This document shows, in pieces, positions 1 to 64,000 of a stretch of 64,000 bases of DNA (the stretch's first letter is position 1; each line of letters begins with the position of its first letter). A model generated the notes under the pieces. It did not search any database, was not told the origin of the DNA, and worked only from the letters and a program-made list of their open reading frames with translations. This DNA is from Thermonema rossianum DSM 10300 (lineage in GTDB: Bacteria; Bacteroidota; Bacteroidia; Cytophagales; Thermonemataceae), in contig NZ_AUGC01000006.1 in assembly GCF_000426825.1 (NCBI RefSeq), positions 124,001 to 188,000 on the forward strand, written 5' to 3'. Position numbers and translations under genes: made by a program.

Positions 1-32
1 CCATAATATTCTGTCTTTCCGGTTTGGGAAAA

Positions 33-56
33 AGAGAGAGGGCGCTGCCTCTCTCT
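33..56 (-). terminator. Hairpin downstream of atpA
   Basis: Nine-base arms (33-41 and 48-56) form an AG-rich hairpin with a six-base loop. Read on the minus strand, it is followed by TTTTT and then CCC, as in an intrinsic terminator or attenuator just after the atpA stop codon. A minus-strand ATG followed by G at 4-1 could be the start of the next gene (atpG in many relatives), but only one codon is visible. Confidence 0.6.
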
Positions 57-78
57 GTGTGTATAGGTTAAAATGCCC

Positions 79-1662
79 TTAGGCTGCAAACTGTTTCGCC
101 AATCGACGCGCCAACTCTTCCATTTTCTGCGTGTCGGCGTCTTCGAGTTTACCGGCTTTTAAGTTTGCCAGGATGTCTTTGTGCTCGGCGCGCATCAATT
201 GCAAGAATTCTTTTTCAAATTCGCGCACTTTGGGCACCGGCACTTCATCCAGGCAGCCTTTGTTTGCCACATAGATAATGGCTACTTGCTCTTCTACGGG
301 CACCGGCGAGTACTGAGGCTGTTTCAATATTTCGAGGTTGCGGCGTCCACGCTCAATGATAAGCTTGGTAGCGGCATCCAGGTCAGAGCCGAACTTGGCA
401 AAAGCTTCCAGTTCGCGGAACTGCGCTTGGTCCAGCTTCAAGGTACCGGCTACCTTTTTCATTGATTTAATTTGAGCCGAACCACCTACGCGCGATACCG
501 AGATACCTACGTTAATAGCAGGACGGATACCGGCGTTGAACAAGTTCGATTCAAGGAATATCTGACCGTCGGTAATAGAAATCACGTTGGTCGGGATATA
601 AGCCGACACGTCACCGGCTTGGGTTTCAATGATAGGCAGCGCCGTCAGTGAGCCGCCCCCTTTCACCTTGCCTTTCAAAGATTCGGGCAGGTCGTTCATT
701 TGGGCAGCAATTTCATCCGATTCGATGATTTTAGCCGCACGTTCCAAGAGGCGCGAGTGCAGGTAGAAGATATCACCGGGATAAGCTTCACGTCCGGGAG
801 GACGGCGCAGCAAGAGCGATACTTCACGGTAAGCCACCGCTTGCTTCGACAAGTCATCGTACACTACCAAGGCATGACGGCCGGTGTCGCGGAAGTACTC
901 ACCAATAGCCGCACCGGTGAAGGGCGCAAAGAACTGCATGGGCGCGGGGAAAGAAGCAGGCGCAGCCACCACAATGGTGTAAGGCATGGCGCCGTATTTT
1001 TCAAGCGTAGCCACTACCTGTGCAATGGTACTTGCTTTCTGTCCGCAAGCCACGTAAATACAGTACACAGGCTCGCCACGCTCATAGTATTCTTTTTGGT
1101 TGATGATGGTATCGAGCGCTACGGCAGTTTTACCGGTCTGACGGTCGCCAATAATCAACTCGCGCTGCCCACGACCTATGGGAATCATGGCGTCAATTGC
1201 CTTGATACCGGTTTGCAAAGGCTGCTTTACCGGCTGACGATAGATAACCCCCGGGGCTTTGCGCTCGAGAGGCATTTCTACCAACTCACCTTCGATAGGT
1301 CCTTTGCCGTCGATAGGCTCACCCAAGGTGTTTACCACGCGCCCGAGCATGCCCTCGCCTACTTTCACGCTGGCAATACGCTTGGTGCGTTTTACTGTGT
1401 CGCCTTCTTTTACGGTGCCTTCTCCCAACAATACAGCCCCCACATTGTCCTCTTCCAAGTTCAATGCTAAGGCTTTGATTCCATTCTCAAATTCGAGCAA
1501 TTCACCGGCTTGAACTTTGGTCAGTCCATAAATGCGGGCTACACCATCGCCTACTTGAAGGACGGTACCTACCTCTTCGAGTTCAGCCTCTGTTTTTACA
1601 TTCGAGAGCTGTTCACGCAAAATGGCAGAAATCTCGTCCGGTCTTAATGTTATGCTTGCCAT
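79..1662 (-). CDS. atpA: F1Fo ATP synthase subunit alpha
   Basis: The 527-residue product is the non-catalytic alpha subunit of the F1 head, which alternates with beta and binds nucleotide at the cytoplasmic face of the membrane. Walker A (GDRQTGKT) is at residues 172-179, and the family signature [14 protein letters not shown] with the arginine finger follows in the second half. The N-terminal delta-binding segment and beta-barrel are present and the length is normal for the family. The start is supported by a -7 element about 55 bases upstream. No other ATP synthase gene lies upstream: the next gene is divergent, so atpA begins its own transcript here instead of following atpH. Confidence 0.98.
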
Positions 1663-1714
1663 AAGTAATTTATTTACTATGAACGATATACTGTTTTGTA
1701 TTCATTACCGGGTG

Positions 1715-1722
1715 CAAAGGTA
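1715..1722 (-). promoter_or_regulatory. Bacteroidota -7 element for atpA
   Basis: TACCTTTG on the minus strand is an exact TAnnTTTG match, about 53 bases before the atpA start. The -33 region is AT-rich without a clear TTTG. Confidence 0.6.
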
Positions 1723-1843
1723 CTAAGTTTTTTAAAAAATGCTTCACTGACACTCAAATAAATTCAGAAGAACATATGGGTGTACAACAAACTTTCGTTT
1801 TTAGAATGCTTTTTTGTATTTTTAAGCACAAAAATAAGCAGTT

Positions 1844-2491
1844 ATGAAAAAAATCATTGGGGCACTGTTTGTGTTGATGGGGTGCGCCCTGCTTCAAGGG
1901 CAAGCGCAAGGCATTTCTTTTCCACTGACAGGTTATGTGATAGACAAAGAAACCGAAAAGCCCCTGGTGGGCACAACCATCTTGATACCGTCTGCCAAAA
2001 CGGGCACGGTTAGCGATACGGAGGGGCGCTTTCAAATCAACGTGATGCCGGGCGACACGCTCTATCTCTCTCATATTGGCTATGAACGCTCTTTTTACGT
2101 AGTGCCACAAGACAAAAAAGAGCCCTATACCGTGCGCTTGGCGCTGGATGTGGAAGTATATCAGTTGGAAGCGGTTGAAATCTTTCCTTATGGCACCGAG
2201 CTTCAATTCAAAGAAGCTTTTTTAAAGTTGGAGATGGAAGACGAGCGCACCAAATTGCTAAAAGAAAACCTGCGCGCCAGCTTTGTGGCACGTGCTGCCT
2301 TTCAGATGGAAATGGACGGCTCCATCAACTACCGCAATTACATGAACCAGCAGGTCTATCAGCTGCATAATCAAACGTTTCTACCAAGCCTTTCGCTTTT
2401 GAACCCCTTTGCCTGGTCGCGCTTCATTAAAGATATCAAGCAAGGAAAGTACAAAAAAGAAAATATGAAAGCCTACGAGGAGGCGCCCTAA
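1844..2491 (+). CDS. Secreted carboxypeptidase-regulatory-like domain protein
   Basis: The 215-residue protein has a signal peptide (about 1-23, ending in GQAQG) followed by a CarboxypepD_reg-like beta-sandwich (about 26-110), with the typical pattern of a domain start, VGTTILIPSAKTGTVSDTEG, and a later IGY motif. This domain is common at the N-terminus of Bacteroidota outer-membrane receptors, but here no barrel follows. The C-terminal half is charged and helical, of unknown role, and probably periplasmic. A near-consensus -7 element (TATTTTTA, 1817-1824) lies upstream. Function is not known; an envelope role is inferred from the signal peptide and domain. Confidence 0.85.
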   Translation: MKKIIGALFVLMGCALLQGQAQGISFPLTGYVIDKETEKPLVGTTILIPSAKTGTVSDTEGRFQINVMPGDTLYLSHIGYERSFYVVPQDKKEPYTVRLALDVEVYQLEAVEIFPYGTELQFKEAFLKLEMEDERTKLLKENLRASFVARAAFQMEMDGSINYRNYMNQQVYQLHNQTFLPSLSLLNPFAWSRFIKDIKQGKYKKENMKAYEEAP

Positions 2492-2495
2492 GGCT

Positions 2496-2503
2496 TATTT
2501 TTG
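2496..2503 (+). promoter_or_regulatory. -7 element for the marR-like gene
   Basis: TATTTTTG is an exact TAnnTTTG match. It places transcription start a few bases downstream, before the ATG at 2528 but after the TTG at 2501, and so decides the translation start. Confidence 0.6.
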
Positions 2504-2527
2504 CATTTCAAACGACCTGCCCCTACT

Positions 2528-2995
2528 ATGAGCATAGAAAAAGCCATATCGCAAACCAAGAACTTCAAGAGCCCCTACCAGCGAATGGTGGTGAACCTGC
2601 TATATACGAGTTCTTGGATGAACCTTAAACAAATCCAGTTATTGCGCCCTTATAATTTGAGCGTGTCGCAGTACAATGTGTTGCGCATCTTGCGGGGCGC
2701 CTACCCTACGCCCGTGAGTACTTCCTACATAGCCGAGCGCATGATTGACCGCACTTCCAACGCTTCCCGTATCGTGGACCGTCTGCTACGCAAGGAGTTG
2801 GTAATAAAAGAACCTTCTGCTGTGGACAGGCGTATTGTCAATATCTTGATTACTGAAAAAGGGCTGGATTTGTTGGCAAAAATAGACGTAGAGCAGGACC
2901 ATTTTGAAGCCCGGTTGCACAGCCTGACCGAAGAAAAAGCCAACTTATTGAGCGACCTACTTGACGAGTTGCGTGCTTGTTTTCAAGAAGAATAA
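2528..2995 (+). CDS. MarR-family transcriptional regulator
   Basis: The 155-residue protein is a winged-helix regulator of the MarR type: a dimerisation helix, a helix-turn-helix around STSYIAERMIDRTSNASRIV, and a wing containing the conserved DRR (residues DRRIVNI), then C-terminal helices. An in-frame TTG at 2501 overlaps the -7 promoter element, so the ATG at 2528 is preferred. The gene lies 32 bases before a penicillin-acylase-family gene and is probably co-transcribed with it. MarR proteins usually repress their own operon in response to small aromatic ligands; the ligand cannot be told from sequence. Confidence 0.9.
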   Translation: MSIEKAISQTKNFKSPYQRMVVNLLYTSSWMNLKQIQLLRPYNLSVSQYNVLRILRGAYPTPVSTSYIAERMIDRTSNASRIVDRLLRKELVIKEPSAVDRRIVNILITEKGLDLLAKIDVEQDHFEARLHSLTEEKANLLSDLLDELRACFQEE

Positions 2996-3027
2996 CCATA
3001 TATCTTCCTTATTAAAAGCCCCTGCCT

Positions 3028-5535
3028 ATGTTTCGATGGATTTTTACGCTTATTCTTAACTTCTTGACCTTTGCCCTTGTTTACTCTTTGCACCATCGTT
3101 TAAGCGAGGTGCCTGTGTTGAAAGAGTATGTTCCCCAAGAGCTGCAAGCCTTGCCCCCGGTAGGGAAGTTTTTTGACCCTTTCAAAGGGTTTTGGGCAAA
3201 TGCCGAGCCGCCTGTGGCTTCAAAAGAGGTTCAGCAGCTGGCGCTCCCCGGTCTGTTGGACGAGGTGCATATTCTGTTCGACGACCGTCTGGTGCCCCAT
3301 ATCTTTGCAAAAAATGATCATGACCTTTACTACGCTCAAGGCTATGTAACCGCCATGCACCGGCTTTGGCAAATGGACTTCCAAACACGGGCTGCGGCCG
3401 GGCGTTTGTCCGAGATAGTGGGCGAGCGTGCCTTGGACTTCGATCGCTTCCAACGCCGCATAGGGATGGTATATGCCGCCGAACAAGCTCTTGAAGCCCA
3501 CATGGCCGACTCCGTAAGCCGCATGGTAATGGAAGCCTACGCAGAAGGGGTCAATGCCTACATAGCGCAACTGGATGAAGGCGACCTGCCGTTGGAGTAT
3601 AAAATACTTGACTATCAGCCGGAAGTATGGACACCTCTGAAAACAGCTCTGCTGCTTAAGTACATGGCTTTTGATTTGAGTGCCAATGGCAGCAGCGACT
3701 ACTCGCTCTCCTATGCGCTGGCAACATATGGCAAAGGGGTTATTGATAGTGTGTTCAGTGACCAACCTTATCGTCAAGTGCCGGTCATTCCGGAAGATAC
3801 GCCTTTGGACTTCAAGCCACTGCCTGTTCCCAAACAACCGGCCGGCTTGGACTCCGTGCTATACACCACTGCCCGGCAATTGGTAGCCACGGGCAGCTCA
3901 AAAGAAGAAACTTACCCTAAGGGCAGCAACAACTGGGCAATAAGTGGCAGTAAGAGTGTTACGGGGCGTCCGCTCTTAGCCAATGACCCTCACTTGCAAC
4001 TGCGCTTGCCTTCCATATGGTACGAGGTGCAGCTGCATGCGCCCGGCTGTAATGTGTATGGGGTTTCTTTGCCCGGTGCACCCGGCGTAGTCATTGGCTT
4101 TAATGAAAAAATAGCCTGGGGGGTTACCAACAGCTATGCCGATGTGTTGGACCTATACCGCATTGAGTTTAAAGATAAGACTTACCGGGAGTACCGTTTC
4201 AATGGGCAGTGGCGAAAGGTAGAGATGCGCAAAGAGGTCATTCACTTGCGCAATGGTGAAAGTGTGGTAGAAGAAGTACCCTACACGGTTTGGGGACCGG
4301 TGGCAGTCACCAAGCAAGCGCTCCCTAACCTCGGTTTGCAGCTGCCTGCCGAGCACGCCATCCGCTGGGTGGCGCATGAGCCTTCCGTCGAGCTGAAAAC
4401 TTTTTACCTGCTCAACCGGGCTGCCAACTATGATGATTTTGTGAAGGCACTGGAACATTTTGCCTGCCCCTCCCAGAATTTTGTATATGCCGACAACGAC
4501 AACAACATTGCTTTATGGGTCAACGGACGGCATCCGCTACGTTGGAAAGAGCAAGGCAAGTTTATACTGCCCGGCACAGACAGCGCCTACGCATGGCAAG
4601 GTTATTTGCCTCATGCTCATAACCCGCATGTGCTCAACCCTAAGCGAGGTTTTGTAAGCTCTGCCAATCAACACAGCGTTTCCGAAAAGCAGTACCCTTA
4701 CTATCTGGGCTGGGACTATGTGTCGGCCGATCGGGGCTTACGCATCAACGAAGTACTCTCGGGCTTACGCCGGGCTTCATTCGAAGACATGCGCAGCCTG
4801 CAAAACGACAACTTGAACGTACTGGCACGCGAAGTATTGCCCTTCTTGCTGGCACGCATTCGCGGCAGCCAATTAGAAGGTGATTACCAAAAAGCCTTTG
4901 AGTTGCTTGAAAACTGGAACTTCGAAAATAATGCGCAATCAATAGCTGCCACCATCTTCGAAGAGTGGTGGAAGAATTTTCATCGTGGCATATGGTATGA
5001 TGATTTCCCTGCCCCTATGCGTTATCCCGAGCTGGAAACGACACTGCGCATGGCCGTCATAGACACCACCGCCCGTTGGTTCGACGACCGCAAAACCATA
5101 GAAGTCGAGGACTACCGGGCCATTGCCATCCGTTCGTTTCAGCAAACTATTGATCAGCTAAAAAAGAAATATGGCAGTATAGGCGAAAACTGGCAATGGT
5201 GGAAACATAAAAACACGCATATAGACCACTTGGCCAAAATACCCGGCTTTGGTACAGGCGTCCTCGAAACAGGCGGCGGCAGCCGCATGGTGAATGCTAC
5301 CGGCAGCACCCATGGTCCTTCGTGGCGCATGGTGGTGCAACTGGGCGAGCCGGTACAAGCATGGGGCGTCTATCCCGGGGGGCAATCGGGGAACCCCGGC
5401 AGTCCCTTCTATGACAACATGGTAGAAATATGGCGTGCCGGCAACCTGCCTACCCTGCTGTTTCTCACCCGCCCCGAGGAGATAGCAGAAAACAGGCTAC
5501 TCTATCAAGTTAAATTATCAAAGTCCCAAGAATAA
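3028..5535 (+). CDS. Penicillin acylase family (Ntn) amidohydrolase
   Basis: The 835-residue protein belongs to the N-terminal-nucleophile amidohydrolases that mature by self-cleavage. The hallmark motif GSNNWAISG places the nucleophile at Ser300, which becomes the first residue of the beta chain; downstream ANDPHLQLRLPSIWYE and the late GGQSGNPGSPFYDN block are also typical. The N-terminus has one hydrophobic segment (about 4-22), so the enzyme is exported or membrane-anchored. Family members cleave beta-lactam side chains, N-acyl-homoserine lactones or other acyl amides; the substrate here is unknown. The gene is downstream of the MarR gene and probably shares its promoter. Confidence 0.93.
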   Translation: MFRWIFTLILNFLTFALVYSLHHRLSEVPVLKEYVPQELQALPPVGKFFDPFKGFWANAEPPVASKEVQQLALPGLLDEVHILFDDRLVPHIFAKNDHDLYYAQGYVTAMHRLWQMDFQTRAAAGRLSEIVGERALDFDRFQRRIGMVYAAEQALEAHMADSVSRMVMEAYAEGVNAYIAQLDEGDLPLEYKILDYQPEVWTPLKTALLLKYMAFDLSANGSSDYSLSYALATYGKGVIDSVFSDQPYRQVPVIPEDTPLDFKPLPVPKQPAGLDSVLYTTARQLVATGSSKEETYPKGSNNWAISGSKSVTGRPLLANDPHLQLRLPSIWYEVQLHAPGCNVYGVSLPGAPGVVIGFNEKIAWGVTNSYADVLDLYRIEFKDKTYREYRFNGQWRKVEMRKEVIHLRNGESVVEEVPYTVWGPVAVTKQALPNLGLQLPAEHAIRWVAHEPSVELKTFYLLNRAANYDDFVKALEHFACPSQNFVYADNDNNIALWVNGRHPLRWKEQGKFILPGTDSAYAWQGYLPHAHNPHVLNPKRGFVSSANQHSVSEKQYPYYLGWDYVSADRGLRINEVLSGLRRASFEDMRSLQNDNLNVLAREVLPFLLARIRGSQLEGDYQKAFELLENWNFENNAQSIAATIFEEWWKNFHRGIWYDDFPAPMRYPELETTLRMAVIDTTARWFDDRKTIEVEDYRAIAIRSFQQTIDQLKKKYGSIGENWQWWKHKNTHIDHLAKIPGFGTGVLETGGGSRMVNATGSTHGPSWRMVVQLGEPVQAWGVYPGGQSGNPGSPFYDNMVEIWRAGNLPTLLFLTRPEEIAENRLLYQVKLSKSQE

Positions 5536-5573
5536 CTTTTTTTCTTACACTATTTTGCTGTCGTTTTCATCGC

Positions 5574-5612
5574 TTATCCCTCACAAATTATTATATTCAT
5601 TGTGAGGGATAA
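5574..5612 (+). promoter_or_regulatory. 13-bp inverted repeat upstream of the lipoprotein gene
   Basis: TTATCCCTCACAA (5574-5586) and its exact complement (5600-5612) flank a 13-base AT-rich spacer holding TATATTCA, a near-match to TAnnTTTG. The repeat could be an operator over the promoter or a terminator of the acylase operon; the T-run after it is poor. Confidence 0.45.
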
Positions 5613-5625
5613 CTTTATTGAAACG

Positions 5626-5985
5626 ATGAAATATCTGCGCTTATCAACTATTTTGCTCCTTTTGGGCAGTGGCTGCGTGCCCATGTCCAAATACCAAGCC
5701 CTGCAACAAGAATTAGAGACTCAACGCTACCTCACACTCGAGGGCAAGGCCTCCGTCTATGCTTATCGCCAACGCTTGGAAATGGCTCAAAATGAGCACC
5801 AAGCATTGGTTCAGGAAGTAAAAGTATATGAAACCAAATATAAAAGCAGCCGCAGCAAAGACTGGCAAATACAGCAATTACAAGCCCGCATACAAGAGCT
5901 GGAAAGAGAGTTGAAACAATTAAAAGGCAACAAAAAAGCAGTTTACAACAAAGAAGTAGAGAAAAAACAAAAAAGTTCTTACTAA
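5626..5985 (+). CDS. Small coiled-coil lipoprotein
   Basis: The 119-residue product starts at the ATG at 5626, because the upstream in-frame extension to 5602 falls inside a perfect inverted repeat. It has a lipoprotein signal (lipobox LGSGC, lipidated Cys at about residue 17) and the rest is a heptad-rich coiled coil with a basic, lysine-rich end. It sits 17 bases before the propeller-sensor gene and is probably co-transcribed. No family is recognised; a structural or adaptor role in the envelope is possible but unproven. Confidence 0.75.
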   Translation: MKYLRLSTILLLLGSGCVPMSKYQALQQELETQRYLTLEGKASVYAYRQRLEMAQNEHQALVQEVKVYETKYKSSRSKDWQIQQLQARIQELERELKQLKGNKKAVYNKEVEKKQKSSY

Positions 5986-6002
5986 GAAAACCTTTGAATA
6001 AG

Positions 6003-8588
6003 ATGCGTCGTTTTGGGCTTATTTTTTTATGCTTTTTTAGTGTTGTTTTCTCAATAAGCGCACAGATATACCCGTTTCGCAACTATAGCCTGGTAGAAGG
6101 CCTTCCGGAGTCGCATGTGCGTGCCATAGTCGAAGACTACAATGGTTTTTTGTGGTTGGCTACCGAAGGCGGCATCTGCCGCTTCGATGGAGCTACTTTT
6201 CAGGAATACACCACAGAGCACGGCTTGCCCAGCAACAATGTCAACCATATCATTCAAGACAGTAAACTAAACCTGTGGGTAGCCACACGTGCCGGCGTTA
6301 GCCGCTTCGATGGGCGCACGTTTCAGAGCTTTACCACAAAAAACGGACTCATCAGCGACGACGTTTACTACATATTTGAAGACAGCAACGGCTTTCTGTG
6401 GTTTGCCACCACCGGCGGCGTCAGCCGCTTCGATGGAAAAAAATTCACCAATTATACAGTAGAAAACGGCCTCCCCAGCAACCGTGCCTGGTACATTTAC
6501 CAAGACAGCGAGCACTATATTTGGATTGCCACCTCAAACGGCGTAGCCCGTTACGACACGCGCGGTTTCAAGGTATTTACAGAAGAAGACGGGCTCCCCA
6601 GCCGTATTGTCAATTGCATCATAGAAGACCATGAGGGCTACTTATGGTTCGGCACCTCTAATGGTTTGGCCAAGATGGATGCCCGGGGAAATATTCACTC
6701 CATAGAGCTTGACTTGATAGACAAAAACATATTTGCCACCACGGTTACTCAAGACGGCAAGCTGTGGTTTGGCAGCTTAGGCGGCGCTTTTGCCATTGCT
6801 GCCGATACCGTCAGCGAGACACTCACCACACTCAACGGGCTTATCAGCAACGAAATCAATACCATTTATCAAGACCGCAATTTAAACCTTTGGTTTGGCA
6901 CCGATGCGGGCTTATCGAAGCTGGCCAATCGCCGCTTCAACATATTGGCGCAACCTTTTGTAACCGGGCGTGCCGTAACCTCTATCCTGCAAGATATGCA
7001 GGGGTATTTGTGGTTTGGCACTTTGGGCAACGGACTGGTACGATACGACGGCAAACAAAGTTTCAAAGTATTTACCCGTGACGACGGCTTGCCCAATAAC
7101 TTCATCCGCACGCTCTTTCAGGCTCGCGACAGCTCCCTGTGGATAGGTACTGCCGGCGGGGGTTTCTGCCGTTACCGAAACGGCAGTTTTGAAACCTTCA
7201 ACAACCCCGACACACGTGCCGACGACTATGTGTACTGTATCACCGAAGACGACTTGGGGCACATATGGGTAGGCACAGACAATGGTCTGCTGCGCTTCGA
7301 TGGCGAAAGAGTGCTTCATTATACCGAAAAACAGGGCTTACCAAGCAATTATGTTCGTGCGGCCTTGCACGACAGCCGGGGGCGCCTTTGGTTTGGCAGC
7401 TACAAAGGATTGAGCCGCTTCGATGGCAAAAAGTTTATCAACTTCACCATCCAAAACGGCTTGGCCAATAACTTGGTGCTTTCTATTTATGAAGACAGCA
7501 ACGGTACCATATGGGTAGCTACCGAAAATGGTCTGTGTCGTATGCACGACAATGCCAATCCCATGCAAACCAACTGCTTCACTTGCTACGGCAAAAAAGA
7601 CAAGCTAAGTGCACAGAATGTATGGTCTATCATTGAGGATGACCAAGGCAACTTATGGCTGGGACATCGCAATGGGGTGGAGAAGTTCGACAAAAAGCAA
7701 AATTTCAAATATTACGGCTACATAGACGGCTTCAAGCTCATACAAACCTATCCTAACGCCGTTGCCAAAGACAGAGAAGGGAACCTATGGTTTGGTGCGT
7801 TCAATGGTGTTGTAAAATACAACCCGAAAGAAGACCGCCCCAATCCCATGCCCCCCATCACACACATCACTTCCATACGTTTATTTGGCAAAGAGATAGA
7901 TTGGCGGCAATATGCCGACAGCGTAGATAACTACTTCAACTTGCCGCGCCCAAAAGAAGGGGAAGAGTTTGCCGTGGTGCTTCCTTACAATCAAAACTAC
8001 CTTACTTTTGAGTTCATAGGCATTCATTTCACCATTCCGGAGCGGGTGCGTTATCAATACTACCTCAAAGGCTTCGACAAAGAATGGAGCGAATGGACCA
8101 ACCAACGGAAAGCAACTTATACCAACCTGCCACCGGGCGAATATGAGTTTCAAGTAAAAGCAGCCAACAGCGACGGCGTGGAAAATAAAATATACACCAC
8201 CTTTGCTTTCAAAATTGAGCCGCCTTATTGGGAACAATGGTGGTTCTATGCGGCAGAAGTTGCCTTTTTCTTGAGCTTATTGATTGCCTCTTTCTACTTT
8301 GGCACACGAAAAAGAGGACACAAAGTCAGCATCATTTTGGCTATTACTACCTTGCTGATTGTGTTTGAGTTTGTCAACGAGAACATTATTGAAGGCTACA
8401 TAGAGCAAAAGGTGGGCAATGTCACCATCTTTAAAGTGATTGCCAACGTAGCACTGGCAGCCGTCGTCAGTCCCATTGAGAAGCTGATTTATCGTATTTT
8501 ATCTGCCCAAAACCGCCCCAAAGAAGAAGACCCCGTGCAAAAAGCCGACAAAGGTCTGTGGCAGCAAGGCGAGAAGAACCGCATTTAG
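6003..8588 (+). CDS. Reg_prop/Y_Y_Y propeller protein without kinase domain
   Basis: The 861-residue protein has a signal peptide (about 1-21), then some thirteen two-component-regulator propeller repeats with the recurring motifs GLPSN, LWFGT and GLSRFDG (about 25-630), then a Y_Y_Y (triple tyrosine) beta domain (about 675-740). In hybrid sensors of this class, a membrane span and histidine kinase follow. Here the C-terminus instead has about three predicted membrane helices (747-766, 775-793, 807-824) and a 35-residue charged tail, with no kinase or DNA-binding domain. ATG 6003 is preferred over TTG 5994. The stop overlaps the convergent GSCFA gene by four bases. It could be a sensor working through a separate partner; this is inference. 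Confidence 0.85.
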   Translation: MRRFGLIFLCFFSVVFSISAQIYPFRNYSLVEGLPESHVRAIVEDYNGFLWLATEGGICRFDGATFQEYTTEHGLPSNNVNHIIQDSKLNLWVATRAGVSRFDGRTFQSFTTKNGLISDDVYYIFEDSNGFLWFATTGGVSRFDGKKFTNYTVENGLPSNRAWYIYQDSEHYIWIATSNGVARYDTRGFKVFTEEDGLPSRIVNCIIEDHEGYLWFGTSNGLAKMDARGNIHSIELDLIDKNIFATTVTQDGKLWFGSLGGAFAIAADTVSETLTTLNGLISNEINTIYQDRNLNLWFGTDAGLSKLANRRFNILAQPFVTGRAVTSILQDMQGYLWFGTLGNGLVRYDGKQSFKVFTRDDGLPNNFIRTLFQARDSSLWIGTAGGGFCRYRNGSFETFNNPDTRADDYVYCITEDDLGHIWVGTDNGLLRFDGERVLHYTEKQGLPSNYVRAALHDSRGRLWFGSYKGLSRFDGKKFINFTIQNGLANNLVLSIYEDSNGTIWVATENGLCRMHDNANPMQTNCFTCYGKKDKLSAQNVWSIIEDDQGNLWLGHRNGVEKFDKKQNFKYYGYIDGFKLIQTYPNAVAKDREGNLWFGAFNGVVKYNPKEDRPNPMPPITHITSIRLFGKEIDWRQYADSVDNYFNLPRPKEGEEFAVVLPYNQNYLTFEFIGIHFTIPERVRYQYYLKGFDKEWSEWTNQRKATYTNLPPGEYEFQVKAANSDGVENKIYTTFAFKIEPPYWEQWWFYAAEVAFFLSLLIASFYFGTRKRGHKVSIILAITTLLIVFEFVNENIIEGYIEQKVGNVTIFKVIANVALAAVVSPIEKLIYRILSAQNRPKEEDPVQKADKGLWQQGEKNRI

Positions 8589-9562
8589 GCATTGCCTTCT
8601 AATAAGCATTTTACATGGGCAATTTCTTCTTGCAGGGGCAATTGAGCAGCGAGCGCCTGCAAGTCTGCAAGCAGGCGCTGCAAACGTTGGCGGTTCTGTG
8701 CAGTGTGCGGAAACAAAGGACGGTGTGACAATTGGCGGCTCAACTTTTGCCATTGGGCATACAACACTTGACTCGATTCATCGAGGCAATGCGCGCAAAA
8801 CAAATCCCATATGTAGCGAATCGCCTGTGGGGAGGGGTGTACCAAATCTTCGGCATAAAACCGGTAATCGCGCAACTCATCTATCATAATTTCATAGGAA
8901 GGAAAATAATAAACGTTGGCATGCTGTTGTTGCCATTGCTCTACTGCTACCCGCAACAGCGACTTACTGTATTGATTTTCAACCAAGCCGTCTTTAATAT
9001 GCCGCACGGGGCTCACCGTTACAATCCATGCTTGGGCGCCCTGCCATAAGGCATATAATCCATTGAGTGCATCCATGATTTCCGGAAGACTGAGCGTGCG
9101 CTTATGAAAAAGGCTTGCCGGTTGTTTATGACAGTTGGCAACGATGGTGCGCAGTGTGCGGTGCTCGTACACGATAGAAGTGCCCAAAGTGAGCAATATC
9201 ACATCGGGTTGCCATGCCCGCAAGGCTGCTGCCGTAGATTCCAAGTTGTTCATCAATGCTTGGGCAGAAGCACCAAAAATTTTTGAATGACAGTCGTAGT
9301 GCACATACAGGTCTTCGGCTACTTGCAAGATGCCTGCTTCCCAAGCGCTGCCCTCCGCCTGCATAGCTGTGGAGTAGGTTTTGCGCAGCGAAACAGGATT
9401 AAACAAAACACCAAAAGGGTTGTTCATCACCGAAAACTTGGCATCTTTCAGCAAATTGCCCATTTCATCGGCAAAGCAGGAGCCAATGGAAAGGATGCGG
9501 TGTGCATAAGACAGCACCGGCAAACGGAGGTGCTCAAAGGAAAGAGGCGTAAACCATTTCAT
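8585..9562 (-). CDS. GSCFA domain-containing protein
   Basis: The 325-residue protein carries the name-giving GSCFA motif (LSIGSCFADEMG, about residues 26-37), a central TLGTS block, a TVSPVRHIKDG block and a late EDLVHPS motif. Together these resemble the SGNH-hydrolase fold with Ser near the N-terminus and Asp/His near the C-terminus. The GSCFA family is widespread in Bacteroidota but poorly characterised; esterase or acyl-hydrolase activity is inferred. No signal peptide is evident, so it is probably cytoplasmic. It is transcribed towards the propeller gene and divergently from the exonuclease gene. Confidence 0.9.
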   Translation of the reverse strand: MKWFTPLSFEHLRLPVLSYAHRILSIGSCFADEMGNLLKDAKFSVMNNPFGVLFNPVSLRKTYSTAMQAEGSAWEAGILQVAEDLYVHYDCHSKIFGASAQALMNNLESTAAALRAWQPDVILLTLGTSIVYEHRTLRTIVANCHKQPASLFHKRTLSLPEIMDALNGLYALWQGAQAWIVTVSPVRHIKDGLVENQYSKSLLRVAVEQWQQQHANVYYFPSYEIMIDELRDYRFYAEDLVHPSPQAIRYIWDLFCAHCLDESSQVLYAQWQKLSRQLSHRPLFPHTAQNRQRLQRLLADLQALAAQLPLQEEIAHVKCLLEGNA

Positions 9563-9613
9563 GCATCTGTTGTTTTGTAAAAGGCAATGACCGCTTCACT
9601 TGGGTAAAGTTAT

Positions 9614-9621
9614 TAACTTTG
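9614..9621 (+). promoter_or_regulatory. -7 element for the exonuclease/GIY-YIG gene
   Basis: TAACTTTG matches TAnnTTTG exactly, 18 bases before the ATG at 9640; a TTG at 9600-9602 is a possible but close -33 element. Confidence 0.6.
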
Positions 9622-9639
9622 TCTTGTTAATGATAAAAG

Positions 9640-11022
9640 ATGTTGTACGCAGTTGTTGACTTGGAGACGACGGGCAGCCGCCCCTTGCTCGATAAAATCA
9701 TAGATATAGCCATTATTGTCCACGATGGGAAGCGTGAACTGAAACGCTTCAGCAGCCTGGTAAACCCCGAAACACACATACCGCCGGCTATCAGCCGCCT
9801 CACCGGCATTACCGGTGACATGGTAAGCCAAGCCCCTCGCTTTTTTGAAATAGCCCAAAAGGTTGTAGAGCTCACCGAAGGGTGTGTTTTTGTGGCACAC
9901 AACGTGCAGTTCGATTATTCTTTTCTGAAAGCAGCATTTCAAGAGTTGGGTTATCGTTACCGCCGCCCTACCCTCTGCACTTTGCGTTTGTCGCGCCTGT
10001 TGATGCCCGAGCTACCCAAACACGGGCTGAGTGCGCTCAGCGAGCTGCTGGGCGTTCCCAACCGGGCACGCCACCGCGCTCTCGGTGATGCAGAAGTGAC
10101 CGCACGTTTACTCGAACAGCTGCTTCAAATCAGCGATGTGCAGGCCAAGCAAGCCATTGTGCAGGAAGAAATTCAGGCTGTCAGCCTGCCGCCCTATATA
10201 GACCGCCGGCAAATAGAAAACCTTCCCGAAGATGTTGGGGTATATTTCCTGAAAGGCGAAAACGGCGAAACCCTGTATGTGGGGAAAAGCCGGAATATTT
10301 ACCGGCGCGTGCTGCAGCACTTTCAAGTAAGCGAAAAACAAAGACGCCGGCTGCGTTTGAAGGAAAAAGTACATGCTGTGGAATACCGGCTTACGGGCAG
10401 CGAGCTCGTTGCCCTTTTGTTAGAAAACCACCTTATCAAGCAAATCAAACCGCCGTTCAACCGCGCACAAAGACACAAGCATTTTCAAGCTGTGCTGGCT
10501 GTGGAAATGGCAGAAGACGGATACCTGCATTTAAGCATACAAAAGACAGAAAAGCTGCGGGGTAATCCTCTGTACTTCTTTCCGAGTATAGCCAAAGGGC
10601 GGGAACTTCTTTATCAGCTGGTGAAAAAACATGAACTTTGCATGAAGCTGGCTCATTTGTACGACACCCGCCATGCCTGCTTCGACTATCAAGTGGGTTT
10701 ATGCAAAGGGGCTTGTGTGGGGGCAGAAGCAGCAGAAAGCTACAATCAGCGTGTGCGACAAGCTTTTAAACACTTGCCCGGCATAGAGCATGGCAACATG
10801 CTTATAGTCGAGCGTGGGCGTCATAGTCGCGAGCAGGCTTTCGTTTTGGTCGAAAACAGCCAATACCGGGGGTTTGGCTATGCGCCTGCCGGGCTGCCGG
10901 AAGCCGAGCTGCTTGCACAAAGACATGAGTTCCTGCAGAAGTACCCCGACTACAAAGACCATCATCATATCATTAGAAGCTACCTGAAGAAACATCCACA
11001 TACGCGTATTCTGTATTTTTAA
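9640..11022 (+). CDS. DEDDh 3'-5' exonuclease fused to GIY-YIG (UvrC/Cho-like) nuclease
   Basis: The 460-residue protein joins two nuclease domains. Residues 1-165 form a DnaQ-type exonuclease with the DEDDh set visible as D7, E9, D92, H145 and D150. Residues 195-285 form a GIY-YIG domain (GVYFLKGENGETLYVGKSRN, then the conserved Glu in LLLENHLIKQ near residue 263) as in the 5' incision half of UvrC and in Cho. The remaining C-terminal part includes a Cys-containing segment (DTRHACFDYQVGLCKGAC), also seen in UvrC-like proteins. Such fusions are known in several phyla and probably act in DNA repair; the exact role is not established. The gene is a single unit with its own promoter. Confidence 0.92.
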   Translation: MLYAVVDLETTGSRPLLDKIIDIAIIVHDGKRELKRFSSLVNPETHIPPAISRLTGITGDMVSQAPRFFEIAQKVVELTEGCVFVAHNVQFDYSFLKAAFQELGYRYRRPTLCTLRLSRLLMPELPKHGLSALSELLGVPNRARHRALGDAEVTARLLEQLLQISDVQAKQAIVQEEIQAVSLPPYIDRRQIENLPEDVGVYFLKGENGETLYVGKSRNIYRRVLQHFQVSEKQRRRLRLKEKVHAVEYRLTGSELVALLLENHLIKQIKPPFNRAQRHKHFQAVLAVEMAEDGYLHLSIQKTEKLRGNPLYFFPSIAKGRELLYQLVKKHELCMKLAHLYDTRHACFDYQVGLCKGACVGAEAAESYNQRVRQAFKHLPGIEHGNMLIVERGRHSREQAFVLVENSQYRGFGYAPAGLPEAELLAQRHEFLQKYPDYKDHHHIIRSYLKKHPHTRILYF

Positions 11023-11063
11023 ATGCCGCACAGTCTGCCATTCAAACAGCATGAAGAGTAGCT

Positions 11064-11212
11064 TGTCATCTCGAATGAGCGAAGCACGGCTTGTCATTTC
11101 GAACCGAACGCAGTGAGATGAGCAATCTCAAACTCATCAAGCCACGTCACAAGAAGCAAAAAGAGATTTCTCGCTTACGCTCGAAATGACAAAGTAGGAT
11201 GCTCGAAATGAC
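11064..11212. repeat. Inverted-repeat element, locus A
   Basis: This is one copy of an interspersed element. The left arm (11093-11129) starts GTCATTTCGA and the right arm (11162-11190) ends CTCGAAATGAC; they are imperfect inverted repeats around a spacer of about 32 bases. Fragments of the ends recur at 11064-11083 and 11201-11212. It fills most of the 345-base gap between the exonuclease gene and the DoxX-like gene, where I see no reading frame of interest. Related copies lie at about 25.45 kb and 34.6-34.9 kb. Confidence 0.75.
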
Positions 11213-11367
11213 AAAAAGAGGGGGCAAAATGACAAAAGAAAAGCACGAACAGATAAAAAACGTGAGCACAATGACAAGCATACAAAATACTTCCGGTTAA
11301 CACCCAAGCAAGCATTTTTTTATTTTTCACTAACTTTCATTGGCATTCACCAAAAAAGACACGCAAA

Positions 11368-11775
11368 ATGGAAACACTTATTCACTCCTTACTTTTGCTC
11401 CGCTTGTTAGGCGCTTTATTTTTTGCCATTCTATTCCTTCAGTCAGGGCTTGACAAAGTCTTTGACTGGAAGGGCAATCTAAGCTGGCTCAAAGGGCACT
11501 TTGCCCAAAGCCCGCTCAAAGGCATAGTTCCCCTGCTACTGGGTGTGCTGACACTCATGGAAGTAGCCTCGGGCGTGGTGTCGGCAGTGGGCGCTGCCTT
11601 CATTGTATTTGCCGGCAACACCACTGTTGCTTTTTGGGGCGTGCTGCTCTCGGCACTTAGCTTGTTGATGCTTTTCTTTGGTCAACGCATGGCAAAAGAT
11701 TATGCCGGTGCTGCCTCTTTGGTGCCCTATTTCCTCACTGCACTTTTTGTACTTTTCCTGTTTCTGCATAACTAA
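11368..11775 (+). CDS. DoxX-like membrane protein
   Basis: The 135-residue product has four predicted membrane helices (about 7-27, 48-68, 72-100, 112-132) and an early GLDKVFDW motif typical of the DoxX/DoxX-like superfamily of small membrane proteins. Members have been linked to quinone- or thiol-related redox functions, but no function can be assigned from sequence. A near-consensus -7 element (TAACTTTC, 11331-11338) precedes it, and a strong terminator follows, so it is probably monocistronic. Confidence 0.75.
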   Translation: METLIHSLLLLRLLGALFFAILFLQSGLDKVFDWKGNLSWLKGHFAQSPLKGIVPLLLGVLTLMEVASGVVSAVGAAFIVFAGNTTVAFWGVLLSALSLLMLFFGQRMAKDYAGAASLVPYFLTALFVLFLFLHN

Positions 11776-11780
11776 TTCCC

Positions 11781-11826
11781 CAAGCGAAGGGAATATGTTG
11801 CTTTTTTCCCTTCGCTTGCTTTTTTG
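11781..11826 (+). terminator. Intrinsic terminator after the DoxX-like gene
   Basis: Perfect 13-base arms (11781-11793 and 11806-11818) are followed on the plus strand by CTTTTTTG. It separates this gene from the convergent ftsI. Confidence 0.85.
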
Positions 11827-11840
11827 AGAAGTCTCAATTT

Positions 11841-13967
11841 TCAGGGGTGCTCCAAGTATAAGGTGACAGGTTGACCGCGCTTAATGGGCCTTCCGGGCTC
11901 GATGCTTTGCCGCAATACCTTGCCTTTGCCCTTCACCCAAACGTTCAGCCCTCTGTTTTCCAATATAAAAAGAGCATCGCGCAAGCTCATGCCTCGCACA
12001 TCGGGCATATTGTCGTCATCGAGCAACAGGGGCTTCCAAACCACCGTGCTATCGGGCGCCGTGGAAGAGAATACCCAACTGCGCTCATCTACCCCCTCCC
12101 ATTTTTTTTGCGGAATATCCAACTCTTCAAAAATACGTTGTAAGTCAGCAGCTTTCCCTACCTCATTATAAGGTATTTGTTTGGGCGAAACTGCCTTCCG
12201 GGTAATGACCTTGTCTTCGTGGATGCTCAAATCCATGCTATAGATTTCATCGGCGATTTTGCGAAAAACGGGAGCAGCCACTTCGCCACCATATTGCAAA
12301 TTGCGCCTTGGGTTGTCTATCACTACAATACAGCTGTATTTGGGGTTATCGGCAGGGAAGTAACCCGCAAAAGCAGTATGATACTCTTTGATATATTGCC
12401 CATCCTTGAATTTTTGAGAAGTACTGGTTTTGCCGGCTATCTTGTATTGTTTGCTTTTGATGTTCCGGGCTGTGCCACGTTCTACCACACCTTCAAGCAA
12501 AAGACGGGCTTTTTGCAAGGTTTGTGGCGAACAGATGCGCTCACGCAAGAGTACCGGCTCATAATCGACCACCACACGCCCCTCTTTGTCTCTTATTTCG
12601 TCCACGATGAAAGGCTGCACCATCTTGCCGTTGTTTGCCACCGCATTATAGAAAGTAAGCAATTGCAAAGGCGAAACCACTGTTTCATAACCAATGGCTA
12701 TCCAAGGCAATGACAGGCGGCTCCAAGTGGGGTCGTTCGTATTTTTGATATACGGCTTTACTTCGCCCACCAACTGAAAATCAAGGGGAGTACTTAGCCC
12801 AAATTGATGCAAATAGTTGATAAAACGCTGTGGATTGGCTTTGAAGTGCTCATACACCATGCGGGCAATGCCAATGCTCGAAGAGTATTCAAAGGCTTGC
12901 TGCAAGGTGATGGTGCCGTAACCGTCAGGCTTGGGGTCACGCAGCACCACATCCCAGAAGCGGTATTTGCCATCACCGGTTTCTACCGGCGCGTTTAGCG
13001 AAAGCTGTGGGTTGTCTTCAAAAAGCGCCATCACGGAAGCCAGCTTAAATACAGAGCCGGGGTCGGCACTGCCCTTGCTGCCAATGGCATAATTATAGTT
13101 CTCGGCATAGCGGGCACTATCCACACGCCCCAAGTTCACCATGGCTTTGATAGCGCCCGTTTTCACATCCATCACCACCACACAGCCAAAGTCTGCATCG
13201 TTTTCTACCAGTGCTTTTAAAAGCGCATGGTGTGCCACATCTTGTATGTTCACGTCCAGTGTGGTATATACATCCATGCCGTCTTGCGGCTCTATGAAAG
13301 AACCATCATGAAAAGGTACCCAACGGTTCCCTACCGAGCGTCTGTAAACTGCCTGCCCGGGCTTGCCTCGAAGGTATTTGTCGAAGCTTAGTTCAATCCC
13401 TACGACACCACGCCCTTCATTATTCACATAACCGATGGTCCGGCGTGCCAAGGTGTGGAATGGGTTGAAGCGGCGTGTTTCCTGCTCGAAAATAATGCCC
13501 CCTTTCAAGCGCCCTTTTCGGAAGATGGGCCAGGCAGCAATCTTTTGCATGTCGCTGTGGTCCACCGCTTTCCTTCCCAAGGGCACATAACGACGCCCCT
13601 GCCGGCGGGCATTCACGAAGAAGTGCTTATACTCTTGTGGGGTGCGATCCCTGAAAAAGTGGGCGGCATACCAAGCCAACGAGTCGATGCCCGCCTTGAA
13701 AGTAGCTTCATCCGGCGCCACGGGGTCAAAAGCCACTTTGTAGAAAGGCAAGGAAGTAGCCAGCAGACGCTCGTCATCGGCCAGAATATTGCCCCGCAGG
13801 GCAGGAATGGGCTGCAAACGTACATCGCGCCGTTCGGCTTTTTGGCGCCAATAGTCGCCCTCCACGAATTGTATGTACACGATACGTGCCACAATGGCCA
13901 AAGCCACTGCCGCTACCAATAAAAAAGAGAGCCGGACACGTAAAAGTATAGACTGCTTGATATTCAA
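11841..13967 (-). CDS. ftsI: Class B penicillin-binding protein with PASTA domain (FtsI-like)
   Basis: The 708-residue peptidoglycan transpeptidase has an N-terminal membrane anchor (about 10-32), a PBP dimerisation domain, a transpeptidase domain and a C-terminal PASTA domain (about 650-708). The active-site Ser is S305 in SVFK. The second motif reads S362-S363-S364 where the family usually has SxN, and the third reads K513-T514-S515 where KTG or KSG is usual. Position between rsmH/ftsL-like and a terminator identifies it as the septal enzyme of the division-wall cluster. It would cross-link septal peptidoglycan in the periplasm. Confidence 0.93.
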   Translation of the reverse strand: MNIKQSILLRVRLSFLLVAAVALAIVARIVYIQFVEGDYWRQKAERRDVRLQPIPALRGNILADDERLLATSLPFYKVAFDPVAPDEATFKAGIDSLAWYAAHFFRDRTPQEYKHFFVNARRQGRRYVPLGRKAVDHSDMQKIAAWPIFRKGRLKGGIIFEQETRRFNPFHTLARRTIGYVNNEGRGVVGIELSFDKYLRGKPGQAVYRRSVGNRWVPFHDGSFIEPQDGMDVYTTLDVNIQDVAHHALLKALVENDADFGCVVVMDVKTGAIKAMVNLGRVDSARYAENYNYAIGSKGSADPGSVFKLASVMALFEDNPQLSLNAPVETGDGKYRFWDVVLRDPKPDGYGTITLQQAFEYSSSIGIARMVYEHFKANPQRFINYLHQFGLSTPLDFQLVGEVKPYIKNTNDPTWSRLSLPWIAIGYETVVSPLQLLTFYNAVANNGKMVQPFIVDEIRDKEGRVVVDYEPVLLRERICSPQTLQKARLLLEGVVERGTARNIKSKQYKIAGKTSTSQKFKDGQYIKEYHTAFAGYFPADNPKYSCIVVIDNPRRNLQYGGEVAAPVFRKIADEIYSMDLSIHEDKVITRKAVSPKQIPYNEVGKAADLQRIFEELDIPQKKWEGVDERSWVFSSTAPDSTVVWKPLLLDDDNMPDVRGMSLRDALFILENRGLNVWVKGKGKVLRQSIEPGRPIKRGQPVTLYLEHP

Positions 13968-13979
13968 GGCTTTTCCCGT

Positions 13980-14354
13980 TTACTCTTCCAAACGAATCAC
14001 ATAAGGTGGCTTGTGCCCACTTTCCAAGCCCAGCTTTTGAGCTTTTTTCTTTACTGCCGACTGCCGGGTCAGTCCCATATAGTCAGCCTTACGGGTAGTG
14101 TATTCTGTGCGTAAATTGTTCACTTCCTTGCGTAATTGCATTAAACGGTGCTGGCTGCGCTCGGCGTAGTGTCTGTTGGCAATATAAACAATTGCCAACA
14201 AGGCTGAAAAAAGCAGATAAGGCACCACATTTTTCCGGTGCTTTTCATCCAATAAGAAGTCGAAATTCAAAACCTTGTCTATCCAATGAAAAACGCCTCC
14301 CGGGCGCTTGCGCTCGCCTTGAACAGGTGGTTTTTTATAAGTGTTTTCAGCCAT
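13980..14354 (-). CDS. FtsL-like cell division protein
   Basis: The 124-residue protein starts at the ATG at 14354 (the longer frame to 14405 has an implausible N-terminus). It has a basic cytoplasmic segment, one membrane helix (about 57-73) and a periplasmic coiled coil, the FtsL/FtsB architecture. Its location between rsmH and ftsI matches ftsL in most division-wall clusters. FtsL-type proteins bridge FtsB/FtsQ and activate FtsWI; sequence conservation is low, so the call rests mainly on architecture and position. It lies 12 bases before ftsI. Confidence 0.85.
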   Translation of the reverse strand: MAENTYKKPPVQGERKRPGGVFHWIDKVLNFDFLLDEKHRKNVVPYLLFSALLAIVYIANRHYAERSQHRLMQLRKEVNNLRTEYTTRKADYMGLTRQSAVKKKAQKLGLESGHKPPYVIRLEE

Positions 14355-14425
14355 AACCGTCGCATTACTGCATTTAAAGATGCACAGAAAGCCCGTAAAA
14401 AACAACTTTACACCTAAACCATCGC

Positions 14426-15349
14426 CTACCTGATCCGCCCGGCTACACGTAATTTGGCACTACGTGCCCGTGGGTTGCGCGCTATTTCTTCTTCGGTAGG
14501 TATTAGGGCTTTGCGTGTAATGGGTTGTAAGGGAGTTAAGACATTTCCGTACAAATCGCGCGGTGGTTCTTCGCCCCGGAAGCTGCCCGTGGCAAAGAAG
14601 TTTTTCACCAGGCGGTCTTCCAATGAATGATAAGAGATGACGACCATGCGCCCTCCCGGATTTAAATAGGTGGCCGCCTGTTCAAGCATCTCGCGCAGGG
14701 CGCCCATCTCGTCGTTTACTTCTATGCGCAGGGCTTGGTACACTTTTGCAAAGTATTGATGTGCTTTTTGGCGGGAGGCATGTTTTTCTATGACAGCATT
14801 CAGGTCGGCCACTTTCTGCAAAGGGCGCACAGAGCGGGCAGCCACAATGGCCTTGGCAAGTGTGCGGGCATTTTTTACTTCGCCATACCACCCCAGCACG
14901 CGCTGCAGCTCTTCGGCGCCATAGGTATTCAGTATGTCGGCAGCAGTAAGGGGGGCTTGCCGGTTCATGCGCATATCCAGCGGCTCTTGCGGAAAGCGAA
15001 AAGAGAAGCCGCGCTCGGGGGTGTCGAACTGATGCGAAGAGACGCCCAGGTCTGCCAAAATGAAATCCACGCCTTCTTTGCCCTGCGCCTGAAGAAATTG
15101 CCCAAAAAAACGAAAGTTGGCCTGGAAGAAATGAAAACGGGGGTCGGTAATTTGCTTGGCTTGACGGGCAGCGTCGCTGTCTTGGTCAAAGCCCCACAAC
15201 ACAGCTTGCGGCGGCATGTTTTGCAAAATAGCCCGGCTGTGCCCTCCACCTCCGAAGGTCAGGTCCAACAACAACAGCGGCTTGTCTGCTTCCTTGGGCA
15301 CAAAGTCCAACACTTCTTTTAACATCACCGGTTCGTGGTAATTGCTCAT
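14426..15349 (-). CDS. rsmH: 16S rRNA (cytosine-1402 N4)-methyltransferase
   Basis: The 307-residue protein (formerly MraW) has the SAM-binding LTFGGGGHSRAIL motif near residue 30, the LADLGVSSHQFD block and the C-terminal VISYHSLEDRLVK and NPRARSAKLR motifs. It methylates C1402 in the ribosomal P site. It is the first gene of a rsmH-ftsL-ftsI unit with a good promoter. mraZ, often found just upstream, is absent; the next gene upstream belongs to another operon and ends in a terminator. Confidence 0.97.
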   Translation of the reverse strand: MSNYHEPVMLKEVLDFVPKEADKPLLLLDLTFGGGGHSRAILQNMPPQAVLWGFDQDSDAARQAKQITDPRFHFFQANFRFFGQFLQAQGKEGVDFILADLGVSSHQFDTPERGFSFRFPQEPLDMRMNRQAPLTAADILNTYGAEELQRVLGWYGEVKNARTLAKAIVAARSVRPLQKVADLNAVIEKHASRQKAHQYFAKVYQALRIEVNDEMGALREMLEQAATYLNPGGRMVVISYHSLEDRLVKNFFATGSFRGEEPPRDLYGNVLTPLQPITRKALIPTEEEIARNPRARSAKLRVAGRIR

Positions 15350-15367
15350 AATGTCACCTTTTTTCTA

Positions 15368-15375
15368 CAAAGATA
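15368..15375 (-). promoter_or_regulatory. -7 element for rsmH-ftsL-ftsI
   Basis: TATCTTTG on the minus strand is an exact match, with a TTTTTG about 15 bases upstream as a possible -33. It sits directly downstream of the preceding operon's terminator. Confidence 0.65.
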
Positions 15376-15400
15376 CGGAAGGTATGGCTACAAAAAGCAA

Positions 15401-15420
15401 AAGCCCCCGCTTGGGGGCTT
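15401..15420 (-). terminator. Terminator of the SusCD-protease operon
   Basis: AAGCCCCC and GGGGGCTT pair around a four-base loop; on the minus strand TTTTGCTTTTTG follows. Confidence 0.85.
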
Positions 15421-15447
15421 GCAATGATACATATAATACCTTTACGA

Positions 15448-16131
15448 CTACATTGATTCTATTGCAGCAAAGAGTCGAATGACTTCCTCTTCTTTTTTCA
15501 GTTTCATCTTATTTTTTGCTACAAAAGCTTCTGCTTCTTTACTATTCAGGGTTTTCAGTATGTCTTTTTTGTTAAGGCGTACTGCATGCATTTTACCATC
15601 TTTATAAATATAGTATCGCTTCTTGCGAATAAAAGATGTTTCATTCACGGCCGAGCCGTAGGTAGGAGCATTTTCAAATAACTCTACTTTTGTGCGGTAG
15701 AGGAAAGCGCCTTTTTTGCCCTCATAGAGCACCCGGTAAAAAGCAGATGAATTATTGCCATCTACCTCCGGATAGCCATTTTTATAAACATAGGGCTTTG
15801 CTTCCATATCCGATGACTCCGGCACATAAATAACAAACCCCTTAATGGTCGTTGGGTTCAGACGAAAGCTCTTGCCTTCTTTCAATAAAATCACCTCATC
15901 CGCATATTCATCATAACGCAACTTAACGTTTTTGAGGTGTTGCTCGCCTTCTGCCCAGATCTCTCCCTCAAGCCAGGCATCTACCAACCATGGGCTTCCC
16001 TTTACATTGGGATACCTGTTTTCCTTGACAGGGGTGCCATCAAAGGCTGTCACGTTTGAAATTTGTGCATAGCTGCTAACAGCAGCAAATACAAGTAGGG
16101 TAGTTGAAATAAATTGAAGTAATCGTAACAT
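15448..16131 (-). CDS. Secreted protein of unknown function
   Basis: The 227-residue product starts at the ATG at 16131, which gives a clear signal peptide (about 1-21, ending SSYAQ); the longer frame to 16170 would put 13 odd residues in front. The mature part is a predicted beta-rich domain (many Tyr/Phe strands) ending in a Lys/Glu-rich helix. I do not recognise the family. It lies 56 bases behind the S8 protease gene on the same strand and ahead of a terminator, so it is likely the last gene of the SusCD-protease operon and may be an envelope accessory of it. Confidence 0.8.
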   Translation of the reverse strand: MLRLLQFISTTLLVFAAVSSYAQISNVTAFDGTPVKENRYPNVKGSPWLVDAWLEGEIWAEGEQHLKNVKLRYDEYADEVILLKEGKSFRLNPTTIKGFVIYVPESSDMEAKPYVYKNGYPEVDGNNSSAFYRVLYEGKKGAFLYRTKVELFENAPTYGSAVNETSFIRKKRYYIYKDGKMHAVRLNKKDILKTLNSKEAEAFVAKNKMKLKKEEEVIRLFAAIESM

Positions 16132-16187
16132 AAGAAATTGAAATTTTAACAGTTTAACTTCTTCAATCAAACGGAAAATATTGAAAT

Positions 16188-19100
16188 TTATTGCTTTATA
16201 ATTCTTTTATGAATCAAGAAATCGTTGCTCTTAATGGTAAGAATATACATACCTGCCGGCAGGTTGGGGGTCAAAGTATCAACAAAAGTAAAGCTTTTCT
16301 TACTTTTTTCATATGATTGATACACGCGGCCGGCAAGGTCTGTAACAGAGAGTTCAAATTGTCCCTGCCATGAGTGCATGAGCTTAATATGCAGCTCACC
16401 GGTAAACGGATTGGGATATAGCTCCATTCCTTCGGCTACCTCCTCGGCAAGTCCATTCACAAAGAGGGGGGCTGTTTTGTAGGCACAGTTGGTGTTCCCC
16501 ACCACTGCATAGTACTCGCCTATTCCATACTCACCTACCGGCAATCCATTGCTCGTAAAGTCAGGAATAAGGACGCCATCTTTGAACCAGCGATAGAAAC
16601 CAACATTACCGTTTACATACAACTTACCACTCACATAAGACAAGTAAGGAGCTGAAGTGTAATTATAATTATTCACCTGAATGGTCTTGCTATTCATGTG
16701 GGTATTCGTTCCGTCTGAGACAGTCAAAGTTACTACATAACTGCCGGTTGAAGCATAAGTGTGCGTGGGGAAAGGCTCACCGGAAGTATTTCCATCACCA
16801 AAGTCCCAAAGATATGTTTGAATGGTACCGGTAGATTGGTTATTGAAGAAAGTGGTTCCATCGGCTACGCAAGAGTATTGTGCCGTAAAATCAGCAAACA
16901 ACACCTCGTCGCATCCTTGTTCAAGCCATCCGTTGGCATTGGTCAGTGTGCTTTGGGTAGCGGTTGCTACCAGGGGCTCCACTACATCCACATCGCTGAC
17001 TGTAAGATAAGAAGCACATAGCTTCATGGTACCTATTGAGGTAAGAGTGGCACTGCCTCCCACACCTGCCAGCACCACAGTGCCGGAAGCATCACCCGTA
17101 ATAGCAGAGCCGGTGCCTATAGACAGGGTTTTTCCGGTAGCTATTTGAATAATCGTACCGGGCATGGCTGTCAGCTGATGAATGCCTATATCGTTATTGA
17201 GCCCCAAAGTTCCATTATTCAAGGTTAAACGCTTCAAGGTGGCGCCGTCAGTACCATCTACCGACAAAGTAGTGGTGTTGTCCACGGTAATGTCGAAATC
17301 ATAATTTTCATTGTTCAATGACAAAGACGATGCGGTGCCGGAAAGTGCATTCAAACGTGCCCCATCGGATACAACACTCAAATTGGCATCGTTTAAGTCT
17401 ATGTTTTGAGCAAAAGTGAGCGTAGCATTTGTTAAAATAAGCTTTTTCTGTAAAGTGCCGCTTGGATAAATATTGTCCACACTGAACTCCTCATCTGACA
17501 AGTCCACTTCCCCTTGATAAATAGTTAAAGTACCAATGGATGCCACATTTTGGAAATCGGCTTTGGTGTTGGGGTCCACCATCCAAACAGAAACGACAGC
17601 CTTACTCCAGTCTGACTCGTTCAGATTGGCTATTAAGTCCCCTGAGTTGGTCCCCAAATCAATATAGCCGGTACCGCTTATATTCAATTTCCCTTCATTG
17701 ATCAATACCGAACCTTTTACAGTAAAGCGCTTGCCTTGCAAGTCCAATTGCTGAGTGCCTGAAGCTGCCCAGTAAATTTGAGCTGCGTTTAAGTCTTGTG
17801 AAAGAGTCAAGGTGTTTCCATTTCCGGAAAAAGCATTGGCACCAAACACCAAACGTTTGGTAGCATCGGGCATAGCGGAGCCGGTGCCGTCGGGGGCTGT
17901 TGCCCAGTTCGCAGGATCTGCCAGGTCACCGCTTCCGCCCTTCCAGTAAAGTACCGAAGCAGGTGCCGAAGCATCGGGCGCCTCCAGTATAATGGAAAAA
18001 GCCTGTGGTGCAGCGATAAGCGTACCTTTGTGAGATACGGTCACGGTATAGTTACCCGGTGCGGAAGGGGTAAATTCTATTTTCTCTACGTTGTCCACGT
18101 TGTTTACCCCTTTGGTGGCCGGTCCGGTGGGCGTGGCAGGACCAATCCAGGGGAAATATTGGTTATTCGAGGCGTCGGTAATCACCACGTCCAAGTCATT
18201 GACCAAAGCGGGCGTGGGGTCATCCAGACCGGTAGAGAGGTTCGTACCCGGCACATCGGTCCAGCAGAGGGTAAGCACCACCGGTGCCGTGGCATCTGTA
18301 TAAAAAGTAAAGGAATAGGTATCGCCATTGTTAAGTGCTGCCTCTACGATACGAATATTTTGCCCGTTTTCATTCCATATCACCCGGGCGGCATGCTCAA
18401 TATCAGCCAAGCCCCAACCATACCAATGGTCGGGACCCGGGTTGGGTCCGGCTTCTTTGGCGGTTTGAATCACCAAACCTTTCAGCGTAGCCGCCCGCAT
18501 ATATTGCCCATGCAGCTGATAGTAAAGCTGCTGAAGCAAAATCAAAGAACCTGATAAGTTCGGTGTAGCCATAGAAGTGCCACTCATTGTGCCGTAGGCA
18601 TCATCGGCACTGCTCACTGTGGAATAAACACTCACGCCTGCCGCTACTATGTCGGGCTTGATGCGCCCGTCATCGGCCGGTCCCCGCGAGCTGAAGCTTG
18701 CCAATTTCACACTGGATGGGTCTGTGTAGTTCGTGACCTTTTCCACGGCACCCACTGCCAGTATATTTTTCGCCATACCTTCGGGCCCTATACAATCCCC
18801 ATTATCAATTGCCCCATCGGGAGGCTGCGGTCCCGGCCCTCCATTTCCATCACCGAAATCATTCCCTGCTGCCCAGCAAATCAGATAATAAGGAGCGTTA
18901 TAGGCTACATTGTCTATGGCTTTCGACTCTGAGGTATAAGCACCAAAATCGGGGTCTTCATTGCCGGCGCCCCCGGTCCATTCCCAACCGGAGCCATTCC
19001 AGTACCATCCTTGTACCGTTCCGTAGGAGTGGTTGGATACCAGCAGCTCGTTGGCGGCTTCCTGCGCCATCTCTGCCAGGTCATTGTTCCAGTAGTAGGT

Positions 19101-19631
19101 GTGTGCCACTGCCTCCGGCGCCATACCCTTGGCAGAAGGGTCTACACCGGCAGCAATCATAGTGCCTGTCACGTGAGTGGCATGGGCACTAAGGGCGGTA
19201 CCATCGCCGGCCGCCTGCACACGCCCGCCAAATTCTTGATGCGTGGCACGTACATTGCCACCATCCCATACACCAACCACCATACCTTTTCCGGTCAAGC
19301 TCAACCCCAAGCTGCCCCCCGGATGTAACTGATTGGTGCCAATCGTGGCGGCTGCTCCTACATTTTTGGTTTCACGGTACACCGGCTGCCCGTCAGGTGT
19401 TACATCTACTATTTCAATGATTTTTCCGTTGGGCAGTTCCACGCGTGTGCTTACCCCCTTGGCTGCTGCATACTGGGCCACTCTTTGGCGCGCTGCTTCA
19501 TGCAGTTGCGTGTACTGCTGCGCCAACTCCAACAGGCGTTCTTTATTGGTTTGCTGCTGTGCTTGTGTTTGCCCCACAAAAATCGCACAGAGTATCCATA
19601 GCCGGTAAATGTTTTTTAAGAACTTCTTCAT
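16188..19631 (-). CDS. T9SS-secreted subtilisin-like (S8) serine protease with PKD domain
   Basis: The 1147-residue protein has a signal peptide (1-25), a short propeptide-like region and an S8 peptidase domain (about 110-420) with the catalytic triad visible: D123 in GVWDGG, H150 in HATHVTGT and S353 in GTSMATP. A beta-rich central region with repeated Asn/Thr-rich strands follows, then a PKD domain (about 925-1000, WDFGDG core) and a type IX C-terminal sorting domain (about 1065-1147, YPNPFTGEL near its start and a basic terminal IIKQ). It should be exported through the outer membrane and attached to the cell surface. It is downstream of SusCD and a lipoprotein, which suggests protein degradation for uptake. 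Confidence 0.95.
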   Translation of the reverse strand: MKKFLKNIYRLWILCAIFVGQTQAQQQTNKERLLELAQQYTQLHEAARQRVAQYAAAKGVSTRVELPNGKIIEIVDVTPDGQPVYRETKNVGAAATIGTNQLHPGGSLGLSLTGKGMVVGVWDGGNVRATHQEFGGRVQAAGDGTALSAHATHVTGTMIAAGVDPSAKGMAPEAVAHTYYWNNDLAEMAQEAANELLVSNHSYGTVQGWYWNGSGWEWTGGAGNEDPDFGAYTSESKAIDNVAYNAPYYLICWAAGNDFGDGNGGPGPQPPDGAIDNGDCIGPEGMAKNILAVGAVEKVTNYTDPSSVKLASFSSRGPADDGRIKPDIVAAGVSVYSTVSSADDAYGTMSGTSMATPNLSGSLILLQQLYYQLHGQYMRAATLKGLVIQTAKEAGPNPGPDHWYGWGLADIEHAARVIWNENGQNIRIVEAALNNGDTYSFTFYTDATAPVVLTLCWTDVPGTNLSTGLDDPTPALVNDLDVVITDASNNQYFPWIGPATPTGPATKGVNNVDNVEKIEFTPSAPGNYTVTVSHKGTLIAAPQAFSIILEAPDASAPASVLYWKGGSGDLADPANWATAPDGTGSAMPDATKRLVFGANAFSGNGNTLTLSQDLNAAQIYWAASGTQQLDLQGKRFTVKGSVLINEGKLNISGTGYIDLGTNSGDLIANLNESDWSKAVVSVWMVDPNTKADFQNVASIGTLTIYQGEVDLSDEEFSVDNIYPSGTLQKKLILTNATLTFAQNIDLNDANLSVVSDGARLNALSGTASSLSLNNENYDFDITVDNTTTLSVDGTDGATLKRLTLNNGTLGLNNDIGIHQLTAMPGTIIQIATGKTLSIGTGSAITGDASGTVVLAGVGGSATLTSIGTMKLCASYLTVSDVDVVEPLVATATQSTLTNANGWLEQGCDEVLFADFTAQYSCVADGTTFFNNQSTGTIQTYLWDFGDGNTSGEPFPTHTYASTGSYVVTLTVSDGTNTHMNSKTIQVNNYNYTSAPYLSYVSGKLYVNGNVGFYRWFKDGVLIPDFTSNGLPVGEYGIGEYYAVVGNTNCAYKTAPLFVNGLAEEVAEGMELYPNPFTGELHIKLMHSWQGQFELSVTDLAGRVYQSYEKSKKSFTFVDTLTPNLPAGMYILTIKSNDFLIHKRIIKQ

Positions 19632-19684
19632 ACCACCTTACGATTTGTTCTATGTTTCAACAGTAATCCATCTTCTCTATAAAC

Positions 19685-19714
19685 ACCTATAGGCATCTTT
19701 CGATGCCTATAGGT
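19685..19714 (-). promoter_or_regulatory. Stable intergenic hairpin before the protease gene
   Basis: Perfect 13-base arms (19685-19697 and 19702-19714) enclose a loop that reads GAAA on the minus strand, a GNRA tetraloop. No T-run follows in the direction of transcription, so it looks more like an mRNA processing or stabilising element, or an attenuator, than a plain terminator. Confidence 0.6.
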
Positions 19715-19751
19715 CAACTCAAAATTTAAGAAAACCAACCTTTATTATTTA

Positions 19752-20543
19752 TTATTTTTTAGTAAAAGTGTGCGTATTGTCATCTATCACTGCTCCCCCA
19801 GAGCGAACTTGATAATCAACTTTAAAAGACCCGTCACAGGTATTAGGCTTAGAAGGGCTGGAACCATCTACCTCATAAGACCCAAATGTTTGAGTGGGGA
19901 TTGTCACAGAAGCGCCATCTGACGCAAACACATAATCTATCTCTGCTCCTACATCCCAGAAATTATCGTTTTTAAGCGTCGTTCCGGACACCAAGGAGAA
20001 GTTTACCTCATAAGTAGCGTAGCCCGGTTCGAGACAGTCGTAAGTACCAATGAAAGTATTGATGTCGAAAGGACAAGTACCAAAAGTATAACGCAAATTC
20101 TTGAAATTCTCAGCAGGTACATATTCACCTCCCCCTTCAAGGACAAGATAGAGATCATAAAGTTCAGTTAAGTTGTCATCTAAGATCTCAATCTTCAACT
20201 CCCCAGATGTTTCCCCGGCAGGAATAGTAATTTCCTTACTGGGCAAGTTATAGTGAACCCCCTCTACAGCAGTAGAAGAATCCGGCAATACTGCAACGGT
20301 TATTGTTACATCTTGCTCGGGAAGTTTCCCTACCAAGTTTATCTTTAAAGATTTCTCAACCGGGAGACCGTCTTGATTAATATCAATCACATCCGGCGAA
20401 AGCGAGCTGCCTGATGTAAGAATATCGAACTCAACGAAGGGTTTCCCTTCATATTTAATAGTAGTTCCGGGGTCTTCCATACAGGAGCTCAGCAGAGCGG
20501 CTCCGGTCAGAAACAAACCTATTGTGTATAATATCTTTTTCAT
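19752..20543 (-). CDS. Surface lipoprotein of a SusCD locus
   Basis: The 263-residue protein has a lipobox (LLSSC, Cys21) and a beta-sandwich region (about 35-145) with the EGVHYNLPSKEITIPAGETSG pattern split over two strands, typical of Calx-beta/DUF1735-like domains in Bacteroidota lipoproteins. A second beta domain makes up the C-terminal half. Following susC and susD, it is the usual place for an accessory surface glycan- or peptide-binding lipoprotein. The ligand is unknown. Confidence 0.85.
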   Translation of the reverse strand: MKKILYTIGLFLTGAALLSSCMEDPGTTIKYEGKPFVEFDILTSGSSLSPDVIDINQDGLPVEKSLKINLVGKLPEQDVTITVAVLPDSSTAVEGVHYNLPSKEITIPAGETSGELKIEILDDNLTELYDLYLVLEGGGEYVPAENFKNLRYTFGTCPFDINTFIGTYDCLEPGYATYEVNFSLVSGTTLKNDNFWDVGAEIDYVFASDGASVTIPTQTFGSYEVDGSSPSKPNTCDGSFKVDYQVRSGGAVIDDNTHTFTKK

Positions 20544-20592
20544 AGTTACTAAAATTTAGAATTTTATTCTATATACCACACACCTTTTAAAA

Positions 20593-20617
20593 GGTAACCG
20601 GCAAAATACCGGTTACC
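20593..20617 (-). promoter_or_regulatory. Intergenic hairpin after susD
   Basis: Nine-base perfect arms (20593-20601 and 20609-20617) enclose a seven-base loop. On the minus strand TTTT follows, then AAAAGG. It could be a weak attenuator that lowers expression of the genes behind susCD. Confidence 0.5.
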
Positions 20618-20638
20618 CCAAGTGCAAGAATTGATTGA

Positions 20639-22066
20639 TTAATTATAGCCGGGGTTTTGCACCAATACACCACCGGAAGTAATGATGTCTTGATTAGAAA
20701 GGGGTGCCAGCACTTTGAAATCATTGTAAGGCAATGGTGCACCGCCATCTTTCAAGATATCTTGCCCCAAGCGCTTAAGGTCGAAGAAACGATGTCCTTC
20801 AAACATCAGCTCTTTACGGCGCTCATTCATGATGACATCTATAAGGGCTGAGCCAGTGGCTGTGGTATTTGTCAAGCCACGATTGCTGCGCAAAATGTTG
20901 ATAGTGGTTTGAGCTTCACTGTCTTTACCTTGACGCGCTTCGGCTTCAGCCTGAATCAGCAGCACCTCTGAGTAACGGATAACCGGAATGTTGCGGCAAT
21001 TAACATCACCTCCTTTGCCGCCCAACCACTTCAGCAAGCGCCAGAAGCCTGTTTGGGTATCTTGATCCCAGAAGCCGATGCGCACATCGCCGGCTTCGGC
21101 ATTCAACAGCGCCAACAGATCTGCGGAAGCCTGCACGCTAAAGTTGTTACCGTTAGAAGCGATGTTATTAGTCAGAGAACTCAACGAGTTGTTCAAACCA
21201 TCTACTGTACTCCAGTCTATTGTAGGATTAATGTCCAATTCAAAGATAGACTCCGGATGGGGTACAGTAAGTGCATCCCAATCGCTTACAACATCAGCTG
21301 CCGCAGAGATGGTTGCAGTAGTTGAGCTCAAAGCATTTTGAGCATAGGTTTCAGCATTGGGGTAGTCCCCCTCATAAAGATATACACGTGCCAAGAGCGC
21401 TTCTGCTGCTGCCTTACCGGCACGACGCGGAGCATTAGCCGGGTCATTGCCATTCAGCAAATTAATAGCTTCAAGCAAGTCATTTTTCACTTGAGTATAT
21501 ACCTCGGTATTCGTAGCACGAGGCTTGGGTTCGGCATCCGAAGCTCCTTTAATAGGTGCTGTACGTATCACGGCACTCAGGTTGAAACCATTCACTTCTT
21601 TACCCGGCTCATAGCCGTAAGCACGGGCAACATCAAAGTGGCAAAGTGCTCGTAAGAAAAGCGCTTGCCCTTTGATTTGGTTGGCAGTGGATTGCGATAT
21701 TTTACCATCTGCCAACAGCTGTTCTACCTTATCTATGGCATAGTTGGCATAGTTGATTACAGTATAAGCATTAAACCAAAACCCATAATGTGCATAGATT
21801 TGGTTGGCATTTTCTGCCACATAACGCCCGGTGTTGTTGGCAATTTCAGCATTGTCTGCCAACACATCGCCCATGACCATCATCTCTTGGCCATAGTAGT
21901 TAAAGCGGTGCATCTCACGATAAGCTGCATTCAAAAAGCCAATCGCTGCCGTGGAGTCAGTAAGTAGGTCCTCGGTTACGGCTGTGTTGGGCTTTACGTC
22001 CAAGTCACAAGAGGTGATACCTCCCATGAGCAAGGCACTCAATATGAACAAATATATTTTTCTCAT
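20639..22066 (-). CDS. SusD/RagB family nutrient-binding lipoprotein
   Basis: The 475-residue lipoprotein (ITSC lipobox, Cys20) shows the SusD/RagB pattern: an N-terminal alpha-helical TPR-like part (AYREMHRFNYYGQEM onwards), the ALFLRALCHFDVARAYG block, and a C-terminal region with VIRYSEVLLIQAEAEARQG and NERRKELMFEGHRFFDLKR. It forms the lid over the SusC barrel and captures substrate at the cell surface. It starts 19 bases after susC ends. Linkage to a secreted protease suggests peptides, as in RagB, but glycans cannot be excluded. Confidence 0.96.
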   Translation of the reverse strand: MRKIYLFILSALLMGGITSCDLDVKPNTAVTEDLLTDSTAAIGFLNAAYREMHRFNYYGQEMMVMGDVLADNAEIANNTGRYVAENANQIYAHYGFWFNAYTVINYANYAIDKVEQLLADGKISQSTANQIKGQALFLRALCHFDVARAYGYEPGKEVNGFNLSAVIRTAPIKGASDAEPKPRATNTEVYTQVKNDLLEAINLLNGNDPANAPRRAGKAAAEALLARVYLYEGDYPNAETYAQNALSSTTATISAAADVVSDWDALTVPHPESIFELDINPTIDWSTVDGLNNSLSSLTNNIASNGNNFSVQASADLLALLNAEAGDVRIGFWDQDTQTGFWRLLKWLGGKGGDVNCRNIPVIRYSEVLLIQAEAEARQGKDSEAQTTINILRSNRGLTNTTATGSALIDVIMNERRKELMFEGHRFFDLKRLGQDILKDGGAPLPYNDFKVLAPLSNQDIITSGGVLVQNPGYN

Positions 22067-22085
22067 AGTCTAATTTTCTTTTGGG

Positions 22086-25000
22086 TTAGAAACCTAACTG
22101 AATACCGGCACTAAACTGCTTGGGGTTCGGATAGTTGATGATGGTAGAAGACAATGTACCATTGAAAGCATTGGCGTTTACTACCTCGGGGTCCATCAGG
22201 TTGGACTTGGTCCAGGTCCAGAGGTTCAAGCCTTGCACATATACACGCAGGCTTCTGGCCCCAATGGATTTCATGATGCTTTGAGGCACATCGTAAGATA
22301 AGGTCAACTGCTTCAAACGCACATAAGAAGCGTCTTCCAAATAGAAGCTTGAAGCAAATAAACCACCACCATTTGAGTACACGCCACCTTCAATGGGCTT
22401 AGGCATGTTGGTCACATCACCCGGCTGCTGCCAGCGATCCAAAATCAACACAGACTGGTTGCTTCCGTCAGGTGCACCATTCAAGATGTTTGCCCAGAAG
22501 TCACCATTAAAGGCTTTGTTGCCAATCTGGTACTGGAAGAAGACTGTCAACGACAGGCCTTTGTAAGAGAATACGTTGTTCCAACCACCGAAGAACTTGG
22601 GCGTATTGGAGCCTAAGAATTTGTTGTCTCTTTGAGTAGGCTGGTAGGTGATATTGCCCAAGGTATCGTAGTACATGGGAATACCATTTGCCGAGTTTAC
22701 CCCTGCATATTCAGGCAACCACCATACTCCTATGGGCTGTCCTTTATGCAAAACAACATCACCGGCACCTACATCTACAGTAATACGATCTTGATTATTG
22801 GGTAGTTTTTCTACTTTATTTTGCAAGAATGAGATATTGAAGCTGGAGGTCCATTGGAAATCACCTTTATCCAAAGGCACACCGCCAATCTCTATATCTA
22901 TACCACGGTTACGGATGACTGCATCGGTGTTACCGGTGATGGAGTTAGGCGAACCGGCATCGTTTACGAGGTCAACAGGTAAAAGCAGGTCCTGATTCTT
23001 TTTATCCCACAGGTCAACAGAACCATAGAGACGATCGGCAAACAAACCAAAGTCTAAACCAATATTGGTCTGATAAGATGTTTCCCAAGTAAGGAGGTCA
23101 TTACCCAACACATTAGGAGCAAGCCCTGCACCACCTAAGTACTGTCCGGCAGAAGCGAAGGTGCTGCGGTTACGGAAATTACCAATTTCAGCATTACCTA
23201 CCTTACCGTAGCCAACACGCAGCTTCAAGTTAGACAAGAAAGCCGCACCATCCATGAAGTCTTCTTCTGAGATAGCCCATGCACCGGATACTCCCCAGAA
23301 AGTACCATAGCGATTCTTAGCACCAAAGCGGGATGTTCCATCACGACGAATAGTGGCGTCCAGATAGTATTTACCGGCATAATTGTACTGCACCTTACCA
23401 AAAATACCCTGGCGAATGTACTCTCTGGTAAGGCCCCCAACATCGCGAGGTTTGGAAGCAGCATTCAGGCCGGTCAATCCTTGGTTGGGCAACTGATTAC
23501 CTTGTGCAAAAGTTAGCGTAAAGTTTTCATTACGCACCTCACCACCAGCAATGGCAGCTATATTATGTACATCAGCAAAAGTACGCTGGAAGTTCAAGGT
23601 CACACTGGTGTTGTAGTCGAAGGAGCGACGGTAGGTTTCTGAAATCAACCCTCCCAAACTTGCAAAAGCAGGAATAGTAGCCGGACGGAAGTTAAAGTCT
23701 TTATTCACGGAGTAATCAAGACCACCGAAAGCTACCAACTTCAAGCCTTCAACGATTTGATAGTTCATCTGCATGGAGCCGATGGTCTTGAAGATAGAGC
23801 CTTCGCGACGCTCTTGGTTCACCCCTTGTACAATGTTGTAGTTGAAAGCCCACAAACCATCGCTACGCTGGGCATAAGTTCCATCAGGATTATAAGGCGA
23901 GGTAGTGGGAGTAGCAACAAACGCACCAAAGAAAGGCGAGTTCAGGTAGTTACCAACAGCACCACTTGATACAATATCATTGGAAATTGCTCCAAAGATC
24001 TTTTGGTTCGACACATTCAAGGTCATATCCAAGGACAAGCGGTCGGAAAGTTGCTGGGTAGTATTCAAGCGCAACACATAACGCTCCCAATAGTTTTTGA
24101 TAACTTGTCCGTCTTGTCTGTCGTAAGCACCACTCACAAAGAATGAGCCTTTGTCATCACCTTTGCTTGCAGACAATGAGTAAGAGCTCAGGCGTCCGGT
24201 TCGGAACAACTCATTCACCCAGTCGAAGTTGGTCAGATTCGGATCATCAGGATCGCCATATCTCGCTGCTCCGGAAGGATAATAAGAGCCGGGTCCGTTC
24301 GCGTTTTCCCAAGCTTCTTTCTTGATTTGAGCAAACTGACGTCCGTTCAACACTTTGTACGGATTCAAAGGCTGATTAATACCTTCTTGCACATTCAAAG
24401 TAAACTGAGGCTTGCCCTTTCCACGCTTTGTACGGATAATTACCACACCATTGGCTGCTTGTGCACCATAGATAGCTGCGGCCGAAGCATCTTTCAATAC
24501 CTGAATAGATTCAATGTCATTGGGGTTGATACCACCCAATACGTTGTTAGAACCTTGTCCGGACAAAGCCCCGCCTTGTATTTGTACGCCATCTACGATG
24601 TAGAGCGGTGCATTGGAAGCCAAGGCAGAGCCGGTACCACGGATACGGAAAGTCAAAGCTCCACCGGGAGCACCACTGGTTGCCTGCACCAAAACACCGG
24701 AGAGACGGCCTTGCACGGCACGGTCAAAGGTCTGGAGTGGCAGGTTCTCAAAATCTTCACCTTTTACGGCAGCTACTGAACCGCTGATGCTCAGCTTATC
24801 GATAGTACCATAAGAGGTAACCACCACCTCCTCTAAGCCCATGGGCTTCAATGAAACATCCAGAGAGGTCTGGGTGCCCACGGTAATCACTTGTTGCTGA
24901 TACCCTACAAAGTCAACTACCAGGGTAGCACCTTCGGGCACGGTCAAGGTGAAGCTACCGTTGGCGTCGGTCACGGTCCCGATAGACGGGTTGTCCTTCA

Positions 25001-25133
25001 CATACACGCTGGCTCCGGGCAGGGGTTGTCCCTGGTCATCTTTGACGGTACCGGAGATTGTTCTGTCTTGCGCAAAAGCCCAGAGGCTTGTCAACAGCGC
25101 CAAGACAAAACTCATGAGTACACGATTTCTCAT
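22086..25133 (-). CDS. SusC/RagA family TonB-dependent outer-membrane transporter
   Basis: The 1015-residue protein has a signal peptide (1-21), a CarboxypepD_reg-like domain (about 24-95), a TonB box (EEVVVTSYG, 101-109), a plug with the SusC-specific APLYIVDGVQIQG and NPNDIESIQVLKDASAAAIYG blocks, and a 22-strand barrel ending in an aromatic residue. It imports oligomers delivered by SusD using TonB energy. It is the first gene of the operon and has a well-formed promoter. Its substrate is not readable from sequence. Confidence 0.97.
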   Translation of the reverse strand: MRNRVLMSFVLALLTSLWAFAQDRTISGTVKDDQGQPLPGASVYVKDNPSIGTVTDANGSFTLTVPEGATLVVDFVGYQQQVITVGTQTSLDVSLKPMGLEEVVVTSYGTIDKLSISGSVAAVKGEDFENLPLQTFDRAVQGRLSGVLVQATSGAPGGALTFRIRGTGSALASNAPLYIVDGVQIQGGALSGQGSNNVLGGINPNDIESIQVLKDASAAAIYGAQAANGVVIIRTKRGKGKPQFTLNVQEGINQPLNPYKVLNGRQFAQIKKEAWENANGPGSYYPSGAARYGDPDDPNLTNFDWVNELFRTGRLSSYSLSASKGDDKGSFFVSGAYDRQDGQVIKNYWERYVLRLNTTQQLSDRLSLDMTLNVSNQKIFGAISNDIVSSGAVGNYLNSPFFGAFVATPTTSPYNPDGTYAQRSDGLWAFNYNIVQGVNQERREGSIFKTIGSMQMNYQIVEGLKLVAFGGLDYSVNKDFNFRPATIPAFASLGGLISETYRRSFDYNTSVTLNFQRTFADVHNIAAIAGGEVRNENFTLTFAQGNQLPNQGLTGLNAASKPRDVGGLTREYIRQGIFGKVQYNYAGKYYLDATIRRDGTSRFGAKNRYGTFWGVSGAWAISEEDFMDGAAFLSNLKLRVGYGKVGNAEIGNFRNRSTFASAGQYLGGAGLAPNVLGNDLLTWETSYQTNIGLDFGLFADRLYGSVDLWDKKNQDLLLPVDLVNDAGSPNSITGNTDAVIRNRGIDIEIGGVPLDKGDFQWTSSFNISFLQNKVEKLPNNQDRITVDVGAGDVVLHKGQPIGVWWLPEYAGVNSANGIPMYYDTLGNITYQPTQRDNKFLGSNTPKFFGGWNNVFSYKGLSLTVFFQYQIGNKAFNGDFWANILNGAPDGSNQSVLILDRWQQPGDVTNMPKPIEGGVYSNGGGLFASSFYLEDASYVRLKQLTLSYDVPQSIMKSIGARSLRVYVQGLNLWTWTKSNLMDPEVVNANAFNGTLSSTIINYPNPKQFSAGIQLGF

Positions 25134-25177
25134 AAGACTTGCTTTTTTTGGTTTTTGTTTAGAATAAACTTACAGCC

Positions 25178-25210
25178 CAAATATATAGATTTTATTTCCA
25201 AATCACCAAA
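25178..25210 (-). promoter_or_regulatory. Promoter of the SusCD-protease operon
   Basis: On the minus strand TTTGG (25206-25210) and TATATTTG (25178-25185) are 20 bases apart, matching both Bacteroidota promoter boxes. The leader to the SusC start is about 40 bases. Confidence 0.75.
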
Positions 25211-25433
25211 TTTTTAAGCAACATTCAAATATCAAGCACCAATAGAAAAGCAATCGAACAAGTCAAAACAAAACATTATTTTGAACAAAGAATAACAAAA
25301 CTGTTTTTTTAAAATTTTATACCCTAAACCATCACACATGTATAATGAAAGCTACTATTGTTCTTTCCGGTACCTTACTCTCTTTAAGCAGCTCCTTTTC
25401 CCATCATCCTTTTGCTATTGCCCCCTTCTTATC

Positions 25434-25542
25434 ATGTCGAGCATGCCTCTTTGTCATTTCGGGCGCAGCGAGAAATCTATTGCATTTTTTCTGTAGCTTG
25501 AATTGACGAGCGCTCACACTCGCCTCGCTCGTTCGAGATGAC
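25434..25542. repeat. Inverted-repeat element, locus B
   Basis: A degenerate member of the same family as at 11.1 kb: left arm from GTCATTTCGG (25453-25478, ending AGAAATCT), right arm ending CGTTCGAGATGAC (about 25521-25542). It lies in the 487-base gap between the divergent susC and prfB genes; apart from the two promoters and this repeat I see nothing else there. Confidence 0.65.
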
Positions 25543-25588
25543 AGACAGCTTTCGTATTTCTCTTGTCTCTTGATAAGCATGAATCATG

Positions 25589-25596
25589 TATATTTG
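25589..25596 (+). promoter_or_regulatory. -7 element for prfB
   Basis: TATATTTG is an exact match, 24 bases before the prfB ATG at 25621. It supports the upstream ATG as the true start. Confidence 0.65.
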
Positions 25597-25620
25597 CAGG
25601 AAACAAAAACAAGTAAAAGC

Positions 25621-26719
25621 ATGACACAAGAACAACTGAAGGAGTTAAAAGCCGGTGTTGCGGCTTTGGGAGGTTATCTTTGACTACGCCCGGCGAAAAG
25701 AAGAAATCAAGCAATTAGAAGAAAAAACCACGCAAGCAGGCTTTTGGGACACCCCCGATGAAGCGCAAAAAACGATGCAGCACATCAAGCGGCTCAAAGG
25801 GTGGGTCGTTCCCTACGAAGCGCTGCTGCGTAAAGTAGAGGATCTGGAGGTGCTTTACGAGTTCCTGGAGTTAGGCGAGGGCAACGAAACCGAGGTCGAA
25901 CAAGCCTACCAAGAAGCGATGCGCATGCTCGAAGACCTGGAGCTCAAGCGCATGCTCGGGCGCGAAGAAGACGCACTCAGTGCCATCGTGGAGATCAACC
26001 CCGGTGCCGGCGGTACCGAAAGCCAGGACTGGGCTTCTATGCTGCTGCGCATGTATATCATGTGGGCAGAGAAGCACGGCTATAAGGTACATGAGCTCAA
26101 CTACCAAGCCGGCGAAGTGGCCGGTATCAAGTCTGCTTCCATAGAAGTAGAAGGTGATTTTGCATACGGCTACTTAAAGTCAGAAATAGGTGTGCACCGT
26201 TTGGTGCGTGTTTCGCCCTTCGATGCCAGTGGGCGCCGGCATACCTCATTTGCCTCTGTCTTTGTGTATCCGGTCGTGGACGACAGCATAGAAATAGAGA
26301 TCAACCCTGCCGACCTGGAGTGGGACACTTTCCGTTCTGGTGGTAAAGGGGGGCAAAACGTAAACAAAGTGGAAACGGCCGTACGCGTCCGCCATATCCC
26401 CTCCGGCATTGTGGTGGAATGCCAGCAGGAGCGCTCGCAGCACCAAAACCGGGAAAAAGCACTGCAGATGTTACGCTCGCGCCTCTATCAACTGGAATTA
26501 CAAAAGCGTGAAGAAGAGCGTGCCAAGATAGAAAGCACCAAAAAGAAAATTGAATGGGGCTCGCAGATTCGCAATTATGTATTGCACCCCTATAAGTTGG
26601 TCAAAGACCTGCGCACAGGCGTAGAGACCAGCGACGTGCAGTCTGTCTTGGATGGCGAGCTGGACGACTTCATCAAGGCTTACCTTCTGCAGGAGAGTGC
26701 TACCGACAGCACCTCTTGA
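25621..26719 (+). CDS. prfB: Peptide chain release factor 2 (programmed +1 frameshift)
   Basis: RF2 ends translation at UGA and UAA. Translation starts at ATG 25621 and meets an in-frame TGA at 25681-25683 after 20 codons, in the context TAT CTT TGA C. This is the classical RF2 autoregulatory frameshift site, with the Shine-Dalgarno-like GGGAGG just upstream. Reading joins 25621-25680 to 25682-26719, giving 365 residues. In that numbering the RF2-specific SPF tripeptide is at 198-200 and the catalytic GGQ at 243-245. When RF2 is scarce, the ribosome pauses at TGA and slips +1, so the protein controls its own level. A terminator follows. Confidence 0.97.
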
Positions 26720-26746
26720 AAAAAGCATCGCTTTTTCTTATTGCTG

Positions 26747-26777
26747 AACCGCCATAGCCTCTATGGCGGTTTCTTTT
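26747..26777 (+). terminator. Intrinsic terminator after prfB
   Basis: Eleven-base perfect arms (26747-26757 and 26761-26771) with a three-base loop are followed by TTCTTTTG. Confidence 0.85.
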
Positions 26778-26889
26778 GTCTTTAGGTTTTTTGTAATATT
26801 AAGCCGCCAAAATGCAACGTTCCCCTTTTTCTTTATAAAAAAGGTTGAAGCAAGAAACACACACATAACATTAAACAAATCCAATAACA

Positions 26890-29800
26890 ATGAAGCACTT
26901 TCAACGAATGAATACCATAGCAGGCTGGCTCATTTTTCTTATAGCCACCACGGTCTATTGGTTGACCCTGGAACCCACTGCCAGCTTCTGGGATTGTGGT
27001 GAATTTATTGCCTGCTCTTATAAGCTGGAAGTTCCCCACCCACCCGGTGCCCCTTTCTTTCTGCTTTTCAATCGCCTGTTTTCGTTTCTGGCAGCCGGCG
27101 ACGTATATAAGGTTGCTTACTTTATCAACCTGAGCTCCGCACTTGCCAGCGGCTTCACCATTCTCTTTCTTTTTTGGAGCATCGGCATGCTGGCGCTTAA
27201 ACTCTTGCCCGCCGGACGCCAAAAGTCGCCTACTCCGGCCGACACCCTGCTTATCCTGGGAGCGTCAGGCATTGGTGCGCTGGCTTATACTTTTAGTGAC
27301 TCCTTTTGGTTCTCTGCCGTAGAGGCAGAAGTCTATGCCATGTCTTCCTTCTTCACTGCCTTTGTGATTTGGGCAATGCTCAAATGGGAACAAACCGAAG
27401 ACCCTCAAAAGGCACAACGCTGGCTATTGCTCATTGCCTATATGGTAGGTCTTTCCATAGGTGTACACATCTTGAACTTGGTGTGCCTGCCGGCGCTCGC
27501 ACTTATTTACTACTACAAGAAACAGCAAGAAAAACAAGCCCGGCCTACTTTCTGGGGCGCAGTATGGGCAATGGCTATTGGCGGTGCCATTATCTTGGCT
27601 ATTATCGTTTTCATCATTCCGGGGCTGCCCGAACTTGCCGGAAAATTTGAAATATTCTTTGTAAACTCCTTGAATCTGCCTTTCAACAGCGGTTTAATCT
27701 TCTTCAGCCTTCTGTTGTTAGGGGGGCTGATTTGGGGGCTGGTCTTTAGCTTCCGCAAACAAAAACACGCCCTCCACCTGGCACTGCTCATGCTTACACT
27801 CGTCTTGATAGGTTACGGCTCTTACGGTATCGTATTGATACGGGCGCAATTCAACCCGCCTATCAACGAAAACGACCCCAGCGATGCCATACGCATTGTT
27901 TCTTACTTGAAACGCGAGCAGTACGGCGATCGCCCCTTGCTCTATGGACCTGTGTTTACAGCCCGCCCTGTTCGCAGTGAGAAGGCAGCTCCCCTTTACC
28001 GCAAGGATGAAGCGAAAGGCAAATATGTGATTTACGACTACAAAGAGACCTATACCTATGATAAAAACATGCTTTTTCCGCGCATATACAGCCGTGAGGG
28101 CAGTCATGTGCGCATGTACCGCCAGATATTAGGCTTGCGGGAAGGCGAAGAGCCCACTTTTGCCGACAATATTGCTTTCTTGCTAAAGCACCAAATCGGC
28201 CACATGTATTTCCGCTATTTTATGTGGAATTTTGCAGGCAGGGAGAGCGACATTCAAAATGCCGGCTTCTTGGCACCTTGGGACAGCGACAAGGACTTGC
28301 CGGAATTGCTGGCAAAAAACAAAGCCCGTAACCAATACTACAGCCTGCCTCTTCTATTAGGCCTCTTGGGCTTGTTCTTTGTATATGCCCGCAACCGTCA
28401 AGTGTTTTACTTTACCCTTCTGCTTTTCTTCTTCATGGGCATTGCCTTGGTGCTTTATCTTAATTCCCCGCCCATCGAACCCCGCGAACGTGACTATATT
28501 TATGTAGGCTCTTTCTACGCTTTTGCCATGTGGATAGGCTTCGGCGTGATGGCCTTAGCCGATTTGATTAATGGTCTTGTAAAAAACAAACAGCTGCAAG
28601 CTGCTTTGGCTACTGCTCTGTGCCTGCCTGTGCCGGGCATCATGGTAGCCGAAGGCTGGGACGACCACGACCGCTCAGACCGCTACTTCCAAGTGGATAT
28701 GGCAAAGAATATTCTCAACTCTTGCGCACCCAATGCCATCTTATTTACAGCGGGCGACAACGACACCTTCCCGCTGTGGTATGTGCAGGAAGTGGAAGGA
28801 TTCCGCACCGACGTGCGTGTATGTAACCTGAGCTTGTTCGCTACTGACTGGTATATTTCGCAGATGAAGCGGCAGGTGTATGAATCTACCCCTCTGCCTA
28901 TCTCGCTTGAAGAAAAAGACTTTGCTGCCGGTGTCAACGAACAAGTGGTGGTCATGAAAGCCCCGCAGCTTGGCAGTACACAAGCCGAAGCGCTATATCA
29001 AAAAGGTGTTGACTTAAATACATTCTTTAAGCTATTGCAGGAGAACCATCCGGTGGTGCGTGTGCCCAATCCGGAGTATGGCAACGCCATTGCCATCTTA
29101 CCTTCTCAAAAGGTGTACTTGAAGTTAAACATAGACCCCGGCAAAGTGCAGTCTTGGCTGCCCAAAGACAAGGCGCAGAACCTTCCCGGCCACATGGAAT
29201 GGACCTTGCCCATTGAGCAGTTCTTTAAGAACAGCCTGGCTGTACTGAATGTCGTAGCCACGAACAATGCCAACGGATGGGAACGCCCCATCTACTTTGC
29301 CCCCACTCTGGGCAGCACCGACTACATGGGCTTGGAGCCCTACCTGCAGGCCGAAGGCTTTGCTTACCGCCTTACCCCCATCAAGCTGGGAGGGGCCGGC
29401 GACATATTCGTGAACACCGATATCATGTATGAAAACATGATGAAAAAGATGTTCTGGCGAAACCTTGATCGCCCTGACATACACTACAATGAAGACTATC
29501 GTCGCTTTGTGCTCATTGCCCGCAATGCTTTTGCCCGCCTGGCAGAGCAGCTGATTATGGAGGGCAAGAAAGACAAAGCAAAAAAGGCGTTACTCGAAAG
29601 CCTGCGCTTGATGCCCGACGCCTCTATTCCCTACGACGTGTATTCCGTTCAGTATATTCAGCTGCTCTTGCTGGTGGATGAAACCGCTAAAGCCAAAGAA
29701 ATGGCAGAAGTTATGGCAAGAAGGGCCAAAGAGGAAATAGAGTATGCGCTGCGACAGCAGGACCTTTACTCACGCAACCTCATGGCAAACTTGTACACAC

Positions 29801-29895
29801 TCAACCATATCGTGCAGGTGTTTGAGCAGTATCAGCTGCCCGAAGCCGCTCAATACAAACAGTGGCTTCAAAAATATGAAGGATTGTTGCAATAG
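26890..29895 (+). CDS. GT117 family (DUF2723) membrane glycosyltransferase-like protein
   Basis: The 1001-residue integral membrane protein opens with the DUF2723 signature: a first membrane helix followed by TLEPTASFWDCGEFI, then KLEVPHPPGAPFF. About 11-13 helices fill residues 10-580, and a large soluble, partly TPR-like C-terminal part (about 600-1001) follows. DUF2723 proteins are related to protein O-mannosyltransferases and are grouped in CAZy family GT117; the acidic pair near the N-terminus is expected to be catalytic. The sugar donor and acceptor are unknown. It stands alone between two terminators. O-glycosylation of periplasmic or surface proteins is plausible in Bacteroidota. Confidence 0.92.
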   Translation: MKHFQRMNTIAGWLIFLIATTVYWLTLEPTASFWDCGEFIACSYKLEVPHPPGAPFFLLFNRLFSFLAAGDVYKVAYFINLSSALASGFTILFLFWSIGMLALKLLPAGRQKSPTPADTLLILGASGIGALAYTFSDSFWFSAVEAEVYAMSSFFTAFVIWAMLKWEQTEDPQKAQRWLLLIAYMVGLSIGVHILNLVCLPALALIYYYKKQQEKQARPTFWGAVWAMAIGGAIILAIIVFIIPGLPELAGKFEIFFVNSLNLPFNSGLIFFSLLLLGGLIWGLVFSFRKQKHALHLALLMLTLVLIGYGSYGIVLIRAQFNPPINENDPSDAIRIVSYLKREQYGDRPLLYGPVFTARPVRSEKAAPLYRKDEAKGKYVIYDYKETYTYDKNMLFPRIYSREGSHVRMYRQILGLREGEEPTFADNIAFLLKHQIGHMYFRYFMWNFAGRESDIQNAGFLAPWDSDKDLPELLAKNKARNQYYSLPLLLGLLGLFFVYARNRQVFYFTLLLFFFMGIALVLYLNSPPIEPRERDYIYVGSFYAFAMWIGFGVMALADLINGLVKNKQLQAALATALCLPVPGIMVAEGWDDHDRSDRYFQVDMAKNILNSCAPNAILFTAGDNDTFPLWYVQEVEGFRTDVRVCNLSLFATDWYISQMKRQVYESTPLPISLEEKDFAAGVNEQVVVMKAPQLGSTQAEALYQKGVDLNTFFKLLQENHPVVRVPNPEYGNAIAILPSQKVYLKLNIDPGKVQSWLPKDKAQNLPGHMEWTLPIEQFFKNSLAVLNVVATNNANGWERPIYFAPTLGSTDYMGLEPYLQAEGFAYRLTPIKLGGAGDIFVNTDIMYENMMKKMFWRNLDRPDIHYNEDYRRFVLIARNAFARLAEQLIMEGKKDKAKKALLESLRLMPDASIPYDVYSVQYIQLLLLVDETAKAKEMAEVMARRAKEEIEYALRQQDLYSRNLMANLYTLNHIVQVFEQYQLPEAAQYKQWLQKYEGLLQ

Positions 29896-29917
29896 CCATA
29901 AATGCAAATGAAACAAC

Positions 29918-29953
29918 AAAAGCGGGGCGTTTGATTGCCCCGCTTTTTATTTT
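29918..29953 (+). terminator. Intrinsic terminator after the GT117 gene
   Basis: GC-rich eleven-base arms (29918-29928 and 29937-29947) are followed by TATTTTTT. Confidence 0.85.
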
Positions 29954-29982
29954 TTGTACCCACAGCTACTCAAGCGCCCCTC

Positions 29983-30408
29983 TCAGGTCTCTACTATCTT
30001 GGTTTTCAGGCCTGCCCAGAAGTTACCTTCTTTTGCCTTGCCTACGATATAAACATCTTTTTCTACATTGCCCACCACAAACACTTGGGGCTTGCGCACC
30101 AGCTTACGCAATTCAAAAATCATTTCTTGAAACTGATCGACCATGTCCAGCTCTTCCTCTGTGTGCCAGTCTTGCGGCACGGCTACCGGATAGAAAAAAG
30201 CATCGAACGAACGCTCCTCTATAGGCACTCCGGGGGCAAGCGCCAATATTTCGCGTACCTCTTCTTTGGAAAGCGGTCCTTCACTCTTTTCCACCAACCA
30301 ATAAAAGCCTTCAAAAGGCTCATCGGTTTCGCTCGGGTATAACAGATTGGCAGAGATGGCATCCAGGCGTAGAGCCACTTCAGCTGCTTTGTCTTCTTCT
30401 TGCATCAT
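29983..30408 (-). CDS. Nuclease A inhibitor family protein
   Basis: The 141-residue cytoplasmic protein resembles NuiA, the inhibitor of the non-specific Anabaena nuclease NucA. The diagnostic pieces are LLYPSETDEPFEGFYW near the N-terminus, PQDWHTEEE in the middle, and the C-terminal DVYIVGKAKEGNFWAGLKTK split around a Gly-rich turn. NuiA proteins block the active site of EndA/NucA-type nucleases. No such nuclease is in the window, so the target is unknown. The -7 region is weak (TAATATTG, 30438-30445). It is convergent with the GT117 gene. Confidence 0.85.
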   Translation of the reverse strand: MMQEEDKAAEVALRLDAISANLLYPSETDEPFEGFYWLVEKSEGPLSKEEVREILALAPGVPIEERSFDAFFYPVAVPQDWHTEEELDMVDQFQEMIFELRKLVRKPQVFVVGNVEKDVYIVGKAKEGNFWAGLKTKIVET

Positions 30409-30602
30409 AGACTCTTCTTTGCTCGTTTTTTAGTGCGCAATATTATAAAACATACGAATATACATACCACTATGTTAGGTATGCAAGCATAAGTTACTTT
30501 TTAAATTTCACACCACCCGCTTTTAGCAATATAAAAAACTTAAAAGTTGTATAGTACAATTAAAAAATATCACTTTTTTTTAGTATGAATGAATACTTAT
30601 TT

Positions 30603-30610
30603 TATATTTG
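30603..30610 (+). promoter_or_regulatory. -7 element for the FadL-like operon
   Basis: TATATTTG is an exact match, 36 bases before the ATG, in a very AT-rich stretch. Confidence 0.6.
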
Positions 30611-30646
30611 CTTTGTATTTTCAGTAAAAACAAAACGTAATGTATT

Positions 30647-31903
30647 ATGAAAAAATTAGTACTTAGCCTATTGGTCGGAGCCAGCAGCTTTGCGGCTTAC
30701 GCCGGCGGCTTCCAAGTGGTGCTGCAAGGCGTTCGACAAACCAGCATGGGTAATGTAGCCACTGCGGTGCCCGATGCGGCCAGTATTTTCTTCAACCCCG
30801 GTGCTGTGGCTATGCTCGAGGGCAACGTGGTGTCGGCAGGGGTAAGCCCCATCATCTCGCGCATCTCTTACCTTGAAAATGAGCCTTACTATGCCGAAGC
30901 AAAAACCGATAACCCGGTATCGCTGCCCTTCTATCTTTATGCAGCTTTCGGCTTCGGTCCTGAAAATGAAAACGGCGTTAAACGCCTGAAAGCAGGTATC
31001 GGCGTATTCACGCCTTATGGTTCTACCGTAAAATGGGAAGACGGATGGCCTAAACAAACCTATCTGCGTGAGCTGTCGCTACGTGCTATCTACATTCAAC
31101 CTACGGTTTCATTCATGATCAACGATTACATAGGCATTGGCGCCGGATTGGACGTAGTGCTGGGTAGCATCAACCTTAAGCGTGGCATCGCAGACCCTAC
31201 TACCGGCAATTTTGCTGAGGTTGATTTCACAGGCACAGCCGAAACAGCCCTTGGCTATAACGTAGGCTTATTCGTGAAATCGCCCGATGGATTTTCGTTT
31301 GGCGTGAACTACCGCTCCAAAGTGATGTCGGAAGTAAAAGAAGGCGACGTAACCTTTGACCTGACAGGTACCAGCCAAACCTTCCAGCAGAGTGCACAGC
31401 TGCAAAACACCAAGTTCAGCTCTTCGCTGCCTCTGCCGGGCGTGCTTACTGTTGGCTTTGCTTACAGCAACGACAAGCTGACCGTAGCTACCGACCTGCG
31501 TTATACGCAATGGAGTGCCTACGAACAGCTGAAGTTTGAATTCCAAGATCCTGTCGGCGGAGCCACTGAATCAGTATCCAAGCGTAAGTACAAAGATGCC
31601 ATTACAGTAGGCATTGGCGCCGAATATGGCGTAACCGATGCTTTGAAAGCACGTGTGGGTGCTTACTATGACTTCACCCCTGTGCCGGAAGGTTACATGA
31701 CCGCCGAAACCCCCGATGCCAATGCATTGGGCTTAACTGCAGGCTTAGGCTACTCCTTGGGCAACCTGAATATCAATGCAGGCTTCTTATTTGTAAACAA
31801 AGAAAAGCGTAGCCAGTTGGCAGCTACCGATGCCAACACTATCAGTGGCACCTTCAAAACCCAAGCTTATATTCCTTCATTCGGTGTGTCTTACAATTTC
31901 TAA
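30647..31903 (+). CDS. OmpP1/FadL family outer-membrane transporter
   Basis: The 418-residue protein has a signal peptide (1-19, ending AYAG), then the FadL N-terminal hatch (GGFQVVLQGVRQTSMGN and a FFNPGA motif equivalent to the family NPA), and a C-terminal 14-strand barrel ending in YNF. It allows hydrophobic compounds such as long-chain fatty acids or aromatics to diffuse across the outer membrane. An SGNH lipoprotein gene follows after 46 bases, so a lipid-use role is inferred. Confidence 0.94.
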   Translation: MKKLVLSLLVGASSFAAYAGGFQVVLQGVRQTSMGNVATAVPDAASIFFNPGAVAMLEGNVVSAGVSPIISRISYLENEPYYAEAKTDNPVSLPFYLYAAFGFGPENENGVKRLKAGIGVFTPYGSTVKWEDGWPKQTYLRELSLRAIYIQPTVSFMINDYIGIGAGLDVVLGSINLKRGIADPTTGNFAEVDFTGTAETALGYNVGLFVKSPDGFSFGVNYRSKVMSEVKEGDVTFDLTGTSQTFQQSAQLQNTKFSSSLPLPGVLTVGFAYSNDKLTVATDLRYTQWSAYEQLKFEFQDPVGGATESVSKRKYKDAITVGIGAEYGVTDALKARVGAYYDFTPVPEGYMTAETPDANALGLTAGLGYSLGNLNINAGFLFVNKEKRSQLAATDANTISGTFKTQAYIPSFGVSYNF

Positions 31904-31949
31904 GCTGACAGTATCAAGACCTTAGATGCAAATCAAAACAAAGAAAACC

Positions 31950-33365
31950 ATGAAAAAGAACATATTATACATAGCCATGGCTGCTGCCCTTGGCTTCACG
32001 GCCTGCCAGCCTGAGATAGAGTCGCCTATCAGTAAAGGCAGCGAAATCGACTTGACCAAATACGTAGCTGTGGGCAACTCGCTTACTGCCGGTTATATGG
32101 ACGGAGGCGTGTACAATGAAGGGATTGAGGCCTCTTATCCCAACTTGATTGCCAAGCAATTCAAGCTGGTAGGCGGTGGCGACTTTGTGCAAGCCTACTT
32201 CCCCGAAGGACAGGAAAATGGCAGTGGTTACTTTAAAGTAACCGGTTTCGACAGCAACGGTGTGCCAATCGTAGAAACCGAAACCAACAACCTGGCTGTT
32301 ACCGGCCAAACTTTACCCGGCGGTGCTGCTCAGTTAACAGCTTACAGCGGTCCCCTGCCTAACAACTTGGGCATTCCGGGCATTGCTGTAGCCAACTTGC
32401 AAGACCCTCTGTATAGCCAAGGAAACCCTTATTTTGAACGCTTAAAGTCAGGCAATCCCACCAGTTACATAGACATGGTAGGTGAGGCAGCCCCCACTTT
32501 CTTCACCTGCTGGATGGGCAACAACGACGTATTGGGCTTTGTTACCAGTGGTGGCACCTCCCCTATTACCGATGCCGCTACCTTCCAAACCAACTATCAA
32601 GCTCTTATTGACAAGCTCACCGAAAATGGGGCAAAAGGCGTTATAGCCAACATTCCCAATGTTACTTCCATTCCTTATGTATATGCACCCAATGCTTTGG
32701 TTGCCCAACAAGCCGGAGGCAGCTTCCCTGTTATTCCGCTGGACGCAACCACTGCCGCACAGCTTAACGGTGCTTATCAGTTGGCCGGCTATTCTGATCC
32801 CGGTTTTCAAGCAGGTAATAACTACCCCGTCATTGTAGTAGATGACCCTGCTACTGCCAGTGTAATTGAAGTGCGTCAGATGGACCCCAATCAAGACCTG
32901 CTGCTGTATCACTTCCTGAACCCTGCCAACCCTACCGGGCATGCAGGCGAAATAGCCACCGGACGCGGCTGGATGACCGATACCAATAGCGACAACATCC
33001 CCGACACTCCCACCCCTATTGCTGACCGGGATGTGTTGGACTATGCTGAGCTGGTAGAAGCAATTACCGCCGTAGTTACCTTCAACACCATTATTCAACA
33101 AGTGGCTGATGCTGCAGGCATTCCTGTGATTGATACGGATCCTTATTTGTTGCAAGTATTGAGCGGACAAGGCATTGAAGGTGTGCAGGTAGATGGCACG
33201 CCTTTCAGTGGTGGTTTCTTCTCTATTGACCAAGTGCACCCCACTCCCAAAGGCTATGCCATCATGGCAAATATTTTCTTGCGTCATATCAACAAGGCAT
33301 ATAATGCCAATATCCCGTTGATTGATATCAACGCCCTGAACCCCAGAGGGGTCAAATTTCCTTAA
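31950..33365 (+). CDS. SGNH/GDSL-family lipoprotein hydrolase
   Basis: The 471-residue lipoprotein starts at ATG 31950 (lipobox FTAC, Cys19); the frame extends upstream to 31926, but without a good signal sequence. Block I reads VGNSLTAG, with the nucleophile Ser44 and Asn in place of the usual Asp of GDS. Block III GNND is present near the CWMG segment, and block V reads DQVHPTPKG with the Asp/His pair. It is probably an esterase or lipase on the outer membrane. Its place directly behind a FadL-type channel suggests release of fatty acids for uptake. A terminator follows. Confidence 0.9.
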   Translation: MKKNILYIAMAAALGFTACQPEIESPISKGSEIDLTKYVAVGNSLTAGYMDGGVYNEGIEASYPNLIAKQFKLVGGGDFVQAYFPEGQENGSGYFKVTGFDSNGVPIVETETNNLAVTGQTLPGGAAQLTAYSGPLPNNLGIPGIAVANLQDPLYSQGNPYFERLKSGNPTSYIDMVGEAAPTFFTCWMGNNDVLGFVTSGGTSPITDAATFQTNYQALIDKLTENGAKGVIANIPNVTSIPYVYAPNALVAQQAGGSFPVIPLDATTAAQLNGAYQLAGYSDPGFQAGNNYPVIVVDDPATASVIEVRQMDPNQDLLLYHFLNPANPTGHAGEIATGRGWMTDTNSDNIPDTPTPIADRDVLDYAELVEAITAVVTFNTIIQQVADAAGIPVIDTDPYLLQVLSGQGIEGVQVDGTPFSGGFFSIDQVHPTPKGYAIMANIFLRHINKAYNANIPLIDINALNPRGVKFP

Positions 33366-33394
33366 TTCTTGACACCATACCGTCAAGCTTTCGG

Positions 33395-33419
33395 ACCTGC
33401 CCTTAGGGCAGGTTTTTTT
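33395..33419 (+). terminator. Intrinsic terminator after the SGNH gene
   Basis: ACCTGCCC and GGGCAGGT with a TTA loop are followed by a run of T. Confidence 0.9.
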
Positions 33420-33500
33420 GTTATATATGCCACCCAATATCGCAACATGGTATAATATTTGACGCATATGAGGATGTGTTTAAACTAAAATTTTTGTCTT

Positions 33501-34493
33501 ATGAAAAGAACGAATGTAATCCTGCTGAATTTGTTAGTCGCAGTCGGTGTAGTGTTTTTAAGCTCCTGCAAAAAGAAGGACCCTGCTGCACCTCTACCGA
33601 CCATTGATTTTACCAGCACACCGGACGCCTCTTATGCCTTTAACTCCGGTACCAGCTTCAAGTTAGGGGTTAAAATCTATGCCCCGGAAAAACTCAAGTT
33701 GGTCAACGTGGAATTGATTATTACCGGCTTACCTACTCAAAACCTTGAAAACTTCCCCAAGAAAAGCGGTTTCACCGAGAACAACACTACCTACGAAGCT
33801 ACTTTGGATATTCCCGTTTCTGACAACTGGACCGCAGACACAGAAGTAGAAGTGCGCGTGAGTGCCAAAGACAAAGGTGCTAATGGTGGACGCACCATGG
33901 AACGCTCTTTCTTCTTTACTGTCGGGAAGCCCGGCAGTGGACGGGTAGAAGCCGTAGATATTGGCGCCGGTGGTTCTGCTCCAACCATAAGTGCAATAGT
34001 AGAAGTTAAGTTAGGTGACCAGGGAGCCAGCGAAGGCAGCTACCTGCGTACCGATAACGAAACCGTATATACCACTTCACAAGTGGATGCTCTTAACGCT
34101 ACCGATGCCGCCAAGATAGACATTACCCTTGGACAAAGCACCGGTGGCAGCGTAGGCGCCGGCAAGATTGTCTTAATATCCCCCGCTTTGCGTGCTTCTG
34201 ATGACGACGCCGCCTTGTTCGGCACCAACTTCAACTTCGGCTCTGCCGGTTCCAATGCAACATCAAGCACAGACACCTACTTTGCCACCACCACCCTGGA
34301 CCCTGCCAATGCCACTGCCGACGATGTGGATGAATTGGGCATCAGCAGCAGCCAAGCCTACATGGTCATTACTCAAGGCAACACCTATGCCTTTATCAAT
34401 GACATGGGTAAGAAAGGTGTAATAAAAGTAAAAAGCATTCAAAATTCAGGCTCAGGTAAGAGCGTAACTCTTGAATATGTAGTGCAGAAATAA
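33501..34493 (+). CDS. Lipoprotein of unknown function
   Basis: The 330-residue protein has a lipobox (FLSSC, Cys at about 24) followed by KKKDP, a common Bacteroidota lipoprotein start. The first half (about 35-145) looks like an Ig-like beta-sandwich; the second half is Gly/Ser/Thr/Asp-rich with beta strands and ends YVVQK. I do not recognise the family. It lies behind the SGNH gene but after a terminator, so it has a separate transcript, possibly from the near-match AATATTTG (33454-33461). Confidence 0.8.
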   Translation: MKRTNVILLNLLVAVGVVFLSSCKKKDPAAPLPTIDFTSTPDASYAFNSGTSFKLGVKIYAPEKLKLVNVELIITGLPTQNLENFPKKSGFTENNTTYEATLDIPVSDNWTADTEVEVRVSAKDKGANGGRTMERSFFFTVGKPGSGRVEAVDIGAGGSAPTISAIVEVKLGDQGASEGSYLRTDNETVYTTSQVDALNATDAAKIDITLGQSTGGSVGAGKIVLISPALRASDDDAALFGTNFNFGSAGSNATSSTDTYFATTTLDPANATADDVDELGISSSQAYMVITQGNTYAFINDMGKKGVIKVKSIQNSGSGKSVTLEYVVQK

Positions 34494-34510
34494 GCACACA
34501 TTCACAAGCT

Positions 34511-34544
34511 AAAAAGAGGGACTTTTAAAAGTCCCTCTTTTTTT
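34511..34544 (+). terminator. Strong intrinsic terminator
   Basis: A 32-base perfect palindrome with A-run and T-run flanks (arms 34511-34526 and 34527-34542). It should work on both strands. Confidence 0.9.
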
Positions 34545-34583
34545 ATCCCCCCGGAAAAGTGCCGGTACACTTCCTCCCCTTCT

Positions 34584-34896
34584 GTCGTTATTTTGAGCGA
34601 AACGCAGCTTGGCGTTTCGAGTCTCACGCAGTGAGGCAAGAAGTCTCATCCTTCCAAACTACAGGAGGCAAAAGAGATTTCTTGCTTGCGCTCGAAAAAG
34701 CAAAAAGACAAAAGGGGAACGCTCGAAAAGACAAAAGGAATACTTGAAATAACAAAGTGAGATGCTCGCTAACAAAGCAAGGAAAGCAACTGTACAAATA
34801 CAGCTTATCATTTCGAACGGAGCGCAGCGTAGTGAGAAATCTCTTCAAACCAAGCTACAAGCGGCAAAAAAGATTTCTCGCCTACGCTCGAAATGA
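34584..34896. repeat. Inverted-repeat elements, locus C (two copies)
   Basis: Two copies lie in tandem: a degenerate one (34584-34700) and a better one (34806-34896) that runs from ATCATTTCGAACGG to CTCGAAATGA. Their central spacers share an AAACCAAGCTACAAG-like core and a GCAAAA(A)AGATTTCT stretch with locus A at 11.1 kb. Short end fragments lie between the copies. This fills most of the 498-base gap between the lipoprotein and upp genes; no convincing gene is seen there. Confidence 0.75.
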
Positions 34897-34991
34897 AAAG
34901 GGACAAGACTCAAAGAAGCCAATGCCAAAAGCCGCTGTATCTGCCACCCGGCACCGGAGCATAAACCAAGCACACGCCTGCAACACTTGCC

Positions 34992-35657
34992 CTACAGCTT
35001 CTCGCCAAAAGCCAAGTCGCCGGCATCACCCAAGCCCGGTACTATGTAAGCTTTTTGATTGAGCGCGGGGTCGATGTCAGCTACCCAACAACGGGCAGAA
35101 GGCAGCTGCTGCTGTACATACTCTATACCTTGACGCGCCGCAATTACCGATACAATGTGTAGTGCCTGAGGCTCGCCCCCTTTTGCCGCCAACGCCCGGT
35201 AGGCTGTTACAATAGACTTTCCGCTTGCCAGCATAGGGTCTATCAGAATGAGTGTACGCCCCTCGAGGGCAGGCGTAGTAGTATAGAATTGCTCAATCTC
35301 AACGCCTTCTGCTCCACCGGCTTCGCTACCTTCTTTCCTGTACTCGCCCACAAAAGCTGTATCGGCTTCGGGAAACATGCGGCGGAATCCTTCATAAAGC
35401 GGAATGGCTGCTCTTAAAATAACGCCTAAAACAGGCGCATCAGGCAAGCGGTAATGCTCTTTGGTGCCAAGGGGCGTTTTGACAGTGGCTTGTTCGTAGT
35501 TGAGTTGTTTGGATAATTCATAAGCCAGCAAAAAACCTAAGCGTTCCATACTGTCCCAGAAGAGGCGCCTGTCCTTCTGCCTTTCTACCGAGCGCAGGTC
35601 GGTTAAATAATGATGGGCAATGGACGCTTGTTCACTCAATACAAATAGTTTCGACAT
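34992..35657 (-). CDS. upp: Uracil phosphoribosyltransferase
   Basis: The 221-residue pyrimidine-salvage enzyme makes UMP from uracil and PRPP. The PRPP-binding loop is visible as LILIDPMLASGKSIV, and the uracil-binding C-terminus as YIVPGLGDAGDLAFG. Length is near the family norm of about 210. It has its own -7 element just past the end of the upstream sensor gene. Confidence 0.97.
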   Translation of the reverse strand: MSKLFVLSEQASIAHHYLTDLRSVERQKDRRLFWDSMERLGFLLAYELSKQLNYEQATVKTPLGTKEHYRLPDAPVLGVILRAAIPLYEGFRRMFPEADTAFVGEYRKEGSEAGGAEGVEIEQFYTTTPALEGRTLILIDPMLASGKSIVTAYRALAAKGGEPQALHIVSVIAARQGIEYVQQQLPSARCWVADIDPALNQKAYIVPGLGDAGDLAFGEKL

Positions 35658-35700
35658 GCTTAAAACGGTTGTAACGATTCAAGAAGCCTGCAAGACTGTG

Positions 35701-35708
35701 CAAAGCTA
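35701..35708 (-). promoter_or_regulatory. -7 element for upp
   Basis: TAGCTTTG on the minus strand is an exact match, touching the stop codon of the upstream sensor gene and 43 bases before upp. Confidence 0.55.
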
Positions 35709-38306
35709 CTAAAGCTGCTTGAGCTCTTCAATATTTCTTTCCAAACGATACACTTTTTTCTCAAGTGCTTCCACCTTGCCCTCGAGGTCTATTTCATGAT
35801 GCTTATCGGCCGACAGGTCCACGCCTATAAAAAAGACATGCTCTATCTCTTGATTGATATTGCGCGCAGCCACGGCTGTTAAGCGCACATACTTATATTG
35901 AAAATCTTGGGCAGCCATCAACACATCGCCGGTGACTACTTCGTCCTGTTCCAGGCGGCGGGTGAGGTCTTCGAAGTCGAGGCGTCCCAAAATCAACTCA
36001 TCAATATGGGCATGTAATGCCTGCTCGCGTTCAATGCCCAGCAAGCGACAGGTATATTCGTTGATGTCCAAAATATGAAAATGCTTGTCTGTTTCTATGC
36101 TGATGCAAGCACGCTCAAAAGCCACTTGCTTGGCGCTCAGCTCCTGTTGCGAGCGCATCATGCGTTGTGTACTTTGCACCTTACCTGTGATGTCGGTGGC
36201 AATACACAATACTTTTTTGAACTCCCCTTTGTCATTATGAATAGGGAAGAGCTGCGCACGCATCCAGAAAGGGCTTCCGTCCTTTTTGGAACGCTTAAGC
36301 TCTTTTTCCAGGTAAATGCCACTGCTCAACTGCGACCACAGCAAGTTGAACTCGCCCGGATCGGCATCAGCCGGGGCATACATCATGCGTGATTTGCCCA
36401 ATATCTCTTCTTTGCTGAAGCCTGTCACTTCACAAAAACGGTCGTTCACATATATAAAATTGCCTGCGCTATCGAACTCCATGACGATGGCTTTTTCCCG
36501 TATGGCATCCAGCAAACTGCGGTACTCCTTGCTTTCGTATTTAAGCTTTCTGACTTCGCCTGCCAGACGGTCAATTTCATTTTGAAGCTCTTCTTCCTGC
36601 AGGCGCATTTGTTCAGTCATCAGGCGCGACTCTTCAAGCAAACGGCGTGTCTGCTCCGCACTTTTGAGAGACAGAAGCGTGGACCCAATATCGCTGGCCA
36701 GCTCTTCTATGAAACGGCGCTCTTTTTCACCAAAAGGATGAAAAGAAGCCAGCTCCAATACGCCCAACGTTTGTCCACGTGCTTTCAGGGGAACAATCAA
36801 AAGCGAACGCGGCTTTTCGCTGCCCATGCCACCACTAATTTCCACATACTGTTCCGGCACCTTGAGCAAATAAATGGTATTACCTTCCACCCAGCATTGC
36901 CCCACCAAACCTTCGCCCTTGCCTACTTCTTTTTTTACCAACCGTTTGCGGTCAAAAGCATAAAAGGCAGTCAGTGCCAAATGTGTTTCTTCTTCGTCTT
37001 CTTCTGCTTTCAGGACAAAAAGGGCAGCCTGCTGAGCCCCCACATAGCCGACCAGCTCGCGCATCAGCTCATCATACATTGCTTGCACGTCATCGGTATG
37101 GCGCAAAATTTCGGCGAAAAGATTCAGCCCTTCGGTTATCCAGCTCCGGTCGCGCTCTTCTTGTGCCACCTCAATCAATGCTTGACGCATTTTTTTCAAA
37201 GAAGAAGCCACCTCACCATCGGGCAAGCCTTCCAGCTCTGCTTCCAAATGTCCTTGTGCCACTTCTTCGGCAAAATGCCGGATGATTTGCATATTTTCCC
37301 GTATCTGACCGCCATCCACACATAGCTTTCCCAATTCATCTTGTGAAACAGGCACAGACTCCGGAACATTGGTTTGGGCCAATTCACCAAAGAAATGATG
37401 CAGGCGGCGCAAACCGGAAGACAGTCGCATATAAGCCCAACGGCTTCCCAGCAACATCAATACAAAAAGAATGATAAGCACGGCAAAGCCTTCGATGAGC
37501 ATCAATAGGCGGTTGCGCGCTATCAAATCGCGCGACAGGCGCATTTGCCCGTCAAAGTTCAACAATAAGCGCTCTATTTCTGCCTGCACCTTGTCACTGA
37601 CAGGTGCCACTTTGCTTTCAAACTCTTGCTGAAGGGGATTGTTGCCGGTAAGGCTGCCCGTCTCTAAGGGGGCATCAAACAAACCGCCTTCGGTCCAATC
37701 CGGTGAGACCTCTTCAGGCAGGCTGCCGGTAAGCGTATCTTCCTGCTGCGGCACAGCCGCCGTGAGCGAGTCGGTAGCCAAGGGGGCATCGAACAGGCTG
37801 GGCGTGTTTGCTTCCTGCTGTATTTCGCTTATTGCCTGCTCATACATTTCACGCTCACTCTCAAAGGCTTTGTCTATTTTGTGTTTCTTGATAAAAGTCA
37901 GCTGTTGGATTTGCAGCTTTTGCAGGCTGATAATCACATCTTGAAGCAAGGTGCGGTCATCTACGCTATGCCAAAGCTGCTCTTTATGACGCAGGCTGTC
38001 AATATAGGGCTGCAGCTCGTATTTCCACAGACGGTTGTGCTCCAGCTCGTACTTTTCATCGTCGAACAAGATACGAAACAAAGTGGCTTGGTTGGTGCGT
38101 TCGACCAACTGACTCACCGAAAGCAAGTATCGTTGCGAAGGATACAACACCTCTTCTATGTAGGCATGTTCTTCTTCTGTGTCTTGCCACAACAGCCAGG
38201 ATGACCATACGGCAAACATCACCAAAAGAGTAGCCGCTGCCGTGCTATAGAACATGCGTCTGCGAATAATAGAAGGGAATTGAGTCTGAACCGCCTTGCC
38301 TTTCAT
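35709..38306 (-). CDS. Membrane-bound GAF/PAS sensor protein without output domain
   Basis: The 865-residue protein has two membrane helices (about 20-41 and 268-288) around a 225-residue periplasmic region, then a HAMP-like segment, a GAF domain (about 390-540, GLVGQCWVEG and PLKARGQTLGVLELAS), a coiled coil, two PAS domains (about 605-725, FIYVNDRFCEVTGFSKEEI; and about 735-835) and a short C-terminal coiled coil. There is no kinase, cyclase or methyl-accepting domain. The periplasmic part contains a near-duplicate of 13 residues (170-182 and 208-220, LFDAPL-T-SLT). ATG 38306 is preferred over GTG 38330 because the latter would lie almost on the transcription start. It probably signals through a partner protein. 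Confidence 0.88.
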   Translation of the reverse strand: MKGKAVQTQFPSIIRRRMFYSTAAATLLVMFAVWSSWLLWQDTEEEHAYIEEVLYPSQRYLLSVSQLVERTNQATLFRILFDDEKYELEHNRLWKYELQPYIDSLRHKEQLWHSVDDRTLLQDVIISLQKLQIQQLTFIKKHKIDKAFESEREMYEQAISEIQQEANTPSLFDAPLATDSLTAAVPQQEDTLTGSLPEEVSPDWTEGGLFDAPLETGSLTGNNPLQQEFESKVAPVSDKVQAEIERLLLNFDGQMRLSRDLIARNRLLMLIEGFAVLIILFVLMLLGSRWAYMRLSSGLRRLHHFFGELAQTNVPESVPVSQDELGKLCVDGGQIRENMQIIRHFAEEVAQGHLEAELEGLPDGEVASSLKKMRQALIEVAQEERDRSWITEGLNLFAEILRHTDDVQAMYDELMRELVGYVGAQQAALFVLKAEEDEEETHLALTAFYAFDRKRLVKKEVGKGEGLVGQCWVEGNTIYLLKVPEQYVEISGGMGSEKPRSLLIVPLKARGQTLGVLELASFHPFGEKERRFIEELASDIGSTLLSLKSAEQTRRLLEESRLMTEQMRLQEEELQNEIDRLAGEVRKLKYESKEYRSLLDAIREKAIVMEFDSAGNFIYVNDRFCEVTGFSKEEILGKSRMMYAPADADPGEFNLLWSQLSSGIYLEKELKRSKKDGSPFWMRAQLFPIHNDKGEFKKVLCIATDITGKVQSTQRMMRSQQELSAKQVAFERACISIETDKHFHILDINEYTCRLLGIEREQALHAHIDELILGRLDFEDLTRRLEQDEVVTGDVLMAAQDFQYKYVRLTAVAARNINQEIEHVFFIGVDLSADKHHEIDLEGKVEALEKKVYRLERNIEELKQL

Positions 38307-38340
38307 AAAAATACTTTGAAAAAACTGCACATACTTATTT

Positions 38341-38348
38341 CAAAAATA
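38341..38348 (-). promoter_or_regulatory. -7 element for the GAF/PAS sensor
   Basis: TATTTTTG on the minus strand is an exact match. The implied leader is about 28 bases to ATG 38306, but only about 5 to GTG 38330. Confidence 0.6.
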
Positions 38349-38389
38349 ATAATTATTTTCAATTTATTGCATTCAAAAAAAGAGCACAC

Positions 38390-39865
38390 ATGCACACACG
38401 ACTTTATAAGGAATCGCTTAGCCTGCATACCGATTTGTATCAAATCACCATGGCATATGGCTATTGGAAAAGCGGTAAGGCAGAACAAGAAGCGATTTTT
38501 CATCTCTATTTCCGAAAACACCCCTTTCAAGGCGGCTTTACGGTAGCTTGTGGTTTGGAAGATGCGATCGACTATCTGCAGCATTTTTCTTTCACGGAAG
38601 AAGACCTGAGTTATTTGAGCAGCCTTAGCGGCAACGACGGCAAACCGCTGTTCGAAACGGCTTTTTTGGATTTCCTGCGAAACAGCCGTTTCCGGTGCGA
38701 CGTGATGGCAGTGCCCGAAGGCAGCGTGGTCTTTCCCAACGAGCCCTTGTTGCGCATACAAGGTCCTTTGTGGCAGTGCCAAATTTTGGAAACGCCCCTG
38801 CTCAATATCATGAATTTTCAAACACTTATAGCCACTAAAGCGGCACGCATACGCTTGGCAGCCCAACAGGACCCCGTCCTGGAATTTGGCTTGCGGCGGG
38901 CACAAGGCATCGACGGGGGCTTTTCTGCCTCACGCGCTGCTTATATCGGCGGGTGCGACGGCACTTCCAATGTGTTGGCAGGCAAGTTGCTGGGCATTCC
39001 GGTCAAGGGAACACACGCCCACAGCTGGGTCATGTCTTTCGACAGCGAAGAAGAAGCATTTGAAGCTTATGCACAAGCCATGCCCAACAACTGTATCCTG
39101 CTGGTCGACACCTACAATACCTTGGAAGGAGTAAAAAAAGCCATCCGGGTAGGGCAGCAGTTGCGTGCCCGTGGATACGAACTGGCCGGCATACGGCTTG
39201 ACTCCGGCGATTTGGCTTACTTGAGCATCGAAGCACGTAAGCTATTGGATGAAGCAGGCTTTCACAATACCAAGATTGTAGCCAGCAATGACTTGGACGA
39301 GCATATTGTCGAAAGCCTCAAGCAGCAAGGTGCCCGTATCGACATATGGGGCATAGGCACCAAGCTGGTAACTGCCTTTGACCAACCGGCCCTCGGCGGT
39401 GTGTACAAAATAGCCGCTTTGAAAAGCCTGCAAAATGGTGAGTGGGAATATAAAATCAAATTATCGGAACAAAGCATCAAGGTATCGGTGCCCGGTAAGC
39501 TGCAAGTCAGACGTTTTTATGACAGTTCGCGCGGGCTTTATGTAGGTGATATGATTTACAACGAACTCAATCCGCCGGAAGGCAACAGCTTCACCATTGT
39601 GGACCCGCAAGACCCCATTCGCCGCAAACGCCTTTCGGCAGAAGCTTTTGTGCATAAAGAACTGCTGGTGCCGGTTTTCGAGAAGGGACAACTGATATAC
39701 CCCTTGCCCGGCTTGGAAGACATTCGCCAACACCGGCAAGAAGAGCTGTCCAAGCTGCACAGCAGCATCAAACGTTTTGTAAACCCGCACCTTTACCCTG
39801 CCGGTTTGGAAAAGGGATTGTACCGTTTGCGCGAAGACTTGATAGAGCAACTGCGTCCACAATAG
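38390..39865 (+). CDS. pncB: Nicotinate phosphoribosyltransferase
   Basis: The 491-residue enzyme of NAD salvage joins nicotinate to PRPP with ATP hydrolysis. Visible family blocks include the N-terminal SLHTDLYQITMAYGYW, the central FSASRAAYIGGCDGTSNV followed by GTHAHSWVMSF (with the His expected to be phosphorylated), and the LVDTYNTLEGV and RLDSGDLAYLS blocks. Length fits the longer bacterial type. It is divergent from the sensor gene across an 83-base AT-rich gap. Confidence 0.96.
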   Translation: MHTRLYKESLSLHTDLYQITMAYGYWKSGKAEQEAIFHLYFRKHPFQGGFTVACGLEDAIDYLQHFSFTEEDLSYLSSLSGNDGKPLFETAFLDFLRNSRFRCDVMAVPEGSVVFPNEPLLRIQGPLWQCQILETPLLNIMNFQTLIATKAARIRLAAQQDPVLEFGLRRAQGIDGGFSASRAAYIGGCDGTSNVLAGKLLGIPVKGTHAHSWVMSFDSEEEAFEAYAQAMPNNCILLVDTYNTLEGVKKAIRVGQQLRARGYELAGIRLDSGDLAYLSIEARKLLDEAGFHNTKIVASNDLDEHIVESLKQQGARIDIWGIGTKLVTAFDQPALGGVYKIAALKSLQNGEWEYKIKLSEQSIKVSVPGKLQVRRFYDSSRGLYVGDMIYNELNPPEGNSFTIVDPQDPIRRKRLSAEAFVHKELLVPVFEKGQLIYPLPGLEDIRQHRQEELSKLHSSIKRFVNPHLYPAGLEKGLYRLREDLIEQLRPQ

Positions 39866-39920
39866 GCAGAACCATCTGCATGCCTGCTTTGTTTAATTTC
39901 ATTAAGCAAGCTGCTTTCTG

Positions 39921-39928
39921 TACTTTTG
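39921..39928 (+). promoter_or_regulatory. -7 element for the aromatic amino acid operon
   Basis: TACTTTTG is an exact match, 28 bases before the DAHP synthase ATG. Confidence 0.6.
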
Positions 39929-39956
39929 TGGAATTCAAACCGAAGAAATCACAGCT

Positions 39957-41069
39957 ATGAGTGTACAACTTGACATTGCCGATTTGCAAACGTGGCTACC
40001 GCACCAAAGCCCACTGGTGATTGCCGGACCGTGTAGCGCCGAAACAGAAGAGCAACTTCTTGAAACCTGCCTGAAACTAAAAGAGACGGGCGTGCATGCC
40101 TTGCGGGCAGGCATATGGAAGCCGCGTACCCGTCCGGGCTCTTTTGAAGGGCACGGCGCCAAAGCCTTGCCTTGGGTGCAAGCTGTAAAACAAACAACCG
40201 GTTTGCCTTTTTGTATAGAGGTGGCTTCGCCGCAGCATATAGAACTTGCCCTCAAGCATGAGGTAGATGTTTTGTGGATAGGGGCACGCACCACCGTTAA
40301 CCCTTTCAATGTGCAGGATATAGCCGACGCCCTGCGTGGCGTCGATGTGCCGGTGATGATAAAAAACCCCGTAAACCCCGATTTAAAACTATGGTTGGGC
40401 GCCATCGAGCGCTTGCATCAAGCAGGCATTCGCAAGATGGCCGTCATCCATCGTGGCTTTTCTACTTATGAAGAAAGCAAATACCGGAACCCGCCCATGT
40501 GGCAAATCCCCATTGAGCTGAAGCGCCTGCTGCCCAACATGCCGCTCATTTGTGACCCGAGCCACATAGCCGGGCGGCGCGACCTGCTCTTGCGTATTGT
40601 GCAAAAGGCTTTGGACCTGAACTATGAGGGCATCATGATTGAGGTGCACCGCAACCCGCAAGAAGCTTGGAGCGATGCAGCCCAGCAAATCACCCCCGAA
40701 GCCTTAGGCGAGATGCTGCAGCGGCTTGAGTTGCGCCACCCCAACATAGAAGACCCATTGGATGCCAATATTTTGGATACCTTACGCCAAAAAATCGACA
40801 ATATAGACCACGAAATTGTGGAGCTGCTTGCCAAACGCATGAATATCGTAGAGCAAATTGGCGAGTACAAAAAAGAGAAAGGCATTACCATTTTCCAGCT
40901 TGAGCGCTGGAACCAGGTATTTCGCACCCGCTCGGAATGGGCACAACAACACGCCCTGAATGCCGAGCTGATAGCTGAAATATATAAGCTGATTCATGTG
41001 GAGTCTATCCGCATACAGACCGAGGTAATGCAAAATCAGGCGCAGCCCAAAGACCAAACACAAGGATGA
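39957..41069 (+). CDS. Bifunctional DAHP synthase / chorismate mutase
   Basis: The 370-residue protein fuses a type I-beta (KDO8P synthase-like) DAHP synthase domain (about 15-255, VIAGPCSAE, then RAGIWKPRTRPGSFEG and CDPSHIAGRRD) to a C-terminal AroQ chorismate mutase (about 270-355, DNIDHEIVELLAKRMNIVEQIGEYK). The first makes DAHP from PEP and erythrose-4-phosphate; the second turns chorismate into prephenate. In such fusions the mutase domain usually also passes prephenate feedback to the synthase. Its ATGA stop/start overlap with aroB indicates translational coupling. Confidence 0.96.
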   Translation: MSVQLDIADLQTWLPHQSPLVIAGPCSAETEEQLLETCLKLKETGVHALRAGIWKPRTRPGSFEGHGAKALPWVQAVKQTTGLPFCIEVASPQHIELALKHEVDVLWIGARTTVNPFNVQDIADALRGVDVPVMIKNPVNPDLKLWLGAIERLHQAGIRKMAVIHRGFSTYEESKYRNPPMWQIPIELKRLLPNMPLICDPSHIAGRRDLLLRIVQKALDLNYEGIMIEVHRNPQEAWSDAAQQITPEALGEMLQRLELRHPNIEDPLDANILDTLRQKIDNIDHEIVELLAKRMNIVEQIGEYKKEKGITIFQLERWNQVFRTRSEWAQQHALNAELIAEIYKLIHVESIRIQTEVMQNQAQPKDQTQG

Positions 41070-42142
41070 ACCCGCTGAATTTGCCTCCTGCTTACCCAAT
41101 TGTTGTGGAGGGCAACATCGCCGACAGCCTGTCGCTTTTTTTAAGCCGGCAGCACTATTCACAGTTATTTGTGCTTTGCGACACGCACACGCAACAGCAC
41201 TGCTACCCCCTTTTGCAGGCAAGTTTACCTGCCCACCATTTGATAAGCATTCCGGCGGGCGAAGCACACAAAACACTCGATACCTGCCGGCAAATATGGG
41301 AACAACTGACTGCCCATGCCGCCGATCGCTCTGCCTTGCTTATAAACTTGGGCGGCGGTGTTTTGTGTGATATGGGCGGCTTTTGTGCTGCTACTTACAA
41401 ACGGGGCATTCGTTTTATTCACTGCCCCACTACCCTGTTGTCACAGCTGGATGCCAGCATTGGGGGGAAGTTGGGTGTTGATTTCATGGGCTTGAAAAAC
41501 CATATTGGAGTATTTCAGGACCCTTTGGCTGTGTTCATAGGCACCGTTTTCTTGCAGACCCTTCCTTCAAGGGAAATCACTGCCGGCTTTGCCGAGCACA
41601 TCAAACATCTGTTGATTGCCGACGAAGCGGGATGGCAGGAGCTGCTGCAAGCCGATAGCTTGCCCATTCACCCGGCCACCATCGCGCGTTCGCTTGGTAT
41701 CAAGGCCGGCATTGTGGCAGCCGACCCACACGAAAAAGGATTACGCAAAGCACTGAACTTCGGGCATACCATAGGGCATGCACTGGAAAGCTACTTCTTG
41801 CAAAGCCGGCAGGCACTGCTGCATGGCGAAGCGGTAGCCTTAGGTATAAAGGCAGAAGCGTATATCAGCCTTCAAAGGGGCTATATTCAGCCCGGCGAGT
41901 ACCGGCAAATAGCTGCGCTGATTGATGCCCACTACCCCGCCGTTACGCTCAATAAGGAAGATATGAAAGCAATTGCCACTCTTTGTGTGCAAGACAAAAA
42001 AAACGAAGGCGGCAAAATCCTTTGCACACTATTGGGGGACATAGGAAAGGTGCGTATCAACGAAGCGGTATCGAAAGAAGAGATAGAACAGGCTTTGCTA
42101 CAAATCAATGTTCCCGTTCAAATACATGGCAACCATGAGTAA
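41066..42142 (+). CDS. aroB: 3-dehydroquinate synthase
   Basis: The 358-residue NAD-dependent enzyme carries out the second shikimate step, DAHP to 3-dehydroquinate. The NAD-binding NLGGGVLCDMGGF block, the CPTTLLSQLDASIGGKLGVD block and the metal ligand His in NFGHTIGHALE are all present. It overlaps the DAHP synthase gene by four bases and the OsmC-like gene lies at its end. Confidence 0.97.
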   Translation: MNPLNLPPAYPIVVEGNIADSLSLFLSRQHYSQLFVLCDTHTQQHCYPLLQASLPAHHLISIPAGEAHKTLDTCRQIWEQLTAHAADRSALLINLGGGVLCDMGGFCAATYKRGIRFIHCPTTLLSQLDASIGGKLGVDFMGLKNHIGVFQDPLAVFIGTVFLQTLPSREITAGFAEHIKHLLIADEAGWQELLQADSLPIHPATIARSLGIKAGIVAADPHEKGLRKALNFGHTIGHALESYFLQSRQALLHGEAVALGIKAEAYISLQRGYIQPGEYRQIAALIDAHYPAVTLNKEDMKAIATLCVQDKKNEGGKILCTLLGDIGKVRINEAVSKEEIEQALLQINVPVQIHGNHE

Positions 42143-42539
42143 AAAAACAACCCTAAAAGCCTCCATCGGGCGCGAACACTACCGGGTAAAGCTGCAAGCG
42201 CGTCAGCATTCATTTTTGGCCGATGAGCCTTTGGAAGCCGGTGGTGCCGACAGTGGGCCTGCCCCCGACGAATACATACTTGCCGCTTTAGCCAGCTGCA
42301 CAGCAGCTACCTTGCGCATGTACGCCGACCGGAAAGGATTCGACTTGGAATCGGTAGAGTTGGAGCTTTCATTGGAAGTAGTGCCCGGAACGCCTCCCAT
42401 TACGCATATCAAACGCTTGATTCAGCTCCATGGTCATTTGGATGCAGCGCAGCGCCAACGTTTACTGGAAATAGCCAACAAATGCCCGGTGCACCGCATC
42501 TTAAGCAATCCTATTGACATTCACACCGAGCTCCTGTAA
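42135..42539 (+). CDS. OsmC family protein
   Basis: The 134-residue protein has the two conserved Cys of OsmC/Ohr-type thiol peroxidases, in LASCTAATLRMYADRKG and in NKCPVHRIL. These enzymes reduce organic hydroperoxides in the cytoplasm. ATG 42135 gives MSKKTTLKA; ATG 42126 is also possible. Either start overlaps the end of aroB by 8 or 17 bases, so the gene probably shares the aromatic operon's transcript. Its stop codon nearly touches the 3' end of rnpB on the opposite strand. Confidence 0.93.
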   Translation: MSKKTTLKASIGREHYRVKLQARQHSFLADEPLEAGGADSGPAPDEYILAALASCTAATLRMYADRKGFDLESVELELSLEVVPGTPPITHIKRLIQLHGHLDAAQRQRLLEIANKCPVHRILSNPIDIHTELL

Positions 42540-42542
42540 AAG

Positions 42543-42962
42543 GAGCGGGCAAGCCTGTAAGCCGGGTTCTGTTCCCTTCCTTTGCGGAAGGGCGCTTACC
42601 ATTTATCTGGGCTTGGCATTGCTGCCAAGCTCAAACGACCTACCCGCCGGCGTCGGGCGAGCCACCCTTAGCACCGCATATGATATGAAGGTGCTTGCCG
42701 GCCTATTTGGTCTTTCGGCGCGTAAGGTTTACCGTGCCTCCGCGTGTCACCACCGGAGCGGTGGGCTCTTACCCCACCTTTTCACCCTTGCCTGTGCGCC
42801 GCTAATGCGGACGCCATCGGCGGTTTGTTTTCTGTGGCACTGTCTGTCCCCTGCCCTTTGAGAGGCAGGAGCCTTCCCGTTAGGAAGTACGCTGCTCTAT
42901 GCCGCCCGGACTTTCCTCTGCTTGTGCCTTACGCCAAGCAGCGGTAAGCCAGCTTGCCCGGT
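42543..42962 (-). ncRNA. rnpB: RNase P RNA (type A-like)
   Basis: The RNA component of RNase P, which trims the 5' ends of tRNA precursors. On the minus strand the conserved 5' P4 segment AGAGGAAAGTCCGGGC appears (complement near 42900-42921), and the 3' segment ACAGAACCCGGCTTACAGGC (near 42550-42573). The ends pair as P1 (GGGCAAGC with GCTTGCCC), which sets the boundaries to within a few bases. Length of about 420 nt is normal. Open frames across this region are not coding. Confidence 0.95.
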
Positions 42963-43018
42963 GTTTGAAACACCCACCGGTAATATGAAAGTTCCCAGGG
43001 GTGCACATATTTTCATCA

Positions 43019-43822
43019 TCATTTGAAAGCCATAGCCAAAATAGCTTCCCCTTCTTTGTGTTCCCCCCAAATGTCGATATAGTTCAGTACTACACACAGC
43101 GGATAAATCAACAGGTAGTAGAAGGGCAGTAAGAAAGCCGCTTTCTTTGTGCGGTTCAGCCACTGCATGGGGTACTTGACCGACAGGCGCCAGGACCACA
43201 CTCCCGCTTTGGCATACACATAACGTGCTTTGATGTGCCGGAAGCCGGCCGCTTTCAGTTTAGTGCATAGTTCTTCCTTGCTGTACCCGGCACGCACCTG
43301 CTCTTCGCAAAAAGGTTTGTTGCCTTTTCCTTCCCGTAAAGACATCAGCGAAGGCACATATACCAACAACATGCCCTCATGGCGCAAAGAGGTATAAAAG
43401 TTTTGCAGCACCAAGGCATCGTTTTCAATATATTCGAGGATATCGATTGCCAAAATCAGGTCAAAAGCATCGGGTTGCGAGAAAGTAAGCAGGTCTGCAG
43501 TTTTAAAATACAGATTGGGGTGCTTCTCGCACTTGAAAAGCCGGTTGTTTTTGCAAATGTCGGCTATGTTGATGTCCACTGCCAACACGTTCCACTCTTT
43601 GCATCGGCTTGCCAGGTAGTAGGCGTGCTGTCCTAAGCCGGCGCCCGCATCCAAAATATGTTGGGGGGTTCCTTTGCGGTGCTTCGCCCATTGGCGGATG
43701 GCACGACGCACATACCACACACGCAGCAGCAGCAAGCGCAACAGCGCAAACAACAGCTTTCGTAAGATGGGGCGGTGTTGAAAGTGGTTGCTAATTTGTT
43801 GTTTTACCGGATTGTAGCGCAT
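43019..43822 (-). CDS. Class I SAM-dependent methyltransferase
   Basis: The 267-residue protein has the SAM-binding motif I ILDAGAGLGQHAYYLA (about 55-70), motif II near LAVDINIADI, and a DLILAIDILEYIENDALVL block typical of class I (Methyltransf_11/23) enzymes. The C-terminus carries a hydrophobic, possibly membrane-associated segment (FLLPFYYLLIYPLCVVL). The substrate is unknown. It starts three bases after the rbfA stop, so the two are co-transcribed. Confidence 0.88.
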   Translation of the reverse strand: MRYNPVKQQISNHFQHRPILRKLLFALLRLLLLRVWYVRRAIRQWAKHRKGTPQHILDAGAGLGQHAYYLASRCKEWNVLAVDINIADICKNNRLFKCEKHPNLYFKTADLLTFSQPDAFDLILAIDILEYIENDALVLQNFYTSLRHEGMLLVYVPSLMSLREGKGNKPFCEEQVRAGYSKEELCTKLKAAGFRHIKARYVYAKAGVWSWRLSVKYPMQWLNRTKKAAFLLPFYYLLIYPLCVVLNYIDIWGEHKEGEAILAMAFK

Positions 43823-43825
43823 GAC

Positions 43826-44248
43826 TTACTCCTCCTCGTCCGGACCGTCCAGGTCATCTAACTTTTTATAGGCATCTAAGCCATAGTCTTTGTCTTCCGG
43901 GGGAATTTCAATGTCTTTTAAAAGCTTTTCTATTTTTTCGGCCTGCTCCAAGGTGTCGTCCAAAAGGAAGCGCAACTCGGGCATAATGCGTATTTGCTTG
44001 CCAATACGCAAAGCCAGCTGGTGGCGTATCCATTTGGCTTGTTCTTGAATATCGGCTAAAACACTTTGCTTGTCCTGAGTAGCGTAAATGCTCAGATAGA
44101 TTTTGGCAATTGAAAGGTCGGCAGTTACTTCGGCATGTGTAACGGTAATGAGGGCTTTGGGTAAGACGCCTTTGGTGTCGCTTTGGAAGATATTCGCAAT
44201 TTCCTCTTGAATGAGGTGAGCCACGCGGCGCTGTCTTCTCGTATTCAT
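43826..44248 (-). CDS. rbfA: Ribosome-binding factor A
   Basis: The 140-residue protein is a KH-fold factor needed for late 30S maturation and 16S 5'-end processing, and in cold adaptation. The family pattern is visible: RVAHLIQEEIANIF, VTVTHAEVTADLSIAKIYLS (with one substitution) and PELRFLLDDTLEQAEKIEKLL. An acidic C-terminal tail follows. A good -7 element lies about 66 bases upstream. Confidence 0.96.
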   Translation of the reverse strand: MNTRRQRRVAHLIQEEIANIFQSDTKGVLPKALITVTHAEVTADLSIAKIYLSIYATQDKQSVLADIQEQAKWIRHQLALRIGKQIRIMPELRFLLDDTLEQAEKIEKLLKDIEIPPEDKDYGLDAYKKLDDLDGPDEEE

Positions 44249-44314
44249 CTTGTCTAAGTCGTTCTTTTTGAAACAGCTAAGCTATTTTTTTGGCTTTTAT
44301 GCTGTTGAGTCTTG

Positions 44315-44322
44315 CAAAGTTA
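44315..44322 (-). promoter_or_regulatory. -7 element for rbfA
   Basis: TAACTTTG on the minus strand is an exact match, with TTG 15 bases upstream. Confidence 0.6.
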
Positions 44323-44389
44323 AGACAAATTTTATTTCAATAAAAAAGCTTAATTTTCCGCAACATTTGCATATAAAACAACAACAGCC

Positions 44390-45805
44390 TTGCTAATCGT
44401 TCGGTTACTTAAAAACGACAGTGTTCTGCACTATCTTTTGCTCATCATTTTGTTTGCTGCGCTCCGGTTGTTGCTTTTTCTGCAGCACCCGCAAGCATTA
44501 AACGAAGAGATTGCTTTTATAGAAATAGGCAGGAGGCTGCAGGAAGGCGATGTGCTTTACAGAGACCTGTGGGTATCTACGTCGCCCCTGTCGGCCATGT
44601 GCTACTGGCTGTTGTCTTTCCTGGGGGATTTTCCTTTGCTGGCTTTTCGTCTTGCTGCTTCTCTCATTGGCCTGTGGGTTGTTTTGCGCTTCAACGCACT
44701 GTGTATGCAGCTGCACCTTTACAATCAGCGGCATGTGCTTGTTGGCTTTTTCATGGCGGTATTTTTTAATGCACATCCGGCTTTTTTGGTGCTCAGTCCC
44801 GAGCTGCTGGCCATGCCTGCTCTTATGTGGGTGATTTATTACAGCATTCGTCAAATAGACGAGGGCACACAGAAGAGCTACCTGCTTGAAGCCGGCTTTT
44901 TCATGAGCATAGTTTTGCTCATACACCTGCCCTATTGGTGGTTATTGGCAGCCTGCATTTTTGCTTACTTCCTGTATTCCAATGCCAATGCTACACAACA
45001 ACTAAGCTTTGTGTTTACGGCCGGCATGCCCCTGCTGTTGGTCCTTCTTTTTTTCTATTGGACCGGCGACTTTAACAGTGTAGCCACGCATTGGTTGTTG
45101 CAAGCGCTTCAGGCTGCACGGAGTGTTTTTTTGGAAGAAAACGTGTTTTTATGGGGCATCCCCCTTCTTGTGCTTTTTGGTATTTTTCTCGTAGGCACCT
45201 GGCAAAGTCCGCAGTTCATCAACTATCAGGTGCGCGCCCAAATGACTCTTTTCTGGCTGGGCACGGCAGCCGGCTTGCTCTTCTGGTTCGGTGATTTTAA
45301 ACAGTGGTACAATTTCTACCTGCCGCTCAGTGTGGTAGCCTTCTATGCCACCCACTACCTGTTGATAATCAAAAAGAAATGGATGCAAGAACTTTGTGCC
45401 TGGCTGCTCATTGGCTGGGGAGGCAGTCTGCTCTTTTTCGGCACCGCCAACAAGCCGGAAAAAACCTTGCCAACGATACCGGCGGCCGGCGCTTCGGCAC
45501 GTGTGTGGGTCATTGGTTACGATTATGAATGGTACCGGCAATACCGGAGCGCTACACCTTTCTTCGATTATAAGCTAAGCCGGCGCTACCTGGACCAACT
45601 GAACCATTATGGGGCTTGTGAATACCTTGCGCAAACCATTTTACAATCGCCCCCTGCCTTTATTATCGACAGCATGCAGCGCTGGGAAGAAATAAGCCGG
45701 CAAATTCCTCTGTTAGGAGCGCACTATCGCCCCACACGCTTGCCCCATGTGTACCGGTACACACCCAAAGCAAACGGGGTCCCGCCTTTTCGAACTGCTG
45801 ACTGA
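44390..45805 (+). CDS. Multi-span membrane protein, possible GT39-like glycosyltransferase
   Basis: The 471-residue protein has about ten membrane helices and a soluble C-terminal part of some 110 residues. An early acidic/aromatic loop (LNEEIAFIEIGRRLQEGDVLYRDLW in two pieces) is reminiscent of the first periplasmic loop of GT-C (GT39/PMT) glycosyltransferases, where an Asp or Glu is catalytic; this is suggestive only. Translation would begin at TTG 44390, as no ATG or GTG fits the conserved N-terminal helix. It lies near GT2 and flippase genes, supporting a glycan role. Confidence 0.75.
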   Translation: MLIVRLLKNDSVLHYLLLIILFAALRLLLFLQHPQALNEEIAFIEIGRRLQEGDVLYRDLWVSTSPLSAMCYWLLSFLGDFPLLAFRLAASLIGLWVVLRFNALCMQLHLYNQRHVLVGFFMAVFFNAHPAFLVLSPELLAMPALMWVIYYSIRQIDEGTQKSYLLEAGFFMSIVLLIHLPYWWLLAACIFAYFLYSNANATQQLSFVFTAGMPLLLVLLFFYWTGDFNSVATHWLLQALQAARSVFLEENVFLWGIPLLVLFGIFLVGTWQSPQFINYQVRAQMTLFWLGTAAGLLFWFGDFKQWYNFYLPLSVVAFYATHYLLIIKKKWMQELCAWLLIGWGGSLLFFGTANKPEKTLPTIPAAGASARVWVIGYDYEWYRQYRSATPFFDYKLSRRYLDQLNHYGACEYLAQTILQSPPAFIIDSMQRWEEISRQIPLLGAHYRPTRLPHVYRYTPKANGVPPFRTAD

Positions 45806-45845
45806 GCTCAGTCAATGCCTTGTTGTTCAATGACACCGGTCATTG
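45799..45845 (+). promoter_or_regulatory. Two inverted repeats behind the membrane protein gene
   Basis: A perfect 16-base palindrome (45799-45814, TGACTGAG core halves) spans the stop codon, and a second hairpin (CAATGAC, 45828-45834, with GTCATTG, 45839-45845) follows. Neither has a T-run. They may act as terminator-like structures or as operator sites for the small gene downstream. Confidence 0.4.
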
Positions 45846-45865
45846 GGTGAGGCGGACAAATCCCA

Positions 45866-45873
45866 TAGCTTTG
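45866..45873 (+). promoter_or_regulatory. -7 element for the small membrane protein gene
   Basis: TAGCTTTG is an exact match, with TTG 20 bases upstream (45843-45845) and the ATG 30 bases downstream. Confidence 0.6.
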
Positions 45874-45903
45874 AGTATCGTAAATCCTAAAAGCACAACT
45901 ACC

Positions 45904-46122
45904 ATGAATCAGAAAGCCAAATACCGCCTCTTTGTCAGCTCGCTGGTGCTCATGCTTGTTTTGACTATCTTTTTGGTACTCTTCTTTGTGCTGGGTGCTG
46001 ACTATGCCGGTGAGCTCACCTTAGGTGCACTGGTGTTTGTGTCCATTTACTTTATTGTACTGGCTGGCGTCTTAGGCGATGAAGATATGCCGCAATCATC
46101 CTCATCGCAATCGGCGCAGTAA
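45904..46122 (+). CDS. Small two-helix membrane protein
   Basis: The 72-residue product starts at ATG 45904, since the frame upstream of it runs through the promoter. It has two predicted membrane helices (about 9-29 and 36-56) and a Ser/Gln-rich tail. No family is recognised. It is supported by a well-placed -7 element and clean codon use. Its last 21 bases overlap the convergent GT2 gene. Confidence 0.7.
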   Translation: MNQKAKYRLFVSSLVLMLVLTIFLVLFFVLGADYAGELTLGALVFVSIYFIVLAGVLGDEDMPQSSSSQSAQ

Positions 46123-47115
46123 CCAATCGCAGCAACGCCGGTAAAGCAGGTATGCGGGCCGCCAATACCCTAAAGAAAGCAGCTTGCCTATTATCCGGGC
46201 AAAGGGAGACAAATGCCTGCGCAAGGCAGGAAAGCGCAAGACTTGTTCGAAGCCTTGCGCTGCTTTTTTGTCGCCTACATACGTAGCCAGGCGCCAATGA
46301 TAAAAGGTGCGCCGTGCCAGTGCCCGGTATTCTTCTTCGGTTTGGCACAAACTCAGCGCTTTGTAAGTCACCTGCAAGGTGCTGCGCAAATGGGCATTGG
46401 GCGGTGGTGCATAGAAACCACTGCTGTGCGAAGTGCGTAGTTGCCGCTTCATGACCGTACAGGCATCTACAAACAAAAAAGAGGTACAGGAGGCCGCCCG
46501 TACCCAGAAGTCAAAATCTTCATAACTAAGTGTTTCATCATAGCCTTGCAAACGGTGCAGCAAAGCCGAACGCATGACCATGGTAGGCGTGCAAATAAAG
46601 GCACTGTGCAAAATGGCTGCTTTGACATTGCCGGAAGGCACCTGCACCTTGGCATGCTCGGCAGCATCTACCGGGTAGTGCGTGCCCAACACTTTGCCTT
46701 GCTCGTCTATATACCAAGCATTGGAAAAGCTCACACCGGCTTGGGGGTGCTGCTCCAGCACTCGCACATGCGCTTCTATGTGCGTGTTCAACAACACATC
46801 ATCTGTAGAAAAATCGATAACATACTTCCCCTTTGCCCATCGCAAAGCATGATTGAATGCCCGGCAGTTGCCTTGTTTTTCCTCAAAAAAGAAAGTTCGA
46901 ATTGCCCTTGGTTTACTGCCTTGTCTTGCGCACTCATGGTAGTATTCTTCCATCCACTCAATGATGCGCACCTTGGAAGCATCGTGGCTGGCGTCATCTA
47001 CAATCAGTAATTCCACACAGGGGTGAGTCTGCCCCACCACCGACCACAGGGCTTGTTCCAAGTAAGGCGCATGATTATGACACAAAGCAATGACCGAAAC
47101 TAAGGGCGCTTCCAT
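46102..47115 (-). CDS. Family 2 glycosyltransferase
   Basis: The 337-residue enzyme has the GT2 GT-A fold: VSVIALCHNHAPYLEQAL at the N-terminus, LLIVDDASHD, and the DXD-like FSTDDVLL near residue 95 that binds the sugar nucleotide and metal. The acceptor and sugar are unknown. No membrane helices are predicted. It overlaps the flippase gene by 16 bases and is co-transcribed with it, so it probably adds a sugar to a lipid-linked glycan on the cytoplasmic face. Confidence 0.92.
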   Translation of the reverse strand: MEAPLVSVIALCHNHAPYLEQALWSVVGQTHPCVELLIVDDASHDASKVRIIEWMEEYYHECARQGSKPRAIRTFFFEEKQGNCRAFNHALRWAKGKYVIDFSTDDVLLNTHIEAHVRVLEQHPQAGVSFSNAWYIDEQGKVLGTHYPVDAAEHAKVQVPSGNVKAAILHSAFICTPTMVMRSALLHRLQGYDETLSYEDFDFWVRAASCTSFLFVDACTVMKRQLRTSHSSGFYAPPPNAHLRSTLQVTYKALSLCQTEEEYRALARRTFYHWRLATYVGDKKAAQGFEQVLRFPALRRHLSPFARIIGKLLSLGYWRPAYLLYRRCCDWLLRRLR

Positions 47116-48356
47116 AAGACATAAGCATAAAGAACCACTGCATATGCCACATGCTCAATAGCATATGCCATGGGCAATGCTGCTACTGCATACAGCTGAT
47201 ACAGCGAAGCTAAAGATAACAAATAAACCACAACCGAAAACAACTGCATCACCAAATAGGCCACCAATGCTTGCCTTGCCAGCAGCAGCAAAGCGCCCCA
47301 GCAGCTCAACATGCGGAAAAAGTCACCTGTCAGCTGCCAGTGAGCCCATGCAGCAGCACGCACAAAGGGCTCGTCATACAACAAACCAAGCCACCACGAC
47401 CGGCTCCACCACAGCAGCACGACCATAGCCAAAAGCACGGGGGCTGCCACCCGCAGCTGGCGCACGGTATAAGCCCACGCTGTCTTTCCATCGGGCATTT
47501 CACAGGCCACCGGATAGTAAGCAGCTGCCAAGAATGCCAACAACATACCTATCAACAATTCCGACATGCGCACCAATGCCTGCCAATAGCCCGTATCAAG
47601 CATACCGAAGGTATTGACTGCCCACAGGCGCACTTCAAACGAAAGCAGCTTATCGAGCAACATGCCTACCAGCGCCAGCAGTATAAACTGCCAAAAGATG
47701 GCATACTCTTCATACAATGCCAACCACCATTTTTTTTGCAAGGGCGGAAAAGCAGGCACAGCCACAAGCAGCACCACCAATAACGGCAACCAGTAACTTA
47801 CAGCCAGGGCGGTCAGCACAAAAGAAAGCTCGCCGAAGCGGCTTGCCCAATAAACAGCCAGGAAACTACACCCCGATAACAGTACGTTGGCAATTCCATA
47901 CCATACGTATGACTTTGCCCACAGGAAGTATTGTAAAAAAAGCTGCAACAGAATGTAGGCCAGTATCGATGCCAAAATGCCGAAGTACTGCTGCGCGTCG
48001 AAGTTGAACAAATTGAGAAAATGCTGCAAAAAGAGTGTGGGAATGGCAATCACCACCAGAAAAAGAGCCACATCCCAAAAATGTGCTGCCAACCACAGCT
48101 CTGTGTTCAGTAGCTCCGGCTTTTTGCCGGCAATACTCAGCCACGCCCGGTGTACCCCTTCAACAGGCAAAAAAGACAAAAGCGCCACGAAGTTCAAGAA
48201 ATGCATCAATACGGTGATGCCTTCTTCGCCGAAGGTGATGGCTATTTGTTTCGATATCAAAAAATTGAAAATAATTTTTGCCCCCAACGCAAGCAAAATC
48301 CAAAAATAGCGGTAGCTTGACGATACTACTGCCGGTGAACTTTGATTTACTTTCAT
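47100..48356 (-). CDS. Wzx-like polysaccharide flippase
   Basis: The 418-residue protein has about 12 predicted membrane helices and the O-antigen/polysaccharide-transporter look (FNFLISKQIAITFG near the first helix, as in WzxE/RfbX types). It would flip lipid-linked glycans across the inner membrane. ATG 48356 is preferred over TTG 48365. It is followed by the overlapping GT2 gene, supporting a glycan-assembly unit. Sequence similarity within this class is low, so lipid II-type flippase function cannot be excluded. Confidence 0.82.
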   Translation of the reverse strand: MKVNQSSPAVVSSSYRYFWILLALGAKIIFNFLISKQIAITFGEEGITVLMHFLNFVALLSFLPVEGVHRAWLSIAGKKPELLNTELWLAAHFWDVALFLVVIAIPTLFLQHFLNLFNFDAQQYFGILASILAYILLQLFLQYFLWAKSYVWYGIANVLLSGCSFLAVYWASRFGELSFVLTALAVSYWLPLLVVLLVAVPAFPPLQKKWWLALYEEYAIFWQFILLALVGMLLDKLLSFEVRLWAVNTFGMLDTGYWQALVRMSELLIGMLLAFLAAAYYPVACEMPDGKTAWAYTVRQLRVAAPVLLAMVVLLWWSRSWWLGLLYDEPFVRAAAWAHWQLTGDFFRMLSCWGALLLLARQALVAYLVMQLFSVVVYLLSLASLYQLYAVAALPMAYAIEHVAYAVVLYAYVLWKRP

Positions 48357-48380
48357 GCCTTCCAATTAAGCTTTTTTAAG

Positions 48381-48388
48381 TAGGTTTG
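48381..48388 (+). promoter_or_regulatory. -7 element for the DUF389 gene
   Basis: TAGGTTTG is an exact match 35 bases before the ATG; it lies two bases from the -7 element of the divergent flippase operon. Confidence 0.5.
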
Positions 48389-48390
48389 TT

Positions 48391-48419
48391 CAAATATACA
48401 CAAAGCCGCCAAACACAAA
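48391..48419 (-). promoter_or_regulatory. Promoter of the flippase-GT2 operon
   Basis: On the minus strand TTTG (48416-48419) and TATATTTG (48391-48398) are 17 bases apart; the leader to ATG 48356 is about 30 bases. Confidence 0.65.
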
Positions 48420-48423
48420 GACT

Positions 48424-49866
48424 ATGGAACAGGGAAACGAAACCCCCACCTCCAAACCATCTTTATGGCAACAAATAAAACAGGCATTGCTGCAACTCTT
48501 GCAACAACGTTTCTCGCTTAGAGAAGACTTCGACATGGAAAGCAGCGCCAAAGCCATATCCAAAGATATTTACTTCAGCGGCTACCGGGTGTGGATTCTT
48601 ATTTGCTCTATTTTTATTGCTTCCATCGGGCTGAATACCAACTCTACGGCGGTCATCATCGGTGCCATGTTGATTTCCCCCTTGATGGGACCTATCGTAG
48701 GGGCAGGCATGGCCATAGGCACCAATGACTTTGCCATGCTGAAAAAAGCCGTGCGCAACTTCATAGTGATGGTGGGAGTCAGTTTGGTCACCGCCACCCT
48801 TTACTTCTTAATCACGCCTATCGACACCGAGCAAACCGAACTGGTTGCCCGCACCCAACCTACCATCTTGGATGTAGGCATTGCTTTCTTTGGTGGGCTG
48901 GCGGGCATCATCGGAGCCACGCGCACAGAAAAAGGCAATGTGATTCCGGGTGTTGCCATTGCCACTGCCCTGATGCCTCCGCTCTGCACAGCCGGTTATG
49001 GGCTGGCCCATATGAAGTGGAACTTCTTCTTTGGCGCTTCTTATCTTTTCGTGTTAAACTGTGTATTCATTGCCCTGGCTACCTACCTGATAGTGCGCTA
49101 CTTGCGCTTCCCTTATGCAGAAGTGCCCGACGAAGCACAAGCCAAACGCCTGCAACGCTACATGCTGGTAGCCGTGTTGTTGATTGTGTTGCCCAGCGGA
49201 TGGCTTTTCTGGGGCGTCGTTCAGAAAACCATTTATGAAACCAATGTCAACAAGTTTATAGATGCCTTACAAAAAAACGAAGGCATAGAGGTCATATCCA
49301 ACAAGATAGAATACGACAAGAAAAACAAACTACACCGCCTGCATGTGTATCTGTTGGGCAAGCAAGTGGATTCCATTAAATACGAAATTCTGAAACGTGA
49401 GCTGGACGACTATGGACTACAGAACACAGAGCTCGTCTTGCACCAAGAAGGCGGCATCACCTTCTCGGAGTTATCCCAAATAGAAAGCCGCCTGACGGGC
49501 GAAGTAACCAACCAGCTCAAAGAACAGCTGATGCAAGAAATGCTGACCAAAACAGAGGAGGAGCTGCGCCACAAACAGGCCGTTATCGACAGCCTGCAGC
49601 GCCTGGCACAAATGCAGCAGCAAAGCAGCCTCGAAAGAGAACGCTTCGCACAAGAAGCCTATGCCCAATATGAAGGATTAAGTGCCCTGAGCATTGCCGA
49701 AGTGGTAGAAGTCTTGCCCGAAGGCAAAAAAGACACACTCCCTACGCTTTTCCTTCGCTGGACCAAAAACATACCACGCTCAAAACAAAAAGAACAAGAG
49801 CAAAGATTGCTCAAATGGGCAAAAACCCGTTTTCAATTCGATACCGTACGGGTGGTTCATTATTGA
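48424..49866 (+). CDS. DUF389 domain membrane protein
   Basis: The 480-residue protein carries the DUF389 core: five or six membrane helices (about 55-270) with NSTAVIIGAMLISPLMGPI, GIIGATRTEKGNVIPGVAIA and ATALMPPLCTAGYG. A long soluble C-terminal region with a coiled coil (about 350-420) follows. DUF389 proteins are widespread and of unknown molecular function. The gene has its own promoter and no partner on the same strand except dnaB after a 321-base gap. Confidence 0.92.
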   Translation: MEQGNETPTSKPSLWQQIKQALLQLLQQRFSLREDFDMESSAKAISKDIYFSGYRVWILICSIFIASIGLNTNSTAVIIGAMLISPLMGPIVGAGMAIGTNDFAMLKKAVRNFIVMVGVSLVTATLYFLITPIDTEQTELVARTQPTILDVGIAFFGGLAGIIGATRTEKGNVIPGVAIATALMPPLCTAGYGLAHMKWNFFFGASYLFVLNCVFIALATYLIVRYLRFPYAEVPDEAQAKRLQRYMLVAVLLIVLPSGWLFWGVVQKTIYETNVNKFIDALQKNEGIEVISNKIEYDKKNKLHRLHVYLLGKQVDSIKYEILKRELDDYGLQNTELVLHQEGGITFSELSQIESRLTGEVTNQLKEQLMQEMLTKTEEELRHKQAVIDSLQRLAQMQQQSSLERERFAQEAYAQYEGLSALSIAEVVEVLPEGKKDTLPTLFLRWTKNIPRSKQKEQEQRLLKWAKTRFQFDTVRVVHY

Positions 49867-50124
49867 CAGCCCATCCGGTGCATTTGTTTGTTTCAGGCGG
49901 CGGCCTTACGGGCATGCTGCCTTTTTTGTTTGCTCATTGTAGGTTTTTTGTTCATCTTCCATTTACAAGAAAAAAGTGCGGGCGCTCTGCTGCTACTGAA
50001 AAACGACCACCACACCACGGCATACTCCCTGAGGGAAGACAAGCCTTTCCTTTTATTTTTTCAGGCGAAAACGCCCATGCCACAAATGCAATGGCTTTAC
50101 ACTTTCGTAAGCTGCTCGATTTCG
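49867..50124. other. Intergenic stretch without a convincing gene
   Basis: Two overlapping short frames read through here (to about 50160), but both run over the dnaB promoter, start with weak codons or inside the DUF389 gene, and resemble no family. I see no terminator or repeat. Confidence 0.6.
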
Positions 50125-50132
50125 TATCTTTG
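50125..50132 (+). promoter_or_regulatory. -7 element for dnaB
   Basis: TATCTTTG is an exact match, 55 bases before the dnaB ATG. Confidence 0.6.
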
Positions 50133-50187
50133 CATAAAAACCTTTTCTTTCAAATAGCGTAATTAAAAAACTTCTCTCACACCGGCT

Positions 50188-51765
50188 ATGGCACATTCCC
50201 CTATGAACTCCAAAAAAGACAAAGAAGCCTACAAAACGATTCAAAAAGAGCGCATACAATCACTGCCGCAAGCTATAGAAGTGGAAGAAGCAGTGCTGGG
50301 TGCTCTTTTATTCGAAAAAGATGCCATTGTTGATGTAGCCGACATATTAAGTCCCGACAGCTTTTATCGCCCCCAACACCAAGAGATATACCGTGCCATA
50401 GAGCAGCTCTTCAAAGAAGGGCATCCCATTGACATCATAGCCGTAACCGATGCCCTGCGCAAAGCAGGCAAGTTGGAAATGGTGGGCGGGCCCCTCTATT
50501 TGGGCGAACTAACCACCAAAGTCAACTCGGCAGCCAACCTCGAGTACCACGCCCGCATACTTAGCGAATATGCCCTGAAACGCGACCTGATTCGCATTTC
50601 GGAAGAAATCCAACAAAAGGCTTTGGAAAATAAAACCGACGTATTTGAGCTGCTGGACCACGCCGAACACTCTTTCTTTAAGGTATCTGAGAAAAATATC
50701 CGGCGCAATTATCTCGACATACAAAGTGTCATTCAGCAGTCGCTGCGCGAACTTGCCAATAAAAAAGACATGAGCGACGGGCTCACCGGGGTGCCTACGG
50801 GCTTTACCGAGCTAGACCGCTACACGGCCGGTTGGCAAAAATCCGACTTGATTATTATCGCCGCACGGCCGGGTATGGGTAAAACGGCTTTCATTCTTTC
50901 GGCACTGCGCAACGCAGCCGTTGACTTCAACATGCCGGTAGCCGTGTTCTCTTTGGAGATGTCTGCGGTGCAGCTCATCAACCGTTTGATTGCCGCCGAA
51001 GCCGAAATCAGCAGCACGCAACTCAAGCAAGGCAAGCTGAGCGAAGCCGAATGGAGCCGCATGCACCAGCGTATTGCCAAGCTGGAGCAATCAAAAATAT
51101 TTATTGACGACACGCCCGCCCTGTCTGTGTTGGAACTGCGTGCCAAAGCGCGCCGCCTGAAAGCACAGCATGACATACAGCTCATTGCCGTGGACTACCT
51201 GCAGTTGATGAGCGGGGGCGAACAAGGCAATAAAGGCAACCGCGAACAAGAGATAGCCTATATTTCCCGCTCTTTGAAAAACATAGCCAAGGAGCTGGAT
51301 ATCCCGGTCATAGCCCTTTCGCAGTTATCGCGTGCCGTAGAGCAACGTGGCGGCGACAAGCGCCCGCAACTCTCCGACCTGCGCGAATCGGGCTCCATCG
51401 AACAAGACGCCGACTTGGTGCTGTTCCTTTACCGCCCCGAATACTACGGCCTGACCGAAGACGAAGAAGGCAACCCCACGGCCGGCATTGGCGAAGTAAT
51501 CATTGCCAAACACCGGAACGGTGCTTTAGGTACCGTGCGTTTGCGTTATATCAACGAATTCACGAAGTTTACCAATCTGGACAACTTCAACATGGGGGCT
51601 TTTGACCACGAGCCGGCTTTTACCGAGCATGTGCATCCGCTTCCACACCACACGCAGACCATACGCGTACAAAGCCGCCTGAATGAAGATTTGGACAACG
51701 AACTGCCCCCCGGCAACGGCACCCCGCCGGCAGAAGATCCTTTTGATGACCTGCCACCTTTTTAA
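50188..51765 (+). CDS. dnaB: Replicative DNA helicase
   Basis: The 525-residue hexameric 5'-3' helicase of the replisome has an N-terminal helical domain (about 30-135, LPQAIEVEEAVLGALL), a linker, and a RecA-like C-terminal domain with Walker A ARPGMGKT, LSRAVEQRGGDKRPQLSDLR in two family blocks, and SGSIEQDADLVLFLYR. It is the normal length, with no intein. A second ATG (MNSKKDK) lies five codons in. The acyltransferase gene follows after 26 bases. Confidence 0.98.
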   Translation: MAHSPMNSKKDKEAYKTIQKERIQSLPQAIEVEEAVLGALLFEKDAIVDVADILSPDSFYRPQHQEIYRAIEQLFKEGHPIDIIAVTDALRKAGKLEMVGGPLYLGELTTKVNSAANLEYHARILSEYALKRDLIRISEEIQQKALENKTDVFELLDHAEHSFFKVSEKNIRRNYLDIQSVIQQSLRELANKKDMSDGLTGVPTGFTELDRYTAGWQKSDLIIIAARPGMGKTAFILSALRNAAVDFNMPVAVFSLEMSAVQLINRLIAAEAEISSTQLKQGKLSEAEWSRMHQRIAKLEQSKIFIDDTPALSVLELRAKARRLKAQHDIQLIAVDYLQLMSGGEQGNKGNREQEIAYISRSLKNIAKELDIPVIALSQLSRAVEQRGGDKRPQLSDLRESGSIEQDADLVLFLYRPEYYGLTEDEEGNPTAGIGEVIIAKHRNGALGTVRLRYINEFTKFTNLDNFNMGAFDHEPAFTEHVHPLPHHTQTIRVQSRLNEDLDNELPPGNGTPPAEDPFDDLPPF

Positions 51766-51791
51766 ACGAGCCTTAGAACCCCTGACCCCCT

Positions 51792-52577
51792 ATGACAATC
51801 CTACTGCGCAGAATTTATTCCATATGGTGCTTATTGTGTTTTCTCATTCCCTTTCTATGCTTGTACCCTTTCTTTTGGCTTGCTTATTACCGCCGGGCTT
51901 ACACCACCATAGGTTATCTGAACAAGATTTGGGCGTGGTGCTTCTTGCGCGGCAGCGGCTTGCCGTTTAAGGTACACTACCATTTTCGCCCCTCGCCCAA
52001 AGCGGTATATGTGCTTTGCAGCAACCATAACTCCTACCTCGATATTATTTTAATGGGACTTATAGCCCCGCCACGGCATGCTTTTGTGGGCAAACACAGC
52101 CTGACCAAAGTGCCACTTTTCGGGCGCATGTTCGCCAAATTACACATTCCCGTGAAGCGCGAAAGCAAAACAGCTGCCTATAAGGCACTACTGAAAATGC
52201 GCGCAGCTGCTCAAGCAGGGCGCAGTATCATTATATTTCCGGAAGGGGGCATACGTGTACATGAACTTGACCGCCTCGCCCCTTTCAAAGATGGTGCCTT
52301 CAAGCTGGCTATAGACTTGCAAATACCGGTTATCCCCATAGCCTTCCCTTTCAACTGGAAAGTGCTGCCCGATGACCAGCGTTTTTTGCCCCGCTACCAC
52401 CGCCTCGAAGCCGTTGTGTTGCCCCCCATTCCAACCAAGGGGTGCACAGAAGAGGACCTCGAGACCATCAAACAACGCACCTATGATGCCATTTATCAAG
52501 CCTTGAAAGCTTATTATCCTGATTTAAAATACTGTGCCCCATCGAATGGGAGAAATTCTGTAGTTTTGCGTAAATAA
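51792..52577 (+). CDS. 1-acyl-glycerol-3-phosphate acyltransferase family protein
   Basis: The 261-residue PlsC-like enzyme has an N-terminal membrane helix (about 8-30), the catalytic HX4D motif as HNSYLD within CSNHNSYLD, and the acceptor-binding FPEGGIR. It would transfer an acyl chain to lysophosphatidate or another lysolipid on the inner membrane. It is closely spaced behind dnaB. Other acyltransferases of the same superfamily cannot be excluded. Confidence 0.92.
   Translation: MTILLRRIYSIWCLLCFLIPFLCLYPFFWLAYYRRAYTTIGYLNKIWAWCFLRGSGLPFKVHYHFRPSPKAVYVLCSNHNSYLDIILMGLIAPPRHAFVGKHSLTKVPLFGRMFAKLHIPVKRESKTAAYKALLKMRAAAQAGRSIIIFPEGGIRVHELDRLAPFKDGAFKLAIDLQIPVIPIAFPFNWKVLPDDQRFLPRYHRLEAVVLPPIPTKGCTEEDLETIKQRTYDAIYQALKAYYPDLKYCAPSNGRNSVVLRK
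52561..52568 (+). promoter_or_regulatory. -7 element for gatC
   Basis: TAGTTTTG is an exact match inside the end of the acyltransferase gene, 31 bases before the gatC ATG. Confidence 0.6.
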
Positions 52578-52599
52578 CCTTAAAAAAACGATTGTCTCT

Positions 52600-52887
52600 A
52601 TGAAAGTATCTTTGGACACTTTGCAAAAGATAGCGCACCTTGCCCGCTTGGAGTTCGACGCGTCGGAAGCACAAAGTATGTTGCAAGACCTGAACAAAAT
52701 CATTGAATGGGTGGACCAACTCGAACAAATAGATACAACCGGGGTAGCACCTCTTATTCATATGTCGGAAGAAAAGAATGTGCTGCGCGAAGACGAACCG
52801 GCGCCGGCACTGCCACATGAGCGCGCCCTGCGCAATGCACCCAAAAAAGACAGCAACTACTTCCGCGTGCCCAAGGTTATTGAATAA
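52600..52887 (+). CDS. gatC: Asp-tRNA(Asn)/Glu-tRNA(Gln) amidotransferase subunit C
   Basis: The 95-residue subunit stabilises the GatA-GatB pair that amidates mischarged Glu-tRNA(Gln) or Asp-tRNA(Asn). The family pattern LDTLQKIAHLARLEF at the start, LNKIIEWVDQLEQIDT in the middle and FRVPKVIE at the end are present. It is about 8.6 kb from gatA; gatB is not in the window. Confidence 0.95.
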   Translation: MKVSLDTLQKIAHLARLEFDASEAQSMLQDLNKIIEWVDQLEQIDTTGVAPLIHMSEEKNVLREDEPAPALPHERALRNAPKKDSNYFRVPKVIE

Positions 52888-52908
52888 ACAAACATCAAAA
52901 AATATTCT

Positions 52909-55902
52909 ATGCAGCGTCCATCCCTATTGACTCTTTTTTTACAACTTATCTTAGCCACCTGCGTCGTTTTTTTACTGCACGGGTGGCTTTCCGGTTTTGA
53001 ATTGCAACTGCCCTTCACAACAGAAGATCAGCTGGCTTTTCTTAGCCTGCCTTTGGAACAGCTTCAGGAAGGCTTGTTTGTGCTGCCTGTAGAAGCCGAT
53101 TTCCCGGTTTATGAAAAGCTTTTTAATGCAGGCGAATGGCTGCTATCGCCCCGGCACAGCCGTTGGTTCCTTTGGGGCTGGGCACTGGGCTTGAGTTTTC
53201 TACTGGCGCTCTTGGTTTCTATGAAAACCCCGCAGCTGGTTGGCGCCTCTTTGGTGGCGGTGCTTTTCTATGCTTTGGCTTCTTTCCAAGTATTAAAGCT
53301 GCAGCTGCCTTTTTCTTCCAATATTCCGGTAGTTGCCTTATGTATTCTCATGCCTGCCCTGCTTTGGTGGATGCACAAACGCCCGGCTATCTGGAGCTTT
53401 CCCAAGCGCTTTGGGCTCTTGTTTGCCCTGCATGCCGGCTTGCTTGCATTCATAGAATGGAAAAGTGCCTACCCCTTTCCGCTTGCCTTCGTTGCTCATT
53501 TCAGCTTTTGGGCACCGCTTGCCCTCGCACTGATGTTTGTGTTTTTGCTTTCGGCTCAAATACCTTATGCCCTCTTGGCGCTCACCGGCCGCTCCGACGC
53601 CTCTTCTTCACAAAGCAATATCAAGCACTTTTCATGGCTTAGCCTGCTGTACCTGCTGAATTTAGGCTTGCTGCTTGCTCAACACATGCATTGGTTTTCT
53701 ACCGACTTGGTGCTTATCCACACCAACGTGTGGTTGTTGATAGCGCTCGTAGCCGGCTTTTTCTTCATCGACAAATCACCGGCCTGGCAAAAAATATGCC
53801 CCTCCCCCTCGCTTAGCAAGCCTTTGTACCTGACTTTGGCAATCATCAGTTTTGGTGTGCAGGCTTATGCCTATCAAATAGGCGATGCGGCACTGCAAAA
53901 TGCCTTTCAGGTAGTCGTTTTGTTGAGTTTTTCGGTCTTTGGGCTTACCACCTGGATGTACGTGGTTATCAATTACCGCGGCAGCCGGCATGCCAAGTTG
54001 TTCGAAGTGGTGTATCAAGACGAAAGCAAGCATGTCATCCCCAACTATCTTGCCCGGGGCATTGCCTTTTTCATCATCACCATGTTGGTGTATATGGGCT
54101 ATCTGACCCCTATCAATCGCATCAAAGCGGCTTATTATGCCTTGATAGGCGACAGCTATTTGCTCAACCATGAAGCGGACTTTGCCGCTACTTATTACGG
54201 TGCGTCGAACCGGTACAACAGCCAAAATCCACATGTGCATTATGCCCTTGCATCCATTGAGTTGATGAAGCAAAATATAGAAGGCTACCTGAGTGCTTTG
54301 TTTTACAATATGGAGAACAACCCACTGGAACAAAGCTTTTTGAAAGTAGCCAACAAATACGCCGAGCGACAGCTACCCATACAAGTCATCGAAAAAATCA
54401 AAGAAGGCATTCAGTTATTTCCCCGCTCGGAGCGTCTTTACAATAACCTGGCATTGGCTTATGCCCACTTTGGTCTGGCCGACTCGGCAATCGTGTCTCT
54501 TGAAAAAGCCCGGCAATTGGGCTTAGCCAACGATATGTTTTCAACCAACTTGTTTGCCGTGCTCAGCCGGCACCCGCAAGGCAAAGGCAGCCTTCCGCAT
54601 GAGCTGCTTGGCAAGACCGAGGACCCCGCTGCTTTGGCCAATGCCTACCTGGCAGCTTTGCGCGTAGGCGACAGCCTTTCTATCCCCTTTCAAAAACAAT
54701 GGTTCGAAGACAGCACGCTATCGTATCCAGAAGCCATCTATTTGGCAAGCTATACTTTGGCTCATCTCAACAGCCCCAATGAGCCTGCTTCCTTCTCTTA
54801 TATCGAAAAAAGCTTGCTGCAAAGCGAATGGCGGCAGCAGTTCGGTCATGAGTTACTGCTTGCCAAGGCGCTTTATCTCTACTACGGCGCCAACCGGTGC
54901 AGCACAGCCTTTCAGGCATTGCGCGGTGCCACGCAATCCGGCATTACCCATGCTCCCCTGCTGGCTGCTTGGTACCTCGAACATGGCAACTACCCCAAAG
55001 CGGCCGAAACCGTGGGCTATGCCGCCCGGTTAGGACAAGCCAAAGCCCAACTCACCTTGGCTCTGGCACTGAGTGCACAAGGCAAACAGCAAGAAGCGCT
55101 CCCCTGGTGGACCCTGCTTGCCAAACAGCAAGCGCCGGAGCTGGCGCCTATGCAGACTTTTCTCAATGCCATGCCCCAAGTGCTGCAAGCCACTGCACCG
55201 GACACCGACTGGGAAGAGTGGAAAATATTTGCCTTTTTGTATTACCGGAACGACTTGGACATTGCACAGCTGCGCCCATACCTCGATTGGCTTAGCAGCC
55301 CTGAATACAAACTATGGGCACAGTATCACTGGGCAGAGCGCTTGCTCACAGCAGGCAAGCTGCAAGAAGCCGGCAATTTCTTGCCCGAGCCACCCGCCGC
55401 CTTGCAAGCCCCTTGGCTTCATAGTCTCTACGCACAGCTTACCATACGGCAAGCAGCCGAAAGCGGGCAAACAAAGCGCCTGGAAGGGCTTATTGAACGC
55501 TACCGCAACCAAATGGCGCCCTTCGACCGCCTCTATCTTTTTTATGCCCGGGGCATGTTGACAGAAGCCCGGCAACAGACCGAAGAAGCCCTGCAATGGT
55601 ACCGCCGCTCGGTGGAAGCCCTGCCTTTTTATGCACCTGCCTATCTCAGAGCGGTTGACTTGCTCAATGCACAAGGCAAAGAAATGGACGCTTACAACCT
55701 GCTTATCAACGGCTTGCGTCAAAACGAAACATCGGTTGCCCTGTCAAAAGCCTACGCTTTGCAGGCACTGCGTATTGGCGCCTTTTCTTATGCCGAGCAA
55801 GAGCTGGAGCACTTGCAAAACATAATGCCGGCAAAAGAATTCGAAGCCTTCCGGGCAATTTATGAAAAACAACAAGCGTTTCTTGAGCAAAGAACAAAAT
55901 AA
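52909..55902 (+). CDS. Large membrane protein with TPR-like solenoid
   Basis: The 997-residue protein has about ten membrane helices in its first 410 residues, then a long helical-repeat region (about 420-985) with TPR-like units such as LYNNLALAYAHFGLADSAI. The repeat region probably lies in the periplasm. No enzymatic motif is visible and I do not recognise a named family. It begins 21 bases after gatC and ends three bases before a LolD-like ATPase gene, so it might be an envelope assembly or transport partner; this is inference. Confidence 0.82.
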   Translation: MQRPSLLTLFLQLILATCVVFLLHGWLSGFELQLPFTTEDQLAFLSLPLEQLQEGLFVLPVEADFPVYEKLFNAGEWLLSPRHSRWFLWGWALGLSFLLALLVSMKTPQLVGASLVAVLFYALASFQVLKLQLPFSSNIPVVALCILMPALLWWMHKRPAIWSFPKRFGLLFALHAGLLAFIEWKSAYPFPLAFVAHFSFWAPLALALMFVFLLSAQIPYALLALTGRSDASSSQSNIKHFSWLSLLYLLNLGLLLAQHMHWFSTDLVLIHTNVWLLIALVAGFFFIDKSPAWQKICPSPSLSKPLYLTLAIISFGVQAYAYQIGDAALQNAFQVVVLLSFSVFGLTTWMYVVINYRGSRHAKLFEVVYQDESKHVIPNYLARGIAFFIITMLVYMGYLTPINRIKAAYYALIGDSYLLNHEADFAATYYGASNRYNSQNPHVHYALASIELMKQNIEGYLSALFYNMENNPLEQSFLKVANKYAERQLPIQVIEKIKEGIQLFPRSERLYNNLALAYAHFGLADSAIVSLEKARQLGLANDMFSTNLFAVLSRHPQGKGSLPHELLGKTEDPAALANAYLAALRVGDSLSIPFQKQWFEDSTLSYPEAIYLASYTLAHLNSPNEPASFSYIEKSLLQSEWRQQFGHELLLAKALYLYYGANRCSTAFQALRGATQSGITHAPLLAAWYLEHGNYPKAAETVGYAARLGQAKAQLTLALALSAQGKQQEALPWWTLLAKQQAPELAPMQTFLNAMPQVLQATAPDTDWEEWKIFAFLYYRNDLDIAQLRPYLDWLSSPEYKLWAQYHWAERLLTAGKLQEAGNFLPEPPAALQAPWLHSLYAQLTIRQAAESGQTKRLEGLIERYRNQMAPFDRLYLFYARGMLTEARQQTEEALQWYRRSVEALPFYAPAYLRAVDLLNAQGKEMDAYNLLINGLRQNETSVALSKAYALQALRIGAFSYAEQELEHLQNIMPAKEFEAFRAIYEKQQAFLEQRTK

Positions 55903-55905
55903 GTT

Positions 55906-56619
55906 ATGAGCAACACGCCCACCATCATCGAAATGCAGCACATCCGCAAGGTGTACATCATGGGCACCCAGCAGGTGGAAGCACTCAAAGATATCAACAT
56001 ACAGGTGCAAAAAGGCGAATATGTGGCTTTTATGGGACCGTCCGGCTCGGGCAAGTCCACCCTTATGAACATCATCGGTTGTTTGGATACCCCCACTTCG
56101 GGGCGCTATTTCTTGAACCAAAAGGATGTAAGCCAAATGGACGAAAACGAGCTGGCAGAAGTCCGTAATAAAGAAATAGGCTTTGTGTTTCAAACCTTCA
56201 ACTTGCTGCCACGCATGACTGCCCTCGACAACGTGGCGCTTCCATTGATTTATGCCGGCTATAAAAAATCTGAACGCATTGAGCGGGCAATGCAAGCCCT
56301 CGAGAATGTGGGGCTGGCCGACCGCGCCCATCACAAACCCAACGAGCTGTCCGGCGGGCAGCGCCAGCGCGTAGCCATAGCCCGTGCCCTGGTCAATAAC
56401 CCCAGCATTTTACTTGCCGATGAGCCTACGGGAAACCTGGACTCAAAAACTTCCTATGAAATCATGGAGCTGTTCGACCAGATTCACGCACAGGGCAATA
56501 CCATCATTATGGTTACCCACGAAGACGATATCGCCGGTTATGCCGGGCGCATCGTGCGCCTGCGCGACGGACTTATCGAAAGTGACTTACCCAACACACA
56601 AAAAGTAAAGCTGTCATGA
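55906..56619 (+). CDS. LolD/MacB-type ABC transporter ATP-binding protein
   Basis: The 237-residue ATPase has Walker A GPSGSGKS, the signature [16 protein letters not shown], Walker [13 protein letters not shown] and the switch His in MVTHEDD. The closest class is the LolD/MacB/FtsE group ([16 protein letters not shown]). These pair with FtsX-like permeases, but none is adjacent. Its partner could be encoded elsewhere, or be the TPR membrane protein upstream. It overlaps the threonine aldolase gene by four bases. Confidence 0.93.
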
Positions 56620-57656
56620 TGGTTGTTGACCTGCGCAGCGACACCGTCACACGCCCTACGGCAGGCATGCGCGAAGCCATGCTCTATGCACCCGTAGGCG
56701 ACGACGTATATGGTGAAGACCCCACCGTAAATGAGCTGGAAAGCTATGCCGCCCGCTTGTTTGGCGTGGAAGCTGCTCTCTTTTGTACGTCGGGCACCAT
56801 GAGCAATCAAATAGCTATCCGGGCACAAACCCAACCCAACGACGAAGTGATATGCGATCGCTTGTCTCATATATACCTTTACGAAGGGGGTGGCTTGGCT
56901 TCCAACTCGCTGGTGTCGGTGCGCCTGCTCGAAGGCGACCGTGGACGCCTGACCGCCGGACAAATTGCGGCTCATATCAACCCCGATGATGTGCATTTCC
57001 CCGTTACCCGCTTGGTTTCGCTCGAAAACACGGTCAACAAAGGGGGCGGCGTATATTATGAGCTGGAAGAAATCCGGAAAATAAAAGAAGTATGCGTGGC
57101 GCACGGCTTAAAACTGCACCTGGATGGTGCCCGCCTGTTCAATGCAATGGTAGCGCAAGGTAGTCAACCGCAGGACTTCGGGCAGCTATTCGACAGCATC
57201 TCGGTGTGTTTGTCCAAAGGGCTGGGCTGCCCCGTGGGCTCTTTGCTGCTGGGCAGCAAGGAACTCATACGCAAAGCGCGCCGCATACGCAAAGTAATGG
57301 GCGGTGGCTGGCGACAAGCCGGCATGTTGGCAGCCGCCGGCCTCTACGCCTTACAACATCATGTGGAGCGTCTGCAAGAAGACCACCGGCGGGCAAAAAT
57401 ATTGGGCGAACTGCTCCGCGCCCACCCGGATGTAAAGGAAGTGTACCCCGTACAAACCAACATTGTCATTGCCGAACTGCATGCCCCATTGACAGCCCGC
57501 ATATGGCAGGCAGCCCTGCAAGAGCACGGCATCCTGATTTCGACTTTTGGCGAGCGGGCCATTCGCATGGTGACCCACCTCGACATTCATGATGCTCATA
57601 TAGAGCGTGTATCGGAAGTGCTTCCACGTTTCAGTATCCAAAAAGAGCACAAATAA
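56616..57656 (+). CDS. ltaE: GntG/threonine aldolase family PLP enzyme
   Basis: The 346-residue PLP enzyme cleaves L-threonine or allo-threonine to glycine and acetaldehyde. Visible are the N-terminal [18 protein letters not shown] and [11 protein letters not shown], the [11 protein letters not shown] block, and the PLP Lys in [10 protein letters not shown]. Its start overlaps the ABC gene (ATGA). A terminator follows, closing the gatC-to-ltaE unit. Confidence 0.93.
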
Positions 57657-57665
57657 AAACCTGAA

Positions 57666-57693
57666 AAGTCCAATTTTAATTGGGCTTTTTTTT
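57666..57693 (+). terminator. Intrinsic terminator after ltaE
   Basis: Ten-base arms with one G-T pair (57666-57675 and 57678-57687) are followed by a run of T. Confidence 0.85.
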
Positions 57694-57694
57694 G

Positions 57695-57725
57695 TATATT
57701 CGCAAGCGTGCACGCCGGGCGTGCA
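57695..57725 (+). promoter_or_regulatory. Promoter and leader hairpin of the cobalamin adenosyltransferase gene
   Basis: TATATTCG (57695-57702) is a one-base mismatch to TAnnTTTG. A perfect eight-base hairpin (TGCACGCC and GGCGTGCA, 57709-57716 and 57718-57725) would form at the start of the mRNA. A full cobalamin riboswitch is not present. Confidence 0.45.
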
Positions 57726-57757
57726 TGCCTTCTGCTTACCTTAACACACCCAACTCA

Positions 57758-58312
57758 ATGGCGCGTATTTACACCAAAACCGGCGACAAAGGTGAAACTT
57801 CCATACTGGGCGGCACAAGGTTGCCCAAGTCTCACCTGCGCATAGAAGCCTATGGCAACGTAGATGAACTGAATGCCTACATAGGGCTATTGCGCGACCT
57901 GCCCGAACACCACACCCGCTTCGATATACTTCTTGACATTCAGCATAAGCTGTTTGTCATTGGTTCATTGCTGGCTGCCGACCCCGAGCGAAATAAAATG
58001 GAACTGCCGCAGTTAGAAGAAGAAGCCATCACCACACTCGAAAAACTCATCGACGACATCAACGAACGCACGCCCCCGATGCGCTATTTCATCTTACCGG
58101 GCGGGCATATCAGCATCTCACATACCCATGTGGCTCGTTGCATTTGCCGGCGTGCCGAACGCGCCGTGGTAGCTTTGCACCAACAACAGGCAGTGGATGA
58201 GCGCATCATACGCTTTTTGAATCGCCTGTCAGACTATTTGTTTGCGCTCTGCCGTTTATTGCATGTAGAGCTCAATATAGAAGAAACACCTTGGAAACCT
58301 TCAAAACCATAA
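57758..58312 (+). CDS. Cob(I)yrinic acid a,c-diamide adenosyltransferase (PduO type)
   Basis: The 184-residue enzyme moves adenosyl from ATP to cob(I)alamin, the last step in making the B12 coenzyme. Start at ATG 57758 is chosen because the conserved ATP-binding N-terminus begins MARIYTKTGDKGETSILGG; the longer frame runs into the terminator. The LRIEAYGNVDELNAYIG and RAERAVVAL plus FLNRLSDYLFALCR blocks are present. ilvE follows after six bases. Confidence 0.94.
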   Translation: MARIYTKTGDKGETSILGGTRLPKSHLRIEAYGNVDELNAYIGLLRDLPEHHTRFDILLDIQHKLFVIGSLLAADPERNKMELPQLEEEAITTLEKLIDDINERTPPMRYFILPGGHISISHTHVARCICRRAERAVVALHQQQAVDERIIRFLNRLSDYLFALCRLLHVELNIEETPWKPSKP

Positions 58313-58318
58313 TGCAAA

Positions 58319-59389
58319 ATGAACGAAGTAATGAACATAGAAATACAACCTACTACCCAATCGCGCCTGCCTGAGGTGGACTTCGACAACCTGCACTTCG
58401 GGCATGTTTTCTCCGACCATATGTTGGTAGCCGATTATGCCGACGGCGAATGGAAATCTTGCAAGATAGTTCCTTTTGCCCCCTTGACGTTTAGCCCTGC
58501 CATGTCCACCCTGCATTATGCGCAGTCTATATTCGAAGGCTTGAAAGCCTATAAAAACGAGCAGGGCGAAATTCTGGTCTTCCGCCCTTACGACAACTAC
58601 AAACGCATGCTGCGCTCGGCAGAACGCATGTGCATGCCGCCCATCCCCGAAGAAATATTTATGGATGGGCTGCGCGAGCTGCTGAAGTTGGACAAAGATT
58701 GGATTCCGCAGCGGGAAGGCTATTCGCTTTACATTCGCCCATTCATGTTTGCTACCGACGAGTTTATAGGTGTGCGCCCGTCCAATACCTATAAATTCAT
58801 CATTTTCACTTGTCCTGTAAGCAAATACTACAGTGAGCCGGTAAAAGTAAAGATAGAAACCCACTACACCCGAGCAGTGGCCGGCGGCACCGGCTATGCC
58901 AAAACAGCCGGCAACTATGCAGCCTCTTTGTATCCTGCCCGCTTGGCACAACAGGCCGGCTATCATCAGTTAATATGGACCGACGGCAGAACACATGAAT
59001 ACATCGAAGAAGCCGGCACCATGAACATCATGTTCCGCAAGGGCAACCGCATCATCACGGCGCCTTTGAGCGATTCCATCCTGGCGGGCATCACCCGCGA
59101 CAGCGTGCTTACGCTCGCCCGCGAATGGGGCTATGAGGTAGAAGAACGCCCGGTACCCGTAAAAGAAATTGTGGGCTACCTGGAAGAAGGCTCACTGGAC
59201 TCTGCCTTTGGTGTAGGTACGGCCGCTACCATTGCCCATATTGTCACCATTGGCTACGAAGGCAAAGACTATCAATTGCCCCCCATAGAAGGGCGCGTGT
59301 TTGCCAACCGTGTATTGCAAACCCTCGACGACATCAAGTATGGGCGCATAGAAGATACGCACGGCTGGATTTGGAAACCGGAAGCATAA
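58319..59389 (+). CDS. ilvE: Branched-chain amino acid aminotransferase
   Basis: The 356-residue class IV PLP enzyme interconverts branched-chain amino acids and their keto acids. The PLP Lys is in GYAKTAGNYAAS; family blocks HYAQSIFEGLKAYK, EEAGTMNIMF and FGVGTAATI are present. A second start (MNIEI) lies four codons in. Probably co-transcribed with the cobalamin adenosyltransferase gene. Confidence 0.95.
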   Translation: MNEVMNIEIQPTTQSRLPEVDFDNLHFGHVFSDHMLVADYADGEWKSCKIVPFAPLTFSPAMSTLHYAQSIFEGLKAYKNEQGEILVFRPYDNYKRMLRSAERMCMPPIPEEIFMDGLRELLKLDKDWIPQREGYSLYIRPFMFATDEFIGVRPSNTYKFIIFTCPVSKYYSEPVKVKIETHYTRAVAGGTGYAKTAGNYAASLYPARLAQQAGYHQLIWTDGRTHEYIEEAGTMNIMFRKGNRIITAPLSDSILAGITRDSVLTLAREWGYEVEERPVPVKEIVGYLEEGSLDSAFGVGTAATIAHIVTIGYEGKDYQLPPIEGRVFANRVLQTLDDIKYGRIEDTHGWIWKPEA

Positions 59390-59429
59390 ATTTTTATCGA
59401 AAACCGTTGCGTTGTATCCTTCGTTTGTC

Positions 59430-59437
59430 TATATTTG
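59430..59437 (+). promoter_or_regulatory. -7 element for tRNA-His
   Basis: TATATTTG is an exact match, with TTG 20 bases upstream (59407-59409), and the tRNA starts 15 bases downstream. Confidence 0.65.
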
Positions 59438-59452
59438 CATCGCAATTACACG

Positions 59453-59526
59453 GAGGTTGTAGCTCAGTTGGTTAGAGCGCCAGATTGTGGCTCTGGAGGT
59501 CGCGGGTTCGAATCCCGTCTTCCTCC
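59453..59526 (+). tRNA. tRNA-His (GTG)
   Basis: The cloverleaf is clear: D arm GCTC...GAGC, anticodon stem CCAGA/TCTGG with the loop TTGTGGC giving anticodon GTG, and T loop TTCGAAT. The base before position 1 is G (59452) and the discriminator is C (59526), giving the G-1:C73 pair specific to tRNA-His. CCA is not encoded. Acceptor positions 5-68 and 6-67 are both T-T. Confidence 0.97.
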
Positions 59527-59532
59527 CTCTGC

Positions 59533-59562
59533 AAAAAAGCTGTGAGAACTCACAGCTTTTTT
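59533..59562 (+). terminator. Terminator after tRNA-His
   Basis: Fourteen-base perfect arms including A- and T-runs (59533-59546 and 59549-59562). Confidence 0.9.
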
Positions 59563-59570
59563 TATTTTTG
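59563..59570 (+). promoter_or_regulatory. -7 element for ybbR-coaE
   Basis: TATTTTTG is an exact match formed by the tail of the tRNA terminator, 30 bases before ATG 59601. Confidence 0.5.
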
Positions 59571-59600
59571 TTGCAGTACAAGATTGTTTTACTGCTTCTT

Positions 59601-60554
59601 ATGAAGAAATTTTTTCTTACGCTTTGGGCTGCGTTCACTGCTCCCTTTCGCCAACTCACCTCTCAAGACCTTAAGGTGCTTGCAATATGCATGCTGCTTT
59701 CCACTATTTTTTGGTTTTCTATCACCCTGAATAAAACTTACAGCACCTCTTACACACTCTATGTGCGCCTGCCGGGCCAGGTGCACCCTGTACAGGTAGA
59801 AGTAACAGGGAGCGGCTGGGCACTCCTGCGCCTCTCTTTGCGCCCCCCACAAGACACCCTCACCTTCACCGTCTCTGCTCAAGAGGAAGTGCTGCCCAAA
59901 AACCAACTGCTTCCAAAAATAAAACAGGCATTCCCCGGACAAGTAGATATCAACATCATATCGCCCGATAACATAGTGCTGCGTGAAGCAAGTCGCATAG
60001 CCACCAAAAAAATCACACTCATAGCGCCCTTAGAACAGATTGAAAACCTGCTTTGCGACAGCTGCTATATGGCCACGCCCCCAACCATTGCTCCTCAACA
60101 GCTTATTGTAGAAGGCGAAAGCAATAGAATCAAACTGCTGGCAGACACAATTGTACTTCCGGTTTACAATCGTTTCATCCGGGACCATTTCGATATTACT
60201 TATCGCAGCGAGCAGCTGATTTCACAAAAAGGCATAAAAGTGAAACCGGCAACGGTACGCATGCACTTCCGCATCGGATATTTTCAAGAAAACACACTCA
60301 ATATACCGGTTGAGCTGAAAGACTTTCCGGAAAAAGGGCACTGGCGTGTACAGCCGCCCTATGTAAAAGTTCGGGTACGGGGCAAAGCCGAGACGCTGTC
60401 CCTGCTCAAATCCACCCCCGAAAGCATACGGGCATGGGTTTCCTTTGCAGACGCAAGCCCGTCCGATTCCTTACAGGTGCAAGTCGGCACCTCTCTGAAA
60501 GACATTGAAATAAAAAAAGTGAGCCCTTCTCACGTAAAGCTGTTACACCCATGA
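59601..60554 (+). CDS. YbbR-like domain membrane protein
   Basis: The 317-residue protein has one N-terminal membrane helix (about 27-45) and a periplasmic beta-rich part with repeated YbbR-like segments (for example TLNIPVELKDFP and VKVRVRGKAETL). Start ATG 59601 is chosen since the longer frame begins inside the tRNA gene. In Firmicutes, YbbR (CdaR) regulates the c-di-AMP cyclase; whether this distant version does so is unknown. It overlaps coaE by four bases, a pairing common in Bacteroidota. Confidence 0.85.
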   Translation: MKKFFLTLWAAFTAPFRQLTSQDLKVLAICMLLSTIFWFSITLNKTYSTSYTLYVRLPGQVHPVQVEVTGSGWALLRLSLRPPQDTLTFTVSAQEEVLPKNQLLPKIKQAFPGQVDINIISPDNIVLREASRIATKKITLIAPLEQIENLLCDSCYMATPPTIAPQQLIVEGESNRIKLLADTIVLPVYNRFIRDHFDITYRSEQLISQKGIKVKPATVRMHFRIGYFQENTLNIPVELKDFPEKGHWRVQPPYVKVRVRGKAETLSLLKSTPESIRAWVSFADASPSDSLQVQVGTSLKDIEIKKVSPSHVKLLHP

Positions 60555-61177
60555 AGCTCCCTTATCAAGTAGGTATTACCGGCGGCATAGGCAGTGGCAA
60601 AAGCCTGGTTTGCCGTATCTTACAGCGAGGCTTCGATGCCCCCGTGTACGATGCCGACAGCCGCGCCAAATACCTCATGCAACATAAACAAGAACTGATA
60701 GAGCAAATCATCCGGCATTTTGGAAAAGAAGCCTATCATACCGATGGCACACTCAACCGTGCCTATTTGGCAGAGCGTGTTTTTCACGATGCCCAAGCAG
60801 TCAAACAGCTCAATACACTGGTGCACCCCCAAGTGGCATTGGATTACCAAGCGTGGCTGCTGGCACACAAGCAATTCCCCTATGTAGTGCGTGAAGCCGC
60901 CCTCATGATAGAAAGCGGAGCCCATGCCACCGTGGATTTGCTGGTGCTGGTGGCCGCCCCCGTAGAAGTACGCATCCGGCGTGTGTTGCAGCGCGACCCC
61001 CACCGCAACCGGGCACAAGTAGAAGCCATCATCGCCAAACAAATGAGCGAAGAGGAAAAACGGCGCTATGCACACTACGTCATAGAAAACGACGGCACCC
61101 GCCCCCTCTTGCCACAAGTCGTGCGCCTTCATGAACTGATAACCAAGGCAATAAGAAAGCAACAAGGGCAATTGTAA
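60551..61177 (+). CDS. coaE: Dephospho-CoA kinase
   Basis: The 208-residue kinase makes coenzyme A in the last step of its synthesis. The P-loop GITGGIGSGKS is at residues 8-18, and the DADSRAKYLM and LVAAPVEVRIRRVLQRD blocks are typical. It is translationally coupled to the YbbR-like gene. The tatA promoter's -33 box lies in its last codons. Confidence 0.96.
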   Translation: MKLPYQVGITGGIGSGKSLVCRILQRGFDAPVYDADSRAKYLMQHKQELIEQIIRHFGKEAYHTDGTLNRAYLAERVFHDAQAVKQLNTLVHPQVALDYQAWLLAHKQFPYVVREAALMIESGAHATVDLLVLVAAPVEVRIRRVLQRDPHRNRAQVEAIIAKQMSEEEKRRYAHYVIENDGTRPLLPQVVRLHELITKAIRKQQGQL

Positions 61178-61201
61178 ACTAAAAAAAGCTTTGTATCTTT
61201 G
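61172..61201 (+). promoter_or_regulatory. Promoter of tatA-gatA
   Basis: TTG (61172-61174) and TATCTTTG (61194-61201) are 19 bases apart. A seven-base hairpin (TCCCCTT 61209-61215 with AAGGGGA 61229-61235) would lie at the start of the mRNA. Confidence 0.7.
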
Positions 61202-61258
61202 CACCAACTCCCCTTAAGTCTTGTTTTCAAGGGGAATAGAAACCAAAACTCTAAAACT

Positions 61259-61471
61259 ATGGCAAGCTTGGCAAGTGTATTGCTCTTTTTGGGAAGCATC
61301 GGAGGTACGGAACTGATTCTGATTCTCTTCATCCTGTTGATTTTCTTCGGTGCAAAGCGCATCCCTGAATTAGCCCGTGGGCTGGGACGTGGCATCCGCG
61401 AGTTTAAAGATGCTACCCGTGAGGTAAAAGAAAACATAGAAGAAAGCGTAAAAGACGACAACAGAAAGTAA
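61259..61471 (+). CDS. tatA: Sec-independent translocase subunit TatA/TatE
   Basis: The 70-residue protein has one N-terminal membrane helix followed by the FGAKRIPELARGLGRGIREF amphipathic helix with the conserved Phe-Gly hinge and a charged tail. TatA forms the pore for folded proteins with twin-arginine signals. Start ATG 61259 follows the promoter and leader hairpin. tatC is not nearby. gatA starts 19 bases after the stop. Confidence 0.95.
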   Translation: MASLASVLLFLGSIGGTELILILFILLIFFGAKRIPELARGLGRGIREFKDATREVKENIEESVKDDNRK

Positions 61472-61490
61472 AACCCAAAAAAACATCGCT

Positions 61491-62915
61491 TTGAAAAATT
61501 ACCATTCGCTTGCTGAAATACGCCGCGACATGGAGGAGGGCTTGCTTAATTGCGAAGCCCTTGTCCGGCATTATTTGAAAAACATAGAAGAAAAGAATTC
61601 GCAGCTCAACGTATTTGTAAGCGTTTATGCCGACGAAGCGCTGCAAAGAGCCCGTGAAGTAGATGAGAAAATAAAAGCCGGTACTGCCGGCAAACTGGCG
61701 GGCTTGGTGGTGGGCATCAAAGATGTCATTTGTTATCAGGACCACCCCCTGCAAGCTGCCAGTAAAATATTAGACGGCTTCGTATCGCAGTTTTCTGCCA
61801 CAGTAGTGGAACGCTTGCTTGCAGAAGATGCCATCATTATCGGGCGGCAAAACTGCGATGAATTTGCCATGGGCTCTTCCAATGAAAACTCCGTGTACGG
61901 TCCCACACGCAATGCTGCCGACCCGGAACGCGTGCCCGGCGGCTCATCCGGTGCTTCGGCTGTGGCCGTGCAGGCCGACATGTGCCAGCTTTCTATTGGT
62001 TCGGATACCGGTGGCTCGGTGCGCCAGCCGGCTGCTTTCTGTGGCGTCATCGGTTTGAAACCCACTTATTCCCGCATTTCCCGCTGGGGCCTGATTGCCT
62101 ATGCTTCTTCCTTCGATTGCATTGGCTTGATAGGCAAAAGCCCCGAAGACATAGCCCTGACCCTCGAAGTAGTGGCCGGTGCCGATGAACACGACAGCAC
62201 CGTATCTCAACGCCCGGTGCCTGCCTATGCAGCCTATCTGCAGCGCGAAGACGCCCCCAAATACCGTATAGCTTGCTTGCGTGAAGGGATTGAAAACGAA
62301 GCTATAGCACCGGCTATACGCCAAACCATGCAGGAAAGCATAGAAAAATTACGTAAGCAAGGGCATGAGGTAGAAATCATCGACTTTCCCATTCTGCAGT
62401 ATATCCTGCCTACCTACTATATACTCACCACTGCCGAAGCCAGCTCAAACCTTGCCCGCTACGACGGCGTGCGTTATGGCTACCGCAGCCCCCAAGCCAG
62501 CGACTTGGAAAGTCTTTACAAAAAAACACGTTCGGAGGGCTTTGGCAGGGAAGTAAAACGACGCATCATTCTGGGCACCTTTGTTCTAAGTGCCGACTAT
62601 TACGATGCTTACTACACCAAAGCGCAACGGGTGCGTCGCATCATCAAGGAACAAACAGACAAGCTGTTTGAACAATACGACTTCCTGCTTACCCCCACTA
62701 CACCCGATACAGCTTTCCCCTTAGGTTCTTTTCAAGACGACCCCGTAAAAATGTATCTGGCAGACTTGTTTACTGTGCAGGCAAACGTTGCGGGCGTACC
62801 GGCCATTTCCATCCCTGCCGGAAAAGATGAAAAGGGCTTACCTATTGGCATTCAGTTTATTGCAAACAGGTTTGAAGAAGAGAAACTATTAAAAATAAGC
62901 CGGTCTTTATTGTAA
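61491..62915 (+). CDS. gatA: Asp-tRNA(Asn)/Glu-tRNA(Gln) amidotransferase subunit A
   Basis: The 474-residue amidase subunit releases ammonia from glutamine for GatB. The Ser-cisSer-Lys triad region is visible: Lys in VGIKDV, and the Gly/Ser-rich VPGGSSGASAVAV and SIGSDTGGSVRQPAAF. Translation seems to start at TTG 61491, since the next ATG (61530) would remove part of the conserved first helix. It is likely co-transcribed with tatA. Confidence 0.96.
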   Translation: MKNYHSLAEIRRDMEEGLLNCEALVRHYLKNIEEKNSQLNVFVSVYADEALQRAREVDEKIKAGTAGKLAGLVVGIKDVICYQDHPLQAASKILDGFVSQFSATVVERLLAEDAIIIGRQNCDEFAMGSSNENSVYGPTRNAADPERVPGGSSGASAVAVQADMCQLSIGSDTGGSVRQPAAFCGVIGLKPTYSRISRWGLIAYASSFDCIGLIGKSPEDIALTLEVVAGADEHDSTVSQRPVPAYAAYLQREDAPKYRIACLREGIENEAIAPAIRQTMQESIEKLRKQGHEVEIIDFPILQYILPTYYILTTAEASSNLARYDGVRYGYRSPQASDLESLYKKTRSEGFGREVKRRIILGTFVLSADYYDAYYTKAQRVRRIIKEQTDKLFEQYDFLLTPTTPDTAFPLGSFQDDPVKMYLADLFTVQANVAGVPAISIPAGKDEKGLPIGIQFIANRFEEEKLLKISRSLL

Positions 62916-62939
62916 AAAGCCGGAATTTATTGCATTATA

Positions 62940-62992
62940 GGGTATTTTACCGTAACTTATCCATTGCTTTTACGGTAAAATACCCTGTACTT
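62940..62992 (+). terminator. Strong terminator after gatA
   Basis: Perfect 16-base arms (62940-62955 and 62970-62985) with a 14-base loop, followed by TGTAC and TTTTTT. Confidence 0.85.
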
Positions 62993-63009
62993 TTTTGGTA
63001 TCTGCATTT

Positions 63010-64000
63010 ATGAAAAAAATATACCTACTTTACGGTTGCTTGTTTGCGTTCCTACAATGTGCATGGGCACAAAGTCAGGAACAACGCGCTGCCTACCGGG
63101 TCAATATACCGTTGCCCCGGCCGGTTGACTCGGTAGATGCTCAGTTTCGCGACTATGTCCCGCAATTGCATGAGGAGCTTATAAAAGAACGGCTGGCCTG
63201 CGCCCAACAAACGATTCCTTTGACCTACCATCCTGTGGTATTGCGTTTCATCAAGAAATACCTCATCGATAACCGCCAGCAAACCGTGCGTTTTCTGCAG
63301 CGTACCCCACGCTATTTCCCCATCTTTGAAGAGGCACTGCGCCGGCATGGTTTGCCCGAAGAGTTGAAATACTTATCCATTATAGAATCTGCTTTGCTGC
63401 CCCGTGCCCGCTCTTGGGCATCGGCTGTCGGACTGTGGCAGTTTATGTCCTTTACCGGACGGGAATATGGCTTGCGCATCGACCGCTACATAGACGAACG
63501 CATGGACCCTTACAAATCAACAGAAGCGGCTTGTCTTTTTTTGAAAGACCTTTACCATATGTTCGGGGACTGGCACTTGGCTTTAGCTGCATATAACTGT
63601 GGTGCCGGGAACGTCCGCCGTGCCATCCGCCGTTCCGGTGACAAGACTTCTTTTTGGGAGATTTACCCCTACTTACCCCGTGAAACCCGTGCCTATGTTC
63701 CTTTTTATATCGCCATGGTGTATGTCATGCGCTACCATGAGGCACACAACATTCCTTACCCACAAGAAGTAGAGCCTTTCTTGGAGAGCGATACCATACA
63801 TGTACCGCCGAAGGTAAGTCTGCAGCAGTTGGCACAAGGCTTAGATATATCGCCGGACACCTTGAAAGCCCTGAATCCACATTTGAAATACTATGCCACG
63901 CCCCCTTATGGCACTTCTTTTGCCTTGCGCATCCCCGCGCATAAGAAAGCATGGTATGCACTGCACAAGGAAGAAATTTTGGACCTGCAAGAAGAAGACA
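63010..64000 (+). CDS. MltD-like lytic transglycosylase (partial)
   Basis: The frame opens at ATG 63010 and is still open at the right edge (330 residues visible). It has a signal peptide (about 1-21, ending AWAQ), then a family 1 SLT/GH23 domain (about 105-225) with catalytic Glu126 in YLSIIES, and the family blocks SAVGLWQFM and AYNCGAGNVRRAI. After it, a region (VSLQQLAQGLDISPDTLKAL, about 265-285) looks like a LysM peptidoglycan-binding repeat. It would cut glycan strands in the periplasm. The missing C-terminus may hold further LysM repeats. Confidence 0.93.
   Translation, partial: MKKIYLLYGCLFAFLQCAWAQSQEQRAAYRVNIPLPRPVDSVDAQFRDYVPQLHEELIKERLACAQQTIPLTYHPVVLRFIKKYLIDNRQQTVRFLQRTPRYFPIFEEALRRHGLPEELKYLSIIESALLPRARSWASAVGLWQFMSFTGREYGLRIDRYIDERMDPYKSTEAACLFLKDLYHMFGDWHLALAAYNCGAGNVRRAIRRSGDKTSFWEIYPYLPRETRAYVPFYIAMVYVMRYHEAHNIPYPQEVEPFLESDTIHVPPKVSLQQLAQGLDISPDTLKALNPHLKYYATPPYGTSFALRIPAHKKAWYALHKEEILDLQEED

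Follow-up and report, generated by a model that had tools for sequence, protein, structure and literature searches.

SusCD pairs are commonly taken as a hallmark of glycan use. The heat-loving bacterium Thermonema rossianum is reported to be unable to use sugars, yet a search of its genome (2,954,967 bp in 24 contigs) revealed three SusD genes, one of them in a five-gene block that also encodes a secreted protease. This raises the question of what such a block imports. Given this reported inability and the three SusD genes, a cargo beyond food glycans can be argued for by elimination, and the initial annotation had read the block as a locus for extracellular proteolysis with peptide import. 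The block was analysed in a window of 64,000 nucleotides with a GC content of 49.1%.

Gene content and domain architecture

The five genes, described as co-oriented in the initial annotation, were all found on the minus strand in the order SusC to g5 (Table 1). The identity of SusC was borne out by a match to TIGR04056 along its full length, with 785.7 bits lying well above the cut-off of 368.25, and SusD was confirmed by two Pfam families over cut-off. SusD, with a lipobox reading GGITSC, adjoins SusC at a gap of 19 nt, and the gene pair conforms to a SusCD-type outer-membrane importer. No glycoside hydrolase was detected among the five genes in the Pfam search, as had been claimed; with a carbohydrate-active enzyme domain in 0/5 genes, the block does not classify as a polysaccharide utilisation locus.

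Table 1. Positions of genes, domains and signals of the five-gene block in the window
Feature	Position	Strand	Evidence
Promoter upstream of susC, Bacteroidota type	25178-25210	minus	TTTG-N21-TATATTTG
SusC-type TonB-dependent outer-membrane transporter, 1015 aa	25133-22086	minus	TIGR04056
SusD-type lipoprotein lid, 475 aa	22066-20639	minus	PF07980 and PF14322 over cut-off
Hairpin in SusD-LP gap	20617-20593	minus	9-bp core, short T run
Surface lipoprotein (LP), 263 aa	20543-19752	minus	PF16132 (DUF4843) over cut-off
Hairpin in LP-protease gap	19714-19685	minus	13-bp stem, GAAA loop, weak T run
T9SS-sorted KP-43-type S8 subtilase, 1147 aa	19631-16188	minus	PF00082, PF18911, PF18962, TIGR04183 over cut-off
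S8 catalytic domain, residues 114-407	19292-18411	minus	PF00082, full length
PKD domain, residues 928-986	16850-16674	minus	PF18911
Type A T9SS sorting domain, residues 1071-1147	16421-16191	minus	TIGR04183
g5, secreted protein, 227 aa	16131-15448	minus	first ATG 16131
Intrinsic terminator between g5 and rsmH	15420-15401	minus	8-bp stem, 6 G-C pairs, T-rich tail

The third gene had been described as encoding a Calx-beta-like lipoprotein. With the lipobox LLSSC and a DUF4843 score of 37.8 bits (cut-off 34.5), LP was identified as a DUF4843 surface lipoprotein, whereas the Calx-beta family PF03160 was detected but stayed under its cut-off. The AF2 model of LP (pLDDT 84) was composed of an N-terminal DUF4843/Calx-beta domain and a C-terminal barrel-like domain. 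Fold comparison of this model revealed residues 30-158 to resemble Calx-beta (Z up to 11.7) and residues 159-262 to resemble BT2262 (5fq3; Z 9.8, rmsd 2.6 over 99 residues), the value for BT2262 in the complex 5fq8 being Z 9.3. Despite this similarity in fold, no sequence match between LP and BT2262 was found; searching the PDB with the LP sequence yielded nothing useful, and the profile search gave a weak match to 3p02 as its sole result.

The assignment of the fourth gene as a T9SS-sorted S8 protease with a PKD domain held throughout, the S8, PKD and Por_Secre_tail/TIGR04183 matches all being over cut-off. The C-terminal TIGR04183 match scored 51.2 bits against a cut-off of 23, identifying the protein as type A T9SS cargo. 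Residues 111-548, covering the S8 domain and the C-terminal barrel, were aligned to KP-43 (1wmd) with E 1.9e-25, and D123, H150, S353 and N257 were invariant in four relatives. Alignment and intact triad together place the enzyme in the KP-43 subfamily.

The mechanical open reading frame of g5 begins at a TTG at 16170, upstream of the ATG given in Table 1. No Pfam match was obtained for g5, and comparison with the PDB gave nothing useful by sequence and nothing by profile. The AF2 model (pLDDT 83.3, pTM 0.77) revealed a beta-rich body with three C-terminal helices, for which Foldseek retrieved nothing from the PDB at E ≤ 1e-3 and a second comparison reached a best Z of 4.1. This agrees with the annotation of g5 as a secreted protein of unknown fold, a new fold not being proven by the lack of a PDB match to a model. 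In viral contigs, 42 pattern matches to g5 were seen, none of them a true relative. On sequence evidence, the gene identities, the intact triad and the sorting signal are considered established, as are the hairpins and the conservation described below.

Transcription signals within the block

The promoter claimed upstream of susC was located at exactly 25178-25210, matching the Bacteroidota form at 10/10 consensus positions, 44 nt 5' of the SusC ATG. The chance level of this match is not negligible, as 11/200 Markov shuffles of the 200-base AT-rich stretch were as good; the congeneric genome G007 has an identical perfect promoter at nearly equal distance to susC, a score reached by 2/200 shuffles. 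The claimed terminator (15401-15420) was present as well. An uninterrupted five-gene transcript is nevertheless doubtful, because strong hairpins, overlooked in the initial annotation, lie in the SusD-LP and LP-protease gaps. The SusD-LP hairpin had a fold z of -3.80, with 0/200 shuffles as low, and its G007 counterpart one of -5.12; hairpins in this gap are uncommon elsewhere (5/43 gaps). For the LP-protease hairpin the fold z was -4.85, again with 0/200 shuffles as low.

A hairpin of at least 8 bp was found in 10/10 LP-S8 gaps versus 0.4 expected, followed by a T-rich tail in 9/10, and in most relatives it has the form of a classical terminator. Behind it, ahead of S8, lies a perfect promoter in three relatives (G026, UBA2366 and Prado063), and the gaps of Ww80 and G093 reached 9/10, with 46/200 and 18/200 shuffles, respectively, equally good. 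No recognisable promoter was found in this gap of G055, G163 and WB-IL-14, nor in that of the window and G007, where the best scores of 7/10 and 6/10 were equalled by 186/200 and 200/200 shuffles. The block would comprise two adjoining modules, SusC-SusD-LP and protease-g5. The conserved hairpin between them would act as a terminator in relatives, often with a new promoter; in Thermonema it is probably an attenuator with read-through.

The same signals favour an alternative in which two independent neighbours, an importer SusC-SusD-LP of unknown cargo and a separate protease-g5 unit, are adjacent by chance: the perfect promoters ahead of S8 fit it, and a hairpin or terminator 3' of LP occurs not only in all ten S8 loci but also in 17/27 loci without S8 or g5 next. 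We consider this alternative improbable on account of the linkage data that follow.

Conservation of the protease linkage

The complete order SusC-SusD-LP-S8-g5 was found in the window, G007, G026, G093, G055, G163, UBA2366 and Ww80, and the block also occurs in another family of the order with the order of genes mostly kept. The SusD tree, from which two short SusD fragments were excluded, revealed a clade of 13 rows, 11 of them with S8 (SH-aLRT 99), and the S8 tree a clade of 12, 11 of which are linked to SusCD (SH-aLRT 99); L094, L098 and L100, being duplicates of G026, G006 and G065, were excluded from tree and counts. S8 orthologs were kept with one SusD clade across two families although the flanking genes differ, which argues against adjacency by chance. 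So does the arrangement in G004, where a KP-43 protease from another subclade lies beside the same SusCD-LP-g5, representing a separate relinkage. A third point against it comes from the genus g36, where one chromosomal site carries either SusC-SusD-long LP-S8 or SusC-SusD-short LP without S8; this alternation implies that S8 and the long-LP SusCD are gained and lost together.

Among 43 SusD-LP pairs, taken from most but not all LP matches at E ≤ 1e-10, S8 was present in 12/20 long-LP loci versus 0/23 short-LP loci; joint evolution of long LP and S8 is suggested at most, the one or two independent contrasts given by the tree being too few. Five of the nine f20 genomes searched contain KP-43, in one copy each and always the linked one. 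At other KP-43 loci, a SusC or SusD match within six genes was seen in 3/20 cases and the five-gene arrangement in 0/20. Linkage of g5 to SusCD of the present type was observed in several genomes.

Three observations count against a protein-feeding role: in G006 no S8 is linked to the retained SusCD-LP-g5, in G065 the S8 gene sits on another contig, and the related SusC-SusD-LP trios are mostly devoid of a protease, as evident from the short-LP loci. The first and the last of these also favour independent neighbours.

Cargo of the importer and related systems

T. rossianum is reported to hydrolyse casein and gelatin but not starch or xylan, to assimilate casamino acids and none of the listed sugars, and to be without genes for initial sugar catabolism (PMC5982127). 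The same source lists no assimilation of tryptone for either Thermonema species, which counts against protein feeding, and gives peptone as not determined for T. rossianum (PMC5982127). GH13, found in 13/14 control genomes, was absent from the genome. Among 21 T9SS cargo proteins examined (9/30 T9SS-tail matches were left out), 9/21 were peptidases and 0/21 glycosidases; a Pfam scan of 20 cargo proteins revealed no glycosidase, nor does the locus contain one. The second SusCD locus of the genome has a T9SS M4 peptidase as its neighbour, with another KP-43 encoded nearby. Because of casein and gelatin hydrolysis, the lack of sugar use and the peptidase-rich T9SS cargo, protein breakdown with peptide import is the best reading. 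Its protein-utilisation part is backed by physiology, ortholog linkage and the peptidase share of the cargo, and peptide import is what we infer.

Sequence comparison with the PDB revealed 8aa4, which we take to be a glycan transporter, as the closest solved relative of SusC (E 1.6e-115), followed by RagA (E 1.2e-93). For SusD, 3kez (E 4.5e-36) and 3myv were closest, while RagB matched weakly (E 0.0019) behind 28 other SusD sequences. RagAB, to which the block was compared initially, is therefore not its closest solved match by sequence, a point that also counts against protein feeding. The rank of 8aa4 before RagA, and the two-domain plan common to LP and DUF1735-type proteins, would fit an importer of glycans or glycoconjugates, with the protease exposing the substrate as in glycoprotein-targeting loci. 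We regard such a cargo as very unlikely in an organism that uses no tested sugar, is reported to be without initial sugar catabolism genes (PMC5982127), and has neither GH13 nor a glycosidase in the locus or the scanned cargo. Equally slight is the probability that the protease, rather than supplying bulk food, releases one particular micronutrient (a vitamin, haem or a metal bound to peptide) or a signal of that kind: the genome holds only three SusD genes, relatives seen have one such locus per genome, and micronutrient systems of TonB-dependent transporter plus surface lipoprotein exist (PMC10404256, PMC13142918), but iron, haem or cobalamin genes were not recognised in the block by profile and Pfam searches, and the secretome is rich in general peptidases.

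We conclude that the block is probably a protein-feeding locus, in which a secreted subtilase would supply a SusCD peptide importer. The KP-43-type subtilase, exported by the type IX system, would cleave proteins on the cell surface or close to it; the SusD lid, possibly also the two-domain LP, would capture peptides, which SusC would draw through the outer membrane, powered by TonB. Further cleavage would occur in the periplasm before entry into the cytoplasm, perhaps via the two POT-family transporters encoded in the genome, and g5 may be accessory to transporter or protease. The S46 dipeptidyl-peptidase that P. gingivalis uses for the periplasmic step was sought in the genome and found absent, which speaks against protein feeding.

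Peptide-type SusCD systems have been described in the literature. RagAB of Porphyromonas gingivalis imports oligopeptides, BT2261-2264 of Bacteroides thetaiotaomicron combines SusCD and surface lipoproteins with a peptide cargo, and Flavobacterium collinsii TRV642_0198-0209 contains susCD and peptidase genes with predicted oligopeptide uptake (PMC10132118). In Flavobacterium psychrophilum, THC0290_2100/2101 is proposed to import peptides from a co-upregulated secreted collagenase (PMC9723704), a co-regulated expression cluster as far as described there, in contrast to one gene block in Thermonema. The KP-43 subfamily T9SS cargo SpBcA-C of Bergeyella cardium, two of them active in vitro, share the S8 domain and T9SS C-terminal domain of the Thermonema subtilase, but that text does not mention SusC, TonB or an operon (PMC11982257). 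The present pair resembles RagAB as a SusCD-type pair presumed to carry peptides, with RagA aligning to SusC over its full length; it differs in its closest solved relatives. Likeness to BT2261-2264 lies in the C-terminal fold of LP, whereas the SusC there is more distant (E 2.3e-45) and BT2262 lacks a sequence match. The F. collinsii peptidases are S9, S37, M24 and M43, as opposed to a T9SS KP-43 subtilase. To our knowledge, the rag locus has no linked protease or DUF4843 lipoprotein, and we know of no subtilase linked to BT2261-2264. The five-gene block was not found in literature on SusCD, peptide uptake and Thermonema (mainly titles and abstracts), nor, by title, any DUF4843 work on SusCD, nor the term 'peptide utilization locus'. 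A possible connection between SusCD and the BAM complex was considered but dropped, as nothing in the available part of PMC12611786 names the present locus. Since peptide-type SusCD loci with peptidases have already been proposed in print, the Thermonema block represents a new, well-conserved form that builds on an existing idea and does not introduce one of its own.

That this SusCD is nearer to solved transporters other than RagAB advises caution in inferring cargo from the closest solved homolog. Glycan utilisomes have been reported as surface machines (PMC7618045). A proteolytic counterpart, in which LP docks on SusC and keeps the subtilase, anchored via T9SS, above the SusD lid while g5 serves as a new-fold adaptor, is a tentative and rather unlikely extension by analogy; if true, cleavage and import would be a single surface machine. 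The occurrence of S8 with long LP would fit this reading, within the limit of the few independent contrasts. The conserved protease-linked block offers a defined, cultivable system for asking if protease and importer form one machine.

Layout and proteins of the block

The initial annotation had described five co-oriented genes with a promoter and a terminator, and all of these elements were found in place, the genes on the minus strand: SusC, SusD, a surface lipoprotein, a T9SS-sorted S8 protease and the secreted protein g5, for which the ATG at 16131 is the most likely start. The same promoter is present in the congeneric genome G007. The terminator is followed by rsmH, then ftsL and an ftsI-like penicillin-binding protein gene. 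At three loci of the window's family (L116, L119 and L121, in genomes G006, G004 and G003), a different SusC-SusD-lipoprotein operon lies immediately upstream of rsmH, the neighbour common to these operons and the window's block; their last gene encodes an additional lipoprotein, with fasciclin domains in L119 according to Pfam. The GC content is 49.1% in the window and 48.6% in the reported 2,956,866 bp genome of T. rossianum DSM 10300T (PMC5982127).

Coordinates of features in the window
Feature	Position	Strand	Remark
Promoter	25178-25210	-	Bacteroidota form TTTG-N21-TATATTTG, exactly this span
RNase P RNA class A	42542-42960	-	
tRNA-His	59453-59527		

SusC was a TIGR04056 member over its full length, and SusD scored above both Pfam cut-offs. 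The lipoprotein, annotated as Calx-beta-like, was so in its AlphaFold2 model (mean pLDDT 84.2) but not by sequence, where Calx-beta fell below the cut-off and DUF4843 (PF16132) above. In the model, residues 30-158 matched Calx-beta structures (highest Z 11.7), residues 159-262 matched BT2262 (5fq3; Z 9.8, rmsd 2.6, 99 residues) and the C-terminal part matched chain G of the BT2262-containing complex 5fq8 (Z 9.3). As DUF1735-type proteins (3sot, 3n91, 3p02) cover both domains as well, such a two-domain layout is not confined to peptide systems.

The protease was confirmed as an S8 enzyme of KP-43 type, alignable over residues 111-548 to the KP-43 structure 1wmd, with D123, H150, S353 and N257 invariant across four relatives. 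A fold search against the PDB with the confident g5 model (pLDDT 83.3, pTM 0.77) returned no match. The g5 family, here with no Pfam model match, occurs in 116 of 194 genomes of the order, and its relatives are often distant from SusCD among the loci inspected.

Conservation of the block and of its subtilase

The complete order SusC-SusD-lipoprotein-S8-g5 was found at eight loci (the window, G007, G026, G093, G055, G163, UBA2366 and Ww80), and Prado063 and WB-IL-14 are consistent with it up to their contig ends. The last two genes are swapped in G004 (SusC-SusD-lipoprotein-g5-S8), S8 is absent from the block of G006, and G041, G155, G106 and G187 carry a short lipoprotein and g5 without S8; in G068, a fasciclin-domain gene lies between lipoprotein and S8, with g5 in facing orientation. 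Since the genes on either side are not the same in the window's family as in f20, another family of the order, the block is conserved independently of its site.

The block SusDs formed one clade of 13 rows, 11 of them with S8 (SH-aLRT 99), when 50 SusD rows were placed in a tree; a second tree, of 30 S8 rows, grouped the linked enzymes in one clade of 12, including one unlinked member (SH-aLRT 99). The linked KP-43 enzyme of G004 fell into another subclade, its closest relatives in G006, G003 and G005 being recovered as separate loci. The most plausible interpretation is that, in G004, a KP-43 enzyme became linked to this transporter a second time, independently.

Among 395 genomes of the class, the block's KP-43 subclade (at least 655 bits) was present in five, all of which carry the block, G068 in its variant form, and every other KP-43 enzyme scored at most 572 bits. 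Exactly one KP-43 (E<=1e-20), always the linked one, was found in five of nine f20 genomes searched, and none in the other four. The block arrangement occurred at none of 20 other KP-43 loci, three of which had a SusC or SusD match up to six genes away (two weak, one six genes distant).

One chromosomal site in the genus g36 holds either SusC-SusD-long lipoprotein-S8-g5 (L074, L078) or SusC-SusD-short lipoprotein-g5 (L075, L076, L077), with distantly related SusDs, apparently through exchange of the entire transport cassette. Pairs of SusC and SusD with a short DUF4843-like lipoprotein are common throughout the order; a linked S8 subtilase was found at 0 of 23 such loci.

Transcription across the lipoprotein-protease gap

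Both ends of the proposed single operon are present, but a conserved hairpin between lipoprotein and S8, and promoters behind it in three relatives, make one transcript doubtful. Hairpins of at least 8 bp were compared with the expectation from shuffled sequences, and promoters were scored against 200 shuffles. This gap held a hairpin at 10 of 10 loci (0.4 expected), with stems of 12-20 bp and, in nine, a T-rich tail; the frequencies elsewhere were 0/9 (S8-g5), 2/49 (SusC-SusD) and 5/43 (SusD-lipoprotein). A hairpin also follows the lipoprotein at five of six loci with g5 next and at 17 of 27 with neither S8 nor g5 next, and therefore marks the end of an older SusC-SusD-lipoprotein unit.

Perfect promoters lie behind the hairpin in G026, UBA2366 and Prado063 (equalled in 3, 4 and 2 of 200 shuffles, respectively), and separate transcripts, named initially as the refuting outcome, seem likely in the relatives. 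In the window and G007, the T run is weak and the gap revealed no recognisable promoter, so that the Thermonema protease genes probably need read-through, the hairpin probably acting as an attenuator.

Probable peptide uptake in Thermonema

The window's own genome holds three SusD genes and two POT transporter genes above cut-off; searches revealed no S46 peptidase and no GH13, a family that 13 of 14 control genomes carry. Of its 30 T9SS-tail matches (27 above cut-off), 21 were inspected, 20 by Pfam and one by subtilase profile. Nine were peptidases (three S8, two M43, and one each of M4, M12B, M28 and M36), and none of the 21 had a glycosidase domain at E<=1e-4. A second SusCD pair (L013, G000:C12:44500-64000) is preceded on its own strand by a T9SS-sorted, thermolysin-like M4 peptidase, one small gene intervening; on the opposite strand, about 3 kb past the other end of the pair, lies a KP-43 subtilase.

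The suggested likeness to RagAB stands for how the block may work, but not for family membership by sequence: RagB matched the block's SusD with E 0.0019, 28 other solved SusD sequences being nearer, and RagA is farther from its SusC than the solved relative 8aa4. BT2262 is a lipoprotein of the complex BT2261-2264, and import of oligopeptides has been reported for the SusCD pair of that complex (PMC10132118); the fold of BT2262 resembles the C-terminal part of the block's lipoprotein, and a search for a sequence match between the two found none.

Against protein feeding counts the negative tryptone result for both Thermonema species in the growth data of PMC5982127, which list peptone as not determined for T. 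rossianum. Putative peptide import by the block's SusCD is well supported by context. As PMC10132118 and PMC9723704 had already proposed oligopeptide uptake for SusCD loci with peptidases, the block is a variant of an existing idea. We conclude that the locus is a real, conserved, protease-linked SusCD in a sugar-blind thermophile.
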